DNA of 36,427 nt, from IMG/VR virus record IMGVR_UViG_3300030060_001728, positions 1 to 36,427 of that record. One strand, written 5' to 3'. The notes under the pieces were generated by a model. The model was not told the DNA's origin and did not search any database. It was given only the letters and a program-made list of their open reading frames with translations. Origin of the DNA: a virus. This document shows, piece after piece, positions 1 to 36,427 of the stretch; position 1 is the stretch's first letter; each line of letters starts with the position of its first letter. The position numbers and the translations under genes are program-made.

Positions 1-2012
1 CTAGCACCGATGCTGATTCTGCATTACTAAATGACATTGAAGTTGCATCTGGCAATATCGCATTGAACGGAACTAACTCAAGTTCAGCCTCTGCCGGAGA
101 CAATATAGTAAATGAACAACCAATAGATTTCTCTGCGGAGACAACTACTATCACGGATTCGAGTGGTGCGTCTGGAACAATTGTAAGTGTTGATATTGCA
201 AAAGGTACAACGTCTATCGGAACTCAAGCTGAAACTGTTCCTTCCTATGGTGTAAGTATTGAAAGTCTTATCGGAGAAGACTTAAACAGAATCCAAGACT
301 CTGTTTATTATCAACAGTTCTCATATGAAATCGAAACTGCATCTAGTCAAGCAGACTATCTAACAGAGTTGAAGAAAGCAGTACATCCAGCTGGGTTCAA
401 TGTATTTGGTAAAGTTAGTATTGCATCTCTAGTATCTGCAGCAATACCAACTGCTGGTGCAAGTCTTGGTGCTGGATTTACTAGTGAGTTCTCATCAATT
501 CTGGCATCTACATTTACCATTCTTTTTGATGAACAAGTTTCCAGAACTACTGGTGTTATGGAATATGGTGTTGGTAATTTTGATGACGAGATTTTATTAG
601 AAGACGATAACTTTACTCCTTTAGGAACTAAGTTTTTAGTAGAGAATGAAGAAGGTGGCGATGATGAAATAATTCTAGAAGATTTCCACATTCCTACTAT
701 TTTTGCTGGAGATGGTTTATCTTTAGAAAACGGCCTTGGTCAAATTATTGTTGAAGAGTCTTTGTCAAGTGCAGAAATTGGAAACAGAATAGTTTCTGAG
801 ACAGGAGTAGAGGTAACTCACGATTTACTTTTAGAACCAGAAGGAACAGTGGACGGAGGAAATTTATTTCCAGGCGTCACTGTATCTAAAACTTATTTCT
901 TGTTAGATGGAACAGACTCCTCTAGCTCTAATGCTGGTGATAGGTTTATATCTGAAGATGCTCCATCTGCTAAATTATTGGCAGAACCTATAGGTGATAC
1001 TAATTCTTTACTCAACGAGGAGGGTGGAAATCAGTATCTAGAAACAGCTGGTAAAGGTGATGTAACAAACAAAGATGTTAGTGTAATATCTAGAGTAACA
1101 AGTAAAGTACATCTACCTAATAAAAATTCAAGTTCTCTTCCTAATGGTTTAATAACTATGGGAGAATCACCATTTGGTAATGCCCCTGCTGCAATTGATT
1201 TAGAAATAGGAACTGTGGGTGCATCTAGCTCAGGAAAATTAGTTCTTACTGGTTTTGAACAAATTAATGTAAAGGGTAATGTGAACAGAATAACAGGTGA
1301 TGGAGATAAGATAATATTTGAAGATGCAGTAGATGACAATGTTGGGAGTGGATTTGCCTTTGATGACTTTGGTAGTTATAACTTTTCTCATACAATAGTT
1401 TTGGATGGAACAGATGGTTCTAGTACTAATGCTGGAGACAACATTACTTTAGAAAGTGGTGTTCTTGACTTGCATGGTAATCATAGTGGAGGTAAAATTC
1501 TTGGAGAAGTAACATTCAATCATAGTTATATGACAATAGAAGATATCATTCGTCCTGCTAGATTCTTAGCAGATACAGATGGTGGTAATCTTGTTAATAT
1601 TGTTATGGAGCAAGATGAGATAGGTTCGTTTAAACAAGAAGATGGAACTACTGCACCGCAATCTCATGGAGATTCTTTCTTACTAGAGGATTTAACTGTC
1701 TCTGCTGGAACTAACAATAAACTCATTTTAGAAAAACAGTATCTAATACCAGAGGATGAGGTGAGAACAACCTCTTCTCATGGCTTCAATACGAAAGGTG
1801 TTATTCCCTCTGAGAACTTTACTAACTCAGATATAGAACCATACACATATAGTAGTGATGTAACCACAAGACCAGTAGGTGCTTTAGTATTAGAGGACTT
1901 CGGTGGTGGTGCAAACTTCTTATTAGATAGGCACTCAACAACTGGTCACACTGGTGTGGGTGATGATATAATTTTAGAAACTGCAACATTCTATGAGTCT
2001 ATAAGACTATAA
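1..2012 (+). CDS. Repeat-rich virion structural protein, C-terminal part (truncated at left edge)
   Basis: The reading frame is open from the first bases (codons in phase with position 3) to TAA at 2010-2012, so this is the last ~669 residues of a larger protein. The TTG at 63 is internal, not a start. The protein is acidic and built from loosely repeated units ending in strings such as ILLED, IILED, LSLEN, FLLED and IILET. Three units are fuller, with a G-T-D/N-S-S-x-x-x-A-G-D-x core near positions 65-120, 905-960 and 1401-1454. I recognise no enzyme motif, signal peptide or membrane segment. Its position before the gp8-like gene and the repeat style point to a baseplate or fibre-associated virion protein, as seen upstream of gene 8 in marine T4-like phages. 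The function is inferred from context only. Confidence 0.7.
   Translation, partial: STDADSALLNDIEVASGNIALNGTNSSSASAGDNIVNEQPIDFSAETTTITDSSGASGTIVSVDIAKGTTSIGTQAETVPSYGVSIESLIGEDLNRIQDSVYYQQFSYEIETASSQADYLTELKKAVHPAGFNVFGKVSIASLVSAAIPTAGASLGAGFTSEFSSILASTFTILFDEQVSRTTGVMEYGVGNFDDEILLEDDNFTPLGTKFLVENEEGGDDEIILEDFHIPTIFAGDGLSLENGLGQIIVEESLSSAEIGNRIVSETGVEVTHDLLLEPEGTVDGGNLFPGVTVSKTYFLLDGTDSSSSNAGDRFISEDAPSAKLLAEPIGDTNSLLNEEGGNQYLETAGKGDVTNKDVSVISRVTSKVHLPNKNSSSLPNGLITMGESPFGNAPAAIDLEIGTVGASSSGKLVLTGFEQINVKGNVNRITGDGDKIIFEDAVDDNVGSGFAFDDFGSYNFSHTIVLDGTDGSSTNAGDNITLESGVLDLHGNHSGGKILGEVTFNHSYMTIEDIIRPARFLADTDGGNLVNIVMEQDEIGSFKQEDGTTAPQSHGDSFLLEDLTVSAGTNNKLILEKQYLIPEDEVRTTSSHGFNTKGVIPSENFTNSDIEPYTYSSDVTTRPVGALVLEDFGGGANFLLDRHSTTGHTGVGDDIILETATFYESIRL
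1401..1454 (+). repeat. Best copy of the Asp/Gly module (GTDGSSTNAGDN type)
   Basis: It encodes LDGTDGSSTNAGDNITLE, the clearest of several copies in this gene. Related copies occur in three other virion genes of the window. Confidence 0.7.
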
Positions 2013-2060
2013 ACAAAACAGGTATAATGTAATTAATAAATAATTTCATTTATTAGTGAG

Positions 2061-2068
2061 TATAAATA
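2061..2068 (+). promoter_or_regulatory. T4-type late promoter TATAAATA for the gp8-like gene
   Basis: An exact TATAAATA lies in the 80-bp gap between two structural genes. The predicted start, 6 nt after the last A, is about 2074. That gives a 19-nt leader containing GAGGA at 2081-2085, 7 nt before the ATG at 2093. Confidence 0.8.
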
Positions 2069-2092
2069 AAAGAAGATATAGAGGAAAAACAA

Positions 2093-3583
2093 ATGACAGC
2101 AATTATTACAGAGAAATTTAGGCAACATAATGCCACTCAGTTTTTTGAGTCTTTCAGTGAAGCCTCTGCAACAGTGTATTATCTTATGATAGGTAAGTCG
2201 ATGCCGTTCACCTCTGGAACGTCTGGTGGGTCTGATGACTCTCCACCTACTCCAGCAGATGATATTGGTAGTGAGTTTTACACTTGGGACTCTGCTATTG
2301 CTGCAAAGAAGATTACGACATCTAATATATCAAAAGTAATTCCTCGTAGAGATTGGGCAAATAGCACGACTTATGATATGTACGAACATAATATTAGTGC
2401 ATCAAATACCACAACCTCTGGTGCGACAAATATATTTGATTCTACATTCTATTTTAGAACTTCAGACAACCGTGTTTATCTTGTTCTTGACAACAATGGT
2501 GGAAGTGCTTATAGTGGTGCAGAACCTACATCTGAATCAACATCAAGTTTTGTTCTAGGTGGGTACACACTAAAGTATCTTTATACCATTAGTGCATCTC
2601 AACAAGCAACATTTATGACAACAGATTTTATGCCAGTATCTACAGACAGTACGGTATCTGCAGCTGCAACTGATGGTGCGATTGAATCAATCATAGTTAC
2701 AAACACTGGAAGTGGTTTGACAAACGGCACATACTATGCAGCTGTTTATGGAGATGGAACAAGTCAAGGAACATCAAGTGGTGCAATTGTAAAAATTACA
2801 GTTGCAAGTAATGTTATCTCAGCAGTATCAACTGGTAACACAGGTGTGCAACAAGCTGGTGCTGGATACACATTTGGAACAGTTAATCTTGGTTCTGGTT
2901 TTACATTCTCTGATACATCTTTAAGTTCTTCTTCTGATATCGGTGGTTCTGGTGCAGCTATCTCAGTTGTCATCAGTCCTAAAGGTGGACATGGTTCTGA
3001 CAATGCAGCTCAACTTGGTGGTCATTATGTAATGATGCAAACAAGTTTAGATGGTGCTGACAACGATGACTTTCTAACTGGTAACGATTTCAGAAATATT
3101 AATCTGGTTGCTGACCCTACCACGTTTGGAACATCTACTGTAGGAACTGCAACGTCTTATCGAACTACCTACGCCATGCAATTTAGTGGGTCGCCTGGCA
3201 CTTTCCAAGTAGATGAGAAAATCTCTCAAGCAACAACTGGTGCGATTGGTAGAGTTGTTGAATGGGATAGCACTCTGAAAATTCTTTATTACCAACAGGA
3301 AAGATTTGCAGACTATGGAACAAATAGTTCAACTGGTGCTTATGTTGCGTTCAGCACTGCTGCAACGGTCACTGGTGCAACCTCTGGTGCAACTGGAACA
3401 CCAGATGCATCTTCTGACTCTGCTGTTACCTTGGCTGGTAGTAACACTATAACTTTTACTGATGGTCATGCAAATCCAGAACTGCAACCCGATAGTGGTA
3501 ATATAATTTATAGAGAACTAAGAAAACCAATTTCAAGATCGACAGACCAAACTGAAGATATTAAAGTTATAGTGGAGTTCTAA
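2093..3583 (+). CDS. 8: Baseplate wedge protein, gp8-like
   Basis: This 496-residue protein resembles the T4 gp8 family in its marine form. The N-terminus (MTAIITEKFRQHNATQFFES) leads into YYLMIGKSMPF. A block around residues 120-185 reads YLVLDNNGG, then GYTLKYLYTIS, then TTDFMPV, the conserved gp8 pattern. gp8 forms part of the six wedges around the tail hub. The protein is longer than T4 gp8 (334 residues). The extra length lies in Gly/Ser/Thr-rich beta repeats in the second half (residues ~200-450), including an ATTGAIGRVVEWD unit that resembles repeats in the next protein. It has its own late promoter and GAGGA ribosome site. The next gene follows with a 1-nt gap, so the two are probably translated as one operon. 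Confidence 0.8.
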   Translation: MTAIITEKFRQHNATQFFESFSEASATVYYLMIGKSMPFTSGTSGGSDDSPPTPADDIGSEFYTWDSAIAAKKITTSNISKVIPRRDWANSTTYDMYEHNISASNTTTSGATNIFDSTFYFRTSDNRVYLVLDNNGGSAYSGAEPTSESTSSFVLGGYTLKYLYTISASQQATFMTTDFMPVSTDSTVSAAATDGAIESIIVTNTGSGLTNGTYYAAVYGDGTSQGTSSGAIVKITVASNVISAVSTGNTGVQQAGAGYTFGTVNLGSGFTFSDTSLSSSSDIGGSGAAISVVISPKGGHGSDNAAQLGGHYVMMQTSLDGADNDDFLTGNDFRNINLVADPTTFGTSTVGTATSYRTTYAMQFSGSPGTFQVDEKISQATTGAIGRVVEWDSTLKILYYQQERFADYGTNSSTGAYVAFSTAATVTGATSGATGTPDASSDSAVTLAGSNTITFTDGHANPELQPDSGNIIYRELRKPISRSTDQTEDIKVIVEF

Positions 3584-3584
3584 A

Positions 3585-6500
3585 GTGGTACAAAAAACTG
3601 ATCTAAATGTTTCACCATATTATGATGATTTTGATGAGACAGACAATTTTCATCGTACTTTGTTTCGTCCTGGCTTTGCAATACAAGCTCGAGAGTTAAC
3701 CCAATTACAATCTGTTCTTCAAAATCAAATTGAGAAACATGGAAGTCATATTTTTAAAGAAGGTGCTGTTGTTATTCCTGGCGCTGTTTCTTATAATAAT
3801 AGTTACTATTCTTTAAAACTTGCATCTACCTTTGCTTCAGAGACAATTGATCCATCACAATATTTTAATGCAACAACTCCTGTAACAATCACTGGTGCAA
3901 CTACTGGTGTTACTGCTGTAGTCATTGGTTTTGATGCTGCAACTTCAACTGATCAACCAACTCTTTATCTTAGATATCTTGCGACAGGTACAGATAATGT
4001 TACTAGAGTATTTGCTGACGGAGAAAATATTTCTGCAAATGCTGGTATAACCCACACTACTGCTTACTCCTCTGGAGTTGCATCGGCAACAACTTTCACT
4101 TCTCAGTTCAGTGCAGCTGCTGGTTCTTCTGTTGCAAATCTTGCTGGGTCTACTGGCCCAGCATCTAGAAAAGGTTCTGCTGTAAATGTTCAAGCTGGTG
4201 TTTATTATATACGTGGTTTCTTTGTAACTTGTTCAGAGGAAACACTAGTTCTTGATAAGTATAGTGACACTCCATCATATCGTGTTGGTTTTACAGTTAC
4301 AGAAACACTTGTTACTCCTGAGTCGGACACAACTCTATTAGACAATGCCACTGGTGCAAATAACTTTGCTGCAAAGGGCGCTCATAGACTTAAAATTTCA
4401 TTGGCATTAGCAAAACTTGATAGAGGATCAACTGCTGATGGTTCTTTTGTTGAGTTAATTGATGTTAAAAGTGGTGTTATACAATCTATAGTTAGAGCAA
4501 CTGAATATTCTGTGTTAGAAGAAACTTTAGCAAGAAGAACATTTGATGAGTCTGGTGACTATACAGTAAGACCTTTTCAATTTACTTCTAGAGAGTGTGT
4601 TGATACTTCTGTAAGAAACGAAGATTTCAAGGGAGCGTTTACAGCTGGTGCAACCACTGATGATGGAAATACTGCAAGTACAAGTTTACTAGCACTACAA
4701 GTAAGTCCAGGCAAAGCATACGTTAAGGGTACTGAAATTGAGAGAATAGCTCCAACATTTAAGGATATCAATAAGGCAAGAGATTTTGATACGGTTAATG
4801 CTGGTGTATCTACTTTTGATTTAGGAAACTTTGCTTTTATTGAGAATGTTTATGGCACTCCTGATATAACATTTATTAGTGGTGAGGCAACCGCATTTAA
4901 AACATTAGAGTTGTATGATGATAAAATTAGTACAAGAGGTACAGCAAATGGTAATCTTGTAGGTGTTGCGAGAGCAAGATCAATTCAATATCACTCAGGC
5001 ACAGTAGGTTCTACCTCAACCAATAATACATCTAGATACAAACTCTTTATGTTTGATATACAACCATTTACTAAATTAAAATTAAGTGGAACGCCTAGTC
5101 CTACTCTTTTAGCAAGTCACGCAAATGGTGGTGTACAAATTAAAGGTGTTACTTCTAATGCAACTGGTTTTGTTTTTGCAAGTGGAACCTCTAATGATTT
5201 GGTAAATTTGACAAATGTTGTTGGTACATTTAGTGCCGGTGAAAAAATTATAGCTTCTGATTCATCTGAAACAGGAGGTATTGTAGAAAATGCTAGTGAT
5301 GCTGATCTTACTATTAGTGAGGTGAGTGAATTTTCTTTTAGTGATGTAAGATCAGTCTTTATGCAAGATGCTGATTCTGGTCAAGATTTTACTGCTGACT
5401 TTGTACTAGAAAGTCAAACTGGTGAAGAAGGCTCAATTGCTTTAGATGGTACAGATTCAACAGGTGCTGATTCTGGTGATTCAGTATTATTAGATGGTGT
5501 TCAATTACAGACAGGTGTTGAAGCAGATGGTATTAGTGAAGTGTCTAGAGAATTACCACAAGTTGCACGACTTAAAGACACAGAAAAAAATAGAGCAATT
5601 TTTAAATTACCAAAGAAAGTTGTTAAAACTCTTTTGACAACTGCAAATGCTGGTACAACTGATACTCAATATACAGTAAGAAGGCAATTTACAGGAACAA
5701 CAAACTCTTCTGGTGTTGTATCCTTTAGTGCTGGATCGAATGAAACATTTGTTGCTTTTGCAGAAAAAGATTACACAATGTCTATTCTTACTGCTGGTAG
5801 TGGAACAGGAGCTCAAGGAGATATTGTAAGTATTTCTGGTAAAACTTCTGGCACTGGTAGTGCTGCATTAACCATAACAGATAATACAATTTTAGGTAAT
5901 GCTGCAAAAGTTAAACTGTCTGCAACAATTCTTAAAACTTCCGTAACACACAAAACTAAAACAACTAACTTAATGAAACAACTCAAAGTTACGGATGCGG
6001 CAACTCATGCATTTGGAACAAGACCTACTGACAGAACAATTTCTCTTGGTCGTGCAGATGTATTCAATTTAGTTGCGGTCTTTGACTCAGAGAGTACATC
6101 AACTGATGCATCAGCTCCAGAATTAACAGTTGGAAGTATTACAGGAACATTTACTAGAGGTGAAAAAATTACTGGTTCTTCTTCTGGTGCAACTGGTAGA
6201 ATTATTGATACAACAAGTCCAATTAGTTTTGTTGCTAAAACAGGGACATTTACGATTGCCGATACGATTACTGGTGATTCCTCTGGAGCCACTGCTGTAG
6301 TATCAGCAGTGTCATTAGGTAGTGATGTTGTTACAAGTAGATATGAGTTAGATACAGGACAAAGAGATAACTTCTATGATATCGCACGAATAGTTAGAAA
6401 GCCAGGCAGTTCTGCACCTACAGGTCATCTTTTAGTTATTTACGATTATTTTGAACATGGTTCTGGAGATTTGCTCACCGTAGATTCATATGTAGATTCT

Positions 6501-9500
6501 GCTGATCAAATGAGTTATGAAGATATTCCAACATATTCTGCGACAAAAGTTGATCCAGATGCTCCTAAACCTTCTGGTCAATTTCCTCTTACAGATACTT
6601 ATGACTTTAGACCAAGAGTTGAGGATATTGCTGGAACATCATCTACACTAGAAACTGTAGATGAGGTTACAGGAAACTCCTTTAACTTCTTTGCAAGACA
6701 GTATGATGGAACTGGTTCCTCAACAGTAGATGTTTGTCAGCCAGGATCATTTATACAATCAGACTTTGAATTTTTTCTTCCAAAAGTTGCAATTGTGTCC
6801 ATGAGTTCTAATGGAGATATTTTAGTAAACGAGGGTATTGGAGCAGAAATTCCAAATGCACCAAAACTTCCAGAAAATACTATGAAGTTGGCTACATTAT
6901 CTTTACCAGCATACACATTTAAACCAAGTGATGTACAGATAGTTAGAGAAAAGAATCAAAGATTTACTATGAAAGATATTGGTGAATTAGAGAGAAGACT
7001 TGATAATGTGGAATACTATACTGCACTTAATCTTCTTGAAAGGGATGCAGAAAGTTTTGAGATAACAGATGCAAATGGTCTTAGTCGATTTAAAGCTGGA
7101 TTTGTCGTTGATAACTTTAGTGGTCATAGACTTTCTGATACAGAACACAAAGATTATGAGTGTTCTGTAGATATGCAACTTGGTCATCTTAGACCAAAGC
7201 ATATTACAAAGGGACTTTTCTTAGAGGAAAATATTTCTACAACCACTGCGAGAACAGCTGTTGGTTATCAAAAAACTGGTGATCTTATTACTCTTCCTTA
7301 CACTGAAGAAGCTCACATTACGCAACCTTATGCTTCAAGAGTTGAGAAAGTAACTCCATTCTTATCTCCTGAGTGGGTAGGTATAATTAGTATATCCCCA
7401 GATAGTGATGAGTGGTTTGAAACTGAAGTAGCTCCAGAACTTGTTATTAATGTTGAAGGTAACTTCGATGCTGTAGCTACATCAGCTGAAAACCAATTAG
7501 GAACAGTTTGGAACTCTTGGGAAACTCAATGGTCAGGCACAACCAGATCAGAAGAAAGAATAGATGGTGGTGAAGGTGCAGATAGTATAAGAACTATTCT
7601 CACCACTCGCCAACAACAAAGACGCAGAGGAATACGGACTGAAGTTGTTGAACAAGTTGATAGAGAGTCAAGAGGACTAAGAGTTATAAACAGGGCAGTA
7701 ATTCCTATTCTTAGAGCTAGAACAATAACATTTACAGGACACAATTTTAGACCAAACACAAGACTTTATGCTTTCTTTGATAAGGTAAATGTTGGAGTTC
7801 ACATAACTCCTGCTAGTTCTACATATTCTGATGTTGCAACACCTGTAGCTGGAATTAATGGTACAACAAATATTTTAATTACTGATGCTAGTGGTAAAGT
7901 AGAAGGCACTTTTGTAATACCTGATCCTAAAGTTCAAGGAAATCTTCAGTTTAAAACTGGTGAGTTGCAATTTAGATTAACATCAAGTTCTACAAACTCG
8001 ACAGGTACAGCTGCATCTATTGATGATAATTCAACAGCAGACGCTTTAACAGATCAAATTACAACTGCTGGACAAACAATTTACTTTGCTCAGGGTATTC
8101 TTGAAACTGAGCAAGAAACTATTATTGCAACAAGAAATGCAATTATTGCTTCAACAAATGTAAATCAAGAAAGAACTCTTACTTCATCAACCATTGAACC
8201 AAGACGTTTTGATGATGCTTCTACTGGATTTGATGCTGACGGTAATGGGGATGGGGATGATGACCCTCTTTCTCAAACATTTAATGTACAGGGATCAAAA
8301 GATGGAGATGGTAGATTTATAACTTCTATTGATATTTTCTTCTCAGAAAAAGATGATACACTTCCTGTTATATTAGAACTTAGAAATGTTATTAATGGTT
8401 ATCCTGGCCCTAAAATATTACCATTTGGTAGAGTAGTTAAAGCTCCTACTGATGTTAATATTTCTAGTACTGGTGCAACTGCAACGACATTTACTTTTGA
8501 TTCACCAGTATATGTAAAAGAGGGAGTAGAGTATTGTATAACACTCTTATCCAAAGTTGACGCTTATAAAGTTTGGATTTCAAGAATGGGCGAAAATGAT
8601 GTTGGCGATAATAGAATAATTTCTGAACAACCTCATGTTGGTATATTATTTAAATCTAGTAATAATAATGCTTGGCAACCCTCTTTCTTAGAAGATTTAA
8701 AATTTACTATGAAAACGGCTAAGTTTACTACAAATACTGCTGGAACACTTACATTACAAAATTCAACTCTTCCAGTAAAAACTCTTGATAATAATCCTAT
8801 TATTATGACAGGTGGTAGTACAGTCTTACAAGTTAAACATAGAAATCACCATATGTATGCGACAAGTAACAATGTTACCATCTCTGGTGTTTCTACTGGA
8901 ATTACCACTACACTGAATGGTGCAATTACATCCACTGCAACAAGTCTTACACTAACAAGTGGAACAAACTTTGATGATACATCTGGTAAATATTCAAAAA
9001 CCGCAGCCAATGAATATCACATTAAGATTGGTGATGAGATTATGAAGTACACTAGTATTAGTGGAACAGCGGTATCAAGTTTGTCTAGAGGAGAACAAGG
9101 AACTACTGCAGCTGCTCATGCTGATGGTGCTACTGTAGAACTCTTTATGATACATAAAGTTCCTCTTTATGAGATTAATAAAACACATACTGCAATTGCA
9201 AACATTGGAATTGATAGTTATACAGTTACCCTTTCAACAACTCCAGTAACAGACGGTTCTACTGGTGTTGCTGAACTTGGTGGTAGTTCTGTAACTGCAA
9301 CAGAAAATGCTATTATAGATTATTTTAAGACTATAATTGGAGCTATGGAATTACCTAATACAAGTATCAGTTCTAAAATTAGACCAACTACTGCAACAAG
9401 TCCAAGTGGTTCTCAAACTTCATTTACCACATTAACTTCTGCAAATGCAAGGACGTTTCCATTAAACGAAAACTATAAGTTTGCAGCCCCACATATGGCT

Positions 9501-10055
9501 TGTTCTAGTATTAATGAAACAAATGAGTTAAGTGGTTTTAAATCTTGCTTTGTAGATTTAACATTAAATACAACTTCAGAATCAGTATCACCAGTTATTG
9601 ATTTACAGAGAGCAACATTACTTGCTGTTGCAAACAGATTAGATAATATTGATAGTTCCTCTGATGTATATCCAACCACTGAATTTTTTGCATCAACTGA
9701 ACCAGACGGTGACAATAATTCTGCAATTTATTTAACAAAACAGATTGCACTAGAAAATCCAGCAACAGCATTAAAAGTTATGTTTAAGATTTTGAGAACT
9801 GATGATGCATCTGATTTTGATGATCTAGGATATAGGTTCTTTAATACAACTGGTGTAGATGATGAGAGTATTTCACCTTCAGCAGATGAAGATGACTTTA
9901 AAGAATACGTTTATACTGCTGGTGTTACAGATGACGGTATTGGTGATCCTTTAGATGAGTTTGTTGCTTTTCAAATTAAGATTATTATGCAAGGAACAAA
10001 CTGTGCTGAACCACCAAGAATTAAAGACTTTAGAACGATAGCATTGGTGACATAA
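3585..10055 (+). CDS. Giant baseplate/tail-fibre connector protein (DUF4815-type N-terminus)
   Basis: This 2156-residue virion protein has an N-terminal stretch (SPYYDDFDETDNFHRTLFRP, followed by QARELTQLQSVLQNQIE). I recognise it as the DUF4815 type found in large baseplate proteins of marine T4-like phages, usually annotated gp10-like or simply structural. Residues ~100-900 contain repeated beta units of the form TGxxSGATGxV (near residues 102, 522, 560, 866 and 896). One Asp/Gly module lies near residue 620. Residues ~1120-1250 contain a conserved segment with EIPNAPKLPENTMKLATLSL and DIGELERRLDNVEYYTALNL. Later parts carry a SQTFNV segment (~1562) and an FEVGVEYCITL-like beta domain. The start is GTG at 3585, right after the gp8 stop; no ATG start is nearby. 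The role as wedge periphery or fibre attachment is inferred from family and position. Confidence 0.75.
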   Translation: MVQKTDLNVSPYYDDFDETDNFHRTLFRPGFAIQARELTQLQSVLQNQIEKHGSHIFKEGAVVIPGAVSYNNSYYSLKLASTFASETIDPSQYFNATTPVTITGATTGVTAVVIGFDAATSTDQPTLYLRYLATGTDNVTRVFADGENISANAGITHTTAYSSGVASATTFTSQFSAAAGSSVANLAGSTGPASRKGSAVNVQAGVYYIRGFFVTCSEETLVLDKYSDTPSYRVGFTVTETLVTPESDTTLLDNATGANNFAAKGAHRLKISLALAKLDRGSTADGSFVELIDVKSGVIQSIVRATEYSVLEETLARRTFDESGDYTVRPFQFTSRECVDTSVRNEDFKGAFTAGATTDDGNTASTSLLALQVSPGKAYVKGTEIERIAPTFKDINKARDFDTVNAGVSTFDLGNFAFIENVYGTPDITFISGEATAFKTLELYDDKISTRGTANGNLVGVARARSIQYHSGTVGSTSTNNTSRYKLFMFDIQPFTKLKLSGTPSPTLLASHANGGVQIKGVTSNATGFVFASGTSNDLVNLTNVVGTFSAGEKIIASDSSETGGIVENASDADLTISEVSEFSFSDVRSVFMQDADSGQDFTADFVLESQTGEEGSIALDGTDSTGADSGDSVLLDGVQLQTGVEADGISEVSRELPQVARLKDTEKNRAIFKLPKKVVKTLLTTANAGTTDTQYTVRRQFTGTTNSSGVVSFSAGSNETFVAFAEKDYTMSILTAGSGTGAQGDIVSISGKTSGTGSAALTITDNTILGNAAKVKLSATILKTSVTHKTKTTNLMKQLKVTDAATHAFGTRPTDRTISLGRADVFNLVAVFDSESTSTDASAPELTVGSITGTFTRGEKITGSSSGATGRIIDTTSPISFVAKTGTFTIADTITGDSSGATAVVSAVSLGSDVVTSRYELDTGQRDNFYDIARIVRKPGSSAPTGHLLVIYDYFEHGSGDLLTVDSYVDSADQMSYEDIPTYSATKVDPDAPKPSGQFPLTDTYDFRPRVEDIAGTSSTLETVDEVTGNSFNFFARQYDGTGSSTVDVCQPGSFIQSDFEFFLPKVAIVSMSSNGDILVNEGIGAEIPNAPKLPENTMKLATLSLPAYTFKPSDVQIVREKNQRFTMKDIGELERRLDNVEYYTALNLLERDAESFEITDANGLSRFKAGFVVDNFSGHRLSDTEHKDYECSVDMQLGHLRPKHITKGLFLEENISTTTARTAVGYQKTGDLITLPYTEEAHITQPYASRVEKVTPFLSPEWVGIISISPDSDEWFETEVAPELVINVEGNFDAVATSAENQLGTVWNSWETQWSGTTRSEERIDGGEGADSIRTILTTRQQQRRRGIRTEVVEQVDRESRGLRVINRAVIPILRARTITFTGHNFRPNTRLYAFFDKVNVGVHITPASSTYSDVATPVAGINGTTNILITDASGKVEGTFVIPDPKVQGNLQFKTGELQFRLTSSSTNSTGTAASIDDNSTADALTDQITTAGQTIYFAQGILETEQETIIATRNAIIASTNVNQERTLTSSTIEPRRFDDASTGFDADGNGDGDDDPLSQTFNVQGSKDGDGRFITSIDIFFSEKDDTLPVILELRNVINGYPGPKILPFGRVVKAPTDVNISSTGATATTFTFDSPVYVKEGVEYCITLLSKVDAYKVWISRMGENDVGDNRIISEQPHVGILFKSSNNNAWQPSFLEDLKFTMKTAKFTTNTAGTLTLQNSTLPVKTLDNNPIIMTGGSTVLQVKHRNHHMYATSNNVTISGVSTGITTTLNGAITSTATSLTLTSGTNFDDTSGKYSKTAANEYHIKIGDEIMKYTSISGTAVSSLSRGEQGTTAAAHADGATVELFMIHKVPLYEINKTHTAIANIGIDSYTVTLSTTPVTDGSTGVAELGGSSVTATENAIIDYFKTIIGAMELPNTSISSKIRPTTATSPSGSQTSFTTLTSANARTFPLNENYKFAAPHMACSSINETNELSGFKSCFVDLTLNTTSESVSPVIDLQRATLLAVANRLDNIDSSSDVYPTTEFFASTEPDGDNNSAIYLTKQIALENPATALKVMFKILRTDDASDFDDLGYRFFNTTGVDDESISPSADEDDFKEYVYTAGVTDDGIGDPLDEFVAFQIKIIMQGTNCAEPPRIKDFRTIALVT
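5441..5498 (+). repeat. Asp/Gly module inside the giant baseplate protein
   Basis: It encodes LDGTDSTGADSGDSVLLDG, matching the module in the truncated protein at the left edge. Confidence 0.65.
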
Positions 10056-10056
10056 G

Positions 10057-10287
10057 ATGAGTGATAGATTTGTACAAGTAGAAGGACATCCAGATTTGTC
10101 CAGAGATATGAATACTGGTGCAATAGTAAATCGTAATCGTAGTGCATATGATAGAGCTAAGAAACGAGCACAAGAGGCACAACAGTCAAGAGATGAGATA
10201 AGGACTGCAACAAGGGAAATAAATAACATTAAGTCGGAGATGCACGAAATAAAATCTCTACTAAAACAATTAGTGAGTAAAGAATAA
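10057..10287 (+). CDS. Small conserved coiled-coil phage protein
   Basis: A 76-residue hydrophilic protein. Residues 1-30 form a small motif (VEGHPDLSRDMNTGAIVNRN) that I remember from small proteins next to baseplate genes in T4-like marine phages. Residues ~35-76 are strongly helical and charged, with a heptad-like pattern (IRTATREINNIKSEMHEIKS), suggesting a coiled coil. It starts 1 nt after the stop of the giant baseplate gene. Its TAATG end overlaps the next start, so it is translationally coupled on both sides. It could be a small virion component or an assembly factor; no function is established from the sequence. Confidence 0.75.
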   Translation: MSDRFVQVEGHPDLSRDMNTGAIVNRNRSAYDRAKKRAQEAQQSRDEIRTATREINNIKSEMHEIKSLLKQLVSKE

Positions 10288-11297
10288 TGGCAATTACAGC
10301 AAGTGCAATTACACCAGATAAAAGTCTAGAGGAGTTTCGTGTAGAGTTTAATAAACTCATACAGGACGTTGATGGTGTTTCTAGTGGTACAACCGCAGCA
10401 GATGATATATCTATTGGTGATGCAGCCGTTACGATTGCTACGTCAACTGGTAACATCACAATTGACGCACAGGCTGGTGACACAGATATCATCTTTAAGG
10501 GAACAGATGGTAGTTCTGATATAACCGCATTGACTCTTGATATGAGTGATGCTGGTAAAGCAATATTCAATGGTGCAATTTCTGCCACTACTATTACACT
10601 TTCTGCTGATGGTGGTGTGATTGTTCCTGATGATGGTAATATTGGTTCTGCTAGTTCTACGTCTGCAATGCAGATTTCATCTGGTGGTATCGTAACCTTT
10701 GTAGATGACATACTAATTAAGGACGGTGGTACAATTGGTGTTGCCAGTTCAACCTCTGCAATCACCATCGCTTCTACAGGTATTGTCACTTTAGTCGATG
10801 ACCTAATCTTAAAAGATGCCGCAACAATCGGTGTTGCCAGTTCAACCTCTGCAATCACTATTGCATCTACTGGTATTGTTACTTTTGTAGATGACATTGT
10901 TATTAAAGACGGAGGAACTATAGGAACTTCTACTGATGCAGATGCTATAACGATTGCAGCTGCTGGTGCAGTAACTTTTAGTCAGAGAGATGTTCATAGT
11001 AGTGGTATCACTGTTGCAGATGATGGACAGATAGGTTCTGCTTCTGATGCAGACTCGATTGCAATTGCAGCTAACGGTGTTGTCACATTCTCACAAGCAC
11101 CTGTATTTCCTGATGGTTCTATCGCACTTGTAGATTTAGATATTGATGGTGGAACAGACATTGGTGCTGCCTTAGAAACCACAGATTTAATTATAGTAGA
11201 TGATGGCGCTGGTGGAACAAACAGAAAAGCTGCACTATCAAGAGTGGTTACTTTAACAGAGAGTTCAGCAACAGCACTTGCAATTGCTTTGGGATAA
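10287..11297 (+). CDS. Tail fibre protein with 31-residue beta repeats
   Basis: This 336-residue protein has an N-terminal segment containing SLEEFRVEFNKLIQDV, which I associate with fibre proteins of marine phages. The rest is made of repeats of about 31 residues with the pattern IGxASSTSAITIASxGIVTxVDDxxIKDGGT (repeat starts near residues 115, 150, 181 and 212, then a more degenerate copy). Such repeats form elongated beta-structured fibre shafts. Near the C-terminus is TDLIIVDDGAGGTNRKAALS, a junction seen before fibre tips. It is probably a shaft whose distal partner is encoded by one of the cassettes downstream. The 93-bp DNA periodicity is nearly exact in the middle. It ends before two tandem late promoters. 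Confidence 0.7.
   Translation: MAITASAITPDKSLEEFRVEFNKLIQDVDGVSSGTTAADDISIGDAAVTIATSTGNITIDAQAGDTDIIFKGTDGSSDITALTLDMSDAGKAIFNGAISATTITLSADGGVIVPDDGNIGSASSTSAMQISSGGIVTFVDDILIKDGGTIGVASSTSAITIASTGIVTLVDDLILKDAATIGVASSTSAITIASTGIVTFVDDIVIKDGGTIGTSTDADAITIAAAGAVTFSQRDVHSSGITVADDGQIGSASDADSIAIAANGVVTFSQAPVFPDGSIALVDLDIDGGTDIGAALETTDLIIVDDGAGGTNRKAALSRVVTLTESSATALAIALG
10737..10858 (+). repeat. 93-bp tandem repeat in the fibre shaft gene
   Basis: The 29 bases at 10737-10765 are identical to 10830-10858, an offset of 93 bp (31 codons), with diverged sequence between. This is recent or homogenised internal duplication that changes shaft length in whole repeat units. Confidence 0.8.
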
Positions 11298-11301
11298 GTG
11301 T

Positions 11302-11318
11302 TATAAATATTATAAATA
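11302..11318 (+). promoter_or_regulatory. Two tandem late promoters (TATAAATA twice)
   Basis: Exact TATAAATA boxes lie at 11302-11309 and 11311-11318, 9 bp apart. The predicted starts are near 11315 and 11324. They drive the tail-tip region from 11341. The leader from the second is 17 nt and includes GGAG. Confidence 0.75.
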
Positions 11319-11340
11319 GTTGACAAATGGAGATTAATCA

Positions 11341-11706
11341 ATGGCCAATACCTTTAAAGTTTTTACGATAGCAGATGTTGCTGTTGATAGTGGTACGTTC
11401 AGTACAATATATACAGTTGCAAGTTCAACAACATCAGTTATTCTTGGACTAAACATCTGTAACAAAGATGCTGCTGAACAAGACGTTACAGTTAAACTTG
11501 CAAGTGATACAGCAAATAGAACTGGAGCAAATAATGCAGCCAACGAGAGTGTCACACTTCTCAATGAAGTATCAATTCCTGCTGACTCTACTCTTGAAGT
11601 TTTTGCTGGACAGAAAATTGTCATGGAAACTACAGATGTCTTAACAATAGGAGCAAAAACTGCTAGTAAACTAGATGCTACGTTAAGTGTAATGGAGATA
11701 ACCTAA
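11341..11706 (+). CDS. Small beta-rich phage protein, possible virion component
   Basis: A 121-residue protein beginning MANTFKVFTIADV and rich in Val, Thr and Ala, with no Cys-based or enzymatic motif except a single NICN. I recall similar 110-130-residue proteins (MANTFK start, a middle part with alternating strands, a final LEVFA-type strand) near tail genes of many phages. Their role is unknown. It is first in the transcript from the tandem late promoters. It ends TAATG, overlapping the start of the next gene. A small structural or tip-associated protein is the best guess; no catalytic role is indicated. Confidence 0.7.
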   Translation: MANTFKVFTIADVAVDSGTFSTIYTVASSTTSVILGLNICNKDAAEQDVTVKLASDTANRTGANNAANESVTLLNEVSIPADSTLEVFAGQKIVMETTDVLTIGAKTASKLDATLSVMEIT

Positions 11707-12677
11707 TGCCATATCTAGGTAATGAGCCAGGAGCAATTACAGATGCTTTTACCCAGACCTTCACAGGGGATGGATCAGAAACAAACTTTACGTTGTCACA
11801 ATCATCAACTACTAATGCTGTTTTTGTCAGAATATCTGGTGTTATGCAACGTAATGGAACTGATTTTACGGTATCTGGTACAACGCTATCTTTTACCACT
11901 GCACCCCCAGCAGCATCAAATAATATTGTAGTGCAATTTTTTACAGTAGGTTCAATTCAAACAATTGCTGATGATGCAGTTGCAACTGCTAAAATTGCTG
12001 ATAACGCAGTTACTTTAGCAAAACTTGCTGGTGGTACAGACGGAAACTTAATTACATTTGATGCTTCAGGCGATCCAGCTTTTGTAGCAACAGGTTCTTC
12101 TGGTCAAGTGCTTACTTCTGCTGGTGCTGGATCACCGCCAACTTTTGCAACTGCTTCTGGAACAGGATGGGAATTTGTTTCGGGTGTTACTGCATCTGAT
12201 ACGGCTAATGTAACATTTACAGGTATGGAATCTGGATACGATTACATGGTGAACTGCTATGACTTTGTGCCTGCATCTGACAACAAGGATTTGTATGTAC
12301 AATACGGAACTGGTGCTACACCAACAATTCAAACGTCTGGTTATGCATATGTTACTGGTGGAATTTTAAATACTTCAAAAACTGCTGAGTCAAGTACCTC
12401 TGCTTCTCAAGTGCGATTATTAGGACAGGGAGCTGGAACTGGAAGTAATGAACAATATTGTTTTTCCATAGAGATTTTGAACCCAGCAGATAGTGGTGCA
12501 AATACAATGTCCCGTGGCCACGGTGGCGGCAAAGAGCAGTCTGGAAATATGCTGAGTCAAGATTTTGTTTTCTTTAGAACCACTGACGAAGCTGTAACAG
12601 CTATCAAGATTTACCTTAGTAGTTCAACAAATATAGCAACAGGAAAATTCTTTTTTTATAGAAAGGCTAATGCATAA
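11706..12677 (+). CDS. Tail fibre tip / receptor-binding protein, cassette 1
   Basis: A 323-residue protein with clear modules. Residues 1-12 (MPYLGNEPGAIT) form a short attachment motif also seen, diverged, in cassette 3. Residues ~15-80 form a beta domain (FTGDGSETNFTLSQ and VRISGVMQRNGTDFTVSG) common at the base of marine phage fibres. Next come helical-spiral repeats (IADDAVATAKIADNAVTLAK) and a Gly/Ser linker. A distal domain starts at GWEFVSGVTAS (~residue 156) and runs to the C-terminal strand KFFFYRKANA. The distal domain is probably the host-contacting tip. The gene overlaps the next by TAATG, and that gene encodes a predicted assembly chaperone, the usual fibre/chaperone pairing. 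Receptor specificity cannot be read. Confidence 0.75.
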   Translation: MPYLGNEPGAITDAFTQTFTGDGSETNFTLSQSSTTNAVFVRISGVMQRNGTDFTVSGTTLSFTTAPPAASNNIVVQFFTVGSIQTIADDAVATAKIADNAVTLAKLAGGTDGNLITFDASGDPAFVATGSSGQVLTSAGAGSPPTFATASGTGWEFVSGVTASDTANVTFTGMESGYDYMVNCYDFVPASDNKDLYVQYGTGATPTIQTSGYAYVTGGILNTSKTAESSTSASQVRLLGQGAGTGSNEQYCFSIEILNPADSGANTMSRGHGGGKEQSGNMLSQDFVFFRTTDEAVTAIKIYLSSSTNIATGKFFFYRKANA

Positions 12678-12991
12678 TGGCAAATGACAAAAAAACTGTA
12701 GTTTCTGCTCGGCTAGGACAAGGTGTAGAAATTGTTGAGCTTACTGATGAAGAACAAGCTGAACGTGTTGCGGCTAAAAAAACTTGGGACGATGCAGCAC
12801 CAACAAGAGCATGGGAGGCACTCAGAAATGAACGTAATGAAAAACTTTCTGAGTCAGATTATATGGCCAATTCTGATGTCACAATGTCTAGTGCTTGGAA
12901 AACGTATCGTCAAGAGTTAAGAGATTTGCCATCGAAGTATAATGACACAACTGTGCAAGGAACAATCACTTGGCCGGATGAACCATCATGA
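12677..12991 (+). CDS. Tail fibre assembly chaperone-like protein, copy 1 (short)
   Basis: A 104-residue protein. The C-terminal half has the pattern EALRNERNEKLSESDYMANS, then SSAWKTYRQELRDLP, then a final ITWPDEPS. This is the Phage_tail_APC type that accompanies fibre genes. The N-terminal ~35 residues (VVSARLGQGVEIVELTDEEQ) differ from the two other copies in this window, which are ~43 residues longer. It is translationally coupled to the cassette 1 tip. The proposed role is folding or trimerisation of the fibre tip, inferred from family and position. Confidence 0.75.
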   Translation: MANDKKTVVSARLGQGVEIVELTDEEQAERVAAKKTWDDAAPTRAWEALRNERNEKLSESDYMANSDVTMSSAWKTYRQELRDLPSKYNDTTVQGTITWPDEPS

Positions 12992-13011
12992 TAAAACTGG
13001 GGAGTAAATAA

Positions 13012-13368
13012 ATGAGTGTAACAAAAGTTCCAGCCAATATGTTAACTGCTGGTGTGATTGGTGCAGTTGGTTTTAGTGCTACAACCTTTGACCTTGGGAC
13101 TAATACTTCTGGTACAGAAACGCTGGATGAAGCAAACGGTAACTTTCAAAAGGGAGTCAATGGAGGAGCCCACACGCTTGCGCCTCAGTCAAATGACAGC
13201 ACCATTGTTGTACAATACACAAACAACGCCAGCGCTGGCACTCTGACTGTAAGTGGCTATGACACGGTAACGGGCGATTCGTTGACGACAACAAACGGGC
13301 ACGATTTCCTGCTTTTTAGTACTGTAATCGGCAGTTTTCAGAATTTAAATGTGATTGCACTACAATGA
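13012..13368 (+). CDS. Short fibre-tip base protein, cassette 2
   Basis: A 118-residue protein preceded by GGGGAG (~13000). The N-terminus VTKVPANMLTAGVIGAVGFS resembles the phage fibre linker before tips. Residues ~43-118 are clearly paralogous to the C-terminal part of the protein at 14504: both contain GGAHTL, STIVVQYTNNASAGTLTVSG and GDSLTTTNGHDF, and end in IALQ or VALQ. The DNA at ~13141-13320 is about 49% GC by my count, far above the neighbours, which suggests recent import. It overlaps the next gene by ATGA. Together the two ORFs look like a fibre tip split into base and distal parts. Confidence 0.7.
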   Translation: MSVTKVPANMLTAGVIGAVGFSATTFDLGTNTSGTETLDEANGNFQKGVNGGAHTLAPQSNDSTIVVQYTNNASAGTLTVSGYDTVTGDSLTTTNGHDFLLFSTVIGSFQNLNVIALQ

Positions 13369-14036
13369 GTTTATTTCCTGTTTTCTCACCACTTAAAAAG
13401 GCTGTTGTCACTGGTAGTTTTGCAAGTAGTGATGGAACGAGTGTAGCGCCTAATGCAACGACTTTTACATTTAGTGGAGTAGCTCTAGGAACTGCGGCAA
13501 CAGATCGCCATATTGTTATTGCAGCTTTGACAGCAACTGCTAGTGCAGCAGATGCTAATACTGTAACTGTTGCAGGCGAAAGTGCATCTTTAGTTGTCAG
13601 GGCATCAGGAGGTGACAATAGTAGAGCCGAACTATGGATTGTAGCACTCCCTTCAGGCACAACAGGTGATGTTGTTATAACATGGTCAACAGCAAAGGAC
13701 AGATGTGGGTACGCAGCTTGGGCTATGTATGGAGCAAATGCATCAGCTCATGACACTGCTACGGATGGTGATACAACGCCTTCTTTTACTATTGACGTTC
13801 CAGCTGGCGGTTATTTAATAGCAGCTGCAACTCAAACTGGCAGCAGTTCAACTCCTACTGCTACATGGACAGGCGTAACAGAAAATTTTGACGAAAATAT
13901 GTTGCCAAGGACTACACAAACAGGCGGTTCTATAGCCCTTGCAGATGCAGATAGTGGTAGAACTGTTTCTTTTAGTCCAAGTGTAGGAATAAGTCTATGT
14001 GCAATGTCTGCTGCGTCATTTGAGGTAGCATCATAA
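13365..14036 (+). CDS. Distal tail-tip adhesin-like protein, cassette 2
   Basis: A 223-residue beta-rich protein starting MSLFPVFSP, the same start as its counterpart at 15061. It has the layout of a phage tail beta-sandwich domain: DRHIVIAALTA, VTVAGESASLV, ELWIVALPSGTTGDVVITWS, CGYAAWAMYGANA, then a second strand set from TPSFTIDVPAGGYLIAAATQ to the end. I have seen such domains in many phage tail proteins, usually at distal positions. No catalytic residues are evident. The ATGA overlap with the preceding base protein implies coupled translation in equal amounts, and the chaperone gene follows after 11 nt. The role in host contact is inferred. Confidence 0.65.
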   Translation: MSLFPVFSPLKKAVVTGSFASSDGTSVAPNATTFTFSGVALGTAATDRHIVIAALTATASAADANTVTVAGESASLVVRASGGDNSRAELWIVALPSGTTGDVVITWSTAKDRCGYAAWAMYGANASAHDTATDGDTTPSFTIDVPAGGYLIAAATQTGSSSTPTATWTGVTENFDENMLPRTTQTGGSIALADADSGRTVSFSPSVGISLCAMSAASFEVAS

Positions 14037-14047
14037 AGGAAAAAAAT

Positions 14048-14491
14048 ATGGATTATTTACTAAAGAAATCAGATGGGTCAACAGTAGATTTAGGTGGTAC
14101 AGTCACACGACTACAACTGCCTGACCAGACAGATACAATATTTCCAGGCGATCAACGTCCAGTAGATTTAGGTGATTACGTTTTGGTTAAAGCTACTGAA
14201 GTTACACAAGAAGTCACTTCTGGAAAGAAACGTGGTTCTACAAATGTTGTGAGCGATAAAGATAAAGAAACAGTCACAGTGACTTACACTGCTGTTGATC
14301 AGACTGATGAAGAACAATGGGCATCTATTAGAGAACAACGTGATGCTAAACTTGCTGAATCAGATTGGATGTCTTACTCTGATTCCCCCACAATGTCTAG
14401 TGCTTGGAAAACTTACAGACAAGCTCTAAGAGATTTGCCAGCATCTGAGTCTGACCCAGATGATATTACTTGGCCCACGGAACCTAGTTAA
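14048..14491 (+). CDS. Tail fibre assembly chaperone-like protein, copy 2
   Basis: A 147-residue protein preceded by AAAGGA. The N-terminal domain (residues 1-75: MDYLLKKSDGSTVDLGG, FPGDQRPVDLGDYVLVKATE, TSGKKRG) is followed by a linker. The C-terminal chaperone motif reads DEEQWASIREQRDAKLAESDW and SSAWKTYRQALRDLPASESD. It is strongly related to the copy at 15807, with a 73-bp identical DNA stretch. It closes cassette 2 and probably assists the tip pair encoded just upstream. Confidence 0.75.
   Translation: MDYLLKKSDGSTVDLGGTVTRLQLPDQTDTIFPGDQRPVDLGDYVLVKATEVTQEVTSGKKRGSTNVVSDKDKETVTVTYTAVDQTDEEQWASIREQRDAKLAESDWMSYSDSPTMSSAWKTYRQALRDLPASESDPDDITWPTEPS
14163..14235 (+). repeat. 73-bp direct repeat, copy A (chaperone gene)
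   Basis: Identical base for base to 15922-15994 (offset 1759), while flanking codons differ. It lies in the N-terminal domain of the chaperone. Confidence 0.9.
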
Positions 14492-14503
14492 CGGAGAGAA
14501 TAA

Positions 14504-15064
14504 ATGCCATACTTTGGAAGAGCACCAAGTGGAACAGGAGCCGCAGAGAAAATCGAAGGTAATTTAAAAGTTACTGGGACTATTTCTGCTGAGTCAATTA
14601 ATGATAAATTATCAATTGACACTGCTGCTCATGTAAATGATCATTTTGAGATTGAATCTGGTGGAACAGATGGTTCTGCAACAAATGCTGGTGATAATTT
14701 ATTACTAGAGGATGTAGCTGCTGATAGTTTCCTTAGTGGTGGTGGTCAACTTGCTGCAAACACTGGTTTTGCTGCTACTATATTTGATCATGGAACAGTT
14801 TCAAGTTTAACTGTAAATTTAAGTGCTTTTAACGGCAATTTCCAAAAGGTAACGAATGGAGGAGCTCATACTTTAGTGCCTCAACTTGAGGATAGTACAA
14901 TCGTTGTTCAGTATACAAATAATGCCAGTGCTGGTACTCTGACTGTGAGTGGCTTTACTCAAGCAACTGGCGATTCACTAACGACAACAAACGGTCATGA
15001 CTTTTTTCTCTACTGTACTGTGATGGGTGACTTTAAACAAGTTCATGTGGTTGCCCTACAATGA
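14504..15064 (+). CDS. Fibre-tip base protein, cassette 3
   Basis: A 186-residue protein with GGAGAG ahead of the start. Residues 1-40 (MPYFGRAPSGTG and IEGNLKVTGTISAESINDK) form a fibre attachment region. MPYFG echoes the cassette 1 start, and the VTGTISAESI motif is common where fibre tips join shafts. Residues ~52-70 contain one Asp/Gly module. Residues ~85-186 are paralogous to the cassette 2 base protein (GGAHTL, VVQYTNNASAGTLTVSG and GDSLTTTNGHDF). It thus looks like a fusion of a cassette 1 type anchor with the cassette 2 type domain. ATGA overlap with the next gene. Confidence 0.7.
   Translation: MPYFGRAPSGTGAAEKIEGNLKVTGTISAESINDKLSIDTAAHVNDHFEIESGGTDGSATNAGDNLLLEDVAADSFLSGGGQLAANTGFAATIFDHGTVSSLTVNLSAFNGNFQKVTNGGAHTLVPQLEDSTIVVQYTNNASAGTLTVSGFTQATGDSLTTTNGHDFFLYCTVMGDFKQVHVVALQ
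14651..14713 (+). repeat. Asp/Gly module in the cassette 3 base protein
   Basis: It encodes ESGGTDGSATNAGDNLLLED, nearly the same as the copy at 1401-1454 though 13 kb away in an unrelated gene. Confidence 0.7.
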
Positions 15065-15792
15065 GTTTATTTCCTGTATTTGCTCCAGCAGCTACACCAG
15101 TTTCAGTGCTTAATTTTGTAGGGTTCACGGCTAGTGGTTCCTCTGGTAGTACACTTGAAGACTTCACCGCAAATACCTATAGCAGTGTTAGTATAGGAAG
15201 TAACACGGGAGCAAGTCGTGTTGTTCTTGTTGCTGCGGTAACAATAGGTGGTGGCGGTGGCACTGATGGGATGTCTGGTATTACTTGTGGTGGTGATTCT
15301 GGCACTCAAGTTTTTGAATTTATTGGGAACAATCATGCAACAATTTCAATTTATAGATTTACAGGCGGTGCAATTACATCAGGCACAACGAAGGACATTG
15401 TAACAACATACCAAAGGACTACGAAGCGAGGTGGAATATATGTCTACGAGGGAACAGATTTAGTTTTCAAGAGCGGTTTATCGGCAACGGCAACATCATC
15501 AGGAACCACAATTTCAAAATCTTTTGATATTGAAGCAGGGCAGGTTGTCATGGGTTTTGAAATCCATGCCAACGGTGAGAATCGTGATACTCTGACTTTT
15601 TCCAGCAACCTTACGGAAAGAACCGATGTTGGACTTGGCCCAGATGCTGGAAGCCCAACAGGTTCGGGTACACAAACTGGTTGCGCTGATGGAAGTTTTG
15701 ATGCTGACGCTTCATCTGAAGCTTTTACCGTGGCTTATTCTGGAACAACTCAACACAACGCTGCTTCATTTGTTGTTTTTGGGCCATCATAA
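15061..15792 (+). CDS. Distal tail-tip adhesin-like protein, cassette 3
   Basis: A 243-residue protein that starts MSLFPVFAP like the cassette 2 adhesin, but the rest is only distantly similar. The strand order is comparable: SRVVLVAAVTIGGG, ISIYRFTGGAITSGTTKDIV, GGIYVYEGTDLV, and a late AGQVVMGFEIHANGENRD block. A final segment (SEAFTVAYSGTTQHNAASFV) matches the end of the same beta-sandwich family. A GGGGGTDG loop (~residue 62) may be an exposed variable loop. The conserved start and divergent body fit a tip domain under diversifying selection. Function as receptor binding is inferred. Confidence 0.65.
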   Translation: MSLFPVFAPAATPVSVLNFVGFTASGSSGSTLEDFTANTYSSVSIGSNTGASRVVLVAAVTIGGGGGTDGMSGITCGGDSGTQVFEFIGNNHATISIYRFTGGAITSGTTKDIVTTYQRTTKRGGIYVYEGTDLVFKSGLSATATSSGTTISKSFDIEAGQVVMGFEIHANGENRDTLTFSSNLTERTDVGLGPDAGSPTGSGTQTGCADGSFDADASSEAFTVAYSGTTQHNAASFVVFGPS

Positions 15793-15806
15793 TAAGGAAA
15801 AGAAAT

Positions 15807-16247
15807 ATGGACTACTTACTTAAAAAATCAGATGGAACAGCTACTAGATTAGGCAGTTCTGTAGGTCGAGTTAAAATACCAGATACGATGGATATTGTAT
15901 ATACAGGTGATCAAAGACCTTTAGATTTAGGTGATTACGTTTTGGTTAAAGCTACTGAAGTTACACAAGAAGTCACTTCTGGAAAGAAACGTGGGGATAC
16001 AACCACTACTATTGACAAAGACAAACAGACGGTTACATTAACTCATACTGCTGTTGACCAAACTGATGAAGAACAATGGGCATCTATTAGAAGAGCCCGC
16101 AATGCTAAACTTGAAGCGTCAGACTGGCGTGGAATGAGTGATGTTACAATGAGCAGTGCTTGGAAAACGTATCGTCAAGCTCTCAGAGATTTGCCTGCAT
16201 CTGAATCTGACCCTGACGATATTACTTGGCCAACTGAACCATCATAA
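15807..16247 (+). CDS. Tail fibre assembly chaperone-like protein, copy 3
   Basis: A 146-residue paralogue of the protein at 14048. The N-terminal domain starts MDYLLKKSDGTATRLG and contains the same LGDYVLVKATEVTQEV segment. The C-terminus ends SSAWKTYRQALRDLPASESD then DDITWPTEPS. Just before that, RRARNAKLEASDWRGMSDV differs from copy 2. At DNA level the AWKTYRQ region is identical to copy 1 over 25 bp (12890-12914 against 16155-16179), whereas the middle is identical to copy 2, so the gene is mosaic. AAGGAA precedes the start. Last gene of the fibre region. Confidence 0.75.
   Translation: MDYLLKKSDGTATRLGSSVGRVKIPDTMDIVYTGDQRPLDLGDYVLVKATEVTQEVTSGKKRGDTTTTIDKDKQTVTLTHTAVDQTDEEQWASIRRARNAKLEASDWRGMSDVTMSSAWKTYRQALRDLPASESDPDDITWPTEPS
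15922..15994 (+). repeat. 73-bp direct repeat, copy B (chaperone gene)
   Basis: Perfect match to 14163-14235. The two copies flank the whole cassette 3 tip pair, so homologous recombination between them would delete or duplicate exactly one cassette. Confidence 0.9.
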
Positions 16248-16273
16248 TAGATAATAACACAGACTTTTAAACA

Positions 16274-16281
16274 TATAAATA
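16274..16281 (+). promoter_or_regulatory. Late promoter TATAAATA for gene 13
   Basis: An exact box in the 52-bp gap before gene 13. The predicted start at about 16287 gives a 13-nt leader that begins with the ribosome site AAAGGA. Confidence 0.8.
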
Positions 16282-16299
16282 TGTAGAAAGGATTGTAAA

Positions 16300-17118
16300 A
16301 TGGCCATACCTTCTACGAAAGCAACTCTGAAATCATATTGTTTACGCTCTCTTGGTGATGGAGTTATTGATATCAACGTGTCTGATGACCAAGTTGATGA
16401 TCGTTTAGATGAGGCACTACAGTATTTTGCTCAGTATCACTATGATGGTATTGAGAGAATGTATCTTAAACACAAGATAACTCAAGCAGAGCTTGATAGA
16501 GGTATAACAAACTCAACAACCTCTGTTACAGATAAAGTTGATAGTGGTATTTCTGCTGATTGGTTAGAAGGTAAAGGGTTTATACCTGTACCAGATACAA
16601 TTGTTTCAGTGGTAAAAGTATTTCCTCTCACTGATACTGGTGGTGGAGGAAACCTCTTTGATGTTCGTTATCAATTGCGATTAAATGATTTGTATGATTT
16701 CTCCTCAACATCAGTTATGCATTATCAACAGACAATGCAACACCTAGATTTTCTAGAGCATATTCTTGTGGGTGAAACACCTATTCGTTTTAATCAACAT
16801 CAGAACCGTCTTTATATTGATATGGACTGGCAAAATGATATGGAAGTTGATGAGTTTATAGTTATAGAGTGTTATCGTAAACTTGATCCTACAACGTATA
16901 CTGATATATTTGATGACATCTATCTAAAACGATATGCAACCTCATTGATTAAAAAACAATGGGGAGCAAACCTATCTAAATTTAATGGTGTTGCAATGCT
17001 TGGTGGTGTTACGATGAACGGCGAAACTATTTATTCACAAGCTATAGAGGAACAACAAAGACTAGAAGAGCAGATACAGTTGGCCTTTGAGTTACCAGTG
17101 AATTACATGATAGGGTAA
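16300..17118 (+). CDS. 13: Neck protein gp13 (head completion)
   Basis: A 272-residue protein recognised as T4 gp13-like. Its N-terminus STKATLKSYCLRSLGDGVID is followed by DDQVDDRLDEALQYFAQYHYDG, the family signature. Later blocks include RFNQHQNRLYIDMDW and ECYRKLDPTTYTDIFDD. gp13 and gp14 form the neck that seals the filled head and receives the tail. It is slightly shorter than T4 gp13 (309 residues). It opens the 13-14-15-16 operon behind its own late promoter. Gene 14 starts 4 nt after the stop. Confidence 0.88.
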   Translation: MAIPSTKATLKSYCLRSLGDGVIDINVSDDQVDDRLDEALQYFAQYHYDGIERMYLKHKITQAELDRGITNSTTSVTDKVDSGISADWLEGKGFIPVPDTIVSVVKVFPLTDTGGGGNLFDVRYQLRLNDLYDFSSTSVMHYQQTMQHLDFLEHILVGETPIRFNQHQNRLYIDMDWQNDMEVDEFIVIECYRKLDPTTYTDIFDDIYLKRYATSLIKKQWGANLSKFNGVAMLGGVTMNGETIYSQAIEEQQRLEEQIQLAFELPVNYMIG

Positions 17119-17122
17119 TGGA

Positions 17123-18100
17123 ATGGCTGTCAATAAACATTTCCACACCAGTAACGTAGCTGCAGTTGCAACAGAACAAAGTCTTTATAGTAATCTGGTT
17201 GCAGAGGCAATTCAGATATACGGTCATGATGTATTTTACATAGACAGAACTATTGTCGCAGAGGACACTGTTTTTGGAGAGGACTCTCTTTCTATTTTCA
17301 GAGATGCAGCTAAAATAGAAATGTATATGGAAAATGGAGATGGTGGGTTTGCTGGTGAACGAGAAATCATGAACCAGTTTGGTTTACAGAATTTAAGTGA
17401 AGCAACATTTGTTGTAAACAAATTAAGATTTCAAGAACTTACAAAACAGATTACAATTGAGTCGGGAACTGATAGTGAAGAGGGTGGTTCTGTTCTTTTA
17501 GAGGCAGGAACACTTGCAGCTATATCAACAGATTTAGAGGGAAGTGATTTTTATATTTTATCAGAGACAGATGCAACGGATTCAGATCGTCCTTTTGAGG
17601 GTGACGCAATATATCATCCTATTCTTAAAAAGATGTTCCAAGTTAATTTTGTAGATCATGATGAACCTTTCTTTCAGTTAGATAATAATCCAGTATATAA
17701 ACTAAGATGCCGTCTGTTTGATTATAGTTCTGAAGAACTTAATACTGGTATAGATACTATAGATGAGATTGAAGATGCACTAAGTGTAGCATCATCTGAG
17801 TTCCAGTTTACTTTGGAATCAAATACAGCGACAGTAAATGCTGTTCAATTAGAACCTAATATTGGTCGTATCATTCATGAAACTGAATCAGACGAACTTG
17901 TTGCACACGAAGATAGTGATATGACAACATCGGCTGGTTCTCTAATTTCAGAAACAGGAGAATACCTAATTCAAGAGTCCTATATAATAGGAGATATGTC
18001 ATCTGATAAAAACTCTCAAAATGAGTTATTTGATTCTGTTGATGATACAATATTAGACTTTAGTGAGTCAAATCCATTTGGGGATGTAGGGAGTAATTAA
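17123..18100 (+). CDS. 14: Neck protein gp14 (head completion)
   Basis: A 325-residue protein, longer than T4 gp14 (256). The N-terminal ~110 residues carry the family pattern: SLYSNLVAEAIQIYGHDVFYIDRT, FREA-like SIFRDAAKIEMYMEN and EIMNQFGLQNLSEATFVVNK. An acidic insertion at ~112-150 holds one Asp/Gly module. Conserved sequence then resumes (GDAIYHPILKKMFQVNFVDH, then FFQLDNNPVYKLRCRLFDYS). The last ~90 residues are an acidic tail with repeated LxxE/ExxLxxE strings, ending in DSVDDTILDFSESNPFGDVG, a C-terminus I recall from marine phage gp14. It partners gp13 at the neck. Confidence 0.85.
   Translation: MAVNKHFHTSNVAAVATEQSLYSNLVAEAIQIYGHDVFYIDRTIVAEDTVFGEDSLSIFRDAAKIEMYMENGDGGFAGEREIMNQFGLQNLSEATFVVNKLRFQELTKQITIESGTDSEEGGSVLLEAGTLAAISTDLEGSDFYILSETDATDSDRPFEGDAIYHPILKKMFQVNFVDHDEPFFQLDNNPVYKLRCRLFDYSSEELNTGIDTIDEIEDALSVASSEFQFTLESNTATVNAVQLEPNIGRIIHETESDELVAHEDSDMTTSAGSLISETGEYLIQESYIIGDMSSDKNSQNELFDSVDDTILDFSESNPFGDVGSN
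17455..17508 (+). repeat. Asp/Gly module inserted in gp14
   Basis: It encodes IESGTDSEEGGSVLLEAG, a diverged copy of the module found in the fibre and baseplate proteins. It lies in the region where gp14 is longer than its T4 relative. Confidence 0.55.
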
Positions 18101-18102
18101 TT

Positions 18103-18906
18103 ATGTTAGGACAGCAGTTTTATCATGAAAGTATAAGAAAAGTTATTGTTGCATTTGGAACAACATTTAATAATATTCAGTTAGTTCGTAAGGACAACGA
18201 TGGAAATATAACGCAAACGATGAAAGTTCCTCTTGCGTATGGCCCTCGTCAGAAGTGGTTAGTTCGTTTGAATGAAGATGCTGACCTATCAAAACAAGTT
18301 GCGGTTACTCTACCACGTATCGGTTTTGAAATACAAAACTTATCCTATGACCCTGCTAGAAAACTCAATAGAGTACAGAAATTTAAAAAGGTAAAGGGTG
18401 CTAATTCAAATAGACTTGACACACAGTATATGCCTGTCCCTTATAATCTATCAATTCAGTTGTACGTTATGGCAAAACAGTCTGATGACGCACTACAGAT
18501 TGTAGAACAGATTTTACCTTTCTTTCAACCAGACTATACACTCACTGTGAATGATATGGCAGATATGGGTATTAAGAGAGATGTACCAATTGTCTTAAAT
18601 AGTATTTCTTATGAGGACAACTATCAAGGTGATTTTGAAACTCGTAGGGCTCTTATCTACAATCTGGACTTTACTGCAAAGTTTTATCTATACGGCCCTG
18701 TTACTTCCTCTGGTGTTATCAAGACAGTTCAAGTTGACCAGTATGCCAACTTGCCTGATAAAACACCAACAAGAGAGCAAAGGTATAAAGTTACACCGAA
18801 ACCCTCAAATGCTGAAGCAGATGATGATTTTGGATTTAATGAGACAACCTCATTCTTTGAAGATGCAAAGACCTTTGACCCTGTATCTGGAACAGATAAA
18901 GAATAA
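18103..18906 (+). CDS. 15: Tail terminator / proximal sheath stabiliser gp15
   Basis: A 267-residue protein close to T4 gp15 in length (272). Family features include QFYHESIRKVIVAFGTTFNN at the start, VPLAYGPRQKWLVRL, LPRIGFEIQNLSYDPARKLN, and the central PVPYNLSIQLYVMAKQSDDA followed by QIVEQILPFFQPDYTLTVN. gp15 caps the tail tube and sheath and forms the joint to the head neck. It lies 2 nt after gene 14 and 5 nt before gene 16, in the standard order. Confidence 0.9.
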   Translation: MLGQQFYHESIRKVIVAFGTTFNNIQLVRKDNDGNITQTMKVPLAYGPRQKWLVRLNEDADLSKQVAVTLPRIGFEIQNLSYDPARKLNRVQKFKKVKGANSNRLDTQYMPVPYNLSIQLYVMAKQSDDALQIVEQILPFFQPDYTLTVNDMADMGIKRDVPIVLNSISYEDNYQGDFETRRALIYNLDFTAKFYLYGPVTSSGVIKTVQVDQYANLPDKTPTREQRYKVTPKPSNAEADDDFGFNETTSFFEDAKTFDPVSGTDKE

Positions 18907-18911
18907 TCATT

Positions 18912-19355
18912 ATGCCTGATCCTACTAAAGAACTTGATAAGGCACTTGGTATTTTAAATGACGTAGAAACTTTACAAAAAGAACCTTGGAACTATGTCCA
19001 TAAAACGGAAAGTGTAGAGAATCCTGTTTCTAAAATGCCTACACAAGAAGTGAGTCAGGACGTAGATAACGATTATGAATATCAAAGACAAAATTTCTAC
19101 AACCTTGTGGAAAGAGGAAATGATGCAATTACTGGTATTCTTGAACTAGCTAAAGAGTCAGAACATCCAAGGACATACGAAGTTGCAGGCAACCTTATCA
19201 AACAAGTTGCAGAGGTTACAGAAAAACTTGGAGACTTACAGGAGAAAATGAAGAAGCTGAAAGAGGTTCCAGATAATGCTCCAAAAAATGTTACTAATGC
19301 ATTATTCGTAGGGAGTACAGCAGAACTTCAAAAAATGTTGAAGAGTGATGATTAG
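18912..19355 (+). CDS. 16: Terminase small subunit gp16
   Basis: A 147-residue, highly charged helical protein of the gp16 type. The N-terminal LDKALGILNDVETLQ is followed by a disordered stretch. The central QRQNFYNLVERGNDAITGIL and PRTYEVAGNLIKQVAEVTEK segments form the coiled-coil oligomerisation region. In T4-like phages gp16 forms rings that recognise DNA and regulate gp17 packaging. Two unrelated genes separate it from gene 17, unlike T4 where 16 and 17 are adjacent. It ends GAT TAG, overlapping the start of the next gene. Confidence 0.85.
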   Translation: MPDPTKELDKALGILNDVETLQKEPWNYVHKTESVENPVSKMPTQEVSQDVDNDYEYQRQNFYNLVERGNDAITGILELAKESEHPRTYEVAGNLIKQVAEVTEKLGDLQEKMKKLKEVPDNAPKNVTNALFVGSTAELQKMLKSDD

Positions 19356-20061
19356 AGAAGATTACGAAGCATGGGAAGCATATCCACAACATAGGTGGTT
19401 ATTTAATAAACTAGAGTTGTCATCCAAACTAGGATATGATTGTGGCCCTGCTTGTGTTCCCATCAAAAAAACTGGTAACTATATTATAAGACCAATATAC
19501 AATTTGTGTGGTATGGGTATTGGTGCTCACAAAAAATTCTTAGATGTGAACATTCATGCAGAAAAAATGAAATATCATAAACATATTCCGCCTGGCTATT
19601 TTTGGTGTGAGTGGTTTGATGGAAACCATTACTCAATAGATTACAAGTGGGTCAATGAGGGCAAAGGCGGTATTCATAGTCATTGGGAGCCATTTTGTTG
19701 TATGAAGGGTACGCACTTTAACACAGATAATCTTACAAAGTTTAAAGAATGGGAAGTTATAGACTTTCCCTTTTCTTTTGACGTTTTGCCAGAATGGATT
19801 CATGGTATAGAAACAGAAAAATACCTAAATATAGAAACAAAGGATGACAAAGTAATAGAGATACATTTAAGGCAGGGGAATACTCTGGCATGGAATTATA
19901 ACATAGGAACAAAGATTACTCCTGTGTGGAAAAATGAAGACTACAAAGAATACGAACATTTACCATTTGTGAATAATCGTAGTCCAGAAAGTTTTAGATA
20001 TGAGGCTGATGGTAATTTGTCGGATGTAAGATTGGGGTATTATGTCAATGAAAAGATTTAA
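19348..20061 (+). CDS. Conserved marine T4-like phage protein of unknown function, between 16 and 17
   Basis: A 237-residue protein. The ATG at 19348 is preferred over the GTG one codon earlier; both overlap the end of gene 16. A conserved N-terminal block reads YPQHRWLFNKLELSSKLGYD, then CGPACVPIKKTGNYIIRPIY, then NLCGMGIGA. This is followed by PPGYFWCEWFDGNHYSIDY. I remember relatives in marine T4-like genomes, always unannotated. The RPIYNLxGMGIGA string hints at a nucleotide-binding ATP-grasp-like fold, but I cannot confirm it. Several Cys and His residues (C34, C38, C55, C128, C129) could bind metal. No transmembrane segment or signal peptide. Its place between the terminase genes suggests packaging or late metabolism, without proof. 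Confidence 0.8.
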   Translation: MIREDYEAWEAYPQHRWLFNKLELSSKLGYDCGPACVPIKKTGNYIIRPIYNLCGMGIGAHKKFLDVNIHAEKMKYHKHIPPGYFWCEWFDGNHYSIDYKWVNEGKGGIHSHWEPFCCMKGTHFNTDNLTKFKEWEVIDFPFSFDVLPEWIHGIETEKYLNIETKDDKVIEIHLRQGNTLAWNYNIGTKITPVWKNEDYKEYEHLPFVNNRSPESFRYEADGNLSDVRLGYYVNEKI

Positions 20062-20578
20062 AAGTTTTATCAAAGAAAATGTTGATATAGGGGATTGGAA
20101 ATACGAGGGCCCGAAAAATTTTGCTATGAAACTCATGGATAAGTTTGGAGCTCCTAATTACGTAGAAAAAAATCCAAAAACAAATAAAGGATATGCAGTC
20201 GTATTTAAAAATATTGACGGTTTCGATTTTGTTCGTGTTGTTGACTCAAACACAAATAAATTGCACCCATATCCAGCAAAAATATATGTAGAGGGTGGTC
20301 TATATTTTAAAGTCCCACATGAGATGGTGGGTAAATTTAAGTTGGCTTCTCCTACAATCATGATTGATGAATTAAATGGATACGTAATCGGTAAGTGTGC
20401 AAGTCTAAGTATTGCAGCTGCAACCATTCAATTTGTTATTGATGGTGTAAATGGTGATGCTCCTCCAACAAAGGAAGAGTATGATAAAAGATTGAAAAGA
20501 ATTATAAATGATGGAGTTTTAGACCCTAAGATCAGTTGGTGGGAAGATGGTCTAAACGAAATGGGGAATGATGACTGA
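20042..20578 (+). CDS. Conserved phage protein of unknown function next to large terminase gene
   Basis: A 178-residue protein. Two in-frame starts (20042 and 20048) are possible. The second gives MKRFKSFIKEN, typical of T4-like phage proteins, whereas GGGG at ~20035 sits better for the first. The body has GPKNFAMKLMDKFGAPNYVE, KGYAVVFKNIDGFDFVRVVD, a KVPHEMVGKFK block and a basic or acidic C-terminus rich in Trp (SWWEDGLNEMGNDD). I do not recognise a domain. It overlaps its upstream neighbour by about 14-20 nt and gene 17 by 11 nt, so it is made in the same transcript. Confidence 0.75.
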   Translation: MSMKRFKSFIKENVDIGDWKYEGPKNFAMKLMDKFGAPNYVEKNPKTNKGYAVVFKNIDGFDFVRVVDSNTNKLHPYPAKIYVEGGLYFKVPHEMVGKFKLASPTIMIDELNGYVIGKCASLSIAAATIQFVIDGVNGDAPPTKEEYDKRLKRIINDGVLDPKISWWEDGLNEMGNDD

Positions 20579-22214
20579 TTCAGTCTATCTTGGTAATCCT
20601 AATCTCAAGAAGGCCAATGTCGCTCAAGAGTGGACAAAGAATGAGATTAAGGAATATTCTAAATGTATGAAAGACCCTATCTACTTTATCAAGACATACA
20701 TTCGTATCGTATCTCTTGATGAAGGTCTTGTGCCTTTTGAGATGTATGACTTTCAAAAAGAGATGGTAGGAACATTTCATAACAATCGTTTCACCATTTG
20801 TAAACTTCCTAGACAGTCTGGAAAATCCACTACTATCATCGCTTATCTTCTGCATTACGTTTTGTTTAATGCATCTGTGAATGTAGCAATACTTGCAAAC
20901 AAAGCTGCAACTGCTCGTGACCTTCTTGGTAGACTACAACTTGCATATGAACATCTTCCCAAGTGGTTACAACAAGGAGTTATGAGTTGGAACAAAGGTT
21001 CTTTGGAGTTGGAAAATGGTTCAAAAATACTTGCCTCATCTACTAGTGCTAGTGCAGTGCGTGGTGGCTCTTATAACATTATATTTCTGGACGAGTTCGC
21101 CTACGTTCCTAGCAATGTCGCAGAACAATTTTTTTCCTCTGTGTACCCCACCATCTCATCTGGTAAGACCACAAAGGTGATGATTGTATCCACTCCACAT
21201 GGTATGAATATGTTCTATAAGTTGTGGGTGGATGCAGAAGAACAGAGAAACTCTTACGTTCCCATAGAGGTTCATTGGAGTGAAGTGCCAGGCCGTGATG
21301 AAAAGTGGAAAGAAGAAACTATAAAAAACACTTCAGAGGCTCAGTTCAACACAGAATTTGAGTGTGAGTTTCTTGGTTCTATTAATACACTCATATCACC
21401 AGCAAAACTCAGAACGATGCCGTACAGAGAACCAAAGCAGTCGAATGCTGGACTTGACGTTCATGAACTACCAGAAAAAGATAAAACATATGTTTTATGT
21501 GCAGACGTATCAAGGGGAACTGCAAATGACTACTCTGCATTTGTTGTGGTTGATGTATCACAGATGCCATATAAAGTGGTTGCAAAGTTTAGAGACAATG
21601 AGATAAAACCACTATTATTTCCAGCAAAGATATACGAAGTTGCAAGGGCATACAACCAAGCATTTGTATTAGTTGAGGTAAACGATATAGGTGAACAGGT
21701 TGCAAATGCACTTCAGTTTGATATGGAGTATGATAATCTTATCATGGCATCTATGAGAGGTCGAGCTGGTCAAGTATTAGGCGGTGGGTTTAGTGGTGGT
21801 AAGGCACAACTTGGAGTGAGAACAACAAAGGCAGTGAAGAAGATAGGGTGTTCAAACTTAAAACAGTTGGTAGAGGACAACAAACTTGTTATCGAAGACT
21901 ACGATATAATCAATGAACTATCTACCTTTATAGTCAAGGGTTCTTCTCATCAAGCAGACGAAGGGTGTACTGATGACCTAGTTGCTTGTCTGTTTATATT
22001 TGCATGGGTTACAGACCAAACATATTTTAAAGAATTGACAGACATGGATATTCGTAAGACTATGATGGCAGAACAACAAGATATGTTGGAACAGGATATG
22101 GCTCCATTTGGGTTTATTGTAAATGGTTTAGAAGATGAAAACATAGGAGAGATGGTTGATGAATATGGAACTAAATGGAATCCAGTTGTAAGAGATTACG
22201 GATCGAACTGGTGA
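20568..22214 (+). CDS. 17: Terminase large subunit gp17
   Basis: A 548-residue packaging motor of the T4 gp17 type (T4: 610). The ATPase half has Walker A PRQSGKST at 81-88, Walker B IFLDEF at 172-177 and the coupling motif STPHG at 208-212. The nuclease half has D313 in CADVSRG, E370/D373 in LVEVND, and D469/D470 in CTDDLVA, the acidic cluster of the RNase H-like fold. The protein is complete with all key residues. The motor cuts concatemeric DNA and pumps it through the portal gp20. Two ATG codons are adjacent at 20568 and 20571. The stop TGA at 22212-22214 directly abuts the stop of the gene on the opposite strand. Confidence 0.95.
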   Translation: MMTDSVYLGNPNLKKANVAQEWTKNEIKEYSKCMKDPIYFIKTYIRIVSLDEGLVPFEMYDFQKEMVGTFHNNRFTICKLPRQSGKSTTIIAYLLHYVLFNASVNVAILANKAATARDLLGRLQLAYEHLPKWLQQGVMSWNKGSLELENGSKILASSTSASAVRGGSYNIIFLDEFAYVPSNVAEQFFSSVYPTISSGKTTKVMIVSTPHGMNMFYKLWVDAEEQRNSYVPIEVHWSEVPGRDEKWKEETIKNTSEAQFNTEFECEFLGSINTLISPAKLRTMPYREPKQSNAGLDVHELPEKDKTYVLCADVSRGTANDYSAFVVVDVSQMPYKVVAKFRDNEIKPLLFPAKIYEVARAYNQAFVLVEVNDIGEQVANALQFDMEYDNLIMASMRGRAGQVLGGGFSGGKAQLGVRTTKAVKKIGCSNLKQLVEDNKLVIEDYDIINELSTFIVKGSSHQADEGCTDDLVACLFIFAWVTDQTYFKELTDMDIRKTMMAEQQDMLEQDMAPFGFIVNGLEDENIGEMVDEYGTKWNPVVRDYGSNW

Positions 22215-22517
22215 TTAAATAAACTCTATTAAATCATTATCTACCTTAATCCAACAGTTAGAACACAATATCTGGGATTTTCCTATAAGGTGAAATATTT
22301 CTTTACGGCTCTCATCATTTGTACCAACACGTTTTGTTAGTTTTCGTATCTCTGAATCATGTGGATAGAACTTGAGGCAGACAGTTTCACTCTCTCCACA
22401 GTGTTTACAGGACTTATCTATTAGAAAGTCATTGAGTAATAAGATTCTTTTACGATAGTTTCTACGAGCTACCTTTTTAATTGTCTCTTTGTACTTCTCA
22501 TAATGTTCATTAACCAT
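22215..22517 (-). CDS. Zinc-finger, degenerate HNH-like protein on the opposite strand
   Basis: A 100-residue protein and the only convincing minus-strand gene. The N-terminal ~30 residues are basic and helical (YKETIKKVARRNYRKRIL). Then come CKHC (37-40) and CSNC (85-88), the two Cys pairs of an HNH-type zinc fold, with LKFYPHDSEIRK between them where active enzymes have a His-His pair followed by D. Here the two His positions read Tyr-Pro, and the His often following the second Cys pair is Trp. The zinc scaffold is therefore kept but the nuclease centre appears lost. It might bind DNA as a regulator or be a relic of a homing endonuclease. It has its own late promoter with ATG exactly at the predicted start. 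It ends base to base with gene 17. Confidence 0.72.
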   Translation of the reverse strand: MVNEHYEKYKETIKKVARRNYRKRILLLNDFLIDKSCKHCGESETVCLKFYPHDSEIRKLTKRVGTNDESRKEIFHLIGKSQILCSNCWIKVDNDLIEFI

Positions 22518-22522
22518 ATAGT

Positions 22523-22530
22523 TATTTATA
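22523..22530 (-). promoter_or_regulatory. Late promoter on the minus strand for the HNH-like gene
   Basis: The minus strand reads TATAAATA followed by ACTAT and then ATG. With the T4 late start rule (6 nt after the box) the first transcribed base is 22517, the A of the start codon. Confidence 0.7.
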
Positions 22531-22573
22531 TGTTATAACACCTATAAAAATAGTTTTTGTAGAATTGTTTTTT

Positions 22574-22581
22574 TATAAATA
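22574..22581 (+). promoter_or_regulatory. Late promoter TATAAATA for gene 18
   Basis: An exact box in the 113-bp gap. The predicted start is near 22587, leaving a 43-nt leader with TAAGGAG at 22615-22621 before the ATG at 22630. It points away from the minus-strand box 43 bp to the left. Confidence 0.8.
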
Positions 22582-22629
22582 TCTGTACAGAATAGAAAAC
22601 ACTCTTACTAAAAAATAAGGAGTACGCAA

Positions 22630-24840
22630 ATGAGTTTTTTAGTTTCTCCTGGCGTTCATGTTAAAGAGATTGATTTAACTAACGTAGTTCCTAGTGTTGA
22701 TACCACTATTGGAGCTCTTGCTGGAGTCTTTGAAAAAGGCCCAATATCAAAAGTAGTTAATATCACCTCTGAAGCTGATCTCGTCAATAATTTTGGTAAA
22801 CCAAATGCCTCTAACTATGAGTGGTGGTTTACCTGTTCTAATTTCCTAAAGTATAGTAATACTTTAAAAGTAGTTCGTGCCGAAACTGGTATGTTAAATG
22901 CCGGAGAAGCTTCTGGTGTACTAATTCAAAACGATGATGTATATTTTGCAAGTTATTACTCAGAGACAGGTGATGGTCAAGTTACCTCTAATGATTGGTA
23001 TGCTAGGTCAGCTGGTACACATGGTAACTCTCTACGATTGGAAGTTTGTCCTTCTGCAACTGCATACGAACAAGATTTGGGTGTTGGCAACTTAGTCAAC
23101 GGTGCTGGTGCAGTTGGTGATACAACGATAACAGTCGATGATGCTGATGCCTCTGGTTTTGCCTTCCAAGTTGGAGACATGATCAAGTTTCACACAAACG
23201 ATAGTGTTACTGCAACAAGTAATGGTGCAATATCCACAGCTTCTATCAACCTAACAGTTGATGGAAACTCTGGTACAATCACAACTGGTATGCGAGTTAT
23301 TGCAGCTGGAATTGATGAAGTAGTTACAGTTAAAACTGTTACATCCCAAACTGCTCTTGTTTTAGATAAAGCAATTACAATTTCAGATAACGTCAGTATG
23401 GCATTTTCTGCTTACGCTTCAGTAGAAAGTGGTGATACTCAATACGAAGTTACTGGTATCAGTGGTGAAGTATTAACTATTCGTTTGAAAGACGATGCAG
23501 ATGAAGGTGGTCTACAAACCGTTATTCCTGACAACTCTTTCATAACAAGACGTTGGAGATTTGCTGACCGATTTGATGCTGCTCCTAGAACTTCTGCTTG
23601 GAATACACAAAATGGTCGAGGTGCTGGTGATGAGATGCACGTTGTAGTCTTTGACGGTACAGGCGACATAACAGGTTTTGCTGCTGGAGTAGCAGGACAA
23701 AGAACTTCTGCTATCATAGAAACATATGCTAACCTTTCAAAGAATCCTTCTGCAAAAGGGCCTCAGGGAGATAGTATCTACTATCCGACAGTGTTCTTTA
23801 ATCAGTCTGATTTTGTTTATTGGGGTGATCATATTTCTACTGGTACAAACTGGGGAACTGATACAACAAGTGCTTACACAGAACTCAAACCTATCACTCT
23901 TGTAACATTTACAGGTGGTACGGATGATTATTCTGTTACTGCTGGTGAACTGGAACTTGCGTATGATAAGTTTGCTGATGCAGAAACAGAAAATGTAAAC
24001 CTAGTAATGGGTGGCCCAAGTTCTGGTGTAACGAACACTGCAGCTGGACAAGATACTCATGTAACAATGATTACCTCTCTTGTGGAAGGTAGAAAAGACT
24101 GTGTTGCATTTGTTTCTCCATATCGGGCTGCAACAGTTGGTATCACAAATTCAACTACACAAACAGAAAATGTAACAGAGGCATTTGAACTATGTCCTTC
24201 ATCTTCTTATGTTGTGTTTGACAGTGGTTACAAATATATGTACGACAAATACAATGACGTATATCGTTTTGTTCCATTGAACGGTGATATTGCTGGTCTG
24301 TGTGCAAATACAGATGGTGTTGCTGATCCTTGGTTCTCTCCTGCTGGTTACAATCGTGGAAACGTAAGAGGTGCAATTTCTCTTTCTTACAATCCTACAG
24401 GTGGAGAAAGAGATCAACTATATCGCTTCAGAGTTAATCCAGTGGTTAACTTCCCAGGCCAAGGTGTGGTTCTGTTTGGTGATAAAACTGCTCTTGCAAA
24501 ACCAAGTGCATTTGACCGTATCAACGTAAGACGTTTGTTCTTGGTTCTTGAGAAAGCAATTGCAACAGCTGCTAAGTTTCAACTCTTTGAATTTAACGAT
24601 GAGTTTACACGGGCACAGTTCCGTAACTTGGTAGAACCTTTCTTGAGAGATGTTCAAGGTCGAAGAGGTATTACAGACTTTAAGGTAGTCGCAGACGGTA
24701 CAAATAATACCGGCGAAGTTATTGACCGAAACGAGTTTATTGGAGATATTTACATTAAGCCTGCTCGTTCAATTAACTTTATTACCCTAAACTTTATTGC
24801 AACTCGAACAGGGGTTGACTTTAGTGAGGTAGGAGGTTAA
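22630..24840 (+). CDS. 18: Contractile tail sheath protein gp18
   Basis: A 736-residue protein (T4 gp18: 659). It has the family N-terminus SFLVSPGVHVKEIDLTNVVP followed by GALAGVFEKGPI. The C-terminal domain contains RINVRRLFLVLEKAIATAAK, FNDEFTRAQFRNLVEPFLRD and IKPARSINFITLNFIATRTG, the conserved core that packs against the tube. The middle (residues ~160-300) is a Thr/Val/Asp-rich insertion of beta repeats, the usual variable surface domains. Many copies assemble into the contractile sheath. It is first in the 18-19-20 operon, and its last codons carry the ribosome site AGGAGG (24831-24836) for gene 19. Confidence 0.93.
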   Translation: MSFLVSPGVHVKEIDLTNVVPSVDTTIGALAGVFEKGPISKVVNITSEADLVNNFGKPNASNYEWWFTCSNFLKYSNTLKVVRAETGMLNAGEASGVLIQNDDVYFASYYSETGDGQVTSNDWYARSAGTHGNSLRLEVCPSATAYEQDLGVGNLVNGAGAVGDTTITVDDADASGFAFQVGDMIKFHTNDSVTATSNGAISTASINLTVDGNSGTITTGMRVIAAGIDEVVTVKTVTSQTALVLDKAITISDNVSMAFSAYASVESGDTQYEVTGISGEVLTIRLKDDADEGGLQTVIPDNSFITRRWRFADRFDAAPRTSAWNTQNGRGAGDEMHVVVFDGTGDITGFAAGVAGQRTSAIIETYANLSKNPSAKGPQGDSIYYPTVFFNQSDFVYWGDHISTGTNWGTDTTSAYTELKPITLVTFTGGTDDYSVTAGELELAYDKFADAETENVNLVMGGPSSGVTNTAAGQDTHVTMITSLVEGRKDCVAFVSPYRAATVGITNSTTQTENVTEAFELCPSSSYVVFDSGYKYMYDKYNDVYRFVPLNGDIAGLCANTDGVADPWFSPAGYNRGNVRGAISLSYNPTGGERDQLYRFRVNPVVNFPGQGVVLFGDKTALAKPSAFDRINVRRLFLVLEKAIATAAKFQLFEFNDEFTRAQFRNLVEPFLRDVQGRRGITDFKVVADGTNNTGEVIDRNEFIGDIYIKPARSINFITLNFIATRTGVDFSEVGG

Positions 24841-24842
24841 TC

Positions 24843-25376
24843 ATGGCACAGATAGATGACTTCAAAGCTAACTTAATCGGTGGTGGTGCTCGTGCTAACC
24901 AATACAGAGTAACGATTACTCCACCGCCTGGCATTGCAATTGGACTAGATGTTCGTAGAACTTCATTTCTTGTGACTGCTTCTAATTTACCAGCATCAAC
25001 TCTTGCTGCAATACCTGTACCATTTCGTGGAAGAAACATTTATGTATCTGGTGATCGTCCAGCTCCTGAGCCTTGGTCAGTTACATTCATGAATGATACA
25101 GACTTCATGATACGAAATGCAATGGAAAGATGGCAAAATGGTATCAACGACTATGCTGAAAATACAGGAGTTATTTCTCCTGCTGATTATCAGACAGACT
25201 TGACCGTTGAACAACTGGATCGTGATGATACTGTACTAAAAAGTTATATCTTTAGATCAGCATATCCATTGACAATTAGTCAAATTGACTTAACAAATGA
25301 AGAAGCAACAGCAATCGAAACTTTCGATGTAACTTGGCAGTATCAACACTTTGAACCTAGTGGCGTAAGCTTCTAA
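24843..25376 (+). CDS. 19: Tail tube protein gp19
   Basis: A 177-residue protein (T4 gp19: 163). The N-terminus reads IDDFKANLIGGGARANQYRV and is followed by FLVTASNLPASTLAAIPVPF, the tube-protein signature. Further strands are FRGRNIYVSGDRPAPEPWSV and DTDFMIRNAMERWQNGINDY. The C-terminus is TFDVTWQYQHFEPSGVSF. Hexamers stack to form the rigid inner tube. Start at ATG 24843 with a full AGGAGG 6 nt upstream, fitting very high expression. Confidence 0.93.
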   Translation: MAQIDDFKANLIGGGARANQYRVTITPPPGIAIGLDVRRTSFLVTASNLPASTLAAIPVPFRGRNIYVSGDRPAPEPWSVTFMNDTDFMIRNAMERWQNGINDYAENTGVISPADYQTDLTVEQLDRDDTVLKSYIFRSAYPLTISQIDLTNEEATAIETFDVTWQYQHFEPSGVSF

Positions 25377-25382
25377 TTTTAA

Positions 25383-25404
25383 CCTACTAAATATAATGAG
25401 TAGG
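25383..25404 (+). promoter_or_regulatory. Hairpin overlapping the ribosome site of gene 20
   Basis: CCTACT (25383-25388) pairs with AGTAGG (25399-25404) across a 10-nt A/T loop. The right arm covers most of the TAGGAG ribosome site in front of ATG 25412, so it may lower portal translation relative to the tube gene before it. Confidence 0.45.
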
Positions 25405-25411
25405 AGATATT

Positions 25412-27013
25412 ATGGCTGAACTTTTCGGGTTCCGTATAGAAAGACCAAAGAAGTCGGAGGGAAGTGTACCATCATTCACTTCCCCCACTTCCGATGATGG
25501 CACTATTGATATTGCCGGTGGTGGTTTCTTTGGACAAATTTTAGATCAAGATGGTAGAGAACGTACTGAAGTAGATTTAATTCGTAGGTATCGTGATATT
25601 GCACAACAACCAGAGTGTGATACTGCAATAGAAGATATCGTAAACGAGGGAGTTATTTCTAATGAGGACGATGTACCAGTACAGATTACTTTAGATAGAT
25701 TACCTTTTCCAGAAAAAATTAAACGTAAAATTAGAATAGAATTTATGGAAGTTCTAAGGTTACTTCATTTTGAATCGAAGGGCCACGATGTTTTCAGACG
25801 TTGGTATATTGACGGTAGAGTATTCTTTCACAAAATTATAGATACCAAAAATCCTAAGCAGGGTATCATTGAACTTAGGTATATTGATCCAACTAAGATT
25901 AGAAAAGTACGACAACTTAAAAAGAAACAAGAAGTTAAATCTAGTGTAGAAGTAACAGAAAAAGTTGAAGATTATTTTCTTTATAATGAAAGAGGACTTA
26001 ATTCTGCTGGTTTAAGTGGTCAAGGATCAGGTATAAAAATTTCTGCTGATGCTATTGCGTATTGTCCCTCTGGACTTATTGATGGTAATACTGGTAGAGT
26101 ACTTTCTTATCTACACAAAGCAATCAAACCTGTCAACCAGTTACGTATGATTGAAGATGCGTTGGTTATCTATCGCATATCACGAGCACCAGAACGTAGA
26201 ATATTCTATATTGACGTTGGTAATCTACCGAAGATTAAGGCAGAACAATATCTCAAAGATGTTATGAATCGTTATCGTAACAAGTTAGTGTATGATGCAA
26301 GCACTGGTGAGATTCGTGACGATAGAAATCATATGAGTATGTTAGAAGATTTCTGGCTCCCACGAAGAGAAGGTGGAAGAGGAACAGAAATTACAACTTT
26401 GCCAGGCGGTTCTAATCTTGGTGAGATTGATGACATTGTATATTTTCAAAAGAAACTTTACAAGTCTCTCAATGTTCCTATTTCAAGAATGGATAGTGAA
26501 GCAGGATTTTCTCTTGGAAGGTCTACAGAGATTACAAGAGATGAACTCAAGTTTACAAAGTTCGTGCAACGTATTCGTAAGAAGTTCACACCACTCTTTA
26601 CAGACATTCTTAAAACTCAACTATTGTTAAAGGGAGTTATCGCACCAGACGATTGGCCTATGATGCAAGAACATCTTCAGTATGACTTCTTACAGGATGG
26701 TCATTTTTCAGAGTTAAAAGATGCAGAGCTTCTAGAGAATAGAATACAATCACTTGAAAGTATACAATCTTATATTGGAACATTCTTTAGCAAAGAATAT
26801 GTTCTCAAGAAAGTTCTACGTATGAACGATGCTGAGATTGATGAGATGAGAAAACAGATACAACGTGAGACAGATATTGATCCAATGGATGGTGGAATTG
26901 ATGTACCAGATGGTGGTGATGGTATTACAAGATACCCACAAGATGGTGGTGGTGGTATTATTACACCAGACCAGATGCCAGATTATGAAAAACCAGAAGA
27001 GGAAGGAAATTAA
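25412..27013 (+). CDS. 20: Portal protein gp20
   Basis: A 533-residue protein (T4 gp20: 524). Recognisable blocks include DLIRRYRDIAQQPECDTAIE and DIVNEG near residue 60-85, RWYIDGRVFFHKIIDTKNP, IRYIDP-type LRYIDPTKIRKVRQ, EDALVIYRISRAPERRIFYI, DVGNLPKIKAEQYLKDVMNR and MLEDFWLPRREGGRGTEITT. The C-terminus is an acidic/Gly tail (GGIDVPDGGDGITRYPQDGG). Twelve copies form the vertex channel that nucleates head assembly and carries the gp17 motor. The reading frame is intact. Confidence 0.95.
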   Translation: MAELFGFRIERPKKSEGSVPSFTSPTSDDGTIDIAGGGFFGQILDQDGRERTEVDLIRRYRDIAQQPECDTAIEDIVNEGVISNEDDVPVQITLDRLPFPEKIKRKIRIEFMEVLRLLHFESKGHDVFRRWYIDGRVFFHKIIDTKNPKQGIIELRYIDPTKIRKVRQLKKKQEVKSSVEVTEKVEDYFLYNERGLNSAGLSGQGSGIKISADAIAYCPSGLIDGNTGRVLSYLHKAIKPVNQLRMIEDALVIYRISRAPERRIFYIDVGNLPKIKAEQYLKDVMNRYRNKLVYDASTGEIRDDRNHMSMLEDFWLPRREGGRGTEITTLPGGSNLGEIDDIVYFQKKLYKSLNVPISRMDSEAGFSLGRSTEITRDELKFTKFVQRIRKKFTPLFTDILKTQLLLKGVIAPDDWPMMQEHLQYDFLQDGHFSELKDAELLENRIQSLESIQSYIGTFFSKEYVLKKVLRMNDAEIDEMRKQIQRETDIDPMDGGIDVPDGGDGITRYPQDGGGGIITPDQMPDYEKPEEEGN

Positions 27014-27015
27014 TT

Positions 27016-27189
27016 ATGAGTAAAGAATTTGTAAATGCAATTGCAGATGGAAATAATATGGAAGCAGAAAATGTTTTCACTAAAAGTATGGCCACAAAGG
27101 TTGGTGATACTTTAGAAACAAAACGTAAAGAAATTGCAAGTACTTTTGTAAAGAGTATGAGTGTTTCTCAAGAGGAAGAAGAAGAGTAA
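27016..27189 (+). CDS. 67: Small prohead core protein, gp67-like
   Basis: A 57-residue ORF from ATG 27016 to TAA 27187-27189. It begins SKEFVNAIADGNNMEAENVF, continues with a helical MATKVGDTLETKRKEIAS segment, and ends in a run of glutamates. Size, acidic end, helical character and position between 20 and 21 match the small core protein gp67, which helps shape the prohead core and is degraded by gp21. AAGGAAAT lies ahead of the start. Its TAATG overlaps the next start. The assignment rests on position and style more than on sequence identity. Confidence 0.65.
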   Translation: MSKEFVNAIADGNNMEAENVFTKSMATKVGDTLETKRKEIASTFVKSMSVSQEEEEE

Positions 27190-27431
27190 TGAGATTTGAT
27201 TCTCTGTATGAGTCTTTAGTTGAAAAAGATGAACACAAGAAATCTAAGGAGTATAAAAGACTTTCTCCGAAGATGAAGGATGCTGTTGATCAAATTTTCA
27301 AAAAAATGGATTCTAAACCTTCAGATTTCCTAAATAGTTTTGAAAAAAGTATCAAAGATACATCAAAAAAGTTTAGAGTTCCCGAAAAGGAACTTTTAAA
27401 GTATTTTGAAAGAGAAATGTTGTCGATTTAG
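27189..27431 (+). CDS. Small helical prohead-region protein (possible gp68 equivalent)
   Basis: An 80-residue, Lys/Glu-rich helical protein (MRFDSLYESLVEKDEHKKSK; later SPKMKDAVDQIFKKMDSKPS and RVPEKELLKYFEREML). It occupies the slot of T4 gene 68, which encodes a 141-residue core protein, but is much shorter and I see no secure similarity. The MRFDSLYESLV start is like other small T4-like phage proteins. Start overlaps the gp67-like stop, so it is coupled. A minor scaffold component is the most likely role. Confidence 0.6.
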   Translation: MRFDSLYESLVEKDEHKKSKEYKRLSPKMKDAVDQIFKKMDSKPSDFLNSFEKSIKDTSKKFRVPEKELLKYFEREMLSI

Positions 27432-27441
27432 GAGCTGATAC

Positions 27442-27828
27442 ATGGCATATACAACACAAGAATTGGTAGATTCAGACTTTGAGTATATAATTAAAACTAC
27501 TATTACAGGAACAAATGGAACTGCTACAAAAATTGTTGATGCATCAGAATTAGCTGGTGCAGCCACTGATCCTAGGCTTTCAATTGTTGCTTGTCAATGG
27601 TCAGTTAGTTCTACTACAGAAATAGAATTTGATGCTACATCTAATGTAACTGCTTTAACATTAAACGGAAATGGTAGTTTTAATGTAAGTGGTCAGACTC
27701 TACCATCAATAGCAAACAACGCTGGTTCTGGTGTTACTGGAGATATTTTCTATGAAAATGACAGTGCGTGTGTTGGATTTATAATTCTAAAATGCAAAAA
27801 AGTATCAGGTTACGATAACATATCATAA
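27442..27828 (+). CDS. Small beta-rich virion-like protein inside the head operon
   Basis: A 128-residue protein starting MAYTTQELVDSDFEYIIKTT. It contains ATKIVDASELAGAATDPRLS, a WSVSSTTEIEFDA strand, GNGSFNVSGQTLPSIANNAG and a final VGFIILKCKKVSGY. I recall this compact family (QELxDSDxxYIIK, then KIVDxSxL, then a late GDI segment) from many marine phages, where it is called hypothetical or structural. Placement between core protein and protease genes suggests a head decoration or minor capsid protein. T4 has no gene here. GGAG precedes the start. Confidence 0.7.
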   Translation: MAYTTQELVDSDFEYIIKTTITGTNGTATKIVDASELAGAATDPRLSIVACQWSVSSTTEIEFDATSNVTALTLNGNGSFNVSGQTLPSIANNAGSGVTGDIFYENDSACVGFIILKCKKVSGYDNIS

Positions 27829-27838
27829 GGATAACACA

Positions 27839-28495
27839 ATGGATACAGTAAAATTAATCTCTGAAGCAGTCGAAGAAGTAGAATATATCACCGAAGAGAA
27901 AGAGAACGGTGGAAAGAATTACAAGATTCGTGGTATTTTTATGCAAGCGGACATAAAGAATCGTAATGGACGAGTATATCCTATGGAAGTACTTGATGAA
28001 GAAGTAAGAAAGTATAATAAAAATTTTATTGAGCAAAATCGGGCATTTGGCGAACTAGGACATCCAGACGGGCCAACAGTCAATCTGGAAAGGGTTTCTC
28101 ACATGATTACATCATTAAAGCCTGACGGTAAAAATTTTATTGGTGAAGCTAAAATAATGGACACACCTATGGGTAAGATAGTTAAAAATTTAATGGATGA
28201 AGGTGCAAAACTAGGTGTTTCCTCTAGAGGTATGGGAAGTTTGAGACAAAAAGGCGGAGCCAATGTGGTAAGTGATGATTTTTATCTTGCAACAGCAGCA
28301 GATATCGTAGCAGACCCCTCTGCTCCTAATGCTTTCGTAGAAGGTATTATGGAGGGAAAAGAGTGGGTTTGGAATAATGGAGCACTTGTGGAAGCTCATG
28401 TTGCAGATTTAAAAAAGAAATTTGATGTAAAGAGGCATCAAAGACAAGTAAATTTAGAAGCTTTAGAGTTTGCTAAATTTCTTGAAAAACTCTAA
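27839..28495 (+). CDS. 21: Prohead protease gp21
   Basis: A 218-residue serine protease (T4 gp21: 212). It contains the herpes/phage assemblin-type catalytic pattern: H75 in GELGHPDG, and S128/S129 in KLGVSSRGMG. The preceding QADIKNRNGRVYPMEVLDEE is the typical substrate-fold start. It matures the prohead by cutting scaffold and core proteins and trimming gp23 at L/I-x-E sites. The C-terminal end is basic and helical. A weak AAGGAT precedes ATG 27839. Confidence 0.92.
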   Translation: MDTVKLISEAVEEVEYITEEKENGGKNYKIRGIFMQADIKNRNGRVYPMEVLDEEVRKYNKNFIEQNRAFGELGHPDGPTVNLERVSHMITSLKPDGKNFIGEAKIMDTPMGKIVKNLMDEGAKLGVSSRGMGSLRQKGGANVVSDDFYLATAADIVADPSAPNAFVEGIMEGKEWVWNNGALVEAHVADLKKKFDVKRHQRQVNLEALEFAKFLEKL

Positions 28496-28497
28496 TT

Positions 28498-28505
28498 TAT
28501 AAATA
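28498..28505 (+). promoter_or_regulatory. Late promoter TATAAATA for gene 22
   Basis: An exact box that starts 2 nt after the stop of gene 21. The predicted start near 28511 gives a 27-nt leader with AAGGAG before ATG 28538. It allows scaffold and capsid protein to be made in excess of the protease. Confidence 0.78.
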
Positions 28506-28537
28506 AATATTACAAAAACTAGTTAAGGAGACACCCT

Positions 28538-29791
28538 ATGTCCGAATTAGACAAAACAATTGAGGAACTTGAAGCAGAGGTTCTGGCGGAACTCGAAGAG
28601 ATCGAGGAAGCTAATGGAGCCGATGCACCTAAAAAGGGTGCTACTCCTGCTGAAGGTCAAAAGAAAGTAAAAGGTTCAACACCAGGCGGTGAAGTAGAAG
28701 ATACTGGTGCTGCTGTCGTTGACCCAGAACAAAAAGACGCACCAGCAAAGAAAGTTGCTGCAAAAGCAAAAGAAATATCTGGTGATCCACAACAAAAAGG
28801 TGAAGTTGCACCACAAAAACCCGAAAAACTTGCAGCCGGTGATCAAGTAGATCACGATGGTGAAGAGTTGGAAGAAGCAAAATCTTTGACTAAGGCTCAA
28901 TACCTTGAAAATATCGGTAAAATGAAGAAGGCTGAAATTGAAGAGATGATTGCTTCTCATCAAAAATCAGTTGAAGAGGCTTCAGAAGCAAAGACTGAAG
29001 AAGAACTAAGAGCTCTTGAAGATGCGAAAGCAGAAATTGAAGAGAAAATTAAAACTATCAGCGTCAAAGAAGACGTTGAGGCTCTTACAGAAGGTGAAGA
29101 ATTTTCTGAAGAGTTTAAGAAAAAAGCAGCTACAGTATTTGAAGCTGCGGTTAAATCTAAGATGCGTTCAGAAGTAGAGCGTATTGTAGAGGCAGTAAAT
29201 AGTGAGAAAGAAGTAGAAGTTGAAACTTTCAAAGATGAACTTACTGAGAAAGTCGATACTTACCTCAACTATGTTGTAGATGAATGGACTAAAGAGAACG
29301 AGTTGGCAATTGAACGTGGACTTAAAGGTGAAATTGCAGAAGACTTTATCTCTGGACTGAAACAGTTGTTTGAAGATCACTATATTGACGTTCCAGACGA
29401 AAAATATGACGTTCTGGAAGCACAATCAGAAAAGATTGCTGAGTTAGAAGAGAAGATTAACGAAGAAATTCAGAAGAATGTTGAAATTTCAACTTCAAAT
29501 TCTGCATTGGTTCGTGAGCAAGTTATTGCTCAAGTCTCAGAAGATTTAGCAGACACAGAGATTGAAAAGTTCAAGTCACTTACTGAAGATGTTGACTTTG
29601 CAGATGAAGAGTCTTTCCGTGAAAAACTCTCCACTCTAAAGGAAAGTTATTTCCCTAAAGTTGCACCTTCCAGTAATGCAGGAACTTCTTTTGATGATGA
29701 AGATGGTGGCACCGCACAGGACGTTGATACGACTGATACTATGCAAAAGTATATGTCAGCTATCAGTCGTGATCATAAGGCGAGTGCATAA
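28538..29791 (+). CDS. 22: Prohead scaffold protein gp22
   Basis: A 417-residue, extremely acidic, helical protein, longer than T4 gp22 (269). The N-terminal third is low-complexity Ala/Glu/Lys/Pro/Gly (residues ~25-110). A long coiled-coil segment follows (AQYLENIGKMKKAEIEEMIA, then Glu-rich heptads). The gp22-like C-terminal half has VNSEKEVEVETFKDELTEKV, DTYLNYVVDEWTKENELAIE and RGLKGEIAEDFISGLKQLFE, and ends with a segment near DTMQKYMSAISRD that I recognise from marine phage gp22. It forms the internal core on which gp23 assembles and is destroyed by gp21. Confidence 0.9.
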   Translation: MSELDKTIEELEAEVLAELEEIEEANGADAPKKGATPAEGQKKVKGSTPGGEVEDTGAAVVDPEQKDAPAKKVAAKAKEISGDPQQKGEVAPQKPEKLAAGDQVDHDGEELEEAKSLTKAQYLENIGKMKKAEIEEMIASHQKSVEEASEAKTEEELRALEDAKAEIEEKIKTISVKEDVEALTEGEEFSEEFKKKAATVFEAAVKSKMRSEVERIVEAVNSEKEVEVETFKDELTEKVDTYLNYVVDEWTKENELAIERGLKGEIAEDFISGLKQLFEDHYIDVPDEKYDVLEAQSEKIAELEEKINEEIQKNVEISTSNSALVREQVIAQVSEDLADTEIEKFKSLTEDVDFADEESFREKLSTLKESYFPKVAPSSNAGTSFDDEDGGTAQDVDTTDTMQKYMSAISRDHKASA

Positions 29792-29802
29792 ATTATAACA
29801 GA

Positions 29803-29810
29803 TGTAAATA
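29803..29810 (+). promoter_or_regulatory. Possible late promoter variant TGTAAATA for gene 23
   Basis: One mismatch to TATAAATA in the 35-bp gap before the capsid gene, with AAAGGAG at 29814-29820 next. The predicted start is near 29816, which would cut into the ribosome site. That spacing argues against strong use. Confidence 0.3.
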
Positions 29811-29826
29811 AAAAAAGGAGAAACAA

Positions 29827-31164
29827 ATGTTTCAAACAGAACATCTACAAGAAAAGTGGCAGCCAGTCCTAGAACATCCCGATCTGGAAAAGATTGGTGA
29901 TTCTTACAAGCGGGCTGTTACCACTCTCATCTTGGAAAACCAAGAAAAAGCAATGCGAGAAGACGCAAGTTTTCTTTCAGAAGCTGCACCAGTAAACAGC
30001 ACAGGTGGACAGATTTCAAACTGGGATCCAATTTTGATTTCACTCGTTCGCCGTGCAATGCCTAACCTCATTGCGTATGACGTATGCGGTGTTCAACCAA
30101 TGACTGGCCCAACGGGCTTGATCTTTGCAATGCGAGCAAAGTTTGCATCTTCTGATGGTGCAGAGGCTCTTGTTGACGAAGCAAACACAGGTTTCTCTAA
30201 CGATGATGCCGCTGGTGATTTGACTTCTTCTGCAATGACAGGAACCAATCCTAAACTTCTGAACGATAGTCCTGCTGGAACTTACACAAGTCCTACAGGT
30301 ATGACTACTGCTCAAGGTGAAGCATTGGGTGATGCAGCTGCTAACTCTTTCGCAGAGATGGCATTCAGCATCGAAAAGACAACGGTTACAGCAGTTACAC
30401 GTGCCCTCAAAGCTGAGTACACAATGGAACTTGCTCAAGACCTCAAAGCAATCCACGGTTTGGATGCAGAGACAGAACTCTCTAACATTCTTTCCACGGA
30501 AATTCTTGCTGAGATCAACCGTGAAGTTGTTCGTTCCTTGTATGTAACGGCTGTTGCCGGTGCTCAAGTTAACACAACAACTGCTGGTACTTTTGACCTT
30601 GACACAGACTCTAACGGACGTTGGTCTGTTGAGAAGTTTAAAGGTCTGATGTTCCAGATCGAGCGTGATGCCAATGCTATTGGTCAACAGACTCGTAGAG
30701 GTAAAGGTAACATGATTATCTGCTCTGCTGATGTTGCTTCTGCACTTCAGATGGCTGGTGTTCTTGATTACACTCCTGCCCTCAACAACAACCTTAACGT
30801 AGACGATACATCTGCCACATTCGCTGGTGTGATGAATGGTCGTTATAAGGTATATGTCGATCCTTACAGTGCAAACGTAGCTGCTTCTCAGTACTATGTT
30901 GCTGGTTATAAGGGTACATCTCCTTATGATGCTGGTTTCTTCTACTGCCCATACGTTCCACTACAGATGGTTCGTGCGGTTGGTGAGAACACCTTCCAAC
31001 CTAAGATTGGTTTCAAGACTCGTTACGGAATGGCCGCAAATCCATTTGCTGCTGCCGGTGCGAGTGCTGATGGTTTCCCTGCTTCTGGTCTTAACTCAGA
31101 TGCTTCCTTGGATGCCAACACCAACTCTTACTATCGTAGGGTTAAAGTTAACAATCTTATGTAA
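29827..31164 (+). CDS. 23: Major capsid protein gp23 precursor
   Basis: A 445-residue protein (T4 precursor: 521), in the size range of marine gp23. Family blocks: SNWDPILISLVRRAMPNLIA, YDVCGVQPMTGPTGLIFAMR, SNILSTEILAEINREVVRSL, QQTRRGKGNMIICSADVASA, GFFYCPYVPLQMVRAVGENT and FQPKIGFKTRYGMAANPFA. A likely gp21 cleavage site is FLSE at residues 49-52, matching L/I-x-E and located like the T4 site. Codons ending in C are more common here than in neighbouring genes, as expected for the most abundant virion protein. It is closed by a strong terminator 26 nt after the stop. Confidence 0.97.
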   Translation: MFQTEHLQEKWQPVLEHPDLEKIGDSYKRAVTTLILENQEKAMREDASFLSEAAPVNSTGGQISNWDPILISLVRRAMPNLIAYDVCGVQPMTGPTGLIFAMRAKFASSDGAEALVDEANTGFSNDDAAGDLTSSAMTGTNPKLLNDSPAGTYTSPTGMTTAQGEALGDAAANSFAEMAFSIEKTTVTAVTRALKAEYTMELAQDLKAIHGLDAETELSNILSTEILAEINREVVRSLYVTAVAGAQVNTTTAGTFDLDTDSNGRWSVEKFKGLMFQIERDANAIGQQTRRGKGNMIICSADVASALQMAGVLDYTPALNNNLNVDDTSATFAGVMNGRYKVYVDPYSANVAASQYYVAGYKGTSPYDAGFFYCPYVPLQMVRAVGENTFQPKIGFKTRYGMAANPFAAAGASADGFPASGLNSDASLDANTNSYYRRVKVNNLM

Positions 31165-31189
31165 TAATAAGAAACTTAACTACAAACTT

Positions 31190-31217
31190 AGAGGGGTCGC
31201 AAGACCCCTCTTTTTTT
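31190..31217 (+). terminator. Strong intrinsic terminator after gene 23
   Basis: The stem AGAGGGGTC (31190-31198) and GACCCCTCT (31203-31211) is 9 bp with a GCAA (GNRA) tetraloop, followed by an unbroken T run to 31217. It is the only strong rho-independent terminator I see in the window. It insulates capsid transcription from downstream genes. Confidence 0.93.
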
Positions 31218-31220
31218 GTT

Positions 31221-31228
31221 TATAAATA
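31221..31228 (+). promoter_or_regulatory. Late promoter TATAAATA 5 nt before the start codon
   Basis: The box begins 4 nt after the terminator T run and is followed by CTAGT and ATG 31234. By the T4 late rule the first transcribed base is the A of that ATG, so the mRNA would have no leader. No ribosome site is present between box and start. Confidence 0.75.
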
Positions 31229-31233
31229 CTAGT

Positions 31234-31833
31234 ATGGCAAGTAACATTACAATTCAAAGACAACCAACCAAGTTAGACTATGCAAGTCCGACTCAGTTTA
31301 AGTTTGGTATACATCAATTACCGAAGGTAGAGTTTTTTACTACTACGGCAACTGTACCAGCTATTGCACTCTCTGATGTTGTGATACCTACACCATTTAA
31401 GTCTATACCAATGCAAGGTGATCAACTTACATTTGATAATCTAAGTATAAGTTTTATTGTTGATGAGTTTTTAGAAAATTATCTCAGTCTTCATGAGTGG
31501 ATGACTGCAATAGGATTTCCTAAAAATAGAAAACAGTTCTCAGATTTTAAAACAAATACCTCAAACACTCCAATTGCAGTAAGAAGTGCAGCAAGTACAA
31601 GTGGTGATATTGGAGATGTTCAACCAGCCTCTCCTAACAACGCACTTTTCTCTGATGCAACATTAACAATTCTATCCAATAAAAATAATCCAATTGTAAA
31701 TGTTACTTTCAAAGATTTATATCCTGTTGCTTTGACTGCATTGGAATATAATCAAGCTGCCACTGATGTTGAGTATCTTACCGCATCTGTAGATTTTGCA
31801 TATCAGATATATGAAATTGAAGCAATTGTATGA
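31234..31833 (+). CDS. Tail-tube-family protein (gp19 paralogue, in the position of gene 3)
   Basis: A 199-residue protein. ATG 31234 (MASNITIQRQP) is chosen. A longer TTG start at 31216 would lie inside the terminator and upstream of the promoter start. The fold signature of tail tube proteins is visible: FKFGIHQLPKVEFFTTTATV, PAIALSDVVIPTPFKSIPMQ, GDQLTFDNLSISFIVDEFLE, NYLSLHEWMTAIGFP. T4 gp19, gp48 and gp54 share this fold. In marine T4-like phages the gene after 23 is often labelled tail completion protein gp3. I regard it as a tube-end or tube-initiator paralogue; the exact role is open. It reads away from the capsid terminator as a separate transcript. Confidence 0.75.
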   Translation: MASNITIQRQPTKLDYASPTQFKFGIHQLPKVEFFTTTATVPAIALSDVVIPTPFKSIPMQGDQLTFDNLSISFIVDEFLENYLSLHEWMTAIGFPKNRKQFSDFKTNTSNTPIAVRSAASTSGDIGDVQPASPNNALFSDATLTILSNKNNPIVNVTFKDLYPVALTALEYNQAATDVEYLTASVDFAYQIYEIEAIV

Positions 31834-31841
31834 TATAAATA
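31834..31841 (+). promoter_or_regulatory. Late promoter TATAAATA directly after the tube-family gene
   Basis: The box starts on the base after the TGA stop. The predicted first transcribed base is 31847, the first G of GAGCAGAG. The next recognised coding start, uvsY, is 143 nt further, far longer than any other late leader here. Confidence 0.75.
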
Positions 31842-31846
31842 GAAAC

Positions 31847-31976
31847 GAGCAGAGATTTGATAGACTTTAACAAATATATCAAATCTTCAGACTTAAATTC
31901 TGATGACAAACTCGGCAGCCTCATCAGGGTCAATATAGTAAACAAGGAGTAATCAAACTCTGCTCAACCTTTTTTT
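31847..31976 (+). ncRNA. Candidate structured late RNA upstream of uvsY
   Basis: Seen directly: the predicted 5' end GAGCAGAG (31847-31854) is the exact reverse complement of CTCTGCTC (31958-31965), which is 4 nt before a 7-T run (31970-31976). Inside, AGATTTGATA (31853-31862) pairs with TATCAAATCT (31877-31886). A 10-bp stem with two G-U pairs joins 31897-31906 to 31921-31930 around a 14-nt loop, CAAACTCGGCAGCC. ACTC of that loop could pair with GAGT at 31947-31950 as a pseudoknot. This looks like a closed multi-stem RNA of about 125 nt, either a separate small RNA or a 5' leader controlling uvsY. Alternative: a 31-codon ORF from TTG 31857 to TAA 31950-31952, without a ribosome site. It matches no RNA family I know. 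Confidence 0.45.
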
Positions 31977-31989
31977 ATGAAAGTATATT

Positions 31990-32421
31990 ATGACACTAGA
32001 AGAATTGAAACAAGAATCCTATAAAGACCTTCCTGTAAAAAATGTAGAGAACATAGATCAGGAATCTTTTTACAATCAAGAAATAAAAGCCAAGTGGTTA
32101 GATTACAAATCAAGGTTTGAACTTTTACTCGCAAGAAATAAAGGTGATTACCAAGTAATGTATCGTGAGAAGTGGGAGTACTATGGTGGTAAGTCTGATG
32201 CAAAAGTCTATGCAGCAAAACCTTTTGACCTAAAGGTACTAAAAACTGATTTACAAATTTACATCTCATCAGACAATGATATCATAGAACTCTCCAATAA
32301 AATTGCCTATCTAGAAACTACTATAAAATTTATAGATGGTGTAATCAAATCCATAGATAATCGTGGATGGGATATCAAACACGCCATATCATGGAAACAA
32401 TTTGAAGCTGGAATGATGTAA
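31990..32421 (+). CDS. uvsY: Recombination mediator UvsY
   Basis: A 143-residue protein (T4 UvsY: 137). The core reads YNQEIKAKWLDYKSRFELLL, KGDYQVMYREKWEYYGGKSD, KPFDLKVLKTDLQIYISSDN, DIIELSNKIAYLETTIKFID and ends DNRGWDIKHAISWKQFEAGM, the family hallmark. UvsY loads the UvsX recombinase onto gp32-covered single-stranded DNA. No good ribosome site precedes ATG 31990; the upstream bases are a T run and an AT-rich stretch. A short overlapping ATG ORF at 31977 is out of frame. The next gene begins directly after the stop. Confidence 0.92.
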   Translation: MTLEELKQESYKDLPVKNVENIDQESFYNQEIKAKWLDYKSRFELLLARNKGDYQVMYREKWEYYGGKSDAKVYAAKPFDLKVLKTDLQIYISSDNDIIELSNKIAYLETTIKFIDGVIKSIDNRGWDIKHAISWKQFEAGMM

Positions 32422-32964
32422 ATGGACGTTCAAGATTATATAAAAGTCTATGAGGACATTGTAGATAATAGTTTATGTAATGACCTTATGAAATTCAAGC
32501 ACGACTTTAAACCATCGTCCTTTTCTAGTCACGAAAAAGTTCATGAAGATTCTGCAAACCGTGTTGTGATGGATGACGTTTGGATTAAAAAAGACAGTGT
32601 GTTCTATAATCCTCTAAAAGATTGTTTTGCAAAAGCTGTCAGACAATATGAGTATGAGTTTCCTCTTTTTATGTGTGAGCATACTACAGATTTTAGAATC
32701 AACAAGTATGGGCCTGGCGGATTCATGTCAGAACACGTTGACAATATTCATCACAGTCATGGACAAAAGTGGGGATACCCTCATGTATCTGCACTATTGT
32801 ATTTGAATGATGACTATGAGGGTGGAGAGTTTGTTGTTGCTGGAAAAGAGATAAAACCAAACAAAGGGTCTTCAGTAATATTTCCCTCTAATTTTCTTTA
32901 TCCTCATCAAGCAAAAAAAGTTATAGAGGGAACAAGATGGAGCATAGTAGCATGGTTGATGTAG
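32422..32964 (+). CDS. 2OG-Fe(II) oxygenase, prolyl-hydroxylase-like
   Basis: A 180-residue protein with a complete 2-oxoglutarate/iron site: H105 and D107 in SEHVDNIH, distal H162 in YPHQAKKV, and R172 in GTRWSIVAWL, the arginine that binds 2-oxoglutarate. The double-stranded beta-helix strands around these (TDFRINKYGPGGFMSEHVD, HVSALLYLNDDYEGGEFVV, KGSSVIFPSNFLYPHQAK) fit the P4H-like family common in marine T4-like phages. It hydroxylates an unknown substrate, either protein or nucleic acid. It starts with the ATG right after uvsY stop and overlaps the following oxygenase gene by 28 nt. Confidence 0.88.
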   Translation: MDVQDYIKVYEDIVDNSLCNDLMKFKHDFKPSSFSSHEKVHEDSANRVVMDDVWIKKDSVFYNPLKDCFAKAVRQYEYEFPLFMCEHTTDFRINKYGPGGFMSEHVDNIHHSHGQKWGYPHVSALLYLNDDYEGGEFVVAGKEIKPNKGSSVIFPSNFLYPHQAKKVIEGTRWSIVAWLM

Positions 32965-33557
32965 TTTCGAGTTCTTTTTTTCCAACAGTAATTCATGAGT
33001 TTAGTTTAGATATTAATACTCTTGATAAAAAACATATGATAGAATATATCAAGAGAGGAAAAATAAAATCAACAGGAATGATACAAACTGAAGATGATCT
33101 TCATGTAATGTCGTACTTCAAAAAGTTCAAGGATGAAATTATAGAAGTAAATAAAAAAGTACTTGATAAGTTGGGGTATGAGTACGAAGATGTAATTATA
33201 ACTGGTATGTGGGGAAACGTATTATTTCCAGCTCAATCCCACTCTCCCCATACACATTCAAATAATTTTTTGTCAGGAGTTTTTTATCTACAGTCTGATG
33301 ATCTCTCTGGTAGTTTAGAATTTATTGATCCTAGATCACAAGCATTAGTTTTATCCCCTCGTATAAAAAACGGTAATTCAATGAATGTCTCCTCTGTTGG
33401 ATTAAACCCTAAAGAAAATACAGGAGTGGTATTTCCATCATGGTTACAACACTGGGTAAAAACAAATGACAGTAAAGAGAGAGTGAGTGTGTCATGGAAC
33501 ATACTTACCAAAGGTCATTACGGAACTACGGCAGGAAAAGCAAATGCGTACCTTTAA
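32937..33557 (+). CDS. 2OG-Fe(II) oxygenase-like protein, first of a paralogous pair
   Basis: A 206-residue protein of the putative 2OG-Fe(II) oxygenase type with the H-x-P-H-T-H pattern (PF13759 / TIGR02466 as I remember it). Conserved parts: FFPTVIHEFSLDINTLDKKH, MWGNVLFPAQSHSPHTHSNN (H102, H105, H107), FLSGVFYLQ, FIDPR, VVFPSWLQHWV (H172) and KERVSVSWN (R182). ATG 32937 has GAGGG 6 nt upstream; ATG 32952 (five residues shorter) is possible. About half of the aligned positions match the next protein, so they arose by tandem duplication. The substrate is unknown. Confidence 0.82.
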   Translation: MEHSSMVDVVSSSFFPTVIHEFSLDINTLDKKHMIEYIKRGKIKSTGMIQTEDDLHVMSYFKKFKDEIIEVNKKVLDKLGYEYEDVIITGMWGNVLFPAQSHSPHTHSNNFLSGVFYLQSDDLSGSLEFIDPRSQALVLSPRIKNGNSMNVSSVGLNPKENTGVVFPSWLQHWVKTNDSKERVSVSWNILTKGHYGTTAGKANAYL

Positions 33558-34101
33558 GTGTTTTCCTACATCTATTCATGAGGTTAAACTTAATATAGAT
33601 TCTCTTGATAAAAAACAAATGTTACAATATGTCCAACTTAAAGGTAAAGATGACGATCTTCATCGTATGTCTTTTTTTAGGTCACTTGCTGATAAAGTTT
33701 TAGAGTATTCAGAAAAGATTCTCAAAGACGGTGATTATGAGTTTGACAAAATAGAGATAACAAATATGTGGGGTAACTTATTAAGTGAAGGTCAATCTCA
33801 CGCACCACACACACATTCAAATAATATTTTATCTGGTGTTTACTATTTACAAAGTGGCTCACCTATTCAGTTTTTTGACCCTAGGCCTGCAGCAACAATT
33901 CTTAAACCAAGAAATACTCCTAATTGGGATAACTCAGGAATGATACAATTCGACTCTGTAGAGGATATTGCTCTTTTCTTTCCATCTTGGTTGATGCATT
34001 GGGTTCCATCAACATCAAAAGAACGTGCGAGTATCGCATGGAATGTTATAGTACGAGGTGAGTATGGAGAGCCTCACACATTACAAAATGCTTATATCTA
34101 A
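33544..34101 (+). CDS. 2OG-Fe(II) oxygenase-like protein, second of the pair
   Basis: A 185-residue protein. The start at ATG 33544 (MRTFKCFPTSIHEVKLNIDS) is preferred because AGGAAA lies about 7 nt upstream and the alignment with the paralogue begins here; the frame is open further upstream. Iron-site candidates are H86, H89 and H91 in SHAPHTHSNN, and H152 in SWLMHWV, with R161 in KERASIAWN. It shares MWGNLL, SGVYYLQ, FDPRP and FFPSWL with the copy upstream. It overlaps its neighbours by 14 nt on both sides, so the three oxygenases and uvsW form one tightly packed unit. Confidence 0.82.
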   Translation: MRTFKCFPTSIHEVKLNIDSLDKKQMLQYVQLKGKDDDLHRMSFFRSLADKVLEYSEKILKDGDYEFDKIEITNMWGNLLSEGQSHAPHTHSNNILSGVYYLQSGSPIQFFDPRPAATILKPRNTPNWDNSGMIQFDSVEDIALFFPSWLMHWVPSTSKERASIAWNVIVRGEYGEPHTLQNAYI

Positions 34102-35533
34102 GAAAAACGAAGTATATCTCACACTATCCGACTTGTCTCCATCACTTAGTCAGGAGTTGACAGATTTTTTTACGTTTGAAGTGCCAGGCGCAAAGTTCAT
34201 GCCAATGGTTCGTAATCGTGTGTGGGATGGAAAGATACGTTTGTTCTCTCCAGCAAGTGGTGAAATATACGTTGGTCTTTTACCATACATAAAAGAATAT
34301 TGCAAATCTAAAAATGTTAAATATACGATAGAGGAAGGAGTTGAAGATGAGCGGAATGTTGTGGATAAGGTTGTTAGAGGATTTATCAAGTCACTCAAGC
34401 CAAAAAGTAAAGGAAAGTCGCTCAAGATACGAGACTATCAAATCGAAGCTGTACGGTTGGCCATTGCCAGAAATAGGGCTCTTCTTGTTTCTCCTACTGC
34501 TTCTGGTAAGTCTCTAATAATATATGCGTTAGTTCGATACTACCAGATGGCTGGACATAGAACACTGATTCTTGTTCCTACCACATCTCTGGTCGAACAG
34601 ATGTACACAGATTTTGAGGATTATGGATGGAGTTCTGGTACATACTGTCAAAAGGTCTATCAGGGGTACACAACAAAGATAGAGAAAGATGTTGTGATAT
34701 CTACATGGCAATCTGTATACAAGATGCCTAAGAAATACTTTGAGCAGTTTGGGTGTGTAATTGGTGACGAGGCCCATATGTTTAAGGCAAAGTCTCTTAC
34801 TGGTATTATGACTAAGTTACACCAATGTAAGTATAGATTTGGTCTTACAGGGACGTTAGACGGTACACAGACGCATAAACTTGTACTAGAGGGACTATTT
34901 GGTGCAGCTGAAAAAGTTGTGAGTACAAAAGACCTCATAGATAAAAAGACTCTCGCTAATCTCAAAATTAAGTGTATTACTCTTAAACATCCAAACATTA
35001 GACAAAAAATGACTTATGCTGAGGAACTAGATTATATTGTATCTAAGGAGTCTAGAAATAAATTTATTCTAGATTTGTGTAACACTCTTAATGGTAACAC
35101 TCTATGTTTATTTCAGTTAGTAGAGAAACATGGTAAAGTATTATATGATGGAATGAAAGGAAGTGAAAATGTTTATTTTGTATACGGTGGAACGGATACT
35201 GAGCAAAGGGAAAGAATACGTGGATTGGTTGAGGGTCACAGAAAGTCTACAACAATTGCAAGCTATGGTACTTTTAGTACTGGTATTAATATTCGCAATA
35301 TTAACAACATCGTGCTCGCAAGTCCGTCTAAGTCAAAAATACGAGTCTTGCAGTCAATTGGAAGAGGCTTGCGTACATCATCAACTAAAGATTCCATTTT
35401 AGTATTTGATATTGCAGATGATATAAGTTATAAGGAAAGACGAAATTTTACTCTTAACCATTTTTTTGAAAGACTAAATATCTATAATGAAGAACAGTTT
35501 AATTACGAGATAAGTAAGGTAAAAATCAAATGA
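34088..35533 (+). CDS. uvsW: DNA/RNA helicase UvsW
   Basis: A 481-residue protein (T4 UvsW: 503). Start ATG 34088 (MLISKKNEVYLTLSDL) is selected because it aligns with the T4 start; in-frame GTG 34058 and ATG 34064 lie upstream. The N-terminal domain has FFTFEVPGAKFMPMVRNRVW and DGKIRLF. The SF2 helicase motifs are complete: I SPTASGKS (135-142), II DEAH (227-230), III GLTGT (252-256), VI QSIGRGLR (422-429). UvsW unwinds branched DNA and R-loops and helps shut off origin replication in favour of recombination-dependent replication. Its ATGA overlaps the next gene. Confidence 0.95.
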   Translation: MLISKKNEVYLTLSDLSPSLSQELTDFFTFEVPGAKFMPMVRNRVWDGKIRLFSPASGEIYVGLLPYIKEYCKSKNVKYTIEEGVEDERNVVDKVVRGFIKSLKPKSKGKSLKIRDYQIEAVRLAIARNRALLVSPTASGKSLIIYALVRYYQMAGHRTLILVPTTSLVEQMYTDFEDYGWSSGTYCQKVYQGYTTKIEKDVVISTWQSVYKMPKKYFEQFGCVIGDEAHMFKAKSLTGIMTKLHQCKYRFGLTGTLDGTQTHKLVLEGLFGAAEKVVSTKDLIDKKTLANLKIKCITLKHPNIRQKMTYAEELDYIVSKESRNKFILDLCNTLNGNTLCLFQLVEKHGKVLYDGMKGSENVYFVYGGTDTEQRERIRGLVEGHRKSTTIASYGTFSTGINIRNINNIVLASPSKSKIRVLQSIGRGLRTSSTKDSILVFDIADDISYKERRNFTLNHFFERLNIYNEEQFNYEISKVKIK

Positions 35534-35967
35534 ACGATATTTCATATACAGTTCTAAAATTAGCTAACGGAGAGGATATAATCTGTGAAGTAGATTTTGA
35601 GCAATATGATGATTCTAAAGATTTACTTAAACGTGTTTATGAAATTCAAAATCCACTACTAATGACTCATACTAGAGAAATGAGCCCAGAGGGACTACGT
35701 GAAGGATTGAGTTTGTCTAGATGGTTTCAACCCTTTACTGAACAAAAATATTTTTCTATACCGGCAACCTCAGTAGTAACATCGGCAGAGGCTTCACCTG
35801 GCCTAGCAAGATATTATGAATATGTTCTTAAAAGAATAGGCGATGAAATTGATGATATTGTCCACAATACTGAGTCTGAGAAAAAAGAACTAGACGATTA
35901 TACTAATGATGAGATATATGATGAACTCTTAGAAGCAGAAGAGTCACCAAGTAAACTAATTCATTAA
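35530..35967 (+). CDS. Small phage protein with possible Sm-like fold
   Basis: A 145-residue acidic protein translationally coupled to uvsW by ATGA. The first ~45 residues (YTVLKLANGEDIICEVDFEQ and KRVYEIQNPLLM) have the pattern of an Sm-like beta barrel. The middle SRWFQPFTEQKYFSIPATSV continues this, and a helical acidic tail ends in EEAEESPSKLIH. I recall similar unannotated genes after uvsW in marine T4-like phages. An RNA-binding role is an attractive guess only. A convergent consensus promoter lies just beyond its stop. Confidence 0.7.
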   Translation: MNDISYTVLKLANGEDIICEVDFEQYDDSKDLLKRVYEIQNPLLMTHTREMSPEGLREGLSLSRWFQPFTEQKYFSIPATSVVTSAEASPGLARYYEYVLKRIGDEIDDIVHNTESEKKELDDYTNDEIYDELLEAEESPSKLIH

Positions 35968-35983
35968 CGGTTCCACATAACCT

Positions 35984-36011
35984 ATTATACACATAAAATA
36001 AGATATGTCAA
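35984..36011 (-). promoter_or_regulatory. Consensus sigma-70 promoter pointing left (antisense)
   Basis: On the minus strand: TTGACA (plus 36006-36011), a 16-bp spacer, TATAAT (plus 35984-35989). All 12 consensus bases match. Transcription would start near 35977 and run antisense to the Sm-like gene and uvsW; no minus-strand gene lies ahead. Confidence 0.55.
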
Positions 36012-36034
36012 GTCTCTTTGGGGTATTGACATAT
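36003..36034. repeat. 9-bp perfect inverted repeat joining the two -35 boxes
   Basis: ATATGTCAA (36003-36011) and TTGACATAT (36026-36034) are perfect reverse complements with a 14-bp spacer. Each arm contains one promoter's -35 box plus ATAT, so a dimeric regulator could cover both promoters at once. Confidence 0.6.
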
Positions 36035-36054
36035 TACCCTCAGTATAGTATAGT
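36026..36054 (+). promoter_or_regulatory. Sigma-70 promoter for gene 55
   Basis: TTGACA at 36026-36031, a 17-bp spacer, then TATAGT at 36049-36054 (11 of 12 consensus bases). The start would be near 36061, giving an ~18-nt leader with GGGAG before ATG 36079. A host-type promoter fits a gene that must be on before the late phase. Confidence 0.8.
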
Positions 36055-36078
36055 AAGTAAATATATTGGGAGTACCTT

Positions 36079-36427
36079 ATGAAGAAAAATAAAAAGCAAA
36101 AGCCGCATTACGTAGATAATAAGAAGTTCTTACAAGCAATGATAGACTGGCGTGAAACATGGCCTGATGAGGATAACATTCCACCAGTGACAAACTATAT
36201 CGGTGAGTGTTTTCTCAAGATAGCAACACACCTATCTTATAGGCCAAACTTTATTAACTACACTTATAGAGATGAAATGATTTCAGATGGAATTGAAAAC
36301 TGTTTACAGTATGTAAAGAATTTTAATCCAGAAAAATCCTCTAATCCTTTTGCATACTTTACACAAATAATCTACTATGCATTTTTGCGTAGAATACAAA
36401 AAGAGAAGAAACAAACTCACGTAAGAA
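36079..36427 (+). CDS. 55: Late-transcription sigma factor gp55, N-terminal part (runs off right edge)
   Basis: 116 codons are present from ATG 36079, with no stop before the window ends. After a basic start (MKKNKKQKPHYVDNKKFLQA) the sigma-like core is visible: YIGECFLKIATHLSYRPNFI, YRDEMISDGIENCLQYVKNF, FNPEKSSNPFAYFTQIIYYA and FLRRIQKEKKQ, resembling T4 gp55, the region 2-like factor that reads TATAAATA with gp33 and the sliding clamp. It is therefore the regulator of the late promoters listed above. T4 gp55 has 185 residues, so roughly a third is missing here. Confidence 0.93.
   Translation, partial: MKKNKKQKPHYVDNKKFLQAMIDWRETWPDEDNIPPVTNYIGECFLKIATHLSYRPNFINYTYRDEMISDGIENCLQYVKNFNPEKSSNPFAYFTQIIYYAFLRRIQKEKKQTHVR

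Follow-up and report, generated by a model that had tools for sequence, protein, structure and literature searches.

The intergenic region between gp3 and uvsY in the window, that is, the whole stretch of 36,427 nucleotides analyzed here (IMG/VR virus record IMGVR_UViG_3300030060_001728), carries an RNA element belonging to a structured family that matches no Rfam family and that, judging from the sequence comparisons presented below, is new. A structured phage RNA at this late start site had been proposed in a sequence-only reading of the window. The 102 distinct homologues, which display compensatory changes in the proposed helices, now give that proposal strong support and indicate that the element is almost certainly a conserved functional RNA, representing a genuine structured family and not a chance inverted repeat. 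The features of the locus are collected in Table 1.

Table 1. Coordinates of the RNA element, its parts and its neighbors in the window
Feature	Position	Strand	Remarks
gp3 tail completion gene	31234..31833	+	constant upstream neighbor; from annotated relatives
T4-type late promoter TATAAATA	31834..31841	+	spacer to RNA element, 5 nt
Structured RNA element, 119 nt, long subclass	31847..31965	+	covariance model and homologues
Helix P1, 5' strand GAGCAGAG	31847..31854	+	100% / 97% paired in two P1 blocks
Strand a (GATTTGATA)	31854..31862	+	pairs with b (hairpin) or, via TTTGAT, with c (extends P1)
Conserved CUUUAACA core	31865..31872	+	nearly invariant alignment columns
Strand b (TATCAAATC)	31877..31885	+	partner of a in state AB
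Helix P3, 5' strand GAC	31890..31892	+	covarying in relatives
Inner hairpin P3a, 5' strand CTGATGA	31900..31906	+	long subclass only; paired in 57/57 long
Inner hairpin P3a, 3' strand TCATCAG	31921..31927	+	pairs with P3a 5' strand
Helix P3, 3' strand GTC	31929..31931	+	middle pair passes phylogenetic null
Conserved AAUAUA after P3	31932..31937	+	nearly invariant
Conserved purine-rich stretch	31944..31949	+	AAGGAG here; AGAGAG in most relatives
Strand c (ATCAAA)	31952..31957	+	contains P1b (GAU:AUC); partner of a in state AC
Helix P1, 3' strand CTCTGCTC	31958..31965	+	pairs with P1 5' strand
U-run after P1 (TTTTTTT)	31970..31976	+	gap of 4 nt in window; enriched in family
uvsY	31990..32421	+	usual downstream gene; PHROG 231; ATG at 31990

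The element and its locus

The upstream gene had been assigned to a tube family. This label agrees with its PHROGs class (tail tube), but annotated relatives identify the product as gp3, the head-proximal tail completion protein. Downstream of the element, the gene order is uvsY, three 2OG-Fe(II) oxygenases and a UvsW-like helicase. The oxygenase genes are consecutive and mutually overlapping (32422-34101, between uvsY and uvsW), and two of the three belong to one PHROG family (81). The late promoter sequence TATAAATA occurs nine times in the window for 2.8 expected occurrences. The position of the copy in front of the element predicts a late transcript whose first nucleotide would open helix P1; the coordinates of this promoter and of the predicted start at GAGCAGAG were both verified. 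From there to the uvsY ATG the predicted leader measures 143 nt, versus 0-43 nt for the remaining TATAAATA sites of the window, which bears out the unusual length noticed earlier. For the late promoter at 31221, transcription is predicted to begin right at the ATG of gp3, which would produce a leaderless transcript.

The exact complement of the first eight nucleotides, CTCTGCTC, is indeed found 111 nt downstream, and such an exact downstream complement appears in 0.3% of trials in which the region was shuffled. The two internal stems that had been described are also present, one as a 9-10 bp hairpin (GATTTGATA/TATCAAATC) and the other as a 7-bp hairpin (CTGATGA/TCATCAG). Compared with shuffled sequences, the fold reaches z -2.5 over 134 nt and z -3.3 over 128 nt. 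In a covariance model search the element scores 82 bits (E 5.7e-16); it is the sole strong match in the window, where the model finds no second copy.

Neither the window element nor six divergent members match any family of Rfam 15 at curated scores, including manA, wcaG, PhotoRC, glnA and Downstream-peptide, and nothing of note appears at E values up to 10. No tRNA or tmRNA is found at the element. No published description of it was found in the literature searched either, although an earlier listing in a broad survey of phage RNA structures is possible.

Homologues and compensatory changes

The homologues were collected by searching viral contigs with UvsY, the core pattern, gp3 and further patterns. 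Nearly all of the 102 distinct sequences come from marine viral contigs, and their place is directly after gp3. They fall into two size classes: 57 long elements (110-119 nt), distinguished by an additional hairpin inside, and 45 short ones (81-94 nt). In 69 of 73 distinct homologues, 5 nt separate TATAAATA from the first base of the element. The next ATG mostly follows 11-27 nt after the element, also when the next gene is a foreign one. In eight records (L174, L185, L186, L187, L191, L192, L193 and L196) the element is retained with a P1 of 11 bp and with GACTATATATTACT in place of TATAAATA, the replacement having been seen in L186 and L191; it may be a variant late promoter or one of sigma-70 type.

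A covariance model built from 18 members recovers the entire 63-member reference set with E values of 1.4e-4 or better. In each of nine larger contigs, as in the complete Melnitz genome, it detects a single strong copy. In Melnitz (MZ577097) the RNA is predicted to begin with GAGCAGG at position 129850 and would measure about 85-95 nt. The only isolates with the element are four near-identical Methylophilales phages Melnitz, whose UvsY is 43% identical to that of the window group. In the Melnitz element (L149, 2391-2473), an extra hairpin, AGAAC/GTTCT, occupies the place of the AAAGAGAG stretch that is single-stranded in others. The model finds no match of weight in the Pelagibacter phages HTVC008M and Mosig, and none at the gp3-uvsY junction of the cyanophage and single-cell records L238-L241; in L239-L241, gp3 and uvsY abut or overlap. 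Cellular genomes contain 21 pattern matches, none of them convincing by the covariance model (best E 0.036), and these are taken as chance.

Pair counts were taken from alignment A6 (63 rows) because the first MAFFT alignments misplaced a GAGCAGA repeat; A6 is model-fitted and leans towards the proposed structure. In A6, 99.4% of the cells of the named pairs form standard pairs, some of them G:U, and six of the 13 named pairs are altered on both sides. None of 500 shuffles reached the observed pairing or change values, and in controls with slid partners pairing falls to 19-42%. The compensatory changes in P1 are A:U to U:A and C:G to U:A. P1b occurs among relatives as GAU:AUC, GGU:ACC and GUU:AAC, and P3 as GAC:GUC, GUC:GAC and AUC:GAU. 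Complementarity was one of the criteria by which an early segmentation delimited the triplets of P1b and P3, so that its counts alone are no test. The P3a hairpin is completely paired in all the long elements, and four of its seven pairs have alternative pair types (exchanges A:U/G:C, G:C/A:U and G:C/C:G). The comparison of homologues that had been suggested thus revealed compensatory changes in the proposed helices.

These changes were also placed on a UvsY protein tree, built without the element. The middle pair of P3 alternates between A:U and U:A about nine times, P1 changes three times and P1b four times. Because the tree is based on few columns and leaves many forks open, these counts are rough; recombination may contribute to them, and just three independent pairs lie on well-supported branches. 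On the same tree, the presence of the element changes six times and the long or short class nine times; gain or loss of the element has occurred on several occasions. When a phylogenetic null of our own making is applied, the middle pair of P3 is the sole individually significant pair, because the other helix positions hardly vary. This pair passes the null on a structure-blind alignment, which supports P3 only.

Alternative folds, unpaired core and U-run

Besides its helices, the family has an unpaired core formed by CUUUAACA, AAUAUA and AGAGAG, which is nearly invariant across the homologues. A CUUU-AAAG pseudoknot was considered and is not supported: it is possible in most members, but the change of CUUU to CUAU or CUAG is matched only in L021.

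Strand a has two potential partners. In the window, the GATTTGATA/TATCAAATC hairpin and the extended terminal stem are mutually exclusive. The a:b pairing of the long subclass has a mean z of -3.2 and its hairpin mostly measures 8-11 bp; in the short subclass, a:b is mostly absent and GAU:AUC is kept. In state AB many members retain about 4 bp of P1, and state AC forms the full stem of about 14 bp. When either state is forced on the 57 long elements, the modeled energy difference between a:b and a:c amounts to -0.3 +/- 1.8 kcal/mol. In lineages where strand a is altered (GATTATGAT, GAATTTGAT, TTTGGT or AGTGAT), strand b, strand c or both are altered to match.

A run of at least five T lies within 12 nt of the end of P1 in 43 of the 57 long elements and 18 of the 45 short ones, for a background of 14.5% at comparable places upstream of other genes. 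The enrichment is thus strongest in the subclass that has two states; L017 is a long relative with a clean U-run. The 4-nt gap between stem and T-run in the window was verified and represents a minority form, the gap being mostly 1-2 nt in those relatives that have a T-run. The earlier judgment that this is not a classical terminator holds for the window, whose element is not called by a simple scan for intrinsic terminators, but it has to be set against the family-wide enrichment of U-runs right after P1. This enrichment makes the formation of a 3' end at that place plausible, and the absence of the U-run in 60% of the short and 25% of the long elements implies that termination is not universal. 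In contrast to a local terminator hairpin, P1 has some 70-100 nt between its two strands. The same scan does call a canonical intrinsic terminator at 31190-31211, after the major capsid gene (AGAGGGGTCGCAAGACCCCTCT followed by TTTTTT).

Possible modes of action

The two folds and the U-run after P1 lead us to infer that attenuation is the favored mechanism. In that case, the element would be the 5'-terminal structured leader of the late transcript between gp3 and uvsY and would act as an attenuator, a reading that sequence and modeled energies suggest and that we give not quite an even chance. During synthesis, strand a would first pair with b to form the hairpin state; once the 3' part has emerged, a would shift to c and P1 would grow from 4-8 to about 14 bp before the U-run. 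The extended P1 and the U-run would then stop or pause RNA polymerase, producing a short RNA of some 85-125 nt and reducing read-through into uvsY and later genes. The balance would be set by a signal (a protein, a metabolite or the ribosome), presumably acting on the CUUUAACA/AAUAUA/AGAGAG core. The leader would probably also release the short RNA. A more ambitious version, in which a self-closed late-phase RNA switch, toggling in its long form between two near-equal folds, would meter read-through into the recombination genes, release an independently acting short RNA and sense a protein or metabolite present in the cell during infection, is speculative and, taken as a whole, doubtful.

In attenuators, or terminator/antiterminator leaders, two helices exclude each other, and one of them lengthens a stem by a U-run. 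The long subclass of the element resembles them in its two competing pairings, one of which would extend P1 near a U-run. The element differs from them in that its terminal stem spans the whole RNA from the first base and in that many members have no U-run.

The sequence-only reading had also considered a leader controlling uvsY. This is only partly supported: the element has the position of a 5' leader, but it stays behind gp3 in several records where the next gene is different or where uvsY has a promoter of its own. In L099, L102, L116 and L130, a gene encoding a protein of up to 456 aa (MSFVLGTAGVKRATV...) lies between the element and uvsY; other genes are found there in L083 and L107, and in L186 and L191 an oxygenase-like gene follows the element directly, before uvsY. 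In L200, L206 and L208, a TTGACA-type sigma-70 promoter separates the element from uvsY. Control specific to uvsY is weakened by this persistence, and the retention of the element when the next gene differs indicates that its partner is the late promoter following gp3, and not uvsY.

The same persistence, behind gp3 with other genes and upstream of a sigma-70-type promoter, would also suit a trans-acting late small RNA with its own late promoter, ends paired in P1 and a U-run terminator, acting on phage or host RNAs or proteins, uvsY being no more than its downstream neighbor. The single strong copy per record, including the Melnitz genome, is compatible with this possibility, as are the ends, which suit a self-closed RNA and are often followed by U-runs. 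Nevertheless, many elements, mainly short ones, have no U-run, so that a discrete 3' end is not assured, and the short, fairly constant spacing to the start codon suits a leader. Together with the 5' position, this spacing favors action in cis, and an RNA acting purely in trans seems possible but on the unlikely side.

The short distance to the start codon, kept even without U-runs, is also what could be expected of a 5'-end stabilizer, in which the first nucleotides are paired and hidden from decay enzymes, giving a longer life to the late mRNA without any switching. In nearly all members the first nucleotide predicted for the transcript is also the first of P1, and this helix is almost always formed. 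Yet a plain stabilizer would have no need for a nearly invariant unpaired core CUUUAACA/AAUAUA/AGAGAG, nor for two competing pairings, and this explanation is improbable. The 5' UTR of Escherichia coli ompA has a 5'-terminal stem that stabilizes the mRNA. The element is like such stems in its paired first nucleotides and in the short distance before the ribosome site, and unlike them in its conserved unpaired core and multi-helix fold.

A site acting at the DNA level (an operator, a MotA-like middle-promoter box, or a recombination or replication site) is very improbable. Inverted repeats also suit DNA-binding proteins, and in one subgroup (L035 and its kin) the core reads TGCTTTA, which matches the MotA box TGCTTtA (PMC9004378). 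However, this reading of CTTTA fits that subgroup only and was rejected, most members having AAACTTTA or AAGCTTTA, and the same study, where late promoters are listed by TATAAAT, reports no identifiable middle promoters in Melnitz (PMC9004378). Some pairs are G:U, which fits an RNA and not a DNA cruciform, the orientation and the distance to the promoter are fixed, and the compensatory changes link bases some 40-110 nt apart. Finally, a short peptide gene or leader peptide can practically be dismissed, since the 31-codon TTG ORF is open in the window but an ORF of that length exists in only two of the 102 distinct elements, its frame is broken by indels in near-identical relatives, and the conservation of this ORF instead of the RNA, as had been envisaged, did not occur.

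Returning to the preferred reading of a structured leader, other RNAs of T4-like phages offer points of comparison. The manA, wcaG and PhotoRC-II motifs (RF01745, RF01761, RF01717) are structured RNAs of cyanophages (PMC2864571). Like the element, they are found in marine T4-like phages as potential 5' UTRs of unproved function; they precede metabolic or photosynthesis genes, whereas the element begins at the late promoter of the gp3-uvsY junction. A glutamine riboswitch (glnA RNA) is known in Melnitz, Mosig and related phages (PMC9004378). It is an RNA switch from the same phage group, and Melnitz has both RNAs, but the glnA RNA lies at ssrA behind an early promoter, while the element follows a late promoter and does not match the glnA model of Rfam.

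The element recurs in lineages as distant as the window group and Melnitz and survives when the downstream gene changes. Control of T4-type late transcription is usually placed at the promoter, where activation is coupled to replication. A conserved folded RNA at one late start site would add control after initiation in marine phages. The cultured pair of Melnitz and Methylophilales H5P1 provides a defined and testable RNA, and the covariance model can be used to search any marine virome or metatranscriptome.

Loci that have no element show a short late leader, a TTGACA-type promoter or a gap of 10-12 nt without promoter. In the element-less relatives L025, L201 and L207, uvsY is apparently also driven from a TTGACA-type promoter. 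In nine others (L033, L034, L038, L039, L041, L043, L045, L047 and L060), a short late leader precedes uvsY and a small inverted repeat, TTCCATATAATGGAG, surrounds the ribosome site.
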